A stretch of 52,868 nt of DNA from an uncultured Thiodictyon sp. (GTDB lineage: Bacteria; Pseudomonadota; Gammaproteobacteria; Chromatiales; Chromatiaceae), in assembly GCF_903946935.1 (NCBI RefSeq), contig NZ_CAJAXH010000156.1, positions 1 to 52,868 on the forward strand. Direction: 5' to 3'. Positions 1 to 52,868 of the stretch are shown here, piece by piece. Position numbers and translations under genes: made by a program. The notes below the pieces were generated by a model. The model was not told the origin of the DNA. It searched no databases and saw only the letters and a program-made list of their open reading frames with translations. Position 1 is the stretch's first letter. Each line of letters starts with the position of its first letter.

Positions 1-178
1 ACCGACCTCAGTCACCGTTAACCGTTCCGACCATCCGGCCGGCGCGCCGATGTGCGGCACACGCGCTCAAGGGCAGGAACTGGGAATAGCATAGGCGGCA
101 TCATGACCAAGGCTGCCTATCAAAAGTAGGAAACTTCAGCTCTACGATAACGGCGCAGTCACTGACCTGGGATGCGGT

Positions 179-1267
179 ATGGCGCAGGGCATCAATACCG
201 CCGGCACCGTGGTGGGCGGCGAGGTAAGCTTCGGCGGCATGGGCTTCATCTATACGCAGGGGGCGCGTTACGAACTCAATACGCTGGTGTCCAACCTGGC
301 GGCGGGGGACAGCATCGACGCTGCCCAAAGCATCAACGATGCCGGCCTGATCGCCGGTTGGGGAACCCATAACGGCGCGACCGAGGCGTTCGTATTGACG
401 CCGACCGGCAGCCTCTCAGGCGCCCAGCCGGCGCCGCCCTGCGGTCACGCGACCACGCCGCCGCCCGCGCCGCAGCCGCCGCAAGGCGCCGATTTAGCCC
501 TGACGGTGACCGATGCGCCAGACCCAGTCGAGGTCGGCGCCAACCTCACCTACACCATCACGGTGGTCAATAACGGCAACCAGAGCGCCACCGCGGCGAC
601 GGTGACCGATGCCTTGCCGGCCAACCTGACCTTTGCTTCGGTCAGCGCCAGCAGCGGCAGTTGCACCGGCACGTCCAACGTCAGTTGCGCCTTAGGCGAC
701 TTGGCGCCTGGTGCGACGGCGACCGTGACGCTCGTGGTCCAGCCGACCGCAGCAGGGGCCGTCAGCAATTCAGCCAGTGCGGCCAGCACGGCCACCGAGC
801 TCAATGCGGCGGACAACAGCGCGACCGCGGTGACGACCGTGAACCCGGCGCCGATCCCGACTCCGCCCCCCACTCCGACGCCGACTCCGACCCCGACGGA
901 CGGTGCCGATCTGTCCGTGACCCTGATCGACGAACCCGATCCGGCCCGCGTCGGCAAGCCGGTCGTCTATACCGCGAAGGTCAAGAACAAGGGCACGGTT
1001 ACCGCGAGTGGAACCATACTGACAGCGCAATTGCCGGCGGGCGTCCCGGTAACCAAGGTAGAAGGCTCAGGCCGCTGCACCGCGACCGGGACCGACACCC
1101 TGGCCTGCAATCTGGGCAACATCGGCGTCGGCAAATCCAAGGAAATGAAGTTCACGGTGGTGCCGAGCGTCGCGGGGACCTTGTCCGGTTCGGTGCAGGT
1201 GAGCACGGCGACCCCCGATACGGACCCGGCCAACGACCAGGCGACCGCCACGACCAGGGCGCGGTAA
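179..1267 (+). CDS. HAF-repeat / DUF11 surface protein, 5' end broken
   Basis: The product has two parts. Residues 1-95 resemble HAF-type repeats (phrases such as GINTAGTVVGG, SINDAGLIAGWG and EAFVLTP). Two DUF11-type beta-sandwich domains follow, at about 105-225 and 242-360, joined by proline-threonine linkers (PTPTPTPTPT). DUF11 modules are common in large exported or surface-attached proteins. The reading frame is open upstream from position 107, where it still reads like a HAF repeat (LYDNGAVTDLG), but it hits a stop at 104-106 and offers no ATG before 179. No signal peptide is present. The natural N-terminus and export signal are therefore probably missing, and this is likely the surviving 3' part of a longer gene. 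The ATG at 179 lies inside the repeat and may not be a real start. A clear terminator follows. Domain assignment is fairly sure; expression is doubtful. Confidence 0.6.
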   Translation: MAQGINTAGTVVGGEVSFGGMGFIYTQGARYELNTLVSNLAAGDSIDAAQSINDAGLIAGWGTHNGATEAFVLTPTGSLSGAQPAPPCGHATTPPPAPQPPQGADLALTVTDAPDPVEVGANLTYTITVVNNGNQSATAATVTDALPANLTFASVSASSGSCTGTSNVSCALGDLAPGATATVTLVVQPTAAGAVSNSASAASTATELNAADNSATAVTTVNPAPIPTPPPTPTPTPTPTDGADLSVTLIDEPDPARVGKPVVYTAKVKNKGTVTASGTILTAQLPAGVPVTKVEGSGRCTATGTDTLACNLGNIGVGKSKEMKFTVVPSVAGTLSGSVQVSTATPDTDPANDQATATTRAR

Positions 1268-1302
1268 GCCCAGGCGATCCAGTATTCAACATCCAGCCCA
1301 TC

Positions 1303-1336
1303 AGGCCGCCCCAGTCATCTGGGGCGGCCTTTTTTA
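1303..1336 (+). terminator. Rho-independent terminator after the DUF11 gene
   Basis: A perfect 11-bp stem (AGGCCGCCCCA paired with TGGGGCGGCCT, 1303-1313 and 1320-1330) with a 6-nt loop runs straight into a T run at 1330-1335. It lies 36 bp after the DUF11 stop codon and just before the 3' end of the convergent lipoprotein gene. The T run is only on the plus strand, so it should act mainly on plus-strand transcription. Confidence 0.85.
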
Positions 1337-1339
1337 TGT

Positions 1340-1753
1340 TTACAGGCCGCATTGACTCAGTATCTTTGGCTTCACGGCATCGAAATAATCCTGCTGCGCT
1401 GGCGTGGGATTGACCGGCAGGAAGGACACGAAAGGCGTGCCGGGACGCGTCACCAGATTGCCGTAGATGAGGATCTTCAGTGCATCGCTGTCCGGCTCGG
1501 GGAGGAAAAGAATCGTCGCACGTTCTTCCATCCGGTCCGTTGGGCCCACACGGCTCGCAATGATGCGACCGTCTTTGGTCGACTGGACTGGGTAGCCATA
1601 GTCCGCAATCGCGTTCGCCATGACCTCACGCGCGCAGCTCAACCCGACGCGCGTCACGGTGATTTCCAGATTCCCGGATGGCGTATTGGGGCGAGGCTCA
1701 GGCGCGCAGCCACCGAGCAGCGCCGCAAGCACAATTGCCAGCCCACGTTTCAT
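1340..1753 (-). CDS. Small outer-membrane-type lipoprotein, unknown function
   Basis: The 137-residue product begins with a short basic and hydrophobic signal sequence ending in a lipobox (ALLGGC, Cys16), so it should be lipidated and anchored by the Lol pathway. The mature part contains two further cysteines (in LSCARE and SQCGL) and no domain I recognise. The residue after the lipidated Cys is Ala, which favours the outer membrane. It converges on the DUF11 gene and has no operon partner on its strand in the next 160 bp upstream. The lipoprotein call is secure; the role is unknown. Confidence 0.75.
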   Translation of the reverse strand: MKRGLAIVLAALLGGCAPEPRPNTPSGNLEITVTRVGLSCAREVMANAIADYGYPVQSTKDGRIIASRVGPTDRMEERATILFLPEPDSDALKILIYGNLVTRPGTPFVSFLPVNPTPAQQDYFDAVKPKILSQCGL

Positions 1754-1816
1754 ACATTACTCCTGCATCTTCATCGAGGAACAAGGATTCTCTGGACCTT
1801 GATGAGCTTCCACGCC

Positions 1817-1900
1817 GGCCTTGATCATCGTTCCGGCCACTGAGCCATAAGGCGCAAAGCGCCGCGACTCTGGGGGCGCCGCACCCCAGTGCGGCAGTGC
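1817..1900. repeat. Single end of dispersed element family A plus hairpin
   Basis: Positions 1817-1840 match the terminal repeat seen at 7741, 43548 and 50820 (GGCCTTGATCATCGTTCCGG followed by CCAC). No opposite end is visible here. A small hairpin (CCGCAC-CCCA-GTGCGG) follows near 1880-1896, and a similar hairpin occurs near 32002-32017. This looks like a solo end or a decayed copy. It fills most of the gap between the lipoprotein and DUF4325 genes. Confidence 0.55.
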
Positions 1901-1918
1901 GTCGCTTTCGCCGATAGA

Positions 1919-2242
1919 TCAGTGCGCATGGGACCGCGACCACTGGTCGCAACGATCGGTCGCGACGAACTCGATGATGGCGCGGGTATCGTCCGAGCAG
2001 TTCTTAAAAACGACACGCTCAAGGATCGCGGGGCCGTGTCGCAGGATCAAGGCCCCCACCAACTCGTCGATAAAGGACTGAGTGACCTCGATCGCCGCGA
2101 AATCCAAGACCACCTCACGGCCTTGCGCCAGCACGCCCTCGGCCTCCTCCCTGACCGGCAGGGCAGCCGAGCGTACGGCCGCGAGGCGACCCTTAGCCCG
2201 GGTGCTCAACGTCAGGTGGGTGCGGTGTGCAGTGTTATTCAT
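1919..2242 (-). CDS. STAS-like DUF4325 family protein
   Basis: The 107-residue protein contains the hallmark of the DUF4325 STAS-like family: a beta strand (VVLDFAAIEVT) followed by a conserved SFIDELVGAL helix start, then a short C-terminal strand region. STAS-like proteins usually act in signalling by binding a partner kinase or ATPase. Upstream on the same strand, separated by a miniature inverted-repeat element, lies a STAS-GHKL ATPase gene (2546-3523). The two probably form one module. Upstream of the ATG is a 12-bp near-palindrome (2255-2266) that is conserved, together with the gene start, in a second broken copy at 33430-33602. Family assignment is good; the biological role is inferred from the neighbour only. 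Confidence 0.75.
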   Translation of the reverse strand: MNNTAHRTHLTLSTRAKGRLAAVRSAALPVREEAEGVLAQGREVVLDFAAIEVTQSFIDELVGALILRHGPAILERVVFKNCSDDTRAIIEFVATDRCDQWSRSHAH

Positions 2243-2254
2243 GGCGACATCATG

Positions 2255-2266
2255 GGGTCGTGACCC
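2255..2266. promoter_or_regulatory. Conserved palindrome upstream of the DUF4325 gene
   Basis: GGGTCRYGACCC-type dyad 12 bp before the DUF4325 start codon. The same dyad, here as a perfect palindrome (GGGTCGCGACCC), sits at 33446-33457 at the same distance before the broken second copy. The surrounding 45 bp are also alike. It could be an operator or the end of a mobile unit. Confidence 0.4.
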
Positions 2267-2305
2267 GGAAAAAGTAAACCGACGTTTTCAGATCCTTAAG
2301 CGATG

Positions 2306-2429
2306 CCTAGCAGGCTGTCGGACTTAGTGATGCAACCGATTGAATGCAAAGAGTTTCCTCTTTTGCGCCAAAAAGTCGTTTTCCTGTTTAATCAATCGGT
2401 TACGCCATCAAGTCCGACAGGCTGCTAGG
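2306..2429. repeat. 124-bp miniature inverted-repeat element (family D)
   Basis: Two arms of about 38 bp are near-perfect inverted repeats: the left arm begins CCTAGCAGGCTGTCGGACTT (2306) and the right arm, reverse-complemented from 2429, begins CCTAGCAGCCTGTCGGACTT. The central 45 bp carry no coding potential. This is the structure of a MITE mobilised in trans by an insertion sequence with matching ends. No target duplication is apparent. It separates the DUF4325 gene from the STAS-ATPase gene. Confidence 0.7.
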
Positions 2430-2545
2430 GACCAGGCGTTTGGGGCCACGGGTCCTCAGCGGGTCTTGCGCAGAGTTTGAGCAAACCCCAGCCCCCTCAC
2501 CCACCGCGCAGGAAAAGGCGCAAGCCTACGAAATCCATGGCAACT

Positions 2546-3523
2546 CTATTCGAACCGAAGAGGGACGCGCGCCATGCCTTCAAGCGTTGGCAGCAATTCG
2601 GCGATGCGTATGCTGCCGAGGCGATCCCGCCGCAGTTCCAAGGCGATGGTTACCCCTTGCCAGAACGCGCCCCCACGAAGCAAGCCGCCGGCCGCCGCCG
2701 GGTCGTGGTAGGCGTCGCCACTGACGATGAGCGCCTTGCCACCCGCGCTTCGCGCAATGCGTACCACCATCGTCAAGCCGACACCCTCATTTTCCGTGTC
2801 CGCCCTAAGCCCAACGTCCCTGTTACAGCTTACCCTGGGCTGTATTGCAGTCAAGATTGCGTCGCGGTGGGTCTGATTTCTGAGGTTAGGGTGGCTCTTC
2901 AGGGTCGCTAAAAAGCCACAACCATTGTCCGTGACTGCCAGTCTGACCAAGTCGCTGGCTGGGTAATATTGCCCGGCGACCCAGACCCGCGCGCCTTGGC
3001 GCCCCGCCCGCCGCGCGTGGCTTAGGGCATTTTCGAGCAGCTCGCTCAAAACATACTGAATTGGCATGCCAAGCCGATCCGCCTGAGTCCGACCCGTCAT
3101 CAAATCCGGGGCCTCGTTGCGATCAATGCCCGGAACCGCGCCAATCAAGGCGCTCGTCAATCGTCCCGCCGCATCGCTGGCGGCGTTCTTGTCGACGATG
3201 CAGGTCAGTTCGACCAGCGCATCCTGCCTGTTGTGTCGTCGCGTCCTGACGGGTGCGCAATCGCGTAATTCCACGCCCGTAAACAGATCCATCCTTTGCA
3301 GATAGCCGCCAACATCGGAGCTGAGTCCACAGACGATGACTCTCTGCCCCCAATCACTCAACTCCTGGAAACTGGCGCCAAGTAGGGTCAGTCCGAAAGG
3401 ATCGACGAATCGGACGCCACTGGCATCAATGACCACCTCATCCTCGGCATCCTGGATGCTTTGACAGACCCTGATGGTTTCTGCGCAGGAGCGGGCAGAC
3501 AGAAATGCGGGAAGGCAAATCAC
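2546..3523 (-). CDS. STAS domain fused to GHKL (HATPase_c) ATPase
   Basis: The 325-residue protein starts with GTG. Residues 1-100 form a STAS-type fold (VVIDASGVRFVDPFGLTLLG), like an anti-sigma-factor antagonist. Residues 140-290 form a GHKL ATPase with an intact N box (LSELLENALSHA), G1 box (VTDNGCGF) and G2 box (NEGVGLTM), so ATP binding is expected. No membrane segment, HAMP domain or phospho-acceptor histidine box is visible, which argues against a classical sensor kinase. The fusion resembles partner-switching regulators of the SpoIIAA/SpoIIAB and Rsb type, but in one chain. The stand-alone STAS-like DUF4325 protein is encoded just downstream, and a type III-like restriction operon lies just upstream on the same strand (30 bp gap). 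Domain calls are firm; the target is unknown. Confidence 0.75.
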   Translation of the reverse strand: MICLPAFLSARSCAETIRVCQSIQDAEDEVVIDASGVRFVDPFGLTLLGASFQELSDWGQRVIVCGLSSDVGGYLQRMDLFTGVELRDCAPVRTRRHNRQDALVELTCIVDKNAASDAAGRLTSALIGAVPGIDRNEAPDLMTGRTQADRLGMPIQYVLSELLENALSHARRAGRQGARVWVAGQYYPASDLVRLAVTDNGCGFLATLKSHPNLRNQTHRDAILTAIQPRVSCNRDVGLRADTENEGVGLTMVVRIARSAGGKALIVSGDAYHDPAAAGGLLRGGAFWQGVTIALELRRDRLGSIRIAELLPTLEGMARVPLRFE

Positions 3524-3553
3524 GACTTGATAACCATCGCGTTCATCGTTGGT

Positions 3554-6052
3554 TCAATGTCCCACTAAATTTTCCAACCGGAAGACCTGATCCTCCTCGC
3601 AGCGGCCCGCCTTCTCGAAATAGCTGACGGTCATGAAGCGACCCTGGGTATCCTGCTTCAGGAACAGCGCTGGACCATAGAATTTGTGCTCTGCATTGAC
3701 CTTCGCGATGGTATCTTGGCTATTGAGAAGGTAATCGCCCTTCGTCTCAATCAGCACACAGCCATCGCCGCGGCTGCGGCCATTGACTTTGACGATGAAA
3801 TCAGGAAAAAACTGGGCGCCGCTGGGAAGCACGATGGCGACCGACCAAGGCTTGTGCGGCTCGTTGCGATACCAATAGGCGACGGTCCCGGAAAGATCGC
3901 CGTCCAGCAGCCGGGCAACGCCCAACTCTAGTGTATTCAGGCCGATCGGCACGACCCCATAGACATTGAGCCGCGACACCTCCGCCCCTGGCGCCGCTTC
4001 GATGGTTGCCGGCCAGGATGCCGTATCGATGACCTCCTTGAACGTGCCGGCGCACTCCCGCTCCGCCCGGCGCAACAGCGCGGGCTGGGTCGCCATGATC
4101 AGATTCAGCGCCCGCTCCAGGGTCTGCTCGTCATCCGACAGTCCACGGTGCCTGAACTCAGTGCGCAGCCGCCCGAGCAAGGCCTGGAAGAGTTCCGCGG
4201 GATGCAAGCAGCCGAAGTGGAACAACTCCAACTGCGCCTTTTCCGCCAGGGCCTTGGTCTCAAGATGCGCCTTCGCTTCTTCCAGTGCCGCGGTACCCTC
4301 AAAGAGATCGACCGTCTGACGGGTAACAGTCACGCTGACCCGCAGCCCCGCATTGATCACCGTATCATCGAAGCCGATATGCGCCGCGATGCATTGGAGC
4401 AGGTCCGCGGTGGAGATCGGCATCCGCTCGGTCTTAAGCCGCGGCTGCGCATCCCCGCGCAAGGGGTGGCGCCCGGGCGGTGGGGATGCCATCGGTTGAT
4501 TCTGGGCCAGCGGCTGCTTGATAGACCGCCCATTGGCGAGCATGGCCGCGGGTCCGTCGCCAAACAGATCGAGCATCGCCGGCAACGGATAGGCCCCGCC
4601 GATCAACGGTTCCGCCTGGTCGGTGCCGGCCACGCTTTCCCCATCAGGATCTTGTGTGAAGTCAGGCGTGTCGATGGCGACCCGAAACAGGCGCCCCTGG
4701 CCGTTCAGCGCTACTTGGACCTGGGCCTCTCCAGCCACCCGGAAGACGCTGGTCGCGGGGCAAATCTTGGCCAATTCATCGCGGATAGCGTTGATCCGCT
4801 CCCCGGCGCTGACGAGCCCTCCCTGATTGTCCGCGTCCGCCAGGTAGACATAGCCATAGCGCAGGCCGACGGGGAGGGTCTTCTCCAGGGTCGCGGGTTG
4901 CAGCCGGCGATGAACCCGCAGGATGCGCCCGACCACCTGAATGCCAAAATCGGTATCCTTGGCCCCGCGCAGAGAGGCCAGCACAAAGGCACGCGGGGCG
5001 TCGAACCCCAGGGCCACCGCCATTTTGAAGATCAGCACCTCGAACTGTTCGTCCAGGGCCACGGCCAGCAGATCGTTGCTTGGCTCCTTGGCGGTATAGG
5101 AGGCGATGCGCGCCTCGTGTACCCCCAGGCCAGTGAGAAAAGCGCGGGCCTGGGCGACTGCCTGGTCGCTATTGCCCACCTGCACCAGCATCAGAGGCAC
5201 CAGATCGATACCCGCCGCGGTTAGCTCTCGCGCGATGCGCTGATGCATCCCCCAAGCCTCCCGCAAGGCGGTCTCTGCGAAATTGACCAGGGCCTGCTGC
5301 TGCGGGCCGGCGAGAAAGGCCACCGATCTGACGCCCTCTTTGATCAGACCCGCCTCCACCGCGGAGCGGCGGCTCACCGCGTTGCGGTGGACCTCTTTGA
5401 TCCCGCTTGCCTGCTTGAACCGCTCGACATCCCGGTCGTTCGGGGTCGCGGTAACCAACAGCGTAAAGTCGGGCACCAAGACGTCATTATAGAATCGCAC
5501 CGCCTCGCTGGATGTCGTGAAAAAGGTGTGGTGCGCCTCGTCCACCACGGCCCCGATGCGGAAACCGTCCTGGCGCAACTGCGCGATGAACTCGTCCAGG
5601 GCCAGTGTGCTATCCCCACCCTTGCGTACCCGCCGTGTCTCCTTGTTGTTGGCCGCCACCGCGGCCCAGGTGGTCACGAAGCAATCGCCGCTGCGGGCAT
5701 TGCGGGTGATCCGGTCGATCTGGATGTCACGCAAACGCAGGCCGGGAAAATCCTTCTTCAATGCACCCCGCGCCTGGTCCACCAGTCCGGCGAAGGGGGT
5801 AAACCAGAACCAGACGATGCGTGCATTGCCGTCCCGCCCATGTCGGCTGAAGGCCTCCGCGATCATCCCCGCCATCAGGGTCTTACCCGAACCGGTCGGG
5901 GCCTCCAGCAGGACGCAGCCGTTATAGGCACTGGCAATACGCCGCTCTTTGAGGTCCGGCGCCTGTCGGATCTGATCCTCCGCATGGCGGAAGATCGCCA
6001 GTGCCTGATCGACGGCCTCCTCTTGATAGCGCTTGGGTGCGATGGCATTCAT
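3554..6052 (-). CDS. Type III-like restriction subunit (Res): SF2 helicase with C-terminal nuclease
   Basis: The 832-residue protein carries the superfamily 2 helicase core: Walker A APTGSGKT (51-58), DEAH box (171-174), and a motif III-like TATPND near 200. The helicase C-terminal half includes GIQVVGRILRVHR. Near the C-terminus are FPDFIVKV and IETKGD (about 765-785), a PD-(D/E)xK nuclease signature. This is the architecture of type III Res proteins, which hydrolyse ATP, translocate or diffuse on DNA and cut after head-to-head site encounter with Mod. It is somewhat shorter than typical Res proteins (about 900-1000 residues). Its ATG overlaps the mod stop codon by 4 bp (ATGA), implying translational coupling. 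All motifs are intact. Confidence 0.85.
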   Translation of the reverse strand: MNAIAPKRYQEEAVDQALAIFRHAEDQIRQAPDLKERRIASAYNGCVLLEAPTGSGKTLMAGMIAEAFSRHGRDGNARIVWFWFTPFAGLVDQARGALKKDFPGLRLRDIQIDRITRNARSGDCFVTTWAAVAANNKETRRVRKGGDSTLALDEFIAQLRQDGFRIGAVVDEAHHTFFTTSSEAVRFYNDVLVPDFTLLVTATPNDRDVERFKQASGIKEVHRNAVSRRSAVEAGLIKEGVRSVAFLAGPQQQALVNFAETALREAWGMHQRIARELTAAGIDLVPLMLVQVGNSDQAVAQARAFLTGLGVHEARIASYTAKEPSNDLLAVALDEQFEVLIFKMAVALGFDAPRAFVLASLRGAKDTDFGIQVVGRILRVHRRLQPATLEKTLPVGLRYGYVYLADADNQGGLVSAGERINAIRDELAKICPATSVFRVAGEAQVQVALNGQGRLFRVAIDTPDFTQDPDGESVAGTDQAEPLIGGAYPLPAMLDLFGDGPAAMLANGRSIKQPLAQNQPMASPPPGRHPLRGDAQPRLKTERMPISTADLLQCIAAHIGFDDTVINAGLRVSVTVTRQTVDLFEGTAALEEAKAHLETKALAEKAQLELFHFGCLHPAELFQALLGRLRTEFRHRGLSDDEQTLERALNLIMATQPALLRRAERECAGTFKEVIDTASWPATIEAAPGAEVSRLNVYGVVPIGLNTLELGVARLLDGDLSGTVAYWYRNEPHKPWSVAIVLPSGAQFFPDFIVKVNGRSRGDGCVLIETKGDYLLNSQDTIAKVNAEHKFYGPALFLKQDTQGRFMTVSYFEKAGRCEEDQVFRLENLVGH

Positions 6053-7695
6053 TGCGCCGTCCCTGCACCGAAGCGGTTGACCAGATATTCGGGGATCGGC
6101 TCGAAGCTGGCGCGGGCATCGTCGATGCGCTGCGCCAGCAGTGGGGCCTGCCAGGAATAGACGACCACCTGGGCGGCACCCTGCAGCGCGGTCTGTACCG
6201 CCTCAACCGCTGCCTCGCTGATGCTGGGCAGATAGATGACCTTGGACGCATTGAGCGCCAATCGCTGTAGCGGTGCCTCCGGATCATAGGGCGATAGCGT
6301 GTCGCCATGAATCAGTTGCAGCGCGGTCCAGATTTGGTCGTGTTGCACGGCACGAAACAGGCGCTCCGTCGGGATGCGGCGGGTTCTGAGATAGGCAAAG
6401 CTGCCGCCCAGACCGGGGACCTCCTCGCCCTTGCGGTTGCGATAACCGGTCATGACCCGGCGCACCCGCTCGGCGCAGACGTCGCGGCAGAGGTTCTTGT
6501 CCGGTTCGTCGGCCGTCGCCTCGGTGTTTGAGACCAGGATAAAACGGCGGTTGCCGCCGTCCTCGGCATTCAGTTTGAGCACCGCCTGGGCGGTGGTGCC
6601 GGAACCGGCAAAGAAGTCCAGGATCAGGTCGTCGGATTTGCTGGCGATATGAAGGACACGATCGAGCAGGCGCAATGGCTTGGGCGTTGAAAATACCGCT
6701 GCCGAATCCTCAAATTGGAGGATATCCAGCAGCTCCTTCTTGGCATCCTGGGTATGCCCGACCTCTTCATATTTCCATAGGGTCTGCGGAACCACTCCGT
6801 CCTTCACATCTGAAAGAAAGCGCTTGAAGGCTGGCACGTTGTTTCCATCCTTGCCCCACCAAATGCGGTTGTCGGCGTCCAGTTCCTTGAATTTTTGCTC
6901 CGAAACCACCCAATAGCGCCCTGATGGCGGACCCGGGATGAGTCGCCCGGAAGGGCAGGTAATCGGATAGGTGCCGAGGCTGTAGGGATTGCGTGCCGAA
7001 AGATCAGAGGATTTCCAGATTCCGCGCGGATCGTTGTCCACGTTCTTGTAACTCTTGTCTTGCGCCGCCGTGCGCGGCATCGGGTTTGGGCGCCAGCGCT
7101 CACCATTGAGCGCATAGACCAAGAGATACTCATGATCGCCAGAGAAGTGGAGGGCGCTGTTCTTTGGGGCATATGCCTTCTGCCAGATACAGGTCGCGAT
7201 GCGATTCCCCTCGCCAAACACCTGATCCATCAGCATCCCCAGGTGAAATATCTCGTTTTCATCGATCGATACCCAGATGGAACCGTCCTCGGCTAACAAC
7301 TCCCGCGCCAGTTCCAGACGCCGATACATGAACTCCAGCCATTTGCTGTGCCGAAAACTGTCTTCGCGATCAATAAATCGGTCGTTATAGATGAAGTCGC
7401 GGTTGCCGGTATTGTAGGGCGGATCGATATAGATGCACTTCACGCGCCCGGCATGGGTCATACGCAGGCTGCGCAAGGCGTCGAAATTGTCGCCCTCGAT
7501 GACCAGATTGCCGAACGGGGGTGTTCCCTGCGATAACTCGGGGACCAGGTCCAAGGCGACGAAATCGCCATTCACTGACCGATCATGGTCGATCAGGTCG
7601 CGTTCCCACGACAGGCCGAAGCGCGGCCGGCGGTCGCGCTCGCGCAGCAGCCGGATCAGTTCGTCCTTGCTATATTCCTGATATTTATCGGCCAT
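6049..7695 (-). CDS. Type III-like site-specific adenine-N6 DNA methyltransferase (Mod)
   Basis: The 548-residue protein has the catalytic motif DPPYNTG (91-97) before the AdoMet-binding motif FAGSGTT (362-368), with about 265 residues between them that hold the target-recognition region. This is the beta-class order of type III Mod enzymes. I chose the ATG at 7695 (MADKYQEYS) because it matches the usual Mod N-terminus. A longer frame to 7950 exists, but it runs through an inverted-repeat element at 7741-7900 and is not plausible coding sequence; a second ATG at 7722 is less likely. Only 45 bp lie between this start and the element, so the operon promoter is in that gap, in the element, or further upstream in the toxin-antitoxin operon. 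Mod should modify DNA alone and cut only with Res. Confidence 0.88.
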   Translation of the reverse strand: MADKYQEYSKDELIRLLRERDRRPRFGLSWERDLIDHDRSVNGDFVALDLVPELSQGTPPFGNLVIEGDNFDALRSLRMTHAGRVKCIYIDPPYNTGNRDFIYNDRFIDREDSFRHSKWLEFMYRRLELARELLAEDGSIWVSIDENEIFHLGMLMDQVFGEGNRIATCIWQKAYAPKNSALHFSGDHEYLLVYALNGERWRPNPMPRTAAQDKSYKNVDNDPRGIWKSSDLSARNPYSLGTYPITCPSGRLIPGPPSGRYWVVSEQKFKELDADNRIWWGKDGNNVPAFKRFLSDVKDGVVPQTLWKYEEVGHTQDAKKELLDILQFEDSAAVFSTPKPLRLLDRVLHIASKSDDLILDFFAGSGTTAQAVLKLNAEDGGNRRFILVSNTEATADEPDKNLCRDVCAERVRRVMTGYRNRKGEEVPGLGGSFAYLRTRRIPTERLFRAVQHDQIWTALQLIHGDTLSPYDPEAPLQRLALNASKVIYLPSISEAAVEAVQTALQGAAQVVVYSWQAPLLAQRIDDARASFEPIPEYLVNRFGAGTAQ

Positions 7696-7740
7696 ATGTC
7701 TACTTGCTGTGGTGAGCGGCATAAAACGAACGCTTCGATT

Positions 7741-7900
7741 GGCCTTGATCATCGTTGCGGCCCGCGGCGGTTCATCCGCAACCGGAGGTCGAGGCTTTAG
7801 CCGGTGGCGGTTCCCGAAGTATCCAAGAGAAATCAGTGGCGCCTGCGCGCCGGACCGGCTAAAGCCTCGACCTCCAGTAGCCGGAACGATGATCAAGGCC
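7741..7900. repeat. Dispersed inverted-repeat element family A (160 bp)
   Basis: The ends are inverted copies of GGCCTTGATCATCGTT(G/C)CGG followed by C(C/T) (7741-7762 and 7879-7900). Inside is a second, perfect 22-bp inverted repeat (7784-7805 with 7854-7875), so the element can fold into a long cruciform or RNA hairpin. There is no transposase. No target duplication is visible at this copy. It lies between the PIN toxin stop and the mod start, on the 5' side of the restriction operon. Confidence 0.7.
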
Positions 7901-7951
7901 CAACCGCGCAGCCGCGGCTCATCGGCCAGGGCTTCAGGAGTCAGACACAAG

Positions 7952-8368
7952 CTATGGACGCGGCCTCAGTGAGATCACCCGCAACTCCTTAACCTGCAGC
8001 ATCGGCTTGTTCCAATCTTCGCCCGTGACAAGTTCATCGGCCCCCGCACTCATGGCGCCAGCGACATGCACCGCATCCATGGCGGCCAAACCGTAACGCA
8101 AAGCAAGCTCACAAGCGGCTTTCAGCACCGCATCAGTCCAGGCAACCCGCGCCTTGGCGAGCGAAAATATACCTTCATAAAAGGCGCACTCGTGGAACTG
8201 GCGATGGTATTGCGCCTTGGGCATGGTCTCCAGCCACAGCGCGTCGCTGACGAGTATGTCGCGTTGGGGATCGCGTAGAACCGCAATCGCGGCGGCACTC
8301 TGGGCACCTTGGGCGCGAAAGGCGGCGATCAGTACGTTGGCATCCACATAGGTCAGCACCTTAGTCAT
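7952..8368 (-). CDS. PIN-domain ribonuclease toxin (VapC-like)
   Basis: The 138-residue protein starts TYVDANVLIAAF, the first acidic strand of PIN nucleases, with further acidic positions in LVSDALWLE and AMDAVHVAGA and a late VTGEDW. These fit the four-acid metal site that cleaves RNA. I set the start at the ATG at 8368, which overlaps the upstream antitoxin stop by 8 bp; a longer frame to 8482 only re-reads the antitoxin in another frame. Tight overlap and order (antitoxin first) are typical of type II toxin-antitoxin operons. It is the only toxin in this cluster that looks intact. Confidence 0.85.
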   Translation of the reverse strand: MTKVLTYVDANVLIAAFRAQGAQSAAAIAVLRDPQRDILVSDALWLETMPKAQYHRQFHECAFYEGIFSLAKARVAWTDAVLKAACELALRYGLAAMDAVHVAGAMSAGADELVTGEDWNKPMLQVKELRVISLRPRP

Positions 8369-8690
8369 CACGCCGACCACCCCGACGTTCGCGCACCTCC
8401 TCATGGATCTGGTCCCAGTCCAGCAGCGGCATTCCCTTCTCGATCGCCTGCTGACGCAGGGCGAGCAAATGGTTCCAGACATTGGCTCGCGCCTGATCGG
8501 TCATTCGTGTATTCGAGCTTTCCGATGCTGCCGGGACATCGGCAGCGACCGGCGCCGCGGTCAGTCGCACCGGACTTGGTTGTTCGTCGAGCAGGGTCAC
8601 CAGCACCCGCACAGGTGCGGTAATACGCACCGGGTCGTCGAAAGACAGGGTACCCGCTGGAGAGAGGGTTGCCCGAATCGTGTTCATCAT
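8361..8690 (-). CDS. Antitoxin partner of the PIN toxin
   Basis: The 109-residue protein has a beta-rich N-terminus (MNTIRATLSPAGTLSF, then ITAPVRVLVTLLDE) typical of small antitoxins that read as swapped-hairpin or DUF2281-like domains. A variable middle is followed by a helical C-terminus (ANVWNHLLALRQQAIEKGM) that probably wraps the toxin. Its stop overlaps the toxin start. Two ATGs (8690, 8687) are possible. The antitoxin role is inferred from gene order and size; the exact family is uncertain. Confidence 0.7.
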   Translation of the reverse strand: MMNTIRATLSPAGTLSFDDPVRITAPVRVLVTLLDEQPSPVRLTAAPVAADVPAASESSNTRMTDQARANVWNHLLALRQQAIEKGMPLLDWDQIHEEVRERRGGRRDD

Positions 8691-8711
8691 GGCCCGATCA
8701 CCTCGCTGCTG

Positions 8712-8774
8712 TTATCTAAAACTGGGACTGTTGAGGTCGAGCCGGACGAGCGCTTCAATCTTATCCGCGCCCAT
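8712..8774 (-). pseudogene. Truncated toxin gene, N-terminal 20 residues only
   Basis: An ATG at 8774, overlapping the 3' end of the AbrB-like gene in another frame, opens a 20-residue frame (MGADKIEALVRLDLN, then SPSFR) before a stop. From memory, this N-terminus resembles the toxin that usually follows AbrB-type antitoxins of this kind (DKIEALVRLDLNNP...), which is normally about 100 residues. The remainder is gone and the following sequence belongs to the next antitoxin. I read it as a toxin removed by deletion while its antitoxin stayed. Confidence 0.5.
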
Positions 8775-9042
8775 CGGCAAGCTCTTTCAAAAACTGCTCA
8801 GTATTGGCATCGTCCGGCGGGTTGGTCGTCGCCCAGGCCAATGCTTGCTCCAGATCGGATGCAGCCTGGGGCAGATGCAACCAGCGTTCGTTGTCCGGCA
8901 CGACCGTCACGGTGCGCACCAGCCAGACGCCAGGCTCCTGCTCCTCGACCAGCACTTGTCGGCCCGCATACTGTTTGCCAAGCGAAATCTGGCCTTTGGC
9001 GCCAATCACCTTGACAGTTGAGCGGTGTAAGGTCGGAACCAC
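8761..9042 (-). CDS. AbrB/MazE-like antitoxin, toxin partner lost
   Basis: The 93-residue protein contains a swapped-hairpin style DNA-binding N-terminus (STVKVIGAKGQISLGKQYAG) followed by a conserved region VLVEEQEPGVWLVRT and a helical C-terminus. The start is probably the GTG at 9042, with GAGGTG a few bases upstream; another GTG is at 9048. The frame continues to an ATG at 9183, but that extension crosses a dispersed hairpin repeat and is unlikely. Its stop overlaps a toxin-like frame that ends after 20 residues, so this antitoxin appears orphaned. It could still repress its own promoter or cross-react with the toxin downstream. Confidence 0.65.
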   Translation of the reverse strand: MVPTLHRSTVKVIGAKGQISLGKQYAGRQVLVEEQEPGVWLVRTVTVVPDNERWLHLPQAASDLEQALAWATTNPPDDANTEQFLKELADGRG

Positions 9043-9140
9043 GATCACCTCGCGTCTTCGTCTTGTTCGACGGCACGTTAGCACCGCGCCTTGCGGCCGG
9101 CAAGGAACCCCCAGAGTCGAGAATGAATGATCCCTCTGTT

Positions 9141-9203
9141 TACTGGCGTTCGCGGCGCGCAGCGCCTGACACAGGCGTGACACCGCGGAGCGGTGTCACG
9201 AGA
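9141..9203. repeat. Dispersed double-hairpin repeat family C, copy 1
   Basis: A perfect-stem hairpin (GTGACACCGC...GCGGTGTCAC, 9177-9199) adjoins a second GCGCC-rich dyad and the conserved tail CCAGT on the minus strand. The same arrangement occurs at 31868-31931 and 33373-33432. It resembles REP-type intergenic repeats. Confidence 0.6.
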
Positions 9204-9235
9204 GCGGAGGCGGCGCTGGAAGCGCCCTCAGGCCG

Positions 9236-10087
9236 TCAGGCCGTCAGCCCCAAATCGTCCCACAGCCGCAGCGTGGGGCCGGACTGGTTCATGGTGTAGA
9301 AGTGCAGGCCCGGGGCGCCGCCGGCCAGCAGGTTGCGGCACAGGCGCAGGCCCACTTCATGACCGAAGGCGCGGATGGACTCCAGGTCGTCACCATAGCC
9401 CTCCAAGCGGCGCCGCGCCCAGCGGGGGATCTCGGCCCCACAGGCATCGGAGAAGCGGGCCAACTGGGTGTAATTGGTGATGGGCATGATGCCGGGCACG
9501 ATGGGGATGCCAATCCCCAGGGCACGCACGCTGTCGACGAAGGCGAAATAGGCGTCGGCGTTATAAAAATATTGGGTGATGGCGGAGTCGGCCCCGGCCT
9601 CGACCTTGCGCTTGAAGTGCTCCAGGTCGCGCATCGCCGAGGGCGCCTGGGGATGGTATTCGGGGTAGGCGGCGACCTCGATGTGAAAATCGGCACCATG
9701 CTCGGCGCGGATGAATTCCACCAGCTCATTGGCATACCGGAAGTCGCCGGACGTCCCGGTGCCGGTACCGGAGGGCAGGTCGCCACGCAGGGCGACGATG
9801 CGGCGGATGCCCTGGTCGCGATAGCGATTGAGCAGCGCACGGACCTCGTCCTGATTGGAGCCGATGCAGGCGAGATGCGGGGCGGTGTCGATGCCCTGGC
9901 TGCGCAGCCAGTCGACGGTCTCGAAGGTCCCCTCACGGGTCGAGCCACCGGCACCATAGGTGACGGAGAAGAATTCGGGCTCGCGGGCCGCCAGGTCGGC
10001 GATGACGGTCTTGAGCTTCGCACTGCCCTCCGGAGTCTTGGGCGGGAAGAGCTCAAAGCTGAAGCTGAGTGGGAGATGGTCGGTCAT
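9236..10087 (-). CDS. metF: 5,10-methylenetetrahydrofolate reductase
   Basis: The 283-residue protein is a full-length MetF TIM barrel (E. coli MetF is 296 residues). It opens with SFSFELFPPKT, which carries the catalytic Glu of the family, and continues with the conserved FFSVTYGAGGSTR, LRGDLP and ITQYFYNADAYF segments that bind FAD and folate. It reduces methylene-THF to methyl-THF, the methyl donor for methionine synthesis. It lies third on the minus strand after metK and ahcY, 175 bp after ahcY, so the three genes serve the SAM/methionine cycle. The gap holds several hairpin repeats, so read-through from ahcY may be limited. Confidence 0.95.
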   Translation of the reverse strand: MTDHLPLSFSFELFPPKTPEGSAKLKTVIADLAAREPEFFSVTYGAGGSTREGTFETVDWLRSQGIDTAPHLACIGSNQDEVRALLNRYRDQGIRRIVALRGDLPSGTGTGTSGDFRYANELVEFIRAEHGADFHIEVAAYPEYHPQAPSAMRDLEHFKRKVEAGADSAITQYFYNADAYFAFVDSVRALGIGIPIVPGIMPITNYTQLARFSDACGAEIPRWARRRLEGYGDDLESIRAFGHEVGLRLCRNLLAGGAPGLHFYTMNQSGPTLRLWDDLGLTA

Positions 10088-10122
10088 GTTGGCGCGGCCC
10101 TGGGATAATATCGCTAATGGGC

Positions 10123-10245
10123 CTAGCCCTGAAACGGCATGACATCGGGCGCTGTGCCTGATGTCACGCCCTTTCAGGGCTAGTTTCCGTTATACCTGAC
10201 ACCCAGGGCGTTGCCCTGGGCTGGTATGTCGCGCCCCTTCGGGGC
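10123..10245. repeat. Cluster of three hairpin repeats between ahcY and metF
   Basis: Three dyads lie in a row: CTAGCCCTGAAA (10123-10134) with TTTCAGGGCTAG (10172-10183), enclosing a further GACATC/GATGTC dyad; ACCCAGGGCGTTGCCCTGGG (10201-10220); and CGCCCCTTCGGGGC (10232-10245). None has a T run, so they are better described as REP-like mRNA hairpins than as terminators. They could protect the ahcY transcript end or attenuate metF. Confidence 0.6.
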
Positions 10246-10262
10246 TGCGGCGGAACGTCCTA

Positions 10263-11669
10263 TTAGTAGCGGTAATGGTCCGGCTTATAGGGCCCATCCA
10301 CCGACACGCCGATATAGTCCGCCTGGGTCTTGCTCAGGGTGGTCAGATGGGCGCCGATCTTGCCGATGTGCAGCCGCGCGACCTCTTCATCCAGGCTCTT
10401 GGGCAGGATGTAGACCCCGATCGGATACTTGGCGGTGTCGGCATAGAGCTCGATCTGGGCCAGCACCTGATTGGTGAAGCTGGCGGACATCACGAAGCTC
10501 GGGTGGCCGGTGGCACAACCCAGGTTCACCAGACGCCCCTGGGCCAGCAGGATGATCCGCTTGCCGTCCGGGAAGATGATGTGATCGACCTGGGGCTTGA
10601 TCTCTTCCCACTGGTACTTGCTGATGCCGGACACATCGATCTCATTGTCGAAGTGACCGATATTGCAGACGATGGCCTGATCCTTCATGGCGGCCATGTG
10701 GTCGTGGGTGATGATGCCCAGGTTACCGGTGGCGGTGACGAAGATGTCGGCCAGCGGGGCGGCCTCTTCCATGGTCACGACGCGGAAGCCTTCCATCGCC
10801 GCCTGCAGGGCGCAGATCGGATCGATCTCGGAGACCCACACGGTGGCGCCCAGGCCGCGCAGTGACTGGGCGCAGCCCTTGCCCACGTCGCCATAGCCGC
10901 AGACCATGCCGATCTTGCCGGCGATCATGACGTCGGTGGCGCGCTTGATGCCATCGACCAATGACTCGCGGCAACCATAGAGGTTGTCGAACTTGGACTT
11001 GGTCACCGAGTCGTTCACGTTCATGCCGGGGAACAGCAGGGTGCCGGCATTGGCCATCTCATAGAGACGATGTACGCCGGTGGTGGTCTCCTCGGTGACA
11101 CCCTTGATGGCCGCCGCGGCCTTGTGCCAATGCTCGGGATCGCGCTCGAAGGTGCGGGCCAGGAGGCCGAGGATGGCAGTCCATTCCTCGTTGTCGTCCG
11201 CCGTGGGGGCGGGGACCTTACCGGCCTTCTCGTATTCCACACCCTTGTGGACCAGCAGGGTGGCGTCGCCGCCGTCGTCCAGGATCATGTTGGGGCCGGC
11301 ACCATCGGGCCAATTCAGGACCTGCTCGGTACACCACCAGTACTCTTCCAGGGTCTCGCCCTTCCAGGCATAGACCGGGATGCCGGCGGCGGCGATGGCG
11401 GCGGCGGCATGGTCTTGGGTGGAGAAGATGTTGCAGGAGGCCCAGCGGACCTGGGCGCCCAGCTCGACCAAGGTCTCGATGAGGACCGCGGTCTGGATGG
11501 TCATGTGCAGGCTGCCGGTGACCCGGGCGCCGGCCAGCGGCTTGGTCTGACCGAACTTCTGGCGCAGGGCCATCAGCCCCGGCATCTCGGTCTCAGCGAT
11601 GCGCATTTCCTTGCGGCCCCAGGCGGCCAAGGACATATCCGCTACTTTGTAATCGGTAAACTCACTCAT
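10263..11669 (-). CDS. ahcY: S-adenosyl-L-homocysteine hydrolase (adenosylhomocysteinase)
   Basis: The 468-residue protein is full length for bacterial AhcY. It has the substrate domain with [16 protein letters not shown] and the NAD-binding Rossmann motif [18 protein letters not shown], plus the family C-terminus ending in PDHYRY. It splits S-adenosylhomocysteine to adenosine and homocysteine, relieving product inhibition of methyltransferases. I placed the start at the ATG at 11669 ([12 protein letters not shown]), with GGAG nine bases upstream; a longer frame upstream is riboswitch sequence. The leader carries an SAH riboswitch, so expression should rise when SAH accumulates. metK lies upstream and metF downstream on the same strand. 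Confidence 0.97.
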
Positions 11670-11690
11670 GGGTTTAGCTCCGGAGTTAAA

Positions 11691-11785
11691 CGTGAGTGAG
11701 CGCCGTTGTGAGGTCGACCCCACCGCCGAGCCTGGCCTGAATCGCCCCATAATGATGGGACACCCAGGTCGCAGCGCTCCTCGGT
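11691..11785 (-). promoter_or_regulatory. SAH riboswitch in the ahcY leader
   Basis: Reading the minus strand from 11785, the leader contains the blocks typical of the SAH riboswitch aptamer: CCGAGGAGCGCTGCGACC, then CCAGGCTCGG, then ACGGCGCTCACTCACG, in the right order just before the ahcY ribosome-binding site. GAGCGC pairs with GCGCTC and CCGAG with CTCGG, giving the expected core stems. These riboswitches bind S-adenosylhomocysteine and switch on SAH-recycling genes. The last block ends about 20 bp before the start codon region, which suits control of ribosome-site access. Confidence 0.88.
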
Positions 11786-11808
11786 AGCGAGGTTTGGAAG
11801 AATTTTTT

Positions 11809-11965
11809 GTCCGCAAATGAACGCAAATGAACGCAAATTAATTTTGAGGGACAGCCTGGCTACGAGAGCAGCCCGCTGGCCCGACCAGCTTAGGATCGGC
11901 GTTGTGCCGTCACCAGCCAGCCGCATCCCTTCTTAATTTGCGTTCATTTGCGTTCATTTGCGGAC
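11809..11965. repeat. Dispersed element family B, copy a (between metK and ahcY)
   Basis: The two ends are perfect inverted repeats of 33 bp; each is built from the tandem decamer CGCAAATGAA (about 2.7 units). The interior (about 90 bp) has no gene. The element begins 10 bp after the metK stop and ends about 24 bp before the riboswitch aptamer, so it occupies almost the whole intercistronic gap. Related copies are at 27761, 38074 (one end), 40966 and 43468. Confidence 0.75.
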
Positions 11966-11975
11966 CGAAGTTCCC

Positions 11976-13166
11976 CTAGAGCCCAGCCGCCGCGCGCAGG
12001 GCCTCGGCCTTGTCGGTGCGCTCCCAGGTAAAGCCCGGCTCGCTGCGACCGAAGTGGCCATAGGCGGCGGTGGTGCGGTACTTGATGAGATCCTTGTTGC
12101 CCAGGTCGAGCATGCGGATGATCCCGTAGGGGCGCAGATCGAAGTGCTCGTGGATCAGTTCGATGATCCGGTGCTCGCTGACATTGGCGGTGCCGAAGGT
12201 GTCGATCGACACCGAGGTCGGCTCGGCCACGCCGATGGCGTAGGAGACCTGGATCTCCAGCTTGTCCGCCAGACCGGCGGCAACCAGGTTCTTGGCCACA
12301 TAGCGCCCGGCATAGGCCGCGGAACGATCGACCTTGGACGGGTCCTTGCCGGAGAAGGCGCCGCCGCCGTGACGGGCCATGCCGCCGTAGGTGTCGACGA
12401 TGATCTTGCGCCCGGTCAGCCCGCAATCGCCCACGGGGCCGCCGATCACGAACTTACCGGTCGGGTTGATGTGATATTTGGTCTCGGCCTTGAGCCAGCC
12501 GGTATCGCCCAGCACCGGCTTGATGATCTCCTCCATCACCGCCTCCTGCAGCGTGGCCAGACTCACGTCCGGGCTGTGCTGGGTGGACAGCACCACGGCC
12601 TGGATCGCCACCGGCTTGCCGTCCACATAGCGGATGGTGATCTGCGATTTGGCATCCGGACGCAGCCACGGCAGGGTGCCGTTCTTGCGCACCTCGGCCT
12701 GCCGCTTGCACAGCCGGTGGGCGTAGTCGATCGGCGCCGGCATCAGCAGATCCGTCTCATTGGTGGCATAGCCGAACATGAGTCCCTGGTCGCCGGCCCC
12801 CTGGGCCTCCTCGGTCTCGCGGTCCACGCCCTGATTGATGTCGCGGGACTGCTCGCCCAAGGCCACCAGCACGCCGCAGGTGTGACCGTCGAAGCCAACG
12901 TCAGAGTTGTCGTAGCCGATGTCGTTGACCGTCTCGCGCACGACCCGCTCGTAGTCGATCTTCAGCTCGGCGTCGGTCAGGGTGATCTCACCCGCCAGCA
13001 CGACGAAACCGGTCTTCACCAGGGTCTCGCAGGCAACCCGCGCCTTGGTATGGTTGGGGTCGCGGCGGTAGATTTCGTCCAACACGGCATCGGAGATCTG
13101 GTCCGCCATCTTGTCGGGATGGCCCTCGGAAACTGACTCGGAGGTGAAGATGTAGTCTTTGTTCAT
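11976..13166 (-). CDS. metK: S-adenosylmethionine synthetase
   Basis: The 396-residue protein matches MetK in length and motifs: [19 protein letters not shown] (ATP-binding His), [12 protein letters not shown] and the P-loop-like GGGAFSGKD near residue 270. It makes S-adenosylmethionine from methionine and ATP. The ATG at 13166 gives the usual MetK N-terminus. It is the first gene of a metK-ahcY-metF row on the minus strand; a family B repeat follows its stop. I see no SAM riboswitch in the 370 bp upstream, so its control differs from that of ahcY. Confidence 0.97.
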
Positions 13167-13544
13167 GACCTTAAAGCTGCATGTTGGCGACAGGGACTGG
13201 CAAACGAAGCCGCTAAGGATAACGACTTGCCGGCCGAGATCCTAGCCCCAGACGCAAAACGCCAGCCCTGAGGCACCACCCCGTTGCCGACTGACAGCGG
13301 GCGGCGGCGGCGAAGGGCGCTGGCGTTGGCCGTTGCTGGGTGGGTCTGCCCGGAGCAGGGGTTGCGGCAGGCAGCCCTGGCGGGTGCCGCCCGCTTGCCC
13401 CGCCAATCCTTAGGGTGACTGGGGCCACGCGCTCGTACTACCTGGGCTCTTGAGGTGACTTGCATTTCCTCTCCGTTACAGGCACGGGCGTCGCGCCCGT
13501 TTCACGCTTGCCTCGAGAACAGCGACCGGAAACCACACTGTTTA
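13167..13544. other. Intergenic region upstream of metK
   Basis: About 380 bp without a supported gene. It should contain the metK promoter on the minus strand, but no clear -35/-10 pair stands out. A GC-rich hairpin (ACGGGCG-TCG-CGCCCGT, 13484-13500) is followed by only a short T stretch. The rest has no recognised repeat or RNA. Confidence 0.4.
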
Positions 13545-16500
13545 TCATGCGTTTGATCGGTCGCTCGGCCACGAGCCGCTCATAGGTTCTTCCCGACCCA
13601 GCGGGCCTGGAGCTCCCGGATATTTGCCCAGCGCAGACAACACGTCGCGGAAATTCAATCCGGTGGCCCGCACGCCGATCAGGATCTCCCCGGGGCCCGG
13701 CGGATCGGAGCGGACTATCTCGAAGGCCAGGTCCGTCAAGACCCCGGAGCTCGGTGCCCGGAGCCGGAAACACACAGCGCCGGGAGGGTTAAGCTTCGGC
13801 TCATCCTCGATCTGATCCAGCATCCCCCAGAGGTACAGGATGCCATTGAGTCCCTAAGGCTGCGCGGAATGCTCTCTGATGAGCCGTCGAAAGTGCGCTG
13901 GCGTCCGCCGTTCGGGGAAGGAACAGCCTGGCGGCATGGAGGCAGCCATCCAGCAGGACCGGGTGCATGCAGTAGTCGTCGAAGCCGTCGGCAGCGGCCG
14001 ACGGTAATTCGATCCTTGCCAGGACTTCTCCCGTGCCCTGGAAGAGCCCTCTGATCGCTTGGAATCCGGCGTCGTGTGCTATCCCGTTTTTCCTGGCATC
14101 GTCGTAAAAGCCCGCGGTGTCGACCAGGGTCGTACAGCGCGACTGAATCGACTCGAGCGGTGCCGCGTCGGCGGACGCCTCATGCAATTGGAGTCGGGCA
14201 CGCAGATGCCGACGCCAACGATTAACCGCCAGGTCTTCGCCCCGGGCCGCGCTGAATATCGTCGCGGAGTATCCGCCGCCGGCTTCTCGGTACAGCACGG
14301 TCTGGACGCGCGTGGCGGTGCCGTCTGGCAGCGGCAGCGGGTGCCCGATCTCCAGCCCTTCGACGCTGAACGTGCCGACCTCCAGGTTTTGATCGCGCGC
14401 GGCGGCCACTAGTGTTTCTATGAAGCAGGTGGCCGCGCAGATCGCTGTCCCGTCAATGCGATGGTGGCGCAAGAAGGTAAGCGAGCGCGGATCGATCAGG
14501 GCTTCGTACTGCAGGTCTTCGAGCGGTGAGGGCAACCGGCGGCCCAGCAGCGGATGAATGTCAGCGCCGGTGCCCGCCGGGAGCCGTGCGGCGACGTCCG
14601 GCATCGTGGCGGCGGCGCCTTGTGGTCGGTCGATCCAGCAGCGCTGGCGCTGAAAGGGATAAGTGGGCAATGGCATGCGGCGGCCTCGATCCCGGCGGTG
14701 AAAGGCATCCCAATCAACCTCCACGCCCCGCTCATACACCGCGGCGAGGGCGAACAGTATCTGCCGGCGGTCATCGCAATCGCGCTTCAGTGAGTGCGTC
14801 CAGGTGGCCGTCTGCCGGTCGACGCATTGGCGGCCCAGGTCCACCAGCATGGCGTCCGGACCAAGCTCGACGAAGGTGTCATAACCCAGTTGCGCAAGGT
14901 GCGCCACGGATGCGGCATACCGTACCGGCTCTCGAATTTGTCGCGCCCAATAGCTCGGATCGGTGAGCGTGGCTGTCGCGGCCAAACTGCCGGTGACATT
15001 GGAAATGACCGGAATCGTTGGCTCGCTCAATGCGAGCGTGGCCGTGAAGTCCGCAAAGGTCCCGATGATCAGATCGCTGAAGTGCGAATGAAACGCATGG
15101 GCGACCGCGAGTCGACGCACGACCAGATTGCGGCCGGTCAGCTCCGCTTCCAACTGGGCAACGGCATCGCTGTCGCCCGCGATCGCGATGTGCTCAGGGC
15201 CGTTGATAGCGGCAATCCACATCCGGCTGCCGAAACTGGCCAGCGCCGCACGCACGATCGACTCGTCCGCGAATACGGCAGCCATGGTTCCGTTACCCGG
15301 CATATCCGCCATCATTCGCCCTCGCTCCGCCACCAGGCGGAGTCCATCTTGCAGCGAGAAGACGCCCGCAACGCAGGCCGCAGTCAGCTCGCCTAAGCTG
15401 CGGCGCATCACCGCGGCAGGCTCCACACCCCAGGAGCGCCAGAGTGCGGCGAGTGCGCAGCCGAGGCAGAACAGCGCGGGTTGCGTATATCGAGTGTTAT
15501 CGAGCAGAGCAGGGTCGCCGTCCGGCTGAGGATAGATAATCGCCAATATCGATTCACCCAGATGCGGTCGTCGCAGTGCATCGCACGTCGTCAGGGTGTC
15601 GCGGAATACGGGCTCGCTGTCGTAGAGCCGTCGCCCCATGCCGACATACTGGGAGCCCTGTCCGGTGAATAGGAAGGCGACCCGTGCCCCTGCGGTCGTT
15701 GTCTGCTCATGCCCAACTGGGGCGTGGGCAAGGCCGAGCTGGTCGCGCAGTTCCGCGGTCGATGCGCCCAGTAAGGTACAACGCCGGGGGAAGTGACGGC
15801 GCCCCGTGTTGGCGGTACCGCAGAGGTCAGCGATCGCGACACTTGGATGTCGATCCAGAAAGTCTGCGTATCGCTCACGGATGGCCGCCAGCGCGTCGTC
15901 ATCTCGTGCGGATAGGCAAAGGATATGAAATGGCCGGGACGATGGGGGGCGCGCGGGACATTCCGGGGCCTCCTCTAATACAACATGTGCATTGGTGCCG
16001 CCAACCCCGAACGAGTTGATTCCAGCACGACGCGGACGTCCGCGCCGGCGCCAGTCCGTGAGGGCGGTGTTGACGTAAAATGGGCAGTCGACAAAATCGA
16101 CGGTCGGATTCGCAGTATGGAAGTGCAGGTGCGGCACCAGCTTGCGGTTCGCGAGCATGAGCACCGTCTTGATCAAGCCGGCGATGCCGGCGCCTTGCGT
16201 CGGGTGACCGATATTGGTCTTCACCGAACCGAGGGCGCAATCGCCGATCTTGTCGGTGAAGGCCCGAAACGCTTGGCTCAACGAGGTGATCTCGGTGCGA
16301 TCGCCACTGACCGTGCCGGTGCCATGGCCTTCGACGTAGTCGATAGTATCGGCGCCGACTCCGGCATTGCGCAGCGCCATTGCAACGACTGCCGATTGGC
16401 CGGCCACACTCGGTGCGGCGAAGGCATCCTTGTTTGCCTCGCCATCGTTGTTTACGGCGGAGCCGAGGATGACCGCGTGGATATGATCGCCATCAGCGAG

Positions 16501-17154
16501 TGCCCGATCGAGTCGCTTGAGCACCACCAGCCCACCACCGCTGCTGAAGAGCGTTCCGCGGCCGTCCGCGTCATAGGCGCGCGTACGTCCGTCTGGCGAG
16601 AGGATCATGCCCTCGGTAAACAGGTAGCCGGCTCGCTGCGGGTTGCGAATAGCGATGCCGCCAGCAAGCATCATGTCCGCTTCGTTGTGGATCAGACTGC
16701 GGCAGGCGATGTGGACGGCGACCAGGGAGGTCGAACAAGCCGTCTGGACGGAGACCGCGGGACCACGCAGGTTCAGCTTGTAGGCGATGCGTGTGGCAAG
16801 GGTATCCTTGTCGTTGTCGAGCACGCGCTTCGAGTTGACTAAAAATGAACCGGATGCGGAGCGCGTTCCGGCCATATCCACTGGCGGCAGATTGCCGTGG
16901 AGATACTCGCTGATCCGGGAGCCCGCGTAGATACCGATGGTTTCGGTATGGTGCTTGGGGTCGTAGCCGGCATGCTCCAATGCCTCCCAGGCACACTCGA
17001 GCAGCACACGGTGCTGCGGGTCCATACTCGCCGCGTCGCGTTGGCTGAGGCCGAAGAAACCGGCGTCGAAATACTCGACGTCGTCCAGCAGGCCTGATGC
17101 GCGGACGTACTGGGAATTGTCGCGGTTGGCTTGATCGACGCCGGCTGCGATCAA
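13545..17154 (-). pseudogene. Remnant of a type I modular polyketide synthase (KS-AT-DH, ER stub)
   Basis: One frame (17154-13801) holds a ketosynthase lacking about its first 60 residues but with the Cys motif QTACSTSLVA, EGHGTGT and NIGHPTQGAG. It continues with an acyltransferase (FTGQGSQYVGMG; HAFH, which predicts malonyl-CoA) and a partial dehydratase. The AT nucleophile motif reads RRSLGE instead of GHSLGE, and the DH motif reads HRIDGTAICA, lacking the usual proline. The frame stops at 13801; a +1 shift continues with GILYLWGM and an enoylreductase N-terminus (GVRATGLNFRDVLSALGKYPG) that breaks off near 13600. The several-hundred-residue linker between DH and ER is missing. Upstream there is an in-frame stop and only a TTG start. 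No carrier protein or thioesterase is near. This is a decayed fragment, not a working synthase. Confidence 0.85.
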
Positions 17155-17218
17155 GTCCCGCTCGGAGGCTTACAGGTCGCCGATCCGGGCGGGGTCATCG
17201 CGAATCGCTGAACGCACG

Positions 17219-18661
17219 TCAAACCCCGGCCTGCTCCAGGTCGGCCTCGGTGCCTCCCAGTGCCCGGAGGCGGTCACGGAAGGCGTGCAGCACCGCGAGC
17301 TTGTGGTGGATGAGGCTCTCCTGATATCGGTAGAGCATTTCCGCTCCCATCGGCGCCACCATGGACAGCGACAGTTTGCGCACCCAGCGGCGCAAGGCCG
17401 CGGTCTGTTCGATGATGTCGTCGAACACTGCCAGGTCCGCCGCGCTGAATTGACCCGGCAGGGGTTGCAGGCGCTCGATTTCCGCCATGGTCAGGTGTTC
17501 GCCGAACAGTCGCAGCGTCCGCTCCTCGAGCTTCAGTCGCTTGGCGTCGATTCGCCACAACCGGAACCGGTGCCAGACTACGGTGGCGTTCAACAGCAGA
17601 CTGACCACCACCAGGTAATGCAGAAGATTCGCAGGCGGCATGAAATCGACCAGACGTGGGGCATATTGATCGAGCAGGCTCGGGCCGTTGTCGTGAACGA
17701 AGCGGGCCAGTGCCGGGGACTCCAACAGGCCGGTGTCGTTGGGCGTGATGCGGTTGTAGTCGATGAAACCCTTGAACGCAGCATTCACCAGCACCAGCAG
17801 GGCCGTGGTGGCCGAGCGGGATGACCCGCGATGGCATAGCACCAGTCGATCCACCTGGTACAGCTTCCGATTGACCGGCGGCAACAGCTTCATTGCATCG
17901 AAATGACCGGCGTAGAGCGTTGTGATCTTGAGCGCCGGCAGTTGCCGAGTCAGGACTTCGGCATTGTCGAAGTCGACGATCTGCAGCCCATCGCGCACGG
18001 CACGTTCGATCAGCGGCGCGTCCTCGTCCATAATGAAGAACCCCAGGTCGAGTGCGCCCGCCTTCAACAACTCCACTTGTTCGCCAAAGCCTTGCTCGCT
18101 GAGTGTCGGCTTGACCTCGGCCAAGTGCCTGCTCTTGAAGATCTCCCGGACCAATAGTGCGGTGCCGCCGCCATGCGGGCCGATGCCGATGCGCAGCCCG
18201 TTGAGGTCGCGAATAAAGTGAAGCTTGTCGGCATCCGGACCTAGGATGTAGATGGTCGCCCGCTTGGGCAACCGCGCGGCCAGTTCCAACTGGTCGGGAC
18301 TGGGGTAGTCCAAGCCGTCCAGGACCAATGCAAAGAGCGCGTCGCGACCCTTGGTGTCGATCGCTCGTTGCAGATTCTCGGCATCCCCGTCGGTGGCGAC
18401 GTTGGCGACCTGTCCGTGCCGCTGTTGCGCCTGCTTCCGAAGACGCGATGCCAGCGCATAATCACGACCATCCTGTGGCCCGGAGAGTATCGCGATGCGC
18501 ATATGGGACAGGCTTGGGGCCAGGTCGATGGCCGCAAAGACGACCCCGAGGATCACCAGGACTCCGCCCGCGACAGCGAGGCGAAAGTACCGCAATGCCC
18601 TTGCCTGTCGGAAGAAGCGCATTACCCAGGTCGATGGTGTGTTGAACGGTCTGGAGGTCAT
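17219..18661 (-). CDS. TAXI-family TRAP-type solute-binding protein, membrane anchored
   Basis: The 480-residue protein has an N-terminal membrane segment (about 27-47), a periplasmic TAXI-type ligand-binding domain (about 52-345, with LNGLRIGIGPHGGGT and the ending typical of TAXI/NMT1-like folds), a second membrane segment (about 350-370) and a charged, probably helical cytoplasmic tail. TAXI proteins normally deliver carboxylates or other anions to a TRAP permease, but no permease gene is adjacent. The two-anchor layout suggests a sensor or scaffold role. It is the only intact gene between the PKS remnant and a truncated lipoprotein. Family call is fairly good; ligand unknown. Confidence 0.75.
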   Translation of the reverse strand: MTSRPFNTPSTWVMRFFRQARALRYFRLAVAGGVLVILGVVFAAIDLAPSLSHMRIAILSGPQDGRDYALASRLRKQAQQRHGQVANVATDGDAENLQRAIDTKGRDALFALVLDGLDYPSPDQLELAARLPKRATIYILGPDADKLHFIRDLNGLRIGIGPHGGGTALLVREIFKSRHLAEVKPTLSEQGFGEQVELLKAGALDLGFFIMDEDAPLIERAVRDGLQIVDFDNAEVLTRQLPALKITTLYAGHFDAMKLLPPVNRKLYQVDRLVLCHRGSSRSATTALLVLVNAAFKGFIDYNRITPNDTGLLESPALARFVHDNGPSLLDQYAPRLVDFMPPANLLHYLVVVSLLLNATVVWHRFRLWRIDAKRLKLEERTLRLFGEHLTMAEIERLQPLPGQFSAADLAVFDDIIEQTAALRRWVRKLSLSMVAPMGAEMLYRYQESLIHHKLAVLHAFRDRLRALGGTEADLEQAGV

Positions 18662-18830
18662 GGTCAGCTCACGGTCGCTGATGAATCGAAGGTCGTCCGC
18701 CGGATGGGTACCGGGTGGCGCTCAAGGCCAGGGCAGGAGTTCGCGCGGCGGTATCGAACCGACCAAGCGCCCCTTGCCAAGTGAAACGTACCGATGCACC
18801 GCTGCTGGCCATCGATCGGTGCCACAGGTA

Positions 18831-18989
18831 TCAGGTCTCTTGCAGCGCCTTGGGGTAGTCGCCCGCCGCGAAAGCTGCGGCGGCCTCATCGAAGCCGCCG
18901 CACCCCGGCTGAACGAACAGCGCCAAGCCCGCACAGAGCAGCAAGCAAGCGGCAGTCCGACGCGCCGACCGAACAATGGGGGAGGACAT
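18831..18989 (-). pseudogene. Truncated lipoprotein, 52 residues
   Basis: The product starts MSSPIVRSARR with GGGAGAG just upstream, has a hydrophobic signal with Cys after QPG (PGCGGFDEA), and then only the start of a helical repeat (AAAAFAAGDYPKALQ) that reads like the first unit of a Sel1/TPR-type protein. It stops abruptly there. The 160 bp further on show no continuation that I recognise. I take it as the 5' stub of a larger gene, though a very small expressed protein is possible. Confidence 0.45.
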
Positions 18990-19104
18990 TCTCTCCCTAT
19001 GCGCTTTCCCTTGGTGTTGTACAGGCCATTGCATGGATGAGGCTCCGAGAAGACGCGGGGCGCTCAATGACTAAGCGCCCCGCGTGGTGTGCGAGCGAAA
19101 CGGC

Positions 19105-21684
19105 TTACTCGCGGCCCAGCTCGACCTTCTTCAGTGCTTCTTTGAGCTTGGCGATATCCTCAGGTGTTAACTCCGGACGGTCGATCTTGATCGTGAGCTT
19201 GTTGAGCTTCGCCGTCAGCGGGAAGGGCGGCAGGTAGTCCGCGTCGTCCACACCGGTGATGGTGTCCGAGCCGATGTCGAAGCTCTCATCCCACTGCAGG
19301 ATGATCGGGATCGTCTTCTCCATCCGCTTGGTCTCGACCATCTTGCCGTCCACCTTCAGCGTCCCGGTGCCGCCCTTGCCGATACCCGAGAAGTTGTTGT
19401 ACGCCATGGTGCCGACGCCCAGGCCGTCATACTTGAAGTCGAACTCCAGGATGTGCTGGCCTGGCGTCAGGGCCTCCGGGCCTTCCCACTTGATTCGCTC
19501 GAGATCGATCAGGTTCCAGGCGAACACCGGCTGCCCCGCTTTCAGGTAAAACCCATAGCCGCCGAAGCGACCGCCCGAGGTCACGATCATGCCCTGGGCG
19601 CCGCCTTCGGGGACGGTGATGTCCGCCGTGAGGCTGTAGGAGGTATCGAGCAGGTACGGCGCATCGCCCTGGGGGGTGCCGGTCATCGGCCGCGTATAGA
19701 CCAGCTCGGACCGGCCGGCGGTGAGACTCGGGCGCGCCGCGGCGACCCTGGCGCCGACCGACGCATCCAACGGGAAGACCTGATACTTCCTGGCCTCCTT
19801 GACGAACAGCTTGCGCATCTCCGCGACCTTTTCCGGATGCTTCGCGGCGATGTCTTCGGACTGGTTGAAGTTCTTGGTCAGGTCATAGAGCTGAAACACC
19901 TGGTTGTTCAGCGGGTCCGGGTTGGCGGCACTGAAGGCGTCCCAGGGCGCGCGGTCCACCTTGGTGCTCAACAGCCAGCCGTCGTGATAGAGCGCCCATT
20001 GGCCCATCATCTCGAAGTACTGGGTCTTGTGCCGGGACGGGGCCTTGGCATTCTCCGCGTCGAAGGTGTAGGCGAAGCTGGTGCCCTCGATGGGCTTTTG
20101 CTTGATGCCATCCACCTGTTCGGGCGCGGCGATGCCGGTGACCTCGAGCAGCGTGGGCACCACGTCGATGTCGTGCATGAACTGCTCGCGCAGGCCGCCC
20201 TTGTCCTTGATGCGTGGCGGCCAGGAGACGACCATGTTCTGGTTGGTGCCGCCGAGCCGGGAAGCGTTCTGCTTGAACCAGTCGAAGGGCGAGTCGAAGG
20301 CCCAGGACCAGCCCGCCGACATGTGGTTATAGCCGAACTCGGTGCCCCAGGCATCGTAGAACTTCATCTGCACATCCACCGGCGGGCGGACGCCATTGAA
20401 GAAGGCGACCTCGCTGAAAGTGCCCTCCGGCCCACCCTCGGCGCTGGTGCCGTTGTCGCCGTTCTGATAGATGATCAGCGTGTTGTCGAGCTTGCCCAGG
20501 TCCTCGAAGGCATGAATGACCCGGCCGATCTCGTAGTCGTTGTAGGCCACATAGGCGGCGAACACCTCGACCTGGCGGATATAGAGCTTCTTCGCCTCGG
20601 GCGAGAGTTTGTCCCACGGCGTGAGGACGTCGCTGGGCCAGGGGGTCAATTGTTCACCCTGCGGGATTACGCCGAGCCGCTTCTGGTTCTCGAAGATGCG
20701 CTCGCGCAGCTTCTCGTAACCGTCGTCGAAGAGATGCATGGCATGGATCTTGTCAACCCATTCCTTGGTCGGGTGATGCGGCGCGTGGGAGGCACCTGGC
20801 ACATAATAGAGAAAGATCGGTTGGCTGGGGTCGTTCTGGTGAATTCGATACATCCAGTCGATGGCGTCGTCGGCCATCGCGGTGATCAGGTTCCAGGAGG
20901 GCTCCTCGCCGGTGACCGGCCAGATCGCGGCCTTCGGGTCCGAGCGATCCATCTTCAGGGTGCCCTCGTGACCGATCCACGGGTAGATCTGCGTCGTATT
21001 GCGGAACAGGTTCGGCTCCCACTGGTTCGCATCGCCGCCGACGAAGCCGTAGAAATAGTCGAAGCCCATGCCGGTCGGCCACTGGGTGAAGGGCCCGACC
21101 TGGCTGGCCTGGTAGGTCGGTGTGTTGTGGTCCTTGCCGAACCAACTCGTGGCATAGCCGTTGTCGCGCAGGATGCGCCCGATGGTCGCGTTGTCCGCGC
21201 CGATAACACTGTTGTAGCCGGGGAAGCCGGTGGCCTGCTCGGCAATCACGCCGAAGCCGACGGAGTGATGGTTGCGCCCGGTGATGAGCGCGGCACGCGT
21301 CGGCGAGCACAGCGAGGTGGAGAAGATCCGGTTGTAGCGCAGCCCGTCGTTCGCGATGCGGTCCATGGTCGGCGTCGGGATGACCCCGCCGAAGGTGCTC
21401 GGCACGCCGAAGCCGGCGTCATCCGTCATGATCAGCAGGATGTTGGGCGCACCCTTGGGCGGCACGACCCGCGGTGGCCACCAGGGTTTGGACTGGAGCG
21501 CATCGTCCTTGATCACGCCCTCGAACTTCGGCGCCGGCGGCGGCAGTTGTTTGCCGCTGATGGTCGTGGTGGCGCCGGGCGAGCCCGGCACGCCAGTGGT
21601 TTCCACCGCCCCGGCGGGCGCGCAGACCAGACTCGCCGCGGCCAGCAGGGCCGCGGCGGACAACAAAAGCGGTTTCAGGATCAT
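19105..21684 (-). CDS. Exported arylsulfatase (formylglycine type)
   Basis: The 859-residue protein begins at the ATG at 21684, six bases after GGAGG. It has a Sec signal peptide (about 1-26), then the sulfatase core: metal-binding TDDAGFG (88-94), the sulfatase signature C-S-P-T-R at 126-130 where Cys126 is converted to formylglycine, and GKDHNTP later. The C-terminal 250 residues form an extra beta-rich region (APYLLDTSYSLTADITVPEGG onward is about one such strand set). Long arylsulfatases of this type hydrolyse sulfate esters in the periplasm or outside. No formylglycine-generating enzyme or sulfate transporter gene is near. The gene looks intact despite lying among remnants. Confidence 0.9.
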   Translation of the reverse strand: MILKPLLLSAAALLAAASLVCAPAGAVETTGVPGSPGATTTISGKQLPPPAPKFEGVIKDDALQSKPWWPPRVVPPKGAPNILLIMTDDAGFGVPSTFGGVIPTPTMDRIANDGLRYNRIFSTSLCSPTRAALITGRNHHSVGFGVIAEQATGFPGYNSVIGADNATIGRILRDNGYATSWFGKDHNTPTYQASQVGPFTQWPTGMGFDYFYGFVGGDANQWEPNLFRNTTQIYPWIGHEGTLKMDRSDPKAAIWPVTGEEPSWNLITAMADDAIDWMYRIHQNDPSQPIFLYYVPGASHAPHHPTKEWVDKIHAMHLFDDGYEKLRERIFENQKRLGVIPQGEQLTPWPSDVLTPWDKLSPEAKKLYIRQVEVFAAYVAYNDYEIGRVIHAFEDLGKLDNTLIIYQNGDNGTSAEGGPEGTFSEVAFFNGVRPPVDVQMKFYDAWGTEFGYNHMSAGWSWAFDSPFDWFKQNASRLGGTNQNMVVSWPPRIKDKGGLREQFMHDIDVVPTLLEVTGIAAPEQVDGIKQKPIEGTSFAYTFDAENAKAPSRHKTQYFEMMGQWALYHDGWLLSTKVDRAPWDAFSAANPDPLNNQVFQLYDLTKNFNQSEDIAAKHPEKVAEMRKLFVKEARKYQVFPLDASVGARVAAARPSLTAGRSELVYTRPMTGTPQGDAPYLLDTSYSLTADITVPEGGAQGMIVTSGGRFGGYGFYLKAGQPVFAWNLIDLERIKWEGPEALTPGQHILEFDFKYDGLGVGTMAYNNFSGIGKGGTGTLKVDGKMVETKRMEKTIPIILQWDESFDIGSDTITGVDDADYLPPFPLTAKLNKLTIKIDRPELTPEDIAKLKEALKKVELGRE

Positions 21685-21895
21685 AAGAGGCCTCCGAGGT
21701 CGGCGGTCGGTCGACTTGATTCGGTCACGCTGCGCGAACAGCCAATACACGCATCTTGAATTATCGCCGGAAATCGCCGCGGCAGTCTTGTTACTTCGCG
21801 ACAGACCGGTAACCGGTAAGCCCGCGGCGCTCGTCCCCGCGCGCCGCCGACCTGGACAATGGGTCCCATCATCCGCGACAACGATGGGGCAAGCG

Positions 21896-22038
21896 ATGGA
21901 GACGACACAGAAGCGCGCGCGGCGCAGCCGCGCTCAATGGCAGGCCGTGATCGAACACGGCGAGCGCAGCCCGCTGGGGTGGCGGCGTTTTGCCGGGCCG
22001 CGGGGATCGGCACGGCGACGTTCTACAATTGGATGTGA
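21896..22038 (+). pseudogene. IS66 tnpA, frameshifted
   Basis: The first frame reads METTQKRARRSRAQWQAVIE and the expected continuation GVAAFCRAAGIGTATFYNW lies in the next frame, ending at a TGA at 22036. TnpA of IS66 is a small helix-turn-helix protein; this copy cannot be made without a frameshift. Confidence 0.6.
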
Positions 22039-22180
22039 CGGGGCTAAAGCGGCTGCTCTAAGGCATTGAGCCGGTGCATCGGCGGCTGCGTTATCAATTG
22101 AGTGCAACGGCATCGGCAATCGCGTAAAATACGCTCATGCTATCCAACCTCGCCATTGCTTCCAACCCCCACCCGCGTGG

Positions 22181-22567
22181 GTGGCGGAGCGTGCGCAATT
22201 GCAGGCCCGCATCGTTCAATTGGAGCACCAACTCGCCTGGTTCAAGCGCCAGGTCTTTGGTGAGAAGTCCGAGCGCCGGCACCTTGATCCGCCGCCCGAG
22301 CAGATGTCGCTGGGCGAGGGACTGGCCGGTCCTACCCCAGACCCGGCCGCGCCCCAGCCGGTGGCCGCCCACACCCGACGCCGCGTCACCACGGGCGCCA
22401 ACGGCGACGAGGCCCCGCTCTTCTTCGATCCGGCGCGGGTACCGGTCGAAGTGATTGAACTACCGAACCCCGAAGTCGCCGGACTCCCCGCGGACGCCGA
22501 CGAGGTCATCGGCGAGAAGATCACCCATCGACTCGCCCAGCGTCCGGGTAGCTACGTCATCCTCAAT
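22181..22567 (+). pseudogene. IS66 tnpC (transposase) N-terminal fragment
   Basis: The frame carries the TnpC leucine-rich start (AQLQARIVQLEHQLAWFKRQ) and VFGEKSERR, typical of IS66, then GEKITHRLAQRPGSYVIL. Homology ends there and the frame runs on into unrelated sequence. The catalytic DDE domain is missing. Immediately after the junction a frame ends MNYRLILNYDFPLL, possibly the tail of another lost gene. Confidence 0.65.
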
Positions 22568-22724
22568 CTGATCGGATCGATAGACTCCATGGCCGAGGCC
22601 CCGTCCTCGCCGAAAGTTAGCATGCCCGGGCGCGGTAGATCAGATGAACTACCGGCTCATCCTGAACTACGACTTCCCGCTGCTGTGAGGCGCGCGTGCG
22701 CCCGGGGGATGGGCGGCGGCCTCG

Positions 22725-22865
22725 CTAGAGCTTGATGCGCAGACGAAGCACGATCCATACGATCAACGCGCCGACAATCGACATGCCGGTGACCATCCAG
22801 AATCCGTAGGGATTGTGCTCATCCGGAATGCCCGCGACGTTCATCCCCATCAGGCCGGAGAGGAA
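22725..22865 (-). pseudogene. C-terminal stub of a CorA/ZntB-family metal transporter
   Basis: The last 46 residues of the frame (FLSGLMGMNVAGIPDEHNPY and a hydrophobic helix ending LRLRIKL) match the end of CorA/ZntB channels: the GMN-type selectivity motif followed by the final transmembrane helix. The preceding 270 or so residues are absent; upstream sequence in the frame has no family features. It lies between the IS66 remnant and the potassium-channel gene. Confidence 0.65.
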
Positions 22866-23037
22866 TTGGCATGGTGGGTTTTCCTGTCGAGATCTGGCAG
22901 CAACGTACGGGTAACGCGAGCTGCTCGGATGTTTACAATGGCGTTCATGCTTGCAACCTCCGGGACCGCGGCAACTGACGGCGATGGCAACCGCCCGCAA
23001 CGTCTCGGTCATCAATCTTACCAACAGGGGAGACGCG

Positions 23038-23502
23038 ATGACCACAGACGCCGATTCGACGAGGCTTCGGCACCCGGTCCGCAGGGTCTATGCGCTCGCG
23101 CTGCTGCTGGCACTCGGACTGTTCTACTTTCATGTTGTCGCGATCCTCGACGTGGCCGGGGAGATCCTGCGCTACGAGGTTTGGCTCCTCAATCACCTGG
23201 GACCGCACGGAGCCAGCAGAGTCGCCATCCTTGGAAGCTTTGTGGTGCTGTTTGTGGCGCACTTGGTCGAGACGCTGGCCTGGGGCATGTTCCTGCGCTG
23301 GGGGCGACTTTCACCCACTGTCCTCGATGGTTTCTACTACACGGCGGCATCGATCACGACGCTGGGTTACGGCGACGTCGTACTCCCGCAGCCATGGCGG
23401 CATCTCGGGCCGCTGGTTGCCATCAGCGGGGTCCTCATGTTCGGCTGCTCGACGGCTTTTCTGTTCGTCGTATTGCAGACCGTCTGGACGCGGCACTGGT
23501 AA
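23038..23502 (+). CDS. Two-TM potassium channel (Ion_trans_2)
   Basis: The 154-residue protein has a first membrane helix (about 17-40), a second (about 62-82), a pore loop with the filter TTLGYGD (about 103-109) and a final helix (about 120-147). This is a minimal potassium-channel pore with no regulatory RCK or cyclic-nucleotide domain. The ATG at 23038 is preceded by AGGGGAG. It should assemble as a tetramer in the inner membrane. It stands alone next to a transporter stub. The filter is intact. Confidence 0.85.
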   Translation: MTTDADSTRLRHPVRRVYALALLLALGLFYFHVVAILDVAGEILRYEVWLLNHLGPHGASRVAILGSFVVLFVAHLVETLAWGMFLRWGRLSPTVLDGFYYTAASITTLGYGDVVLPQPWRHLGPLVAISGVLMFGCSTAFLFVVLQTVWTRHW

Positions 23503-23693
23503 GGCGCGCTGCGGGGTCCGCCCGGCACCTGACTGCCGCAGCCACGCCCCACCCGGAATCATAAGGACAGCACGAGGGACGAGATAACTTTATCTGATTA
23601 GCTGATTTTTCCGGTTTCGTAGGATAATCGACCTTGGCGGGTTATCGCTTTGCGCAACCCGGATCGCCCCTAACCCTGTCCCCGGAGGCCCCG

Positions 23694-24248
23694 ATGGCGT
23701 CACTGCAAACCCCGCTCTGTGCGTTCGACACGCCGGCCCCCGATTTTGCGCTGCCCGGGGTGGACGGGCGGGTCTGGACGCGCGATCGGTGCCGGGGCGA
23801 GCGGGGGCTCCTGGTGATGTTCATCTGCAACCACTGCCCCTATGTCAAGGCGGTGCGTGAGCGCCTGGTGCGAGACGCCCACGACCTCCAGTCGTTGGGC
23901 ATCGGCTGCGTGGCGGTGATGTCCAACGACCCGACCGACTACCCGGAGGACTCGTTCGAGTCCATGCAGCGGGTGGCCGAGCAGTTCGCCTACCCCTTCC
24001 CCTACCTGCTCGACGCGACCCAAGGGGTCGCCCGCGCCTACGGGGCCATCTGCACCCCGGACTTTTTCGGCTACAACGCGCAGCTCAAGCTCCAGTACCG
24101 CGGCCGGCTGGACGAGAGCCGCAAGGAGGCCGCGCCGGCGGGCGTGCGCCGCGACCTGTTCGAGGCGATGCGCGAGGTCGCGCAGACCGGCCGCGGCCCC
24201 GCCGACCAAATCCCCAGCATGGGCTGCTCCATCAAGTGGGCCGACTGA
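23694..24248 (+). CDS. Thioredoxin-family / AhpC-TSA-like redox protein
   Basis: The 184-residue protein has a thioredoxin fold with the redox motif CNHCPYV (about 43-49) in the context VMFICNHCPYVKAV, then LLDATQGVARAYGAICTPDFFGY, where a cis-Pro is expected. Family members are cytoplasmic thiol-disulfide or peroxide-related proteins; no signal peptide is present. The ATG at 23694 has GGAGG six bases before it; a longer frame from 23634 lacks a good site. It is a single gene 330 bp upstream of tkt. Confidence 0.85.
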   Translation: MASLQTPLCAFDTPAPDFALPGVDGRVWTRDRCRGERGLLVMFICNHCPYVKAVRERLVRDAHDLQSLGIGCVAVMSNDPTDYPEDSFESMQRVAEQFAYPFPYLLDATQGVARAYGAICTPDFFGYNAQLKLQYRGRLDESRKEAAPAGVRRDLFEAMREVAQTGRGPADQIPSMGCSIKWAD

Positions 24249-24582
24249 GGCACAATGCAGCCCAGCGCCCCGCCCCCCCTCGCCCGGGTTTAAGTCCGTC
24301 AATGCTTGAAATTCATAGTCTGATAAAATGGCGGTTTCCGGCTTGAGTGGAACGTGATGTTCTGGGGGGGCTTGGCCAACGCCATGTGTGCCTTTTGGGT
24401 CGATGACCCTCAGGCGCAACAGTTCCAGGGCATCGCCGTTGCCGCCGGCCGGCCGCTTGGCCTGCAGCACAGATTCCGACACCGGGCCAGCCGCAGTGCC
24501 ACCGTGACCCCCGCCCCGAGCGGGCCGCGGACGGCGGGTCGCACGACAAAAAAGATTTATCCAACAACGATCAGGAGGGGCC
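24249..24582. other. tkt upstream region
   Basis: About 330 bp without a supported gene. It begins GC-rich after the thioredoxin-family stop, has an AT-richer patch near 24295-24332 (TTGAAATTCATAG, then TGATAAAAT) that is the likeliest promoter zone, and then a GC-rich leader of about 200 bp ending in AGGAGGGG before tkt. No known riboswitch was recognised. The TGAA-A-TTCA dyad could be a regulator site, but I cannot assign one. Confidence 0.35.
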
Positions 24583-26589
24583 ATGTCCTCACGCAGAGAA
24601 CTTGCTAATGCCATCCGTGCGCTCAGCATGGATGCGGTACAAAAGGCCAACTCGGGCCACCCCGGTGCGCCCATGGGCATGGCCGATATCGCCGAAGTCC
24701 TCTGGAACGACTTCATGAAACACAATCCCGGCAACCCCAAGTGGGCCGACCGGGACCGTTTCGTGCTCTCCAACGGGCATGGCTCCATGCTGGTCTACTC
24801 CCTGCTGCACCTGACCGGCTACGACCTGGGCATCGAGGACCTGAAGCAGTTCCGCCAGTTGCACTCGCGCACCCCGGGCCACCCGGAGTACGGTTATGCC
24901 CCGGGGGTCGAGACCACCACCGGCCCCCTGGGGCAGGGCATTACCAACGCGGTGGGCATGGCCCTGTCGGAGAAGATCCTGGCCGCCCAGTTCAACCAAC
25001 CGGGTCATGACATCGTCGACCACCACACCTATGTGTTCCTGGGCGACGGCTGCATGATGGAGGGCATCTCGCACGAGGCCTGCTCGCTGGCCGGCGCCTT
25101 GGGCCTCGGCAAGCTGGTCGCCTTCTACGACGACAACAACATCTCCATCGATGGCGAGGTGCGCGGGCACGGCACCATCCCCGGCTGGTTCCTGGACGAC
25201 ACCCCCAAGCGCTTCGAGGCCTACGGCTGGCACGTCATCCCCAAGGTCGACGGCCATAACGCCGAGGCGATCAAGGCGGCCGTCGAGGAGGCGCGCGCGG
25301 TCGAGGACCGCCCGTCGCTGATCTGCTGCCAGACCATCATCGGCTTCGGCTCACCCAACAAGCAGGGCAAGGAGGAGTGCCATGGTGCGGCCCTGGGCGA
25401 TGCGGAAATCGCACTGACCCGCGAGGCCCTGGGCTGGACCCATGCCCCCTTCGAGATCCCGGCCGACATCTATGCCGGCTGGTCGGCCAAGGAGACCGGC
25501 GCCAGTGCCGAGGCCGCATGGAACGAGCGCTTCGCCGCCTATGCCGCCGCCTACCCGGCCGCCGCCGCCGATTTCACGCGTCGCATGGCCGGCGAGCTGC
25601 CGGCCGACTGGTCCGCGCAGGCGGAGGCCTTCATCGCCTCAGTGGTCGCCAAGGCCGAGACCATCGCCTCGCGCAAGGCGTCCCAGAACGCCTTGGGCGG
25701 CTTTGGACCGCTGCTGCCCGAGATCCTGGGCGGTTCGGCGGATCTCGCCGGCTCCAACCTGACCCTCTGGAAGGGCTGCAAGGGCGTCGGCAAGACGGAT
25801 GCCTCCGGCAACTATCTGTATTACGGCGTGCGCGAGTTCGGCATGTCCGCCATCATGAACGGCATTGCGCTGCACGGCGGCTTCATCCCCTACGGCGCCA
25901 CCTTCCTGATGTTCTCCGAGTATGCCCGCAATGCACTGCGCATGGCGGCCCTGATGAAGATCCGCTCGATCTTCGTCTACACCCATGACTCGATCGGCCT
26001 GGGCGAGGACGGCCCCACCCACCAGCCGGTGGAGCAGATCCCGACCCTGCGCATGATCCCCAACATGAGCGTCTGGCGCCCCTGCGACGCGGTCGAGTCG
26101 GCGGTGGCCTGGAAGCTCGCCATCGAGCGCGCGCATGGCCCCTCCTGCCTGATCTTCTCGCGTCAGAACCTGGCCCACATGCCGCGCAGCCCCGAGCAGC
26201 TCGCCGCCATCGCGCGCGGCGGCTATGTGCTGCGCGACTGTGCCGGCACCCCGGACGCCATCATCATCGCCACCGGTTCCGAGGTGGAACTGGCGATGAA
26301 GGCGGCCGAGGCCCTGGCGGATAAGGCGGTGCGGGTGGTCTCCATGCCCTCCACCAATGCCTTCGATGCCCAGGATGCGGCCTATCGCGAGTCGGTCCTG
26401 CCCCGGGCGGTCACGGCCCGCGTGGCCGTCGAGGCCGCGGTCACCGACGGCTGGTGGAAGTATGTCGGCTGCAACGGCGCCGTGGTCGGTGTCGACCGCT
26501 TCGGCGAGTCCGCCCCGGCCCCGGCGCTCTTCAAGGAGTTCGGCCTGACCGTCGAACACGTGGTAAGCGCGGTTAAAGGCGTTCTTTAG
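24583..26589 (+). CDS. tkt: Transketolase
   Basis: The 668-residue protein is full-length transketolase: [19 protein letters not shown] at the N-terminus, the thiamine-diphosphate motif GDGCMMEG with a following DDNNISIDG, the pyrimidine domain with [19 protein letters not shown], and a C-terminal domain ending in a GVL tail. It moves two-carbon units between sugar phosphates in the Calvin-Benson and pentose phosphate pathways. AGGAGGGG precedes the ATG. It heads the plus-strand tkt-gap-pgk-pyk-fba series, an order common in autotrophic Gammaproteobacteria. Confidence 0.97.
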
Positions 26590-27696
<1,107 letters not shown>

Positions 27697-27760
27697 ACCC
27701 CGGCTGTCGGCGGCCAGCCACTCCGGCTGGTCGCTGGCGCCAGCCAACTGATTCAGTAGA

Positions 27761-27901
27761 AGAATTTATCCGCAAATGAACGCAAATGAACGCAAATAAG
27801 GGCCTGGCCTGACCTGACCGCCGTCGCTTCGGCACGCCATGAGGCGTCGTCCAACGAAGCATTCATTTGCGTTTATTTGCGTTCATTTGCGGACAAATTC
27901 T
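27761..27901. repeat. Dispersed element family B, copy b (between gap and pgk)
   Basis: Inverted ends of about 40 bp with tandem CGCAAATGAA decamers (27768-27798 and 27864-27894), extended outward by AGAATTT(A/G)TC on both sides. The interior of about 65 bp has no gene. It starts about 65 bp after the gap stop and ends about 45 bp before the pgk start. Confidence 0.75.
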
Positions 27902-27944
27902 CTCTTTAAGATTTAACCACCACATCGCCGCCCCGGAGGCCCCC

Positions 27945-29126
27945 ATGTCCTTCATCAAGCTCACCGATCTCGACCTTGCCGGCAAGCGGGTACTGATCCG
28001 TTCAGACCTCAATGTTCCGGTCAAGAACGGCAAGGTCACCTCGGACGCCCGCATCGCCGCCTCTATGGCCACCTTTGAGCACTGCATCAAGGCCGGTGCC
28101 AAGGTCATGGTCATGTCCCACCTGGGGCGGCCGGAAGAGGGCGTGTTCTCCGAGGCCGATTCGCTCAAGCCGGTCGCCGATGACCTGGCCGTTAAGCTGG
28201 GCCGGCCGGTGCGTCTGATTCGCGACTATCTGGGGCAGACCCTGGACATCGCCGATGGCGAACTGGTCCTGCTCGACAACGTCCGCTTCAACAAGGGCGA
28301 GGGCAAGGACAACGAGGCCCTGGCCAAGCAATACGCCGCACTGTGCGATGTCTTCGTCATGGACGCCTTCGGCACCGCCCACCGCGCCCAGGCGTCCACC
28401 CATGGGGTCGGCAAGTTTGCCCCCACCGCCTGCGCCGGTCTGCTGCTGGCCGATGAACTGGACGCGCTGAAGAAGGCCCTGGCCAATCCGGCACGCCCGA
28501 TGGTCGCCATCGTCGGCGGCTCCAAGGTCTCCACCAAGCTGACGGTGCTCGAGGCCCTGTCGGAGAAGGTCGACCAACTGGTGGTCGGCGGCGGCATCGC
28601 CAACACCTTCCTGGCCGCCAGCGGACATGCGATCGGCAAGTCGCTGTGCGAGCACGACCTGATCCCCACCGCCCAGGCTCTGATGGCGAAGATGACCGCC
28701 CGTGGCGCGACCATCCCGATCGCGGTCGACGTAGTCACCGGCAAGAATTTCTCCGAGACCGAGCCGGCCGTCGCCAAGGATGCCGATAGCGTGGCCGATG
28801 ACGACATGATCTTCGACATCGGCCCCAAGTCCGCCCAACAACTCGCCGACATCATCGGCAAGGCCGGCACCATCGTGTGGAACGGCCCGGTGGGCGTATT
28901 CGAGTTCGACCAATTCGGCGAGGGTACCAAGACCGTCGCCATGGCGATTGCCAACGCCGCGGGCTTCAGCCTGGCGGGCGGCGGCGACACCATCGCGGCC
29001 ATCCAGAAATACGACATCTATGACAAGATCTCCTATATCTCCACGGCGGGCGGCGCCTTCCTGGAGTATCTGGAGGGCAAGACCCTGCCGGCCGTCGCCA
29101 TGCTCGAATCCCGCGCGAAAAACTGA
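27945..29126 (+). CDS. pgk: Phosphoglycerate kinase
   Basis: The 393-residue protein matches Pgk in length. It has [19 protein letters not shown] (substrate-binding Arg and Asp), SHLGRPEEG, the hinge region and GGGDTIAAI near the C-terminus for nucleotide binding. It transfers phosphate between 1,3-bisphosphoglycerate and ADP. The ATG at 27945 ([16 protein letters not shown]) follows GGAGG; a longer frame from 27867 is repeat sequence and was discarded. It sits between gap and pyk on the same strand. Confidence 0.97.
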
Positions 29127-29134
29127 AGAGGACA

Positions 29135-29198
29135 AGCGGTCAGCGCTCACTACTCAGCCGTCAGCCCGAGGGCGCTGCGTATTCGCCCGCTGACCGCT
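29135..29198. repeat. Inverted repeat in the pgk-pyk gap
   Basis: AGCGGTCAGCG (29135-29145) pairs perfectly with CGCTGACCGCT (29188-29198); related CAGC/GCTGA words lie around it (TCAGCCGTCAGC, GCTGATTGCTGATAGC). It fills most of the 98-bp gap. No T run follows. Confidence 0.5.
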
Positions 29199-29224
29199 GA
29201 TTGCTGATAGCTAAGAGCCCACCA

Positions 29225-30667
29225 ATGACCAGACGTACCAAGATCGTTGCGACACTAGGCCCCGCCACGGACTCCCCGGCGGTGATGGATGCCATCATCG
29301 CCGCCGGCGTCGATGTCGTCAGGCTCAACCTTTCACACGACACCCACGAGCGTCACCGCGAGCGCGTGCGCCTGGTGCGTGAGCGCGCACTCACCACCGG
29401 CCAGGAGCTGGCCATCCTCATCGACCTGCAGGGGCCCAAGATCCGCATCGGCCGCTTCCATGACGGGGCGGTCGAACTCGCCAATGGGGCCGCCTTCGCC
29501 ATCGACTCCGACTGCCTGCTGGCGGACGGGGACGGCACCCAGGTCGGCACCACCTATCCGGAACTGGCGCAGGACGTGCGCCCCGGCGACGTCCTGCTGC
29601 TGGACGACGGGGCCATCGAACTGCTGGTCGAGTCGGTGACCGGCGGGCGCATCGCCTGCACCGTCGTCAGCGGCGGCACCCTCTCCAATGCCAAGGGCAT
29701 CAACAAGAAGGGCGGCGGGCTCTCGGCCCCGGCCCTGACCGACAAGGACAAGGCAGACATCCGCTTCGCCGCCGAGATCGGGGCGGATTATCTCGCGGTG
29801 TCCTTTGTGCGCAGCGCCGAGGATGTCAATCTGGCCCGCGAACTGCTGCGCGCGGCCGGCGGCCGGGGCGGCATTGTCGCCAAGATCGAGCGGGCGGAGG
29901 CACTGAACTGTGTCGATGAGATCATCCAGGCGTCCGATGTGATCATGGTCGCCCGCGGGGACCTGGGGGTGGAGATCGGCGACGCCAAGCTCCCGGCGGT
30001 GCAGAAGCGGCTGATCAAGCGCGCCCGCGATCTCAACCGGGCGGCCATCACCGCCACCCAGATGATGCAGTCCATGATCGACCACGCCATCCCGACCCGG
30101 GCCGAGGTGTTCGACGTGGCCAACGCGGTACTCGACGGGACCGATGCGGTTATGCTGTCGGCCGAGTCCTCGGTCGGCCGCTTCCCGGTCCAGGTGGTGG
30201 AGGCGCTCGACCGCGTCTGTGTCGAGGCGGAGCTGCATGTCACCCGTTCCGGGCACCGCCTCGACTCCGTCTTCGGCCGGGTCGACGAGGCCATCGCCAT
30301 GGCCGCCATGTATACCGCCAACCACTTGGGCGTGAAGGCCATCGCGGCGCTGACCGAGACCGGCGCCACGGTAAAATGGATGTCCCGCATCAGCTCCGGC
30401 ATCCCCATCTATGCGATGTCCGGCAGCACGGAAACCAGGCGCCGGGCGCGGATTTTCCGCGGCGTCTATCCGTTGAGCTTCGATGAGGCGTGCCAGGACG
30501 TCAACCTGGTCAACCAGGCGGTGATCGAAGAGCTCAAGCGACATGGCACCGTGTGCGACGGCGACCTGGTGATCATCACCAAGGGCGACCGCTGCGGCGT
30601 CGAAGGCCAGACCAACATCATGAAGATCATGCGGGTCGGAGAGCATCAGGTGGTGGAGCGGGATTAG
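29225..30667 (+). CDS. pyk: Pyruvate kinase
   Basis: The 480-residue protein begins TKIVATLGPATDSP and carries LNLSH, DLQGPKIRIG, the metal and substrate segment VARGDLGVEIG, and the signature IKRARDLNRAAITATQMM. These are hallmarks of pyruvate kinase, which makes pyruvate and ATP from phosphoenolpyruvate. The ATG at 29225 gives the standard N-terminus. It lies between pgk and fba; the placement of pyk inside a gap-pgk-fba row is frequent in Gammaproteobacteria with Calvin-cycle metabolism. Confidence 0.97.
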   Translation: MTRRTKIVATLGPATDSPAVMDAIIAAGVDVVRLNLSHDTHERHRERVRLVRERALTTGQELAILIDLQGPKIRIGRFHDGAVELANGAAFAIDSDCLLADGDGTQVGTTYPELAQDVRPGDVLLLDDGAIELLVESVTGGRIACTVVSGGTLSNAKGINKKGGGLSAPALTDKDKADIRFAAEIGADYLAVSFVRSAEDVNLARELLRAAGGRGGIVAKIERAEALNCVDEIIQASDVIMVARGDLGVEIGDAKLPAVQKRLIKRARDLNRAAITATQMMQSMIDHAIPTRAEVFDVANAVLDGTDAVMLSAESSVGRFPVQVVEALDRVCVEAELHVTRSGHRLDSVFGRVDEAIAMAAMYTANHLGVKAIAALTETGATVKWMSRISSGIPIYAMSGSTETRRRARIFRGVYPLSFDEACQDVNLVNQAVIEELKRHGTVCDGDLVIITKGDRCGVEGQTNIMKIMRVGEHQVVERD

Positions 30668-30743
30668 GCCCCGCATCGACCCTCACAGCTCCGACCATCC
30701 ATCCCAGTCACGAATGCTTGCATAACCACACGAGGAAGACTCC

Positions 30744-31808
30744 ATGGCCCTGATTTCAATGCGTCAACTGCTGGACCACGCCGCCGAACACGGTTACGGC
30801 GTGCCGGCCTTCAATGTGAATAACCTCGAGCAGATGCGCGCCATGATGGAGGCGGCCGATGCGACCGACTCCCCGGTCATCGTGCAGGCCTCCGCCGGTG
30901 CCCGCAAGTATGCCGGTGCCCCCTTCCTGCGCCACCTGATCCTGGCCGCCATCGAGGAATGGCCGCATATCCCGGTGTGCATGCACCAGGATCATGGCAC
31001 CTCCCCCGCCATCTGCCAGCGCTCCATCCAACTCGGGTTCAGCTCGGTCATGATGGATGGCTCACTGCGTGAGGACGGCAAGACCCCCGCCTCCTATGAC
31101 TACAACGTGGATGTGACCAGGACCGTGGTCGCCATGTCGCACGCCTGCGGCGTCTCGGTCGAGGGCGAACTGGGCTGCCTGGGTTCGCTTGAAACCGGCC
31201 AGGCCGGCGAAGAGGATGGCGTGGGCGCCGAGGGTACCCTGGACCATAGCCAGTTGCTCACCGACCCCGAAGAGGCCGCCGACTTCGTCGCCAAGACCAA
31301 GGTCGACGCGCTGGCCATCGCCATCGGCACCTCCCACGGCGCCTACAAGTTCACCCGGCCGCCCACCGGCGACATCCTGGCCATCCAGCGCATCAAGGAG
31401 ATCAACGCCCGCATCCCCAACACCCACCTGGTGATGCACGGCTCGTCCTCCGTGCCCCAGGAGTGGCTGGCGATCATCAACAAGTTCGGCGGCGACATGG
31501 GCGAGACCTATGGCGTGCCGGTCGAGGAAATCGTCGAGGGCATCAAGCACGGCGTGCGTAAGGTCAACATCGACACCGATCTGCGCATGGCCTCCACCGG
31601 CGCCGTGCGTCAGTTCTTTGCCGAACACCCGAAGGAATTCGACCCCCGCAAGTTCCTCGCCGCCGCCACTAAGGCCATGAACGGCATCTGCAAGGCCCGT
31701 TACGAGGCCTTCGGCACCGCCGGCTGGGCCAGCAAGATCAAGCCGCTGTCATTGGAGGCCATGACCGCCCGCTACGCCAAGGGCGAGCTTGACCCCAAGA
31801 TCAACTAG
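30744..31808 (+). CDS. fba: Class II fructose-1,6-bisphosphate aldolase
   Basis: The 354-residue protein has class II aldolase features: [12 protein letters not shown] at the start, the zinc-binding HQDHGTS (about 87-93), [20 protein letters not shown] and VMHGSSSVP. It cleaves or forms fructose-1,6-bisphosphate (and sedoheptulose-1,7-bisphosphate in Calvin-cycle bacteria). The length and [10 protein letters not shown] segment fit the cbbA/Fba type used in CO2-fixing bacteria. It is the last gene of the cluster, 76 bp after pyk, and is followed by a strong terminator. Confidence 0.96.
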
Positions 31809-31810
31809 CC

Positions 31811-31863
31811 TTTTTTCGGCTCTGCCGAAAAAAGAAGGGCGCCCTCCGGGCGCCCTTCTTTTT
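31811..31863 (+). terminator. Double Rho-independent terminator after fba
   Basis: Two hairpins in tandem: CTTTTTTCGGC-TCT-GCCGAAAAAAG (about 31810-31834) and GAAGGGCGCCC-TCC-GGGCGCCCTTC (31834-31844 with 31848-31858) followed by TTTTT. The second is a textbook intrinsic terminator and closes the tkt-fba cluster. The first is A/T-flanked and could work on either strand. Confidence 0.9.
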
Positions 31864-31867
31864 GCTC

Positions 31868-31931
31868 GTGACACCGCTTCGCGGTGTCACGCATGTGTCA
31901 GGCGCTCTGCGCCGCGCGCCAGTGTTCCACC
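31868..31931. repeat. Double-hairpin repeat family C, copy 2
   Basis: GTGACACCGC-TTC-GCGGTGTCAC (31868-31890), then a spacer with TGTCAGGCGC and the GCGCC-rich tail ending CCAGT. It matches copies at 9141 and 33373 over about 60 bp. Downstream, near 32002-32017, a CCGCAC-CCCA-GTGCGG hairpin like the one near 1880 follows. Confidence 0.6.
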
Positions 31932-32075
31932 ATTCCGGCCGGGACGCGGCAATCCTGCACCAGGGATGATAACCTCCCAATCGACGCGCAGTGCCTGGGA
32001 GCACCGCACCCCAGTGCGGCGTGAAATCCGATTTTCGCTTGAGACAGTGAATATTATTCACTACCATAGCCACCA

Positions 32076-32309
32076 ATGACCACGCCGCACCGAACCCCCA
32101 ACTGGCTGATCAAGGTCTATGGCTCCGAGCACGGGATACCCCACTATCACCTGCACAGCCCGGACGGACGCGCGGTCGTCGCCATTGAGGATGGCACCGT
32201 CTTTGCTGGGTCAGTACCGGCGCGTACGCTTGCCGAGGCCAGGGCATGGGCCGCCGATCACACGGCCGACCTGCTGGCCGAGTGGCGAACGCTCAACCCC
32301 ACGTTGTGA
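32076..32309 (+). CDS. DUF4160-like small protein
   Basis: The 77-residue protein has the family core: a strand IKVYGSEHGIPHYHLH with the His-x-Pro-His-x-His pattern, then a short strand with DGTVFAGS and a C-terminal helix ending AEWRTLNP. DUF4160 genes are commonly paired with DUF2442 genes, as here (the next start is 12 bp on). Such pairs are suspected toxin-antitoxin units, but this is not established. Small, intact, of unknown activity. Confidence 0.65.
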   Translation: MTTPHRTPNWLIKVYGSEHGIPHYHLHSPDGRAVVAIEDGTVFAGSVPARTLAEARAWAADHTADLLAEWRTLNPTL

Positions 32310-32320
32310 GGCACCCATTC

Positions 32321-32758
32321 ATGTTGACTATCGCTGCCGTCAGGGCGATTCCCCCAGCGACCATTGAGGCCGATTTATCCGACGGCAAGACGCTGACGCT
32401 CGACGCGACCAATATCATCGGTTCCACCGGATATGAATCCCTGACTGACGCGGATCGATTCGCCGCGGTTACCTTATCTGATTGGGGGCACGGGATTGAA
32501 TGGCCCGCGATCGATCAAGGCATCTCCATCGAGACCTTGATCCGTCTGGCCCGCGAGCAGGCAGGCACCGCGTTTCCCACTGCCGACTTCAATATTTGGA
32601 TGCAACGCAACGGACTCACGTTCACCACTGCCGCCCAGGCCCTGGGGCTCTCCCGCCGCACCATCATCTATTACAACACGGGGCAGAAGCCCATCCCCAT
32701 CTATATCGGGCTGGCCTGCGAGGGCTGGGAGGCCCGCCATCGCCGCCAGGCGGCCTAG
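32321..32758 (+). CDS. DUF2442-type protein with C-terminal helix-turn-helix
   Basis: The 145-residue protein has an N-terminal beta-rich DUF2442-like part (about 1-85; LSDGKTLTLDATNII and SDWGHGIEWPAID) and a C-terminal part (95-140) that reads as a helix-turn-helix (GLTFTTAAQALGLSRRTIIY). The second half suggests DNA binding and autoregulation. The ATG at 32321 is 12 bp after the DUF4160 stop. Together they look like an operon of the antitoxin-like kind. No promoter recognised. Confidence 0.65.
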   Translation: MLTIAAVRAIPPATIEADLSDGKTLTLDATNIIGSTGYESLTDADRFAAVTLSDWGHGIEWPAIDQGISIETLIRLAREQAGTAFPTADFNIWMQRNGLTFTTAAQALGLSRRTIIYYNTGQKPIPIYIGLACEGWEARHRRQAA

Positions 32759-32812
32759 CCGCAATACGTGACACAGTCTCCGGGGCCGAAAAGACATGAC
32801 TGAGCGAACACG

Positions 32813-33193
32813 ATGCCATCCACCGCCGACCACCCCAAACCGCCCTTCGACTTCAGCAAACTCAAGGCCAGATGGGCACGCGAGCAGGCCGGAACGCGCG
32901 CCGAGTCCAGTCGCCTTCGCGACCAGGTGCGCCGCGAGGTGCCACCGATCCTGCGTCGCTATGGCATCACCCAGGCCTATCTGTTTGGCTCAGTCGCCGA
33001 GGGTCGCGCCGGCGCACGCTCCGACGTGGACTTGCTGGTGATGGGTGTTGCCGCGGCAACCTACTGGAACCTGCGGCACGACCTGGAACAGGCCCTGGAC
33101 CGGCCCTTGGACCTGTTGACCCAGGACGATGACCCGGTGTTCGTCGGCAAAATCATCGCCCGTGGAGAATTGATCGATGGCCCGTACCCCTGA
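32813..33193 (+). CDS. Minimal nucleotidyltransferase (MNT-like)
   Basis: The 126-residue protein has a helical N-terminal tail and then the nucleotidyltransferase core: YLFGSVAEGRAGARSDVDLL, the GS-x9-DxD motif with its metal-binding aspartates, followed by a conserved helix and a third acidic strand (LDLLTQDDD). MNT proteins often work as antitoxins that modify a HEPN toxin by adding nucleotides. The only downstream frame is a 41-residue stub, so the partner may be lost or very small. Catalytic residues are intact. Confidence 0.75.
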   Translation: MPSTADHPKPPFDFSKLKARWAREQAGTRAESSRLRDQVRREVPPILRRYGITQAYLFGSVAEGRAGARSDVDLLVMGVAAATYWNLRHDLEQALDRPLDLLTQDDDPVFVGKIIARGELIDGPYP

Positions 33194-33199
33194 GCTGCT

Positions 33200-33325
33200 A
33201 TGCGCGGCTTTGAACTCGACTGGGAGCGCGAGCGGCTGGTCGCCTCCCGCTTTCGACGCACCGCGGCCCTGTTGCATTTGCAGGTCAACGAGTTCCTTGC
33301 CGCGATCGAAGTGCTGGAAACCTGA
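33200..33325 (+). CDS. Short frame after the nucleotidyltransferase, possible truncated partner
   Basis: Starting 6 bp after the nucleotidyltransferase stop, a 41-residue frame reads MRGFELDWERERLVASRFRR and ends in AAIEVLET. It is helical and charged, as partner proteins of nucleotidyltransferases often are, but it is far shorter than a HEPN domain (about 110-130 residues). It could be the remains of such a partner or a small protein in its own right. No function assigned. Confidence 0.35.
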   Translation: MRGFELDWERERLVASRFRRTAALLHLQVNEFLAAIEVLET

Positions 33326-33372
33326 CCGTACCTGGGAGCTGCGTCGGCTGCTGCTTTCCATAGGCCAGTCTC

Positions 33373-33432
33373 GTGACACCGCTCCGGCCGTGTCATGTCT
33401 GCGTCAGGGGCTCCGCGCGGGGGGCGCCAGTG
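33373..33432. repeat. Double-hairpin repeat family C, copy 3 (degraded)
   Basis: GTGACACCGCTCCGGCCGTGTC with a mismatched stem, followed by GCGTCAGGGGCTCCGCGCGG and GCGCCAGTG. It aligns with copies 1 and 2. It directly abuts the conserved leader of the broken DUF4325 copy. Confidence 0.5.
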
Positions 33433-33469
33433 ATTTACATTTTTCGGGTCGCGACCCCATGATGCTGCC

Positions 33470-33602
33470 ATGAACACCACTACGCACCGCACCACCTGAC
33501 GTTGAGCACCCAGACCAAGGGCCGCCTCGCGGCCGTACGCGCCGCCGCCGTGCCGGTCCGGGAGCAGGCCGAGGGCGCGCTTGAGCCTGGTAGCGAACGA
33601 AT
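33470..33602 (+). pseudogene. Broken second copy of the DUF4325 gene (5' part)
   Basis: From the ATG at 33470 the sequence aligns with the first 40 or so codons of the DUF4325 gene at 1919-2242. A single missing base after codon 8 (CGC ACC ACC TGA versus CGC ACC CAC CTG) shifts the frame; afterwards the other frame reads HLTLSTQTKGRLAAVRAAA and VPVREQAEGALE, nearly identical to the intact copy. Homology ends near 33590. The 40 bp upstream, including the palindrome at 33446-33457, are conserved too. No ATPase gene accompanies this copy. It cannot encode a STAS-like domain. Confidence 0.8.
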
Positions 33603-33723
33603 GACCATAGTATAGGCTTGACCCTATCAGTGGCGCAATTCTTGGGAAACCAATTCACTAAGGGCCTTGGCGCCAGCGTATTAAACCGTCTTATAATAAA
33701 AAGACCATCCAAGACCTCGATAA

Positions 33724-34068
33724 TCAAGACGCCGCCTGCAACATGAAATCGACATGCACTGCGTCAAAGGGGAATTCGATCATCCCCGTGTCGGTCCGCT
33801 CCAGCAACCCAGCATTCAGGAGCGTATGCACGTCCGCTTCTACTGCCTTCAGGTCACGCCCCACCTGCCGCGCCGCCTCCCGTAAACTGACGGGGCCGGC
33901 GCCGGTCAGCACCCGCAAGAGCGCCCGGCACTTGGGCGTCAGGGTCCGCCAGAGATCATCGACTGTGGCGAAAGTGCGAAAAGCCCCCTGCGGCTCGCCG
34001 CTTATGGCACGCGTGAAGCGCGCGTTGGTTTCCTCGCGGCTGGCGACACCAATGGTGACAGCGTTCAT
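33724..34068 (-). CDS. HVO_A0114-family winged-helix protein, putative antitoxin
   Basis: The 114-residue protein begins TIGVASREETNARF, the typical opening of the HVO_A0114 DNA-binding family, then has a winged-helix domain (about 55-105; GPVSLREAARQVGRDLKAVE as the recognition region). It probably represses its own operon. The ATG at 34068 has GGAGGGG five bases upstream; an earlier ATG at 34086 is possible. Such proteins are usually encoded with a DUF6516 partner. Here the partner's reading frame ends one base before this start but lacks its N-terminal half. Confidence 0.7.
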   Translation of the reverse strand: MNAVTIGVASREETNARFTRAISGEPQGAFRTFATVDDLWRTLTPKCRALLRVLTGAGPVSLREAARQVGRDLKAVEADVHTLLNAGLLERTDTGMIEFPFDAVHVDFMLQAAS

Positions 34069-34069
34069 G

Positions 34070-34258
34070 TTATCCCCTCCAGCCATCGACTTGGCGCCAA
34101 AAATCGGCTAGTAGTTCCGGCAGAGTAGTGAAGGCATAGGGTATCTCGACCGGGCCAAGATGCCGATGATCGCCTTTGCCTGCCTCGTTGTCGAAGCGCA
34201 CCACGCACACACCATCGACCACGAACGCCAAGCGATACTTGCTCAGGCACTTACCGCA
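34070..34258 (-). pseudogene. C-terminal half of a DUF6516-family (toxin-like) protein
   Basis: The frame reads KYRLAFVVDGVCVVRFDNEA, GKGDHRHLGPVEIPYAF, then TTLPELLADFWRQVDGW and stops one base before the antitoxin ATG. The RFDNEAGKGDHRH segment is the conserved heart of DUF6516. A full protein has about 45 more residues at the N-terminus; here the frame meets a stop at 34259-34261 and there is no start codon. I regard it as a 5'-deleted toxin. Sequence further upstream (34260-34640) holds no recognisable gene apart from a DUF29-like start. Confidence 0.65.
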
Positions 34259-34336
34259 TCACCAACAGCAATATTCGCCCCAATATGGCAAAATACTGGC
34301 TTGCGTAGTAGAAGTCGGACGGCCTGGGGCCATTTT

Positions 34337-34410
34337 TCCCTGCGGAGCGCGCCATGCGGAACATCAAGGACGACGAGGCTACATCGGCGCCAAGCGTCCG
34401 GGGGTCGCCG
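34337..34410 (+). pseudogene. Duplicated 5' end of a DUF29-type gene
   Basis: Around the ATG at 34354 the DNA resembles that around the real DUF29 start at 34648: a TTTT-CTG-GGAGCGC-CGCC block before the ATG, then similar opening codons (MRNIKDDEATSAP against [13 protein letters not shown]). Similarity fades after about 25 codons and no DUF29 body follows in the next 290 bp. This points to a partial tandem duplication or the leftover of a second DUF29 gene. Confidence 0.4.
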
Positions 34411-34647
34411 CGCAGCGCCCGCGAGGCAGTCCAGGTGCTCCCTATATATCTTCATCTTGCGCACTGGGCCGCCCCGCTGTGCCCAGTCGGCCGCTCGGTC
34501 GCGGATCAGCCCGACTTGTCAGGCATGTCGGGTCTGGTGTCCGCCACGTCTTGGGTCCCCGCAAGCCGGACCGCCGCTGTACAAGGCGCGACACCACCCG
34601 CCCGACCGGGCTAGACTTGGCCCACCGTTTTACTGGGAGCGCTCGCC

Positions 34648-35187
34648 ATGCCGACACTCAAGGACCGCGAGGCCGCCGGGACGCCGCGCCCGCCATCCCG
34701 CGGCGCCGTCGCCGCTGCCGCACGCGACGACAGCGACGCAAAAACGCTCTATGAACAGGATTTTTTTGCCTGGACGAACAGTCAGGCGGCACTATTGCGG
34801 TCGGGACGTCTGGCGCAAGCGGATATCGAGCATATCGCGGAGGAAATCGAAGGCATGGGTAAGAGCGAATTGCGGGAGCTGGAAAATCGCCTCGCCGCGC
34901 TCTTGCTGCATCTGCTGAAATGGCAATTTCAACCGCAACGCCGCGGCCGCGGTTGGGAACTCGCCATCCGCGAGCAGCGCCGGAAACTGCGGCGCCATAT
35001 CGATCAAAACCCGAGCCTTAGATCCAGGCTCGATCAGGCCATGGACGATGCGTATGGTGATGCAATCTTGACGGCCGCACGGGAAACCGATCTTCCGGAA
35101 GAGACCTTTCCGCCGCTCTGCCCCTACACTGTGGAGCAAACTCTTGATGACTGCTGGTTGCCGGATGGTCAATCGGCGATCCGATAA
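34648..35187 (+). CDS. DUF29 domain protein
   Basis: The 179-residue protein has the DUF29 body from residue 33: [38 protein letters not shown] and [12 protein letters not shown], with a helical C-terminal half. DUF29 proteins are abundant in cyanobacteria and Chromatiaceae; their function is unknown. The first 30 residues are low-complexity and variable. GGGAG precedes the ATG by eight bases. It stands alone before ileS. Confidence 0.8.
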
Positions 35188-35240
35188 CACACTCTTTCTC
35201 ACACGCGCAAGCGTGGGAAAAAGACGATAAAGGCAAACGC

Positions 35241-38072
35241 GTGACCGATTACAAACACACCCTCAATCTACCCACCACCGACTTCCCGATGAAGGCCAAT
35301 CTGGCCCAGCGCGAACCGGAGCTTCTCAAGCACTGGGAGGCGCTGGATATCTATTCAGAAATCCGGGCGGCCCGCGCGGGCGCGCAGCGCTTCATCCTGC
35401 ACGACGGCCCGCCCTATGCCAATGGCGAGATCCATATCGGTCACGCGGTCAACAAGGTCCTCAAGGACATCATCGTCAAGTCCCGCACGCTCGACGGGCT
35501 GGATGCGCCCTATGTCCCGGGCTGGGATTGCCACGGGCTGCCGATAGAACTCCAGGTGGAGAAGAAGCAGGGCAAGCCGGGCCACAAGCTCACCGCCGCG
35601 CAATTTCGCGTCGCCTGCCGCGACTACGCGGCCAAGCAGGTCGACGGCCAGCGCACCGACTTCAAGCGCCTGGGCATTTTCGGCGACTGGGAGCGGCCCT
35701 ATCTGACCATGGATTTTGGCTGCGAGGCGGACATCATCCGCTCGCTCGGTAAGATCATCGCCAACGGCCATGTGGTGAAGGGCGAGAAGCCGGTGCATTG
35801 GTGTATCGACTGCGGTTCGGCCCTGGCCGAGGCGGAGGTGGAATATGCGGACAAGCAGTCCATCGCGGTGGACGTGCGCTTCCCGCTGGTGGAGCCGGCG
35901 GTGTTGGAGGCCCGCTGCCACGGCTCGCCCAATGGCTGCGGCGAGGGTCCGGCGTCGCTCGTGATCTGGACCACCACGCCTTGGACCCTGCCGGCCAACC
36001 AGGCGGTGGCACTGAATGCGGAACTGGACTATGTCATCGTCCAGGTGGAGTCCGGCACCCATCAAGAACGCCTGATCGTGGCCGAGGGCCTGCTCAAGGA
36101 CACCATGGACCGCTGGGGCTTCGAGCGCTATCGGGTGATGGGCTATGGGCGTGGGGCGGACTTCGAGGGCGTGCGTCTGCGCCACCCCTTCTACGACCGC
36201 GAGGTACCGGTGATCCTGGGCGAGCATGTGACCCTGGAGGCGGGCACCGGCGCGGTGCATACCGCCCCCGGCCACGGCCTCGAGGACTATATCGTCGGCT
36301 GCCGCTACGGATTGGCGGTGGACAACCCGGTGGGCGGCAACGGGTGCTTTCTGCCCGGTACGCCGCTCTTCGCGGGCGAGAATGTATTCAAGGCCAATGA
36401 GCACGTGGTGGAGGTGCTCAAGGCCCACGGCGCACTGCTGCGCGAACAGCGCTTCAACCACAGCTATCCCCATTGCTGGCGACACAAGACGCCGGTCATC
36501 TTCCGCGCCACGCCCCAGTGGTTCATCAGCATGGACAAGCAAGGGCTGCGCGCGGCGGCGTTGGAGGCGATCGGCGAGGTCGACTGGACGCCCGATTGGG
36601 GCCAGGGCCGGATCGAGGGCATGATCGAGGGACGCCCCGATTGGTGCATCTCGCGCCAGCGCACCTGGGGCGTGCCCATCGCGCTACTGGTCCACAAGGT
36701 CACGGGCGCGCTTCACCCGCGCACCCCTGAGCTGATCGAGGAGGTCGCGCGCCGCGTGGAGGGCAAGGGCATCGAGGCCTGGTTCGAGCTGCACCCCTCG
36801 GCACTCCTGGGCGAGACCGAAGGCGCCGAGTACGAGAAGGTCCAAGACACCCTGGACGTCTGGTTCGACTCGGGCGTCACCCACGCCTGCGTGTTGGATC
36901 GTCGGGCGGACTTAGGGTCCCCGGCGGACCTGTATCTGGAGGGGTCGGACCAGCACCGCGGCTGGTTCCAGTCGTCACTGTTGACCTCCGTCGCCATGCA
37001 GGGGCGCGCACCCTACCGGGGCGTGCTGACCCATGGCTTCACGGTGGATGCCAAGGGCGAGAAGATGTCCAAGTCCAAGGGCAACGTGGTTCGGCCCCAG
37101 GACGTGATGAAGACCCTGGGGGCGGACATCATCCGACTGTGGGTGGCGGGCACCGATTACCGCACCGAGATGAACGTCTCCGACGAGATCCTGAAGCGCA
37201 CTGCGGATGCCTACCGGCGCATCCGCAACACCAACCGCTTCCTGCTCGCCAATCTCGCCGGCTTCGACCCGGCCGTGAATCAGGTGGCACCCGCCGACAT
37301 GATGGCCTTGGACCGCTGGATCATGGACCGGGCGCTGAGTCTGCAAGAGGAGATCGTCGCGGCCTACCGCGACTACCAGTTCCACCTGATCTACCAGAAG
37401 GTTCACAACTTCTGCGCGGTGGACCTGGGGGCCTTTTATCTGGATGTCATCAAGGACCGCCAATACACCACCCAAACCGATGGCCGGCCGCGGCGCTCCT
37501 GCCAGACCGCCATGTATCACATCGCCGAGGCGATGACCCGCTGGCTGGCACCGATCCTGTCGTTTACTGCCGAGGAGATTTGGGGCTATCTGCCGGGTAC
37601 ACGCGCGCCTTCCGTCTTCACCGCGACCTGGTATGAGGGACTGGTCGCCCAGGACAGCGAGGGCGCCATGGATCGGGGCTTCTGGGACCAGGTGCTGGCC
37701 ACCCGGATGGCGGTCGGCCCGGCCCTGGAGGCGGCGCGCAAGGCCAACCTGATCGGCTCCGGGCTCGACGCGGAACTGGACCTTTACTGTGACGCCGGGC
37801 TCTACCAGGCGCTGACCCGCCTGGGGGATGAACTGCGCTTCGTGCTGATCGTCTCAGAGGCGCGATTGCACCCCATCGCCGAACGACCCGACACGGCGCT
37901 CGCGACCGATCTCGGCGGTCTCGCGGTGCGGGTGCGTGCCTCGCCGCAACCAAAGTGTGTGCGTTGCTGGCACCATCGCGCGGATGTGGGCACCCACGCC
38001 GAACACCCGGAACTGTGCGGGCGCTGCGTGGAGAATGTGGCCGGGGCGGGCGAGGTCAGGCAGTTTGCGTAA
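35241..38072 (+). CDS. ileS: Isoleucyl-tRNA synthetase
   Basis: The 943-residue protein is full-length bacterial IleRS (E. coli 938). It has the class I signatures HIGH (65-68) and KMSKS (608-612), an editing domain between them ([13 protein letters not shown]), and a C-terminal zinc-binding region with paired cysteines (CVRCWHH and CGRC). It charges tRNA-Ile. The start is GTG at 35241 with AAAGG upstream. The usual neighbour lspA follows, but 372 bp of repeats separate the two, so they may have separate promoters. Confidence 0.97.
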
Positions 38073-38073
38073 A

Positions 38074-38112
38074 GAAATTTGGCCGCAAATGAACGCCAAT
38101 AAACGCGAATGA
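38074..38112. repeat. Dispersed element family B, copy c (one end only)
   Basis: AATTTGGCCGCAAATGAACG followed by CCAATAAACGCGAATGAAG starts 2 bp after the ileS stop. It is a diverged left end with tandem decamers. No right end is found before lspA, so this is a solo or truncated copy. Confidence 0.6.
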
Positions 38113-38212
38113 AGCCCCCAGTCCAGGTCGACATCCACGTAGCCAAGCCCCGGCTATCGCAACCTGCCGCGCAGGTTGAGACCGGGGATGAGGTCGCCGT
38201 CGCACAGGCGCA

Positions 38213-38299
38213 CCTCGTAGGTTGGGCTGAGGAACGAAGCCCAACGAGCCGCAACACGCTGACATGTTCGGGTTCGTTCCTCACCCCCAACCTACGGCA
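38213..38299. repeat. Long imperfect hairpin repeat in the ileS-lspA gap
   Basis: CGTAGGTTGGGCTGAGGAAC (38215-38234) pairs with GTTCCTCACCCCCAACCTACG (38276-38296) apart from a few mismatches. This TAGGTTGGG-type dyad is widespread in proteobacterial intergenic DNA. A second hairpin (GCTCCCACGC-AG-GAGCGTGGGAGC, near 38364-38389) follows. The 372-bp gap therefore consists mainly of repeats; the lspA promoter is not clear. Confidence 0.6.
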
Positions 38300-38444
38300 T
38301 TAGCGAATGCCGTGCGGACGCGCTGCATCCGGTCTGGCCACTGGACGCGGAGCGCCCGCACTTGCTCCCACGCAGGAGCGTGGGAGCCAGAGGCCGGCTT
38401 AACTTAACCGGTATTGCGCCTCAACCCTATTCCCGGATTATTCA

Positions 38445-38972
38445 ATGAAACACTGGCTCTGGCTTTCCTTATTCGTCATCATTCTGGACCAGGCCACCAA
38501 GTGGCTGGTACTGGACTCCATCGCACCCGGAACGGTGGTCGAGGTGCTCCCCAATCTGAATCTGACCCTGGCCTTCAATACCGGTGCGGCCTTCAGCTTT
38601 CTGGCGCAGGCCGGGGGCTGGCAGCGTTGGCTGTTCGCCGCCTTTGCGTTGGTCGTCACCGGCGTACTGGTGGCCTGGCTGCTGCGGCTGCGTCCCCGGG
38701 AGCGCTTCATGGCGGCGGCCCTGGCATTGATCATCGGTGGGGCCATCGGCAACCTGATCGACCGGGTCTTGCTCGGTCATGTCATCGACTTCATCCAGGT
38801 CTGGCTGCCCTGGATTCCGCTGCAACTATTCAACCCCTGGCCGGCCTTCAACATTGCCGATAGCGCCATCACCGCCGGCGTGGTCGTGATGATTGTTCAC
38901 ACGCTGTTCACCCCCGAAGAGCGCCCGGAATCGGCCCCCGCGTCCCCCGCGGGGAACGACACTCGCCCCTGA
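38445..38972 (+). CDS. lspA: Lipoprotein signal peptidase (signal peptidase II)
   Basis: The 175-residue protein has four membrane helices and the LspA motifs: DQATKW (15-20), FNTGAAFSFL, and the two catalytic aspartates in GNLIDR and FNIADSAI. It cleaves the signal peptides of prolipoproteins in the inner membrane, including those of the lipoprotein genes in this window. Its stop is followed after 4 bases by the start of the next gene, so lspA, 38977-40032 and rimK form a tight operon. Confidence 0.95.
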   Translation: MKHWLWLSLFVIILDQATKWLVLDSIAPGTVVEVLPNLNLTLAFNTGAAFSFLAQAGGWQRWLFAAFALVVTGVLVAWLLRLRPRERFMAAALALIIGGAIGNLIDRVLLGHVIDFIQVWLPWIPLQLFNPWPAFNIADSAITAGVVVMIVHTLFTPEERPESAPASPAGNDTRP

Positions 38973-38976
38973 GCCG

Positions 38977-40032
38977 ATGAACAGCCTCTGGCAAGACCTC
39001 GGTCACGTCGTTCAAGAACACTGGTCGCGCCAGCGGGTGCGGGAGGCCGAGCGTCGACTGCGTGAGAGCACGATCCGGCTCGCCATTGAGCGGGCCGTCG
39101 ACCAGGCCAATCCGCGCATCCGCGGGCTCAACGGCTACCGCAACCGCCTGCACGACGCGGTGGCCGGCTGTCTCGACTATTGCAAGGAGCTCGCCTGGCG
39201 CATCCCCGGCCCCGTGACGGTCAGTCGCGCGACCTGGTCCAGCGACCCGCTGCTGCGTGCATTGTTCAGCGACCCGAGCCGCATCCGCTGGGAGCTGGCG
39301 AGCAACGATTGCCGCGACTATATGGAACGCACCCCGCTTACGACAGGCGATTGTTATGCCATCCTGCTGGCCCAGCCGGTGTTCCGCAAACAACTCGGCA
39401 TGGACCTGAGCGGGGAGACCATGCAACGGGACATCGCGCAGACCACGCTGAGTTTCGAGAACATCGACGTGGTGCGGTGCGCTGAGAGCCCGGAGGCCGT
39501 GCGGGCCAAGACCGCCCAGGCCATCATGGATGCACTGGTGGGATTTGCCGCGCAAGACATCGGCCTCCAAGAGGCGCGGATCGCCGAGTTGGAAGACAGC
39601 CTGCGGATTATGCGGATCAAAAAAAAGGTGTTGAGCCCCGCGACCCACGGCCTGGAGATCCTGCGCGACCGCGGCACCGCCCATGCCACAGAGCATCTGA
39701 TCATCGAAAAGCAGATCGATGAGTTGGAAAGCGAACTGGCCGCCGCCCACCAGGGATTGTCCACCCTCAACGACTATCTGGAGCGACTCGCCGCCCTGCT
39801 TCAAGTCCCGACGGCCCTGATCGCGGCCCGCCCGGAACGGGTGCGGCTGGACCGTATGAACGTGGTACGGCCAGACCGGAAGGATGCATCCAACACCTTT
39901 GACATCGAATTCATGCGCGCCTACCGCGGCGAACGGGCCGGGCGGATGGTGCTGCTGGTGCGCTTCGCCCGGGCCGACCTGATCACGGACCAGGAGCGAC
40001 AGATGCAAGCGGAACGCTATGTCAACGCCTGA
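38977..40032 (+). CDS. Conserved-looking protein of unknown function, coiled-coil rich
   Basis: The 351-residue protein has no domain I recognise. It is helical throughout: a charged N-terminal helix ([20 protein letters not shown]), a middle region, and from about 215 a heptad-like stretch ([20 protein letters not shown] and [15 protein letters not shown]) likely to be coiled coil. The last 70 residues look beta-rich ([20 protein letters not shown]). No signal peptide or membrane segment. It starts 4 bases after lspA and stops 4 bases before rimK; both junctions share the identical string CCTGAGCCGATGAA. Coupled translation with rimK suggests a shared process, perhaps cytoplasmic protein modification, but this is inference. 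Confidence 0.7.
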
Positions 40033-40036
40033 GCCG

Positions 40037-40942
40037 ATGAAGATCGCCATCCTGTCGCGCGACCCGACGCTGCATTCCACCTGCCGCCTGGTGGCGGCCG
40101 CGCAGGAGCGCGGGCACGAGGTCCAGGTGATCGACGTGCTGCGCTGTTACATGAACGTCACCACCCATGCCCCATCCATCCACTACAAGGGCGAGGAACT
40201 CATCGGCTTCGACGCGGTGATCCCGCGTATCGGGGCCTCGATCACACTCTACGGCACGGCGGTGCTGCGCCAGTTCGAGATGATGGGGGTGTGTACACTC
40301 AACGAGTCGGTGGCCATCGTGCGCGCCCGCGACAAGCTGCGCTCGCTGCAACTGCTCGCACGCAAGGGCATCGGGCTGCCGATCACCGGCTATGCCCATG
40401 CCCCGGACGACATCGAGGACCTGATCAAGATGGTCGGCGGCCCGCCGCTGGTCATCAAGCTCATGGAGGGCGCCCAGGGGATCGGGGTGGTGTTGGCGGA
40501 GACCGAGGCCGCCGCCAAGGGCCTGATCGAGGCCTTCATGGGGGTACGCGCCAACATCCTGGTCCAGGAATATATCCAGGAGGCCCAGGGGGCGGACATC
40601 CGCTGCTTCGTGATCGGCGACCGGGTGGTCGCCGCCATCAAGCGTCAGGCCAAACCCGGTGAGTTTCGTTCCAATCTGCATCGCGGCGGCACCGCCAGCC
40701 TGATTCGCATCACCCCGCAGGAGCGCGCCCTCGCCACCCACGCCGCCCGCATCATGGGGCTCCACGTGGCCGGCGTGGATATCCTGCGCTCCGCGCGCGG
40801 ACCGCTGGTGCTGGAGGTCAACTCCACCCCGGGGCTGGAAGGGATCGAAGGCGCCACCGGCAAGGACATCGCCGCCCTGATGGTCGAGTACCTGGAGAGG
40901 CACGCCGCGCTCGCCAAGCACCGACCGCACCGCCAGGCTTAA
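40037..40942 (+). CDS. rimK: RimK-type ATP-grasp ligase (glutamate ligase)
   Basis: The 301-residue protein matches E. coli RimK (300). It begins [18 protein letters not shown], has the ATP-grasp core ([39 protein letters not shown]) and the metal-binding end [13 protein letters not shown]. RimK adds glutamates to ribosomal protein S6 and can make poly-glutamate. I start it at the ATG at 40037; an ATG at 40019 lies inside the previous gene. It is the last gene of the lspA operon, and a family B repeat begins 24 bp after the stop. Confidence 0.92.
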
Positions 40943-40965
40943 TTTCAGGCTAAGAAAGGGCAGTT

Positions 40966-41102
40966 TGTCCGCAAATGAACGCGAATTAACGCAAATAATA
41001 ATGGGTCTTGACCAGGCCGTCAGTTCACCTCGCGGATGATGACGCCGGAATTGATGCCAACAGTCTAATCTTATTTGCTTTTTTTGCGTTCATTTGCGGA
41101 CA
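40966..41102. repeat. Dispersed element family B, copy d (after rimK)
   Basis: Left end GTCCGCAAATGAACGCGAAT (40967 on) and inverted right end TTTGCGTTCATTTGCGGAC (41084-41102), with an interior of about 75 bp lacking a gene. It lies between rimK and the diguanylate cyclase gene, both on the plus strand. Confidence 0.7.
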
Positions 41103-41224
41103 GAAACCCTTTTCCAGATGCATTGATGGCGGTGCCGGTAGCGGGCTGGGCTCCGGAGAATGGTCTATAGTGGGCAATGCCCTGCACTTCGGGGGGCCGG
41201 AGCGACCACGGCGAGGACCACCGG

Positions 41225-43450
41225 ATGATCACCCAACCGACCGCACTGACCGGCATGACCGCACGTCCATGGGTCGTCGCCGGCATCGTCTTCCTGATCG
41301 CCGCGCTCCTGGCGGGTGTGGCGATCCACCAAACCGAGGAGGCCGGCCGTCAGGCCGAGCGTATACGGGTTAGCGACCTGGCCGCAGTGCATACCCATGC
41401 GCTCCAGTCCCATATCGGGCAGGCCCTGTCCGCCACCTATGCCCTGGCCGCCCTGGTCCAACAGGGCCGGGGGCAGGTCGAGGATTTCGCGCGCACCGCG
41501 CGCCAGTTGCTCGCCGCCTTCCCCGGTGCCGCCACCCTGGGCCTGGCCCCGCATGGGGTGGTCCGCTCGATCTACCCGCTGGAGGGCAACGCGGCGGTGC
41601 TCGGCTTCGATATCTTGCACGATCCGTTGCGCGGCCCCGAGGCCGCCCGCGCCCGGGCGAGCCGCCGCCTGACCCTCGTCGGCCCTTTCCCACTGATCCA
41701 GGGTGGGTTGGGGGCGATCGGTCAACTGCCGGTGTTCCTCGACGACGGCCGCGCGCCGCCGGTCTTCTGGGGCTTTGTCACCAGCATCTTGCGCTTCCCC
41801 GAGACCCTGGCAAGCGCCCGGCTGCCCGAATTGGCATCGCTCGGTCTAGGCTATGAACTCTGGCGCCGACATCCGGTGAGCGGGGAGCGGCAGGTCATCG
41901 CCACCACCGCCCCCCAAGGCCTGAAGGCACCGATCGAGCACACGCTCGAGGTCCCCAACGGGACCTGGACCCTGAGTGTCGCCCCGCTCGCCGGGTGGGG
42001 GCCCAGCCCCTATCTGGGCAGCAAGATCGGCCTGGGTCTCACCTTCAGCCTGCTGCTGGCCTATCTCGCGAAACTGTGGTTGGAGACCCAGACACAGCAG
42101 GCACTGAACGCCAGCGAGGCGCGCTACCGCCAGGAGATCGAGCGGCTGGCCTTTTATGACCCACTGACCGGACTGGCCAACCGCCGGCTCCTGCTCGACC
42201 GCCTGGCGCAGGCCCAGGTCGCCGCCGCCCGCAGCCACCAGAGCGGGGCGCTCCTGTTCATGGACTTGGACGAATTCAAGGCGCTCAACGACACCCTGGG
42301 TCACGACGCAGGCGATACGGTGCTAAAGGAGGCGGCGCGGCGCATGACCGACTGTGTGCGTGGCAGCGACAGCGTCGCCCGCCTCGGCGGGGATGAGTTC
42401 GTCATCCTGCTGGAGGGGTTGAGCGACCGCCCGGAGCTGGCGGCGGCGCAGGCGCGCGGGGTCGGGGGCAAGGTTCTGCGCGCGCTCACCCTCCCCTATC
42501 GCGTCGGCGGGCAGGACTGCCACTGCACCGCCAGCATCGGTATCACCCTCTTCACCCACCAGGATCGGGACCCGGAGGCCTTGCTTAAGCGGGCCGATCT
42601 CGCCATGTACCAGGCCAAGGCCGCAGGGCGCAACGGCTTGGAGTTCTTCGACTCGGCGCTCCAAGACGCGCTGGCGCAGCGCGCCACGCTCGCGAGCGAA
42701 CTGCGCGAAGGGTTGCAGACCAAGCAATTTGTGCTCCACTACCAACCCCAAGTCGATACCGCGGGGCACTTGATCGGGGCCGCGGCCCTGGTCCATTGGC
42801 AGCACCCGCGGCGCGGCCTGCTGGGACCCGCCGAGTTCATCCCCCAGGCCGAGGAGAGCGGTCTGATCCTGCCCCTGGGGCAGTGGGTACTGCGAACTGC
42901 CGCCGCCCAACTCGCCGCCTGGGGGCAACACCCAGCGACCGCCCATCTCAGCCTGACGCTAGGGATCGGGGTGCGTCAGTCCCGGCAGCCGGACTTCCTG
43001 GCCCAGGTGCTGGCCGCGTTGAGCGAGAGCGGTGCCGATCCGCACCGGCTCAGGCTGGATCTCACCGAGCAATTGTTGGTGGAGCCCGGACCCGAGATCG
43101 TCGCCAAGGTCGCCGCACTCAAGGCGCAGGGGGTGGGTCTGGCCGTGGGCGACCTGGGCACCGGTGGGTCGGCACTGGCCCGTCTGCGGCAACTACCGCT
43201 GGACCAGGTGAAGATCCACCGCTCGTTCGTCAGCGACCTGCCCGACGACCCGAATGCGGCAGCCATCACCGGCGCCATCCTCACCCTGGCGCGCGGCTTT
43301 GATTTGGCGGTGGTGGCCGAGGGGGTCGAGACCGAGGCCCAGCGGAGCTTCCTCGCCGCGCATGGCTGCGCGGTCTTCCAGGGCAACCTGTTCGGCCCGC
43401 CGGGACCGGCCGCCGCCCTCACGGCCAGCGTCGGCAAGGCTATTTACTAA
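41225..43450 (+). CDS. Membrane CHASE-GGDEF protein with degenerate EAL domain
   Basis: The 741-residue protein has a membrane helix (about 14-35), a periplasmic CHASE-type sensor, a second helix (about 265-285), a GGDEF domain (about 305-470) and an EAL-like domain (about 480-740). The GGDEF signature is intact (RLGGDEF, about 385-391), with FYDPLTGLANRRLLLDRL and MDLDEFKALNDTLGHDAGD, so cyclic-di-GMP synthesis is expected. The EAL domain is not: EAL reads AAL, the DDFGTG segment reads GDLGTG, and KIDRSF reads KIHRSF. It probably lacks phosphodiesterase activity and may only sense or bind nucleotide. The ATG at 41225 has GAGGA upstream; a longer frame from 41177 is less likely. It stands alone between two family B elements. 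Confidence 0.85.
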   Translation: MITQPTALTGMTARPWVVAGIVFLIAALLAGVAIHQTEEAGRQAERIRVSDLAAVHTHALQSHIGQALSATYALAALVQQGRGQVEDFARTARQLLAAFPGAATLGLAPHGVVRSIYPLEGNAAVLGFDILHDPLRGPEAARARASRRLTLVGPFPLIQGGLGAIGQLPVFLDDGRAPPVFWGFVTSILRFPETLASARLPELASLGLGYELWRRHPVSGERQVIATTAPQGLKAPIEHTLEVPNGTWTLSVAPLAGWGPSPYLGSKIGLGLTFSLLLAYLAKLWLETQTQQALNASEARYRQEIERLAFYDPLTGLANRRLLLDRLAQAQVAAARSHQSGALLFMDLDEFKALNDTLGHDAGDTVLKEAARRMTDCVRGSDSVARLGGDEFVILLEGLSDRPELAAAQARGVGGKVLRALTLPYRVGGQDCHCTASIGITLFTHQDRDPEALLKRADLAMYQAKAAGRNGLEFFDSALQDALAQRATLASELREGLQTKQFVLHYQPQVDTAGHLIGAAALVHWQHPRRGLLGPAEFIPQAEESGLILPLGQWVLRTAAAQLAAWGQHPATAHLSLTLGIGVRQSRQPDFLAQVLAALSESGADPHRLRLDLTEQLLVEPGPEIVAKVAALKAQGVGLAVGDLGTGGSALARLRQLPLDQVKIHRSFVSDLPDDPNAAAITGAILTLARGFDLAVVAEGVETEAQRSFLAAHGCAVFQGNLFGPPGPAAALTASVGKAIY

Positions 43451-43467
43451 GCAACGAAAGAATTATC

Positions 43468-43732
43468 GTCCGCGAATGAACGCAAAAAACGCAAATAGGA
43501 TTAGATTCTTGGCCTCAACCCAGGCATCGCCCGCGAGGCGACTTGGCGGCCTTGATCATCGTTCCGGCCACTCCGCGAACATTCGTCGCGGCCTGGGGGC
43601 CGCTCCTACCCGCGTAGGAGCGGCCCCCAGGCCGCGACGGGTTGCCGCAAGGGCCGGTCTGGCCGGAGCGATGACCAAGGCCGACTTGGCGCTCCGACCC
43701 CAGCGATTGATTATTTGCGTTCATTTGCGGAC
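43468..43732. repeat. Dispersed element family B, copy e, interrupted by a family A element
   Basis: Left end CGTCCGCGAATGAACGCAAA (43468 on) and right end TTTGCGTTCATTTGCGGACG (43714-43733) are inverted. It is longer than the other copies because a 135-bp family A element (43548-43682), with an 8-bp target duplication, is inserted within it. It starts about 18 bp after the cyclase stop. Confidence 0.7.
43548..43682. mobile_element. Family A MITE inserted in a family B element, with 8-bp target duplication
   Basis: The ends are a 23-bp inverted repeat with two mismatches (GGCCTTGATCATCGTTCCGG plus CCA, against GGCCTTGGTCATCGCTCCGG plus CCA). Inside is a long GC-rich hairpin (GTCGCGGCCTGGGGGCCGCT paired with AGCGGCCCCCAGGCCGCGAC). 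It is flanked by perfect direct repeats GACTTGGC (43540-43547 and 43683-43690), the expected trace of transposition. It has no coding capacity and must have moved with a transposase supplied elsewhere. Confidence 0.8.
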
Positions 43733-43774
43733 GAATTTGTTATTTTTCAGTCAATCGACATAGAGGAGCCCTCA

Positions 43775-44341
43775 GTGGCCATCCGTATCAAGAGTCATTG
43801 GTCGAATACCAAAAGCACACGAACGCTGCCCGAGATCGCCGGTGCGCTGGCCTTCATCGCCTGGCGCATCGCCCTGGACCGCGCCATCAACCTGCACTGC
43901 GAGCGCTTTAGCTACCGCGACGACACCCAGCGCCTGGCGGTCATCGCCGAATATCTGGCCTTCCTGATCCAACTCGCCGACCGGCTCGCCTACACCGCGC
44001 TGTCCGATGAGGACGCCGATGCGCAGCGCCGCACCCTGATCACCGCGCTGGCCCACAAGCTGGTGGAGCATCTCCAGGACAACAGCCAGGACCTGCTGGG
44101 GCCCGGCGACTATGGCAGTGGATTCATCGACCTGCTCAACCGGCGCTCGGCCGAGTACGCGGATTACCCAGTGGCGCCGAGTGGGCCGAGCTTTGCCTTC
44201 CTGCGCCACCTGGGCTACGAGGTCCAATGCCTGATGGGCACCGGGCAAGACAACCGCTGGGTGATCGACCAAGTGATGGACCTGGACGGCCCTGGCGCCT
44301 ACCAGTCCTTCGCCAAGGCCTTCCGCGACCTCTTCGCGTAG
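43775..44341 (+). CDS. Conserved-looking cytoplasmic protein of unknown function
   Basis: The 188-residue protein starts at GTG 43775, seven bases after GAGGAG (AIRIKSHWSNTKSTRT). It is mostly helical, with IAWRIALDRAINLHCERFSY and LTDLADRL-like stretches, and a Cys-containing segment LGYEVQCLMG. No domain, signal peptide or membrane helix is recognised. The codon use and regular composition support a real gene. It lies alone between a repeat element and a 525-bp gap. Confidence 0.7.
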   Translation: MAIRIKSHWSNTKSTRTLPEIAGALAFIAWRIALDRAINLHCERFSYRDDTQRLAVIAEYLAFLIQLADRLAYTALSDEDADAQRRTLITALAHKLVEHLQDNSQDLLGPGDYGSGFIDLLNRRSAEYADYPVAPSGPSFAFLRHLGYEVQCLMGTGQDNRWVIDQVMDLDGPGAYQSFAKAFRDLFA

Positions 44342-44866
44342 ATTTTTGTTGAATAACCGCGCCGCCCTACTGTACACTTACGCGCAGTCCCTCTGCGGCC
44401 GGTCCCCATGCCCCGCCAGGGACCAACGGCGGGTCACGCACAGCACCTCCGACTTGTACAGGCGCAGCGGCCCACACCGACCTCAGGCCAGACCCCGGCG
44501 TATCACCCCTTGGGTGCCTGGGTACGACGAGACAAGAGAGCCGATTTACCGAAGTCGCGGGTCAGGTCCGACCCCAGGCGACGGCGCAGATTGAGCGCCC
44601 AAACCCCCTGAATCCGCATCAGTTCCACCTCGCGGGCGTTGCAGCAACCAGTGAGTTTCCAACAGAGCGTCGTCACCGCTCGAGCAAGTTCCCCTGGGGC
44701 CGCTCGGCACGCCCGCCGGGCCTGCGATACGGCCCTGGGCACCATGAACCCTGACCCGCAGCAGTGACACATCGCCGGATTCGGCAAGACCCGCTCAACT
44801 CCCCCATGGTCCAACCACCATCCTCAACACCATCCACAAGACAATGAAGTCTCGGAGCACTCACCC
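44342..44866. other. Intergenic region without a supported gene
   Basis: About 525 bp. It contains short frames on both strands, the longest being 103 codons on the minus strand, none with a recognisable domain or good ribosome site. The middle (44550-44580) has a GGGTCAGGTCCGACCC dyad. The last 60 bp, AC-rich, lead into the HPF-like gene. It may be remnant DNA; I see no RNA gene. Confidence 0.4.
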
Positions 44867-45208
44867 ATGCCGATAAAGATCAGCGGCGACACCCTGGCCC
44901 TGGATAAGGCAATCCGCCGACAGATCGAAAGCGAGGCCAAGAAACTCGCCCTGCGCTTCCCGGATGAGCAGATCGACGCCCTGGCGCGTATCAATGAGGA
45001 ATTCGACCCCCTGCACGGTCACCGGGTGCGCTGCGAACTGCGCGCCAACCTGGGCCAAGGCCGCCAACTCGTCGTGCGGGACGCCCGTAAGGACGCGGCG
45101 GAGGCGATCACCGAGGTCTTCGGGTCCGCCAAACGGAGTCTGCGCCGGCTGCGCCGCCGCCTGGTCGACGGCACCACCCCGGGCATGGCGAGCGTCGGCA
45201 TCATCTAG
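44867..45208 (+). CDS. HPF/RaiA-family ribosome-associated protein
   Basis: The 113-residue protein fits the S30AE/HPF fold: an opening strand and helix (ALDKAIRRQIESEAKKLA), a strand with VRCELRANLGQGRQLVVRD and a last helix (AAEAITEVFGSAKRSLRRLR) rich in basic residues. Such proteins bind the 30S subunit and hibernate ribosomes in slow growth. The divergence from classical HPF makes the family call probable rather than certain. Its stop overlaps the stop of the convergent gspB gene by two bases (CTAG shared), leaving no room for a terminator. Confidence 0.7.
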   Translation: MPIKISGDTLALDKAIRRQIESEAKKLALRFPDEQIDALARINEEFDPLHGHRVRCELRANLGQGRQLVVRDARKDAAEAITEVFGSAKRSLRRLRRRLVDGTTPGMASVGII

Positions 45209-46179
45209 CGGTGGACGAAGAAGGGGTGGCCCTGATACGTCAGCACCACCCCATCCACTCGGATCTCATCGACCGTCAAGCCCTCGCGGGTCATGGTCCC
45301 CTGGGCGTATTTCAGTCCGTTGATCAGGACGAAGCGCCGCGCCGGGTCCGCGTCGAAGACATGCACGTTCATCAGGAACTTGGGCAGGGCCGCCTGCTGG
45401 TCCGGGGGCAGGCGCAAGGCACTCGGGTCCACCGCGGGGGCCGGCCCCACGACGGGTGGGGGCACCGGCTTGCCCGGGTCTTTTGGCTGGCCCGGACCGC
45501 CCTTGACCCGATGCTTGAAGGCGTCGATCGCCGAGATCAGGTCCTGCGGCACCGGGGTGGGACCGGGGTCCGGTCGGACGATCTGCGGCGGCGCTGACTC
45601 GACGCCCTGCCCCCTCGCCTGATCGTCCTCCTCCAATTGACGCTTGAGCTCCAACTCCAATTGGAGGTCCGCGTCATCCAGCGCCGCGCCCGCACGCGGC
45701 GGTGCTGGCGCGTCCCGCGCCGCGGTGCCGGCCGGATCGGCAACGACCCGGCGACTGACCTTGGGCGGGGGCGCCTCCACCAGCGGCATGCCGACCGGCG
45801 GCACCGCTGCACCGGCCGCGACCGGGCCGGGCAGACCCGCGGGGGCTGACCTGGGGGTAAGGTCCACCGGCAGCGCCCCCGCTCGAGCGGTCGGGGGCGG
45901 GTCGACTGGGGTCTGCCCCCCCCCGGGGGCGAGCTGGGGCGCAACCAGCGCCGCGCTGGGCGTGCCGGCCACACCGGCCGACGGGCCTGGCGGCGCCCGC
46001 AACACCGCATAGAGCGCAAGCAACACCGCGGTCGCGGCCAGGACCACCGCGACCAACGGCCAGGGGGGCCGCGGCACCGCGCGGACCTCGGCCAGCAGGG
46101 CGGCACCCTCCAGGGTCGGCACCCGCCCGAGCTCCCGCTCGGCCTGGGAGCGCTGAAGGGCCTCCAGGATGTAGCTCAT
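45205..46179 (-). CDS. gspB: General secretion pathway protein B (GspB)
   Basis: The 324-residue protein starts MSYILEALQRSQAERELG, the typical cytoplasmic N-terminus of GspB, then has one membrane helix (about 40-62), a long Pro/Ala-rich periplasmic linker and a C-terminal GspB domain (about 262-324; FLMNVHVFDADPARRFVLIN and GVVLTYQGHPFFVHR). GspB works with ExeA/GspA to place the type II secretin through peptidoglycan. Its ATG overlaps the exeA stop by 4 bp, so the pair is translationally coupled. Other gsp genes are not in the window. Confidence 0.88.
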   Translation of the reverse strand: MSYILEALQRSQAERELGRVPTLEGAALLAEVRAVPRPPWPLVAVVLAATAVLLALYAVLRAPPGPSAGVAGTPSAALVAPQLAPGGGQTPVDPPPTARAGALPVDLTPRSAPAGLPGPVAAGAAVPPVGMPLVEAPPPKVSRRVVADPAGTAARDAPAPPRAGAALDDADLQLELELKRQLEEDDQARGQGVESAPPQIVRPDPGPTPVPQDLISAIDAFKHRVKGGPGQPKDPGKPVPPPVVGPAPAVDPSALRLPPDQQAALPKFLMNVHVFDADPARRFVLINGLKYAQGTMTREGLTVDEIRVDGVVLTYQGHPFFVHR

Positions 46180-48026
46180 GGGGTCCCTGGGCCGCTCGCC
46201 TCACCCGCGGCGGACGGGGCGCCGGCCGCAGGGGTGGGCTGGGCGGCCACCGCCGCGGCCAGGCTTGGCGTCATCAGGCGGGGGGTGTTCGGCAGGGCCG
46301 CGGCGTTTTGGATCTGTATCAGGGTGCGGGAACCGGCGATGCCATCCAAGCGTAAGCCGCGCGCGGCCTGAAAGGCACGCACCGCATCCGCCAGGGCGGC
46401 ATCGAAGCGGGCCTCGCCGGTATCGGCAAGACCGTTCGGGGTGGCCGCGATCATCTGCCGCAGCCAGCGGATGGACTCATCGCTACCGCGCGGGCCGATC
46501 GCCCCAACTCCGGTGGGGGGCAACTGCCACACCAAAATGTAGTCGCCGGTCCAGCCCGCCTCGAGCCCGGCGATTGGGACCCGCTCGCTGCCGTCCGCGA
46601 GTTCCAGCGTCCCAGAGGACTCATCGAGCGTCCCCAGCACCACGTAGCGCGGGGCTCCATCGGCATCGTCCACGCGTAACAGCGCCGGTCGATCATAGTA
46701 GCGCAGATGACTGAGCTTGCCCCGCTCGTGTTCGCAGCGCAGCCCATACTCGCCCAGCCGACGACAGGGATTGCCCGCCCCCAGCGACGGATCAGCGACC
46801 CCCCAGTGGCGCAGCAGCACGCGCATGGCCGCCTCCTCCGGCAAGGCGGCGCGACTCAGGGATTGCGCCGCGACGGCGGGCGCCACGACGGCGGGCGCCG
46901 CACCCACCAGGGAGACCCGCGGCAGCGGCGAGACGCTCGGCGCCGGCGCACTGGCCACAGCGGCCGGCGCCACGGCGGCGGCGACCACGGGCGCCACCGC
47001 CGCACTGCCGCCAGGCGCGCGGTTCGCAACCACCGGCGCCGCGACCGGTGTCGGCAGACCCCGCCCGGCCGGCGCGGGTCCCAGTTGGCCCACCAAGGGA
47101 CCCAGACGATCGCCGCCCAGCCGCTCATCGATCAACCACCCGGCGGTGAGCACCAAGGCGAGGCTGGCCGCGATGGCAAACGCCGGGCGCGCGGCCGGCG
47201 CTGGCGCGATCCGCGTGCCAGTCCCCCGCACCTCGCGGGCGGCGCGGGCAACCACGCCGGCAGTCACCTGATTGGCGCGGGTGACACAGGCCCCGAGCAG
47301 GGCGCGATCGCACAGGATATTGATCACCCGCGGCACCCCGCCGGAGACCTGATGAATGCGCCGCAGCGCCCCCGCCGTGAACAAGGGGCGGTCCACCCCG
47401 GCCACGGCCACCCGGTGCCGTACATAGCGCGCGGTCGCGGCGGCGCCCAATGGCCGCAGGTGAAAGCGGGCGGTGATGCGCTGGTTGAGCTGGCGCAGGC
47501 TCTCACGCTCCAGCATGCGCCGCAGCTCCGGCTGACCGATCAGGAAGATCTGGAGCAGCTTGGCCTTGGTGGTCTCCAGGTTGGTGAGCAGCCGGACCTG
47601 CTCCATGACCTTGGGGCGCAGGTTCTGGGCCTCGTCGATGATCAGCACCGGACGCCGCCCCGCGGCATGGGCGGCCAGCAGGTAGTCGTTCAGCCGATCC
47701 ACGAGCCGCTTGATGGAGTGCTCGGCCGCCGGCACCGGGACGCGGAACTCGTCGCAGATCGCGCGCAGGAGTTCATCCGCGGTCAGCGCCGGATTGACGA
47801 TCAGGGCCACGTCCACGCCCGCCGGCAACTGCTCCAGGAAGGCGCGGCAGACGGTGGTCTTGCCGGTCCCCACCTCGCCGGTCAGCAGCACGAAGCCGCC
47901 GTGCTCGCCAGCGCCGTACAGGAGATGGGCCAGGGCCTCCTTATGCTGCTCGCTCAGGAACAGATAGTGGGGGTCCGGGGCGATGGAGAAGCTCGGCTCC
48001 TTGAGTCCGAAATACTTACGATACAC
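46176..48026 (-). CDS. exeA: ExeA/GspA-type AAA+ ATPase with peptidoglycan-binding domain
   Basis: The 616-residue protein starts at GTG 48026 (YRKYFGLKEPSFSIAPDPHY, the ExeA hallmark). It has a Walker A GEVGTGKTT (50-58), Walker B RPVLIIDEAQ (about 128-137), a membrane helix (about 305-325), an Ala/Pro-rich linker and a C-terminal peptidoglycan-binding domain (about 535-595; ADAVRAFQAARGLRLDGIAG). ExeA hydrolyses ATP in the cytoplasm and engages peptidoglycan outside to allow assembly of the type II secretin. It forms an operon with gspB. An upstream frame extension to 48152 lacks family features. Confidence 0.88.
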   Translation of the reverse strand: MYRKYFGLKEPSFSIAPDPHYLFLSEQHKEALAHLLYGAGEHGGFVLLTGEVGTGKTTVCRAFLEQLPAGVDVALIVNPALTADELLRAICDEFRVPVPAAEHSIKRLVDRLNDYLLAAHAAGRRPVLIIDEAQNLRPKVMEQVRLLTNLETTKAKLLQIFLIGQPELRRMLERESLRQLNQRITARFHLRPLGAAATARYVRHRVAVAGVDRPLFTAGALRRIHQVSGGVPRVINILCDRALLGACVTRANQVTAGVVARAAREVRGTGTRIAPAPAARPAFAIAASLALVLTAGWLIDERLGGDRLGPLVGQLGPAPAGRGLPTPVAAPVVANRAPGGSAAVAPVVAAAVAPAAVASAPAPSVSPLPRVSLVGAAPAVVAPAVAAQSLSRAALPEEAAMRVLLRHWGVADPSLGAGNPCRRLGEYGLRCEHERGKLSHLRYYDRPALLRVDDADGAPRYVVLGTLDESSGTLELADGSERVPIAGLEAGWTGDYILVWQLPPTGVGAIGPRGSDESIRWLRQMIAATPNGLADTGEARFDAALADAVRAFQAARGLRLDGIAGSRTLIQIQNAAALPNTPRLMTPSLAAAVAAQPTPAAGAPSAAGEASGPGTP

Positions 48027-48518
48027 AATGACGCCCTGAAACTGATGAAGGCGGCGCGGGACGGTCAGTCGCGCCGCGTCGCGCGACGGCGCAAAGGGCT
48101 GGGCGGCCCCCGGAGACCGAATCAGGGTAGTGAACGGGCGCCCCAGCGTCAAGGCCCGCCCGACGCCCGGACCATCCGCGGAACCCTTGCCGATTCAGAT
48201 GGCTGCGCCCCCTTGATGCAGGGGCGCTCCGACGCGGCCCTCTGCGTGGTCGCAGCGGCCTTGACCCATTTGCCCACCCCCATCCGACCTGCGGCAAAAC
48301 GTTAGCCGGTCGGGCTAACCGACTGGTCAGTTTAGGCGGAAACGGGGTTAGCCACCGGTTATCCACAGAAGCGACCACAGGGAATGTGGACAGCAGGACA
48401 CCTCGCCGCCCCCCGGCAGGCCCGGCGGATCGGCCGTACACTGTGCGCCGACTGGAAAACTCCACCGCCCGTAACCATCTATTGTGCTCACGTTTTTCGC
48501 TGATTGGACAATCTCATC
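48027..48518. other. Divergent intergenic region between exeA and the SDR gene
   Basis: About 490 bp that should carry the exeA promoter (minus) and the SDR-gene promoter (plus). A perfect dyad GTTAGCC-GGTCG-GGCTAAC lies at 48301-48319, and a related GTTAGCCACCGG occurs at 48347. They could be regulator sites. No gene or RNA is recognised. Confidence 0.4.
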
Positions 48519-49376
48519 ATGACGACCGCTGCGGATAAGCCTGTCTGGTTCATCACCGGTTGCTCGACCGGTTTCGGGCGCGCGCTCGCGCGTCACACCT
48601 TGAGTTTGGGTTACCCGACCGTGGTCACCGCGCGCAACGCCGCCCAGGTCGCGGACATCGCGGCCGACTACCCGGACCTGGCCCTGGTCTTGGCGCTGGA
48701 CGTGACGGTCCACGCGCAGGTCCAGGCCGCTGTCGACGCCGCGCAGGGACGCTTCGGGCGCATCGACGTCCTGGTCAACAATGCCGGTGTCGGTTATTTC
48801 GGCTCACTGGAGGAGAGCGACCTGGAGGCGGTGCGCGCCATGTTCGAGATCAATGTCTGGGGGCTGACGCAGATGACCCGGGCCGTGCTGCCGGGGATGC
48901 GGCAGCGCCGCAGCGGCACCGTGGTCAATCTCTCATCCGTGGGTGGCCTGGTGGCCTTCCCGACGCTCAGTTTCTATAACGCCAGCAAGTTCGCGGTGGA
49001 GGCCCTGTCCGAATCGCTGGCGCAAGAGGTTGCACCGCTCGGCCTCAAGGTGCTGCTGGTGGAGCCCGGCCCCTTCCGCACCGACTGGGCGGGACGCTCC
49101 GCCGCCGAGGCGCCGCGAACCATCCCAGACTATGACGCGACCGCCGGGGCCCGCACCCAGATGATCCGCGGTTACAGCGGGACTCAGCCGGGCGATCCCG
49201 AACGGGCGGCCGCGGCGATCGTGCAGGCCGTCGAGGCGGACCATCCGCCGCTGCGGCTGCTGCTGGGCGAGATGGCGCTACAGACCGCGACGGCCAAACT
49301 AGCGGCGATGCAGCAAGAGATCGCCGGCTGGGCGGCGGTGAGTCGCGGCGCCGACTATCCGGCGAGCGAGTGCTAG
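48519..49376 (+). CDS. Short-chain dehydrogenase/reductase (SDR)
   Basis: The 285-residue protein is a classical SDR: cofactor motif TGCSTGFG (about 15-22), NNAG (about 90-93), catalytic Ser in VVNLSSVGG and the YNASK motif (about 155-159), then PGPFRTDWAG. It uses NAD(P)(H) to oxidise or reduce an unknown alcohol or carbonyl. Basic Arg after the TARNAAQ strand favours NADPH. ATG at 48519; a TTG at 48504 is possible. Single gene, with a repeat after it. Confidence 0.9.
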   Translation: MTTAADKPVWFITGCSTGFGRALARHTLSLGYPTVVTARNAAQVADIAADYPDLALVLALDVTVHAQVQAAVDAAQGRFGRIDVLVNNAGVGYFGSLEESDLEAVRAMFEINVWGLTQMTRAVLPGMRQRRSGTVVNLSSVGGLVAFPTLSFYNASKFAVEALSESLAQEVAPLGLKVLLVEPGPFRTDWAGRSAAEAPRTIPDYDATAGARTQMIRGYSGTQPGDPERAAAAIVQAVEADHPPLRLLLGEMALQTATAKLAAMQQEIAGWAAVSRGADYPASEC

Positions 49377-49422
49377 CAACACTGCACCGACCCAATAACC
49401 TTCAACCTAAGTCCGGAAGTTG

Positions 49423-49554
49423 CTCACGCCAAGGCGCCAAGACGCCAAGAAAAATCAAGGGCCTGTGGACAGCTTCCGAATCACCCGACGGGTGAGTCGC
49501 CAAGCGGCGATAACGCATTGAAAACCCTTGGCGAGCTTGGCGCCTTGGCGTGAG
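49423..49554. repeat. Inverted repeat element (CGCCAAGGCGCCAAG type)
   Basis: CTCACGCCAAGGCGCCAAGA (49423-49442) with further CGCCAAGA is matched by an inverted CTTGGCGCCTTGGCGTGAG (49536-49554), about 130 bp overall. This dyad type is common in proteobacterial and cyanobacterial intergenic DNA. It lies between the SDR and lexA 3' ends (convergent) and could fold in either transcript. Confidence 0.6.
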
Positions 49555-49571
49555 AACCGCTCTTTCTAGGT

Positions 49572-50198
49572 TCAGCGGTATGCGCGCATCTGCCCGACCA
49601 GCACGCCCTGGATCGCCACATCCTCGGGCGCGAAGCTGGCCGGCAACAGGGCTTGGTTAGCCGGCAGCAGGGTCACCCGCCCGGGCTCCTGTTTGATGCG
49701 CTTGAGCGTAGTCTCCTCCCCATGGATCAGGGCCACGACGATCTCGCCGTTGCGGGCGCTGTCGCGGTGCTCGATGACCACAAAGTCGCCATCCAGGATG
49801 CCGGCCTCGCACATGGAATCGCCGGTCACTTGCAGGACATAGCAGGGTCTGGCGGTGCGCAGGTGCGGCGGCACCGTCATGGTCTCGGCCTGAGGAAAGG
49901 CGTCGATCGGCCGGCCGGCGGCGATCTTGCCGAGAAACGGCAGGGTGTCCGGGGCGGGCGCCGGCGGGATCAGGCGGATGCCGCCATGCTGCCGGTCGAG
50001 CGGCTCCACCAAACCGGCGGCGATCAGGGCCTGCACGTGCTTGTGCAGCGACCCGCGCGAGCGCAGGCCAAGCAGCCGGCACAGCCCAGTCAGCGTGGGG
50101 GGCGGGGCGGACTCAGTGGCGCGCTCGCGCAACAAATCGAGCACAGCCTGTTGGCGCGGGGTCAGTCGGGTCACGATTCGTTCTCTTGTTGTTCTCAT
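49572..50198 (-). CDS. lexA: LexA repressor (complete, with DNA-binding domain)
   Basis: The 208-residue protein has a winged-helix N-terminus (RLTPRQQAVLDLLRERATES and SRGSLHKHVQALIAAGLVEP), a linker, and a LexA/S24 protease domain. The self-cleavage bond is Ala94-Gly95 (KIAAGRPI), with nucleophile Ser128 (GDSM) and general base Lys166 (TLKRIK). It should repress SOS genes and cleave itself when RecA filaments form. The start may be the ATG at 50198 or GTG at 50174; the latter gives MTRLTPRQQ, the more usual N-terminus, and places a GTTC-N7-GTTC site just upstream. A second LexA-like gene is divergent, 67 bp away. Confidence 0.9.
   Translation of the reverse strand: MRTTRERIVTRLTPRQQAVLDLLRERATESAPPPTLTGLCRLLGLRSRGSLHKHVQALIAAGLVEPLDRQHGGIRLIPPAPAPDTLPFLGKIAAGRPIDAFPQAETMTVPPHLRTARPCYVLQVTGDSMCEAGILDGDFVVIEHRDSARNGEIVVALIHGEETTLKRIKQEPGRVTLLPANQALLPASFAPEDVAIQGVLVGQMRAYR
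50180..50194. promoter_or_regulatory. Putative LexA operator 1 (GTTC-N7-GTTC)
   Basis: GTTCTCTTGTTGTTC: two GTTC half-sites 7 bases apart, the direct-repeat form described for alphaproteobacterial LexA. It overlaps the first codons of lexA if the ATG at 50198 is used, or lies 6 bases before the GTG at 50174. No CTGT-N8-ACAG box is present in the region. Confidence 0.5.
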
Positions 50199-50220
50199 TA
50201 TCTCTGCTAATCTCCACGGA

Positions 50221-50235
50221 GAACGAACCGAGAAC
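50221..50235. promoter_or_regulatory. Putative LexA operator 2 (GTTC-N7-GTTC, minus strand)
   Basis: GAACGAACCGAGAAC, the reverse complement of GTTC-N7-GTTC, 31 bases before the start of the second LexA-like gene. It mirrors operator 1 across the divergent promoter region (centres 41 bp apart). The mirrored pair suggests joint control of both genes. Confidence 0.5.
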
Positions 50236-50265
50236 GATCCACCCCCCTGCGCTGAGGTACACCAA

Positions 50266-50733
50266 ATGAATCCGAGCGTTGCCTACATCCTGCCGAAGCA
50301 TCACCATGTGACCTGGAATCCCGCCTTGGAGCCCCTGAGCCTCGGCCACGAGGCGGGCGTGGAGATCCCGCTGCTCGGGTATGTGACAGCGGGGCAGCCG
50401 GTGGAGATCCCGGAGGATCGCGCCACGGTCACGGTGCCACGCCACATGGTACGCAAAAACAGCTACGCCTTGCGGGTGCGCGGACACTCGATGATCGACG
50501 ACGCCATCCAGGACGGGGACATCATCGTCGTGGAGAGCCGCCAGAGCGCGGAAAACGGGGAGTCGGTCGTCGCCATGATCAACGGGGAGCGCGTCACCCT
50601 CAAACGCTTCTATGTGGAGGCGGACGGCATCCGGCTGCAACCGGCCAATCCGTCGATGATGCCCATCTATCTGCGCCATGCGGAACTGGAGATTCTCGGG
50701 ATCGTCTCCGGGGTCATCCGCTGCGGGGGGTGA
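50266..50733 (+). CDS. LexA/UmuD-like self-cleaving protease without DNA-binding domain
   Basis: The 155-residue protein consists of a short 30-residue tail and a complete LexA-type S24 protease domain: cleavage bond Ala42-Gly43 (YVTAGQPV), Ser75 (RGHSM), Lys113 (TLKRFY), and the conserved ending LEILGIVSGVIR. The winged-helix domain of LexA is absent. UmuD has the same layout, but umuC does not follow and the C-terminal domain looks closer to LexA (GIRLQPANPSMMPI). GAGGT precedes the ATG. It diverges from the full-length lexA, with two putative operators between. It could be a UmuD analogue, a LexA decoy forming mixed dimers, or an SOS timer. Catalytic residues are certain; the role is inferred. 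Confidence 0.8.
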   Translation: MNPSVAYILPKHHHVTWNPALEPLSLGHEAGVEIPLLGYVTAGQPVEIPEDRATVTVPRHMVRKNSYALRVRGHSMIDDAIQDGDIIVVESRQSAENGESVVAMINGERVTLKRFYVEADGIRLQPANPSMMPIYLRHAELEILGIVSGVIRCGG

Positions 50734-50819
50734 TTCATTAGACCACGAAGGGCATTGCATTGGGCCGCAACGTGCCGTGGCAAGGGCCGGCGACCCGCGT
50801 TATGATCAGGGTCTGGTCC

Positions 50820-50935
50820 GGCCTTGAACATCATTCCGGCCACCACACAGGTGGCATGGGTCGCGGCCTGGGGGCCGCTCCTACCCGTAGGAGCGACCCC
50901 CAGGCCGCGACGAGTAAGCACAAGGGCCGCCGGCC
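50820..50935. repeat. Family A element end with long GC-rich hairpin
   Basis: The left end GGCCTTGAACATCATTCCGG (50820 on, then CCAC) resembles the family A terminus. The internal hairpin GTCGCGGCCTGGGGGCCGCT with its inverse (about 50860-50912) is the same as in the nested copy at 43548. The right end is degraded. It lies after the HTH-less LexA gene. Confidence 0.6.
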
Positions 50936-50987
50936 GCCATGGTGAAGGTCATTGATACCCTATAACAACCCACCCCGGACACCAACG

Positions 50988-51314
50988 ATGAAGATGAAAA
51001 CCCTTGCGCTGCTCACTGTTCTGACCGGCAGCTATGCCGCCGGCGTCAGCGCCAAAGGATCAATCATCGAGGGGGCGATAGCCGGGTTTGAGTGCGGGGA
51101 TAATTGTTACTTGACCGTCACGGTGGCCAACGGCCAAGAGCGCACTGGCCTATGCACCGCCCCACTCTGTCAGAAATGGAATGAAAACACCAGCATGCCG
51201 GCGAAGTTCAAGGGCAAGAAGGCAAGGATCACCGTTAACAAAGGCAAGCAATATGATGACGCCGGAAATGTCGCCGGGGAGATGGATGCCTTTAGTCAGA
51301 TTGAAATTCGGTAG
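50988..51314 (+). CDS. Small exported protein, unknown function
   Basis: The 108-residue protein has a Sec signal peptide (MKMKTLALLTVLTGSYAAG, cleavage near VSAKG) and an 85-residue mature part with four cysteines (ECGDNCY, GLCTAPLC) that could form two disulfides, and a KKARITVNKGKQYDDAG strand. The pattern suggests a small periplasmic beta-barrel (OB-like) domain. No family recognised. It is followed 96 bp later by another exported protein on the same strand. Confidence 0.65.
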   Translation: MKMKTLALLTVLTGSYAAGVSAKGSIIEGAIAGFECGDNCYLTVTVANGQERTGLCTAPLCQKWNENTSMPAKFKGKKARITVNKGKQYDDAGNVAGEMDAFSQIEIR

Positions 51315-51410
51315 CCAACGAGCGCGGCCGGGGCGGTTAGCGAATCGCCCCTGACCGGCCGCCCCCAGGTGCGCCGGAACCACTCCAAACCCAGTGTCCG
51401 GAGCAGCCAG

Positions 51411-51911
51411 ATGAAGACATCCAACCTCCTGCTTGTCATCGCGTTCCTTGGCGTTTCGCTGGTCTCTTGGGCGCCGGTTTCAGACGCCGACACCTTCAAA
51501 GGCGCATGGTTCGAGGCGTGGATACCACCGGGCTTCAAGGTGATACCCTCGACCACGACCCAATCCCCAGAGGTCGGTGTCGATAGCGCATTCTTCCGCT
51601 CGCCGGATCGGCAGGTGGAATTCTATGTCTTCTCGCCCCAGTGGAATGGTGAGCCCCCCGGAATCGCCTTGAATCCCGCCACTGAAACACTCAGCGCTTC
51701 GGAAACCAAGACCAGCGGCAATCGGCGCATCACTTATTACACCATTCAGGCCAAGAATAAGGCCTATACTCGATCCTACCAGGATACGTCTTCGCCCACT
51801 GAAAACACCCGACTGGTGTTCGGCATCAAATATGCCAACCAAGCCGCCTACAACCGTTACCAGGATGCCTATCTCCGGTTCAAGAAATCCTTGCGCCAAT
51901 TCGCCGACTGA
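51411..51911 (+). CDS. Exported protein, unknown function
   Basis: The 166-residue protein has a signal peptide (MKTSNLLLVIAFLGVSLVSW, cleavage near VSDAD) and a mature domain with alternating strands (FKGAWFEAWIPPGFKVIPST, VDSAFFRSPDRQVEFYVF) ending in a helix (AYNRYQDAYLRFKKSLRQF). The layout recalls small periplasmic proteins of the PsbP/DUF1795-like type, but I cannot confirm that. GGAG lies eight bases upstream of the ATG. Probably periplasmic. Neighbours give no clue to its role. Confidence 0.65.
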   Translation: MKTSNLLLVIAFLGVSLVSWAPVSDADTFKGAWFEAWIPPGFKVIPSTTTQSPEVGVDSAFFRSPDRQVEFYVFSPQWNGEPPGIALNPATETLSASETKTSGNRRITYYTIQAKNKAYTRSYQDTSSPTENTRLVFGIKYANQAAYNRYQDAYLRFKKSLRQFAD

Positions 51912-51983
51912 GAAAATTCACTTAAGTTCCAAGGCACCCAACCGCAGATTGGGACTCGCCCGCGATTCACTGGAGTATTGGTA

Positions 51984-52733
51984 TTGAACGATTTGGCACC
52001 GGTGGCCGGCATCCATAGCGTGCGCAGCGCACTCAAGTTCGGGACCGAGGGGGTCGGCGAGCTATGGCTGGAGTCCGGCCGCCGCGACCGGCGCATCAAT
52101 GAGTTGGCGCAGATCGCCCGCGCCGCAGGGATCCCGGTCCGCCAGACGGATCGGGCGACGCTGGACCAGGCAGCGGAGGGGACCAACCATCAGGGGGCGC
52201 TCGCCTGGGTGCGCAGTCCGGCGGCCCGGCCGGTGCGCGATTTGGACGGACTCCTGGATTTGGTCAGCGGCCCCCCCCTGTTGTTGCTGCTCGATGAGGT
52301 CCAGGACCCCCATAACCTGGGCGCCTGTCTGCGCACGGCCGACGCGGCCGGGGTCCATGCAGTCATCGCCCCCAAAGACAACGCAGTCGGCCTGACGCCG
52401 GTGGTCTGCAAGGTGGCGAGCGGGGCGGCGCAGACAGTGCCCTATATCCAGGTGACCAACCTGGCCCGCACCATGGATCAGATCAAGGAAAGGGGCATCT
52501 GGCTGATCGGCACCGCCGGCGAAGCGGAGGGCGAACTCTATGGCACTGATCTGAAGGGTCCGATCGGACTGGTGATGGGGAGCGAGGGGACCGGGCTGAG
52601 ACGCCTGACCCGGGAGCGTTGCGACCTCCTGGTCCGGCTCCCGATGGCCGGGACGGTGGAGAGCCTCAATATCTCGGTGGCCGCCGGGGTCTGTCTCTTT
52701 GAGGCGGTACGCCAGCGCACCAAGAGTGACTAG
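51984..52733 (+). CDS. rlmB: 23S rRNA (guanosine-2'-O-)-methyltransferase RlmB (TrmH/SpoU family)
   Basis: The 249-residue protein has the SpoU (SPOUT) motifs: EVQDPHNLGACLRTADAAG (motif 1 with the catalytic Arg), MGSEGTGL (motif 2) and LPMAGTVESLNISVAAGV (motif 3), plus an N-terminal RNA-binding domain (VAGIHSVRSAL). RlmB 2'-O-methylates G2251 in the 23S peptidyl-transferase loop using AdoMet, as a knotted dimer. The start is a TTG: 51984 has GGAG nine bases upstream; TTG at 51978 is the alternative. The gene is complete. The 135 bp after it hold nothing recognisable. Confidence 0.93.
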   Translation: MNDLAPVAGIHSVRSALKFGTEGVGELWLESGRRDRRINELAQIARAAGIPVRQTDRATLDQAAEGTNHQGALAWVRSPAARPVRDLDGLLDLVSGPPLLLLLDEVQDPHNLGACLRTADAAGVHAVIAPKDNAVGLTPVVCKVASGAAQTVPYIQVTNLARTMDQIKERGIWLIGTAGEAEGELYGTDLKGPIGLVMGSEGTGLRRLTRERCDLLVRLPMAGTVESLNISVAAGVCLFEAVRQRTKSD

Positions 52734-52868
52734 TACCGCAGGATGAAAATCCTAATACCGTTTCTGAAGAGCGCGTTGTAAGATGCAAACTTCGTGATCT
52801 ACTCTGGTTTTTTCGATGCCCTTGCTTCGTCCTGCGCCTGTCCTCGTAACCGATCGCGAGCGTCAACA

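Follow-up and report, generated by a model that had tools for sequence, protein, structure and literature searches.

A LexA divergently paired with an HTH-less S24 autoprotease: a putative private SOS module in Gammaproteobacteria

Background

Among the RecA-triggered proteins of the bacterial chromosome that cleave themselves, LexA and UmuD are the classic examples. In this work, we analysed a divergent gene pair that encodes a complete LexA (P0002, hereafter LexA2) and a smaller protein (P0001) that is close to UmuD in several respects, i.e. an S24 domain without HTH, a predicted RecA-triggered self-cleavage and a short N-terminal arm. P0001 is unlike UmuD, which manages DNA polymerase V, in that it falls in a tree group of its own, has no umuC beside it in the stretch analysed and belongs to a family also present in genomes without UmuC match.

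Other described systems share part of this organization. In Pseudomonas putida, LexA2 is reported to control the lexA2-imuA-imuB-imuC(dnaE2) operon (PMC3901139, PMC5261740). As in that case, a second LexA would directly control its own small damage-inducible unit, but here the target is an HTH-less S24 gene, which is divergent and associated with GTTC-N7-GTTC boxes. This direct repeat is given as the LexA box of Alphaproteobacteria and Caulobacter (PMC8565304, PMC9578287); the box found here is identical, whereas the host belongs to the Gammaproteobacteria. Duplication of lexA has been linked to motif divergence in the cited part of one of these sources (PMC8565304). The UmuDAb/DdrR system of Acinetobacter is likewise a divergent regulatory pair with one member related to UmuD (PMC7273328), but UmuDAb is reported to need its own N-terminal domain for repression (PMC4807011) and P0001 is devoid of HTH.

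Operons of SRAP with a RecD-like helicase, which may also encode LexA and UmuCD (PMC3765255), are close to the cassettes of an HTH-less gene, RecD2 and SRAP reported below; in its cited part, that source sets apart neither an HTH-less LexA-like group nor a private LexA2. As SRAP operons are described there with LexA, the cassette may be already known under that name. Chromatiaceae are said to possess no LexA homologue (PMC3108266, cited part); LexA HTH matches over the cut-off were found here in the genomes of four Chromatiaceae/Thiorhodococcus-labelled loci and of one Thiodictyon-labelled locus. With subscription papers mostly outside the search, no literature was found, by title or start of abstract, on the HTH-less family or on a divergent LexA/HTH-less pair, and none was found that joins LexA with Thiodictyon.

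Gene and protein architecture of the locus

The window, i.e. the whole stretch of DNA analysed (52,868 bases), carries two divergent ORFs, 49572-50198 (- strand) and 50266-50733 (+ strand), located where an earlier note on this DNA had placed them. The features of the locus are as follows.

49572..50174, - strand: P0002, full LexA (LexA2) from its likelier GTG start; the ORF reaches ATG 50198
50180..50196, + strand: predicted LexA2-type operator on the lexA side, GTTCTC-N5-GTTCTC, from sequence
50197..50202, - strand: possible -10 element of lexA2, GATAAT (read by eye, weak)
50205..50213, + strand: possible extended -10 element for the HTH-less gene, TGCTAATCT (by eye, weak)
50219..50235, - strand: predicted LexA2-type operator in mirrored orientation, nearer the HTH-less gene, from sequence
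50266..50733, + strand: P0001, HTH-less S24 autoprotease gene, 155 aa (Pfam and homologues)
50389..50394, + strand: Ala42-Gly43 codons of P0001, predicted self-cleavage site
50488..50490, + strand: Ser75 codon of P0001, predicted nucleophile
50602..50604, + strand: Lys113 codon of P0001, predicted general base

Pfam recognized in P0002 a LexA_DNA_bind domain (PF01726, residues 10-66, E 3.1e-9, 36.9 bits for a cut-off of 23.7) followed by a C-terminal Peptidase_S24 domain (residues 87-201, E 4.8e-26), with the catalytic set Ala94-Gly95, Ser128 and Lys166 (numbering from ATG 50198). In P0001, Pfam detected only Peptidase_S24 (PF00717, residues 35-147, E 3.4e-29) and no LexA DNA-binding domain, so that P0001 lacks the HTH expected of a LexA. 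The note's description of one complete LexA and one S24-only protein with Ala-Gly, Ser75 and Lys113 was thus borne out by Pfam and by the sequence. The two proteins share 41% identity across 120 residues of the S24 domain.

Against the NCBIfam lexA model (cut-off 110.95 bits), P0002 scored 144.2 bits, as a LexA does; P0001 reached 114.6 bits, yet over model positions 78-200 of 203 only, and stayed below the cut-off of the NCBIfam UmuD model (68.1 vs 110 bits). Since P0001 exceeds the curated LexA cut-off and not the UmuD one, automatic annotation may well name it LexA. The AlphaFold2 model of P0001 (mean pLDDT 78.8; residues 1-16 below 50) was closest to LexA (3k2z, E 6.9e-9), with a weaker match to UmuD' (4.5e-6).

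As homologues of P0002 mostly begin aligning at about residue 10-12, GTG 50174 (VTRLTPRQQ...) is a likelier start than ATG 50198; the intergenic gap measures 91 bp with the former and 67 bp with the latter. In the 6.0 Mb genome to which the window belongs, four S24 matches were obtained, i.e. the pair, a canonical LexA and a UmuD. The canonical LexA is a 227-codon ORF with a CTG-N10-CAG box just ahead of its start, and umuD, followed by umuC, lies on another contig.

Predicted operators between the two genes

The pattern GTTCTC-N5-GTTCTC occurs twice in the window, both times between the two genes; the shorter GTTC-N7-GTTC gave five matches, both strands counted. At the scale of the 6.0 Mb genome, GTTCT-N6-GTTCT was found four times, two of them at the pair, and a backward control pattern five times. 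The mirrored operator is the best conserved stretch in an intergenic alignment of seven pairs, and letters like TGCTAATCT are present in most rows of the alignment of pairs. A promoter scan brought out neither of the two -10 elements read by eye, which leaves both weak.

Judged by sequence, the promoter of P0002 itself carries a predicted operator, as would be expected of a LexA. Similarly, the promoters of other LexA2 genes (L078-L106) contained an exact box in 21/29 cases vs 21/580 control windows, and a box with at most one mismatch in 25/29 vs 69/580. The two sites announced by the earlier note are therefore real, but the 67-bp promoter region in which it placed them contains just one, because the other falls inside the lexA ORF if this starts at ATG 50198; the 91-bp gap obtained with the GTG 50174 start contains both.

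Distribution and phylogeny of the HTH-less family

Within the window's family, 116 genomes were searched for the HTH-less gene with E up to 1e-40 as limit, and 27 of them carried it; G004 was left out of this count as it holds only a broken 84-aa remnant. Some genomes harbour several copies, a few of which are broken by stops. A scan of named genomes gave at least 529 stretches encoding a relative (full LexA proteins may be among them), of which the best 80 were studied, with 53-86% identity over the best segment. Their labels are mostly of Gammaproteobacteria, with some Zetaproteobacteria or Mariprofundaceae and one alphaproteobacterium. No LexA HTH was found in these 80 ORFs: at E up to 0.1, matches were short and inside the S24 part, LexA controls matching at 1e-10 or better.

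Residue conservation was assessed on 79 of the best 80 ORFs (one without start codon being dropped) together with P0001. Ala42, Gly43, Ser75 and Lys113 were invariant in 80/80 rows, and Trp17, in the N-terminal arm, was conserved in 76/80. In a tree of 101 S24 domains, 47 HTH-less rows lay on one side of a branch whose support (91/64) is not strong; the other groups comprised 32 P0002-type LexA (97/97), 13 UmuD (100/98) and 9 canonical LexA (99/93). With many rows relative to its columns and a warning of long branches from the program, the tree is unsure in its finer forks. As judged from these sequences, the P0001 family is a group of its own, apart from UmuD, canonical LexA and P0002-type LexA, and recent truncation of P0002 as the origin of P0001 is ruled out by the S24 tree.

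Other origins were also discarded. No PADLOC match at E 0.01 identified P0001 as a defence gene; relatives occurred in 2/17 viral candidates, at only 36-45% identity, which does not fit a phage origin; and the best 5000 plasmid records among the matches listed all had less than 60% identity, which does not fit a plasmid origin.

Conservation of the divergent pair

A full-length HTH-less gene and LexA2 occurred together in 13 distinct genomes, a figure that covers only those found here to carry both and is no census. The two genes were adjacent and divergent in 11 of the 13 (G000, G079, G107, G081, G070, G117, G118, G116, G122, G124 and G126), G107 being of the same genus as the window's genome by taxonomy, and unlinked in G018 and G101. 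Among the best 80 of at least 529 named loci, a divergent P0002-type LexA was found in five (L107, L108, L111, L135 and L178). In the order of G116 (record labelled Methylophaga), the HTH-less gene was present in 4/6 genomes and divergent from LexA2 in 4/4; with six genomes, i.e. fewer than the window's family alone, this is another order. Conservation of the pair, which the earlier note had proposed to check, is thus partial, divergence being kept in 11 of 13 genomes with both genes and in two orders.

A box with at most one mismatch lay between the genes in 11/11 divergent pairs, and at least one exact box in 10/11; in G122, where the gap is longer (about 280 bp), the boxes were on the side of LexA. 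In G018, a box preceded the unlinked HTH-less gene (GAACAAATAGAGAAC) and none was found at lexA2; with the genes unlinked, this position fits regulation in trans. In G101, also unlinked, a box was found at neither gene, a case against a universal link. A single origin of the pairing was rejected when the 13 rows (11 paired and 2 unlinked) were forced as a clade on the LexA2 tree (p-AU 0.003), so pairing either arose repeatedly or is ancient and was lost in places.

SOS control does not extend to the HTH-less family as a whole. Within about 150 bp of the HTH-less start, an exact GTTC-type box was found in 7 of the best 80 of at least 529 loci and absent in 73, which makes SOS control at best a trait of some lineages. 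Canonical CTG-type boxes ahead of HTH-less genes do not fill this role either: with at most one mismatch they occurred in 5 of the same best 80 (one exact), near the control value of 62/1600.

Global and private distribution of LexA2 boxes

Full-length P0002-type LexA (E <1e-57) was encoded in 50/116 family genomes, i.e. in 43/89 without and 7/27 with the HTH-less gene, and the two sets differ in where the boxes lie. In six relatives where P0002-type LexA occurs without the HTH-less gene, the recA promoter carried a GAAC-N7-GAAC box in 6/6 (three exact, three with one mismatch). In the seven genomes with both genes, exact boxes were found in 0/7 recA promoters, and 2/7 showed a match with one mismatch in the opposite orientation. 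In three genomes that carry the HTH-less gene but no LexA, no exact box was found at recA, and the single one-mismatch match overlapped the recA start.

Genome-wide, strong boxes numbered 73 vs 19 for the control in eight relatives that have P0002-type LexA but not the HTH-less gene, and 42 vs 57 in a set made up of G035 and the seven genomes carrying both genes; nine of these 42 were at the pair or ahead of the HTH-less gene. With this strict pattern, which weaker LexA2 targets could escape, the genomes that have both genes thus showed no surplus of strong boxes outside the pair. From these distributions within the window's family, LexA2 would seem to act globally in genomes devoid of the HTH-less gene and may be private in those that have it. 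In relatives without HTH-less gene, P0002-type LexA, judged by its predicted boxes, looks like a global SOS repressor. The pair would then provide an example of LexA regulon shrinking, with recA boxes in relatives and none exact where both genes occur.

A GTTC-N7-GTTC LexA that is apparently a global SOS repressor in Gammaproteobacteria can be consulted at LexA2 loci L084-L106 and recA loci L250-L254 and L258.

Genes beside the HTH-less gene

The genes found beside the HTH-less gene are not the same from one lineage to another, an argument against a constant partner gene. In G028, G076 and G105, HTH-less copies, some of them broken, head cassettes with a RecD2 helicase and SRAP (Pfam being run on one cassette); more than one copy of the cassette was present in G028 and G076. 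These HTH-less S24-RecD2-SRAP cassettes can be seen at L058 3154-6647 and at like places in L059-L062 and L064. In G102, the HTH-less gene lies near umuD-umuC, and umuC-like fragments were found near it in one of the best 80 of at least 529 named loci.

A Mut7-C-type gene was located 3' of the HTH-less gene, at 120 bp or less and on the same strand, in 11 of the best 80 of at least 529 loci. The Mut7-C RNase domain was assigned by Pfam on the L124 gene (4995-5989), and 10 further named loci have a like gene. As this gene closely follows or overlaps the HTH-less gene, a link between DNA-damage sensing and RNA cleavage is possible. In three of the best 80 of at least 529 loci, the next gene encodes 318-324 aa and overlaps the HTH-less gene by 8 bases (L170 5455-6411, L176 3101-4060 and L181 2754-3728); it presumably resembles TrpD2/YbiB. 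At L048 1-5126, pPIWI_RE three-gene-island domains (Z, Y and REase) were noticed near an HTH-less copy and umuC-like fragments. Association with FtsK or RarA was seen in a single genome, G018.

Proposed function and alternative explanations

We propose, with a probability of about 60% and on the strength of the sequence comparisons, that the pair is a private RecA-triggered SOS module, with LexA2 as repressor both of itself and of a self-cleaving, UmuD-like effector devoid of HTH. LexA2, made up of wHTH and S24 domains, would bind the two mirrored GTTC-N7-GTTC sites and repress both its own gene and the divergent one. Upon formation of RecA filaments, LexA2 would cleave itself and both promoters would open. 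The HTH-less protein would then be made, and its RecA-stimulated self-cleavage at Ala42-Gly43 would shed a 42-residue arm, as in UmuD. The processed domain would be a second-stage effector acting on the damage-tolerance machinery, through a partner that is not UmuC in general.

The domain make-up, the invariant catalytic residues, the conserved divergence, the conserved boxes and the shifted distribution of strong boxes were all computed here, and the shared boxes give good support to the regulatory two-gene switch put forward by the earlier note. Binding of LexA2, repression of both genes and the effector role of the HTH-less protein are what we infer from these sequences; RecA-stimulated self-cleavage of both proteins is expected by analogy with the LexA and UmuD families. 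The module is favoured by the damage-response genes that the HTH-less family adjoins elsewhere (RecD2/SRAP cassettes; umuD-umuC in G102), and many HTH-less relatives in contexts without clear damage link, e.g. beside a Mut7-C-type gene, count against it.

If P0001 were simply a UmuD, the protein managing DNA polymerase V, that had become separated from umuC, this would agree with the UmuD architecture that its sequence suggests, i.e. a self-cleaving S24 domain without HTH, and with the co-occurrence of UmuC: DUF4113 matches over the cut-off were found in 16/27 genomes with the HTH-less gene vs 6/89 without (Fisher p 2.9e-8, ignoring relatedness). The same search gave no DUF4113 match in 11/27 genomes with the HTH-less gene, and LexA2 was present with no such match in G079, G107, G081, G070 and G018. 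Moreover, P0001 scores below the UmuD cut-off and its family is separate from UmuD on the S24 tree (91/64 for the HTH-less branch, 100/98 for the UmuD fork). No umuC lies beside P0001 in the window, and the umuC of this genome has a umuD of its own. A plain UmuD identity is thus ruled out by tree, context and co-occurrence, and even a displaced UmuD is very improbable. The second gene is therefore not the plain umuD that the earlier note had named as fatal to its reading, and its statement that umuC is absent is right for the locus, although the genome has umuD-umuC on another contig.

It is also unlikely that the HTH-less protein acts mainly as a modulator of LexA2, through mixed S24 dimers or as a RecA-filament decoy tuning the depth or length of repression. 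The recurrent adjacency and shared operators of the two genes would suit such a role, as would the S24 resemblance of P0001 to P0002, but full-length P0002-type LexA was absent in 20/27 family genomes with the HTH-less gene (including G038, with a P0002-type remnant of residues 91-207 without HTH), and a LexA HTH over the cut-off was absent in 11/27. Nine of the latter (G033, G049, G053, G066, G090, G092, G098, G100 and G105) are outside the 83 matching genomes, G092 and G100 being only 73-76% complete, and G058 and G069 had sub-threshold matches only. In G033, a genome given as 100% complete, no S24 match other than the HTH-less protein was obtained, so the family cannot need LexA in general. 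These absences tell against dimerisation or competition with LexA as the core function, which had been suggested from the sequence; a secondary effect on LexA2 may exist inside paired lineages. Almost no credence can be given to P0001 as a degenerate, functionless LexA copy duplicated beside its parent: it adjoins a LexA, is roughly as large as the C-terminal domain of a LexA and, in G038, a genuine LexA2 remnant without HTH does exist, but the catalytic residues are invariant throughout the alignment and P0001 belongs to its own tree group, as no recent copy of P0002 would.

Beyond the private module itself, we tentatively put forward, at somewhat less than even odds, that the HTH-less proteins form an SOS autoprotease class of their own, the third with LexA and UmuD, and serve as a stand-alone damage-triggered effector able to act without LexA and polymerase V. 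It would have come under a dedicated divergent LexA in at least two orders, the global regulon of that LexA having shrunk to one pair in the Chromatiaceae-type lineage. If so, this third group would be an overlooked damage-response effector, probably filed under the name LexA.

Additional observations

UmuD proteins with an N-terminal extension bearing a PRGG.RPGAGRK-like basic motif before the S24 domain were noticed at L005 3920-4537 and in several of L272-L280. Just downstream of lexA2, at 49423-49554 of the window, lies a 132-bp element with perfect 19-nt inverted ends (CTCACGCCAAGGCGCCAAG), the core of which is also found on both flanks of the canonical lexA (L006 3809-3932 and 4740-4862); its presence beside both lexA genes points to a MITE-like repeat common to the two.
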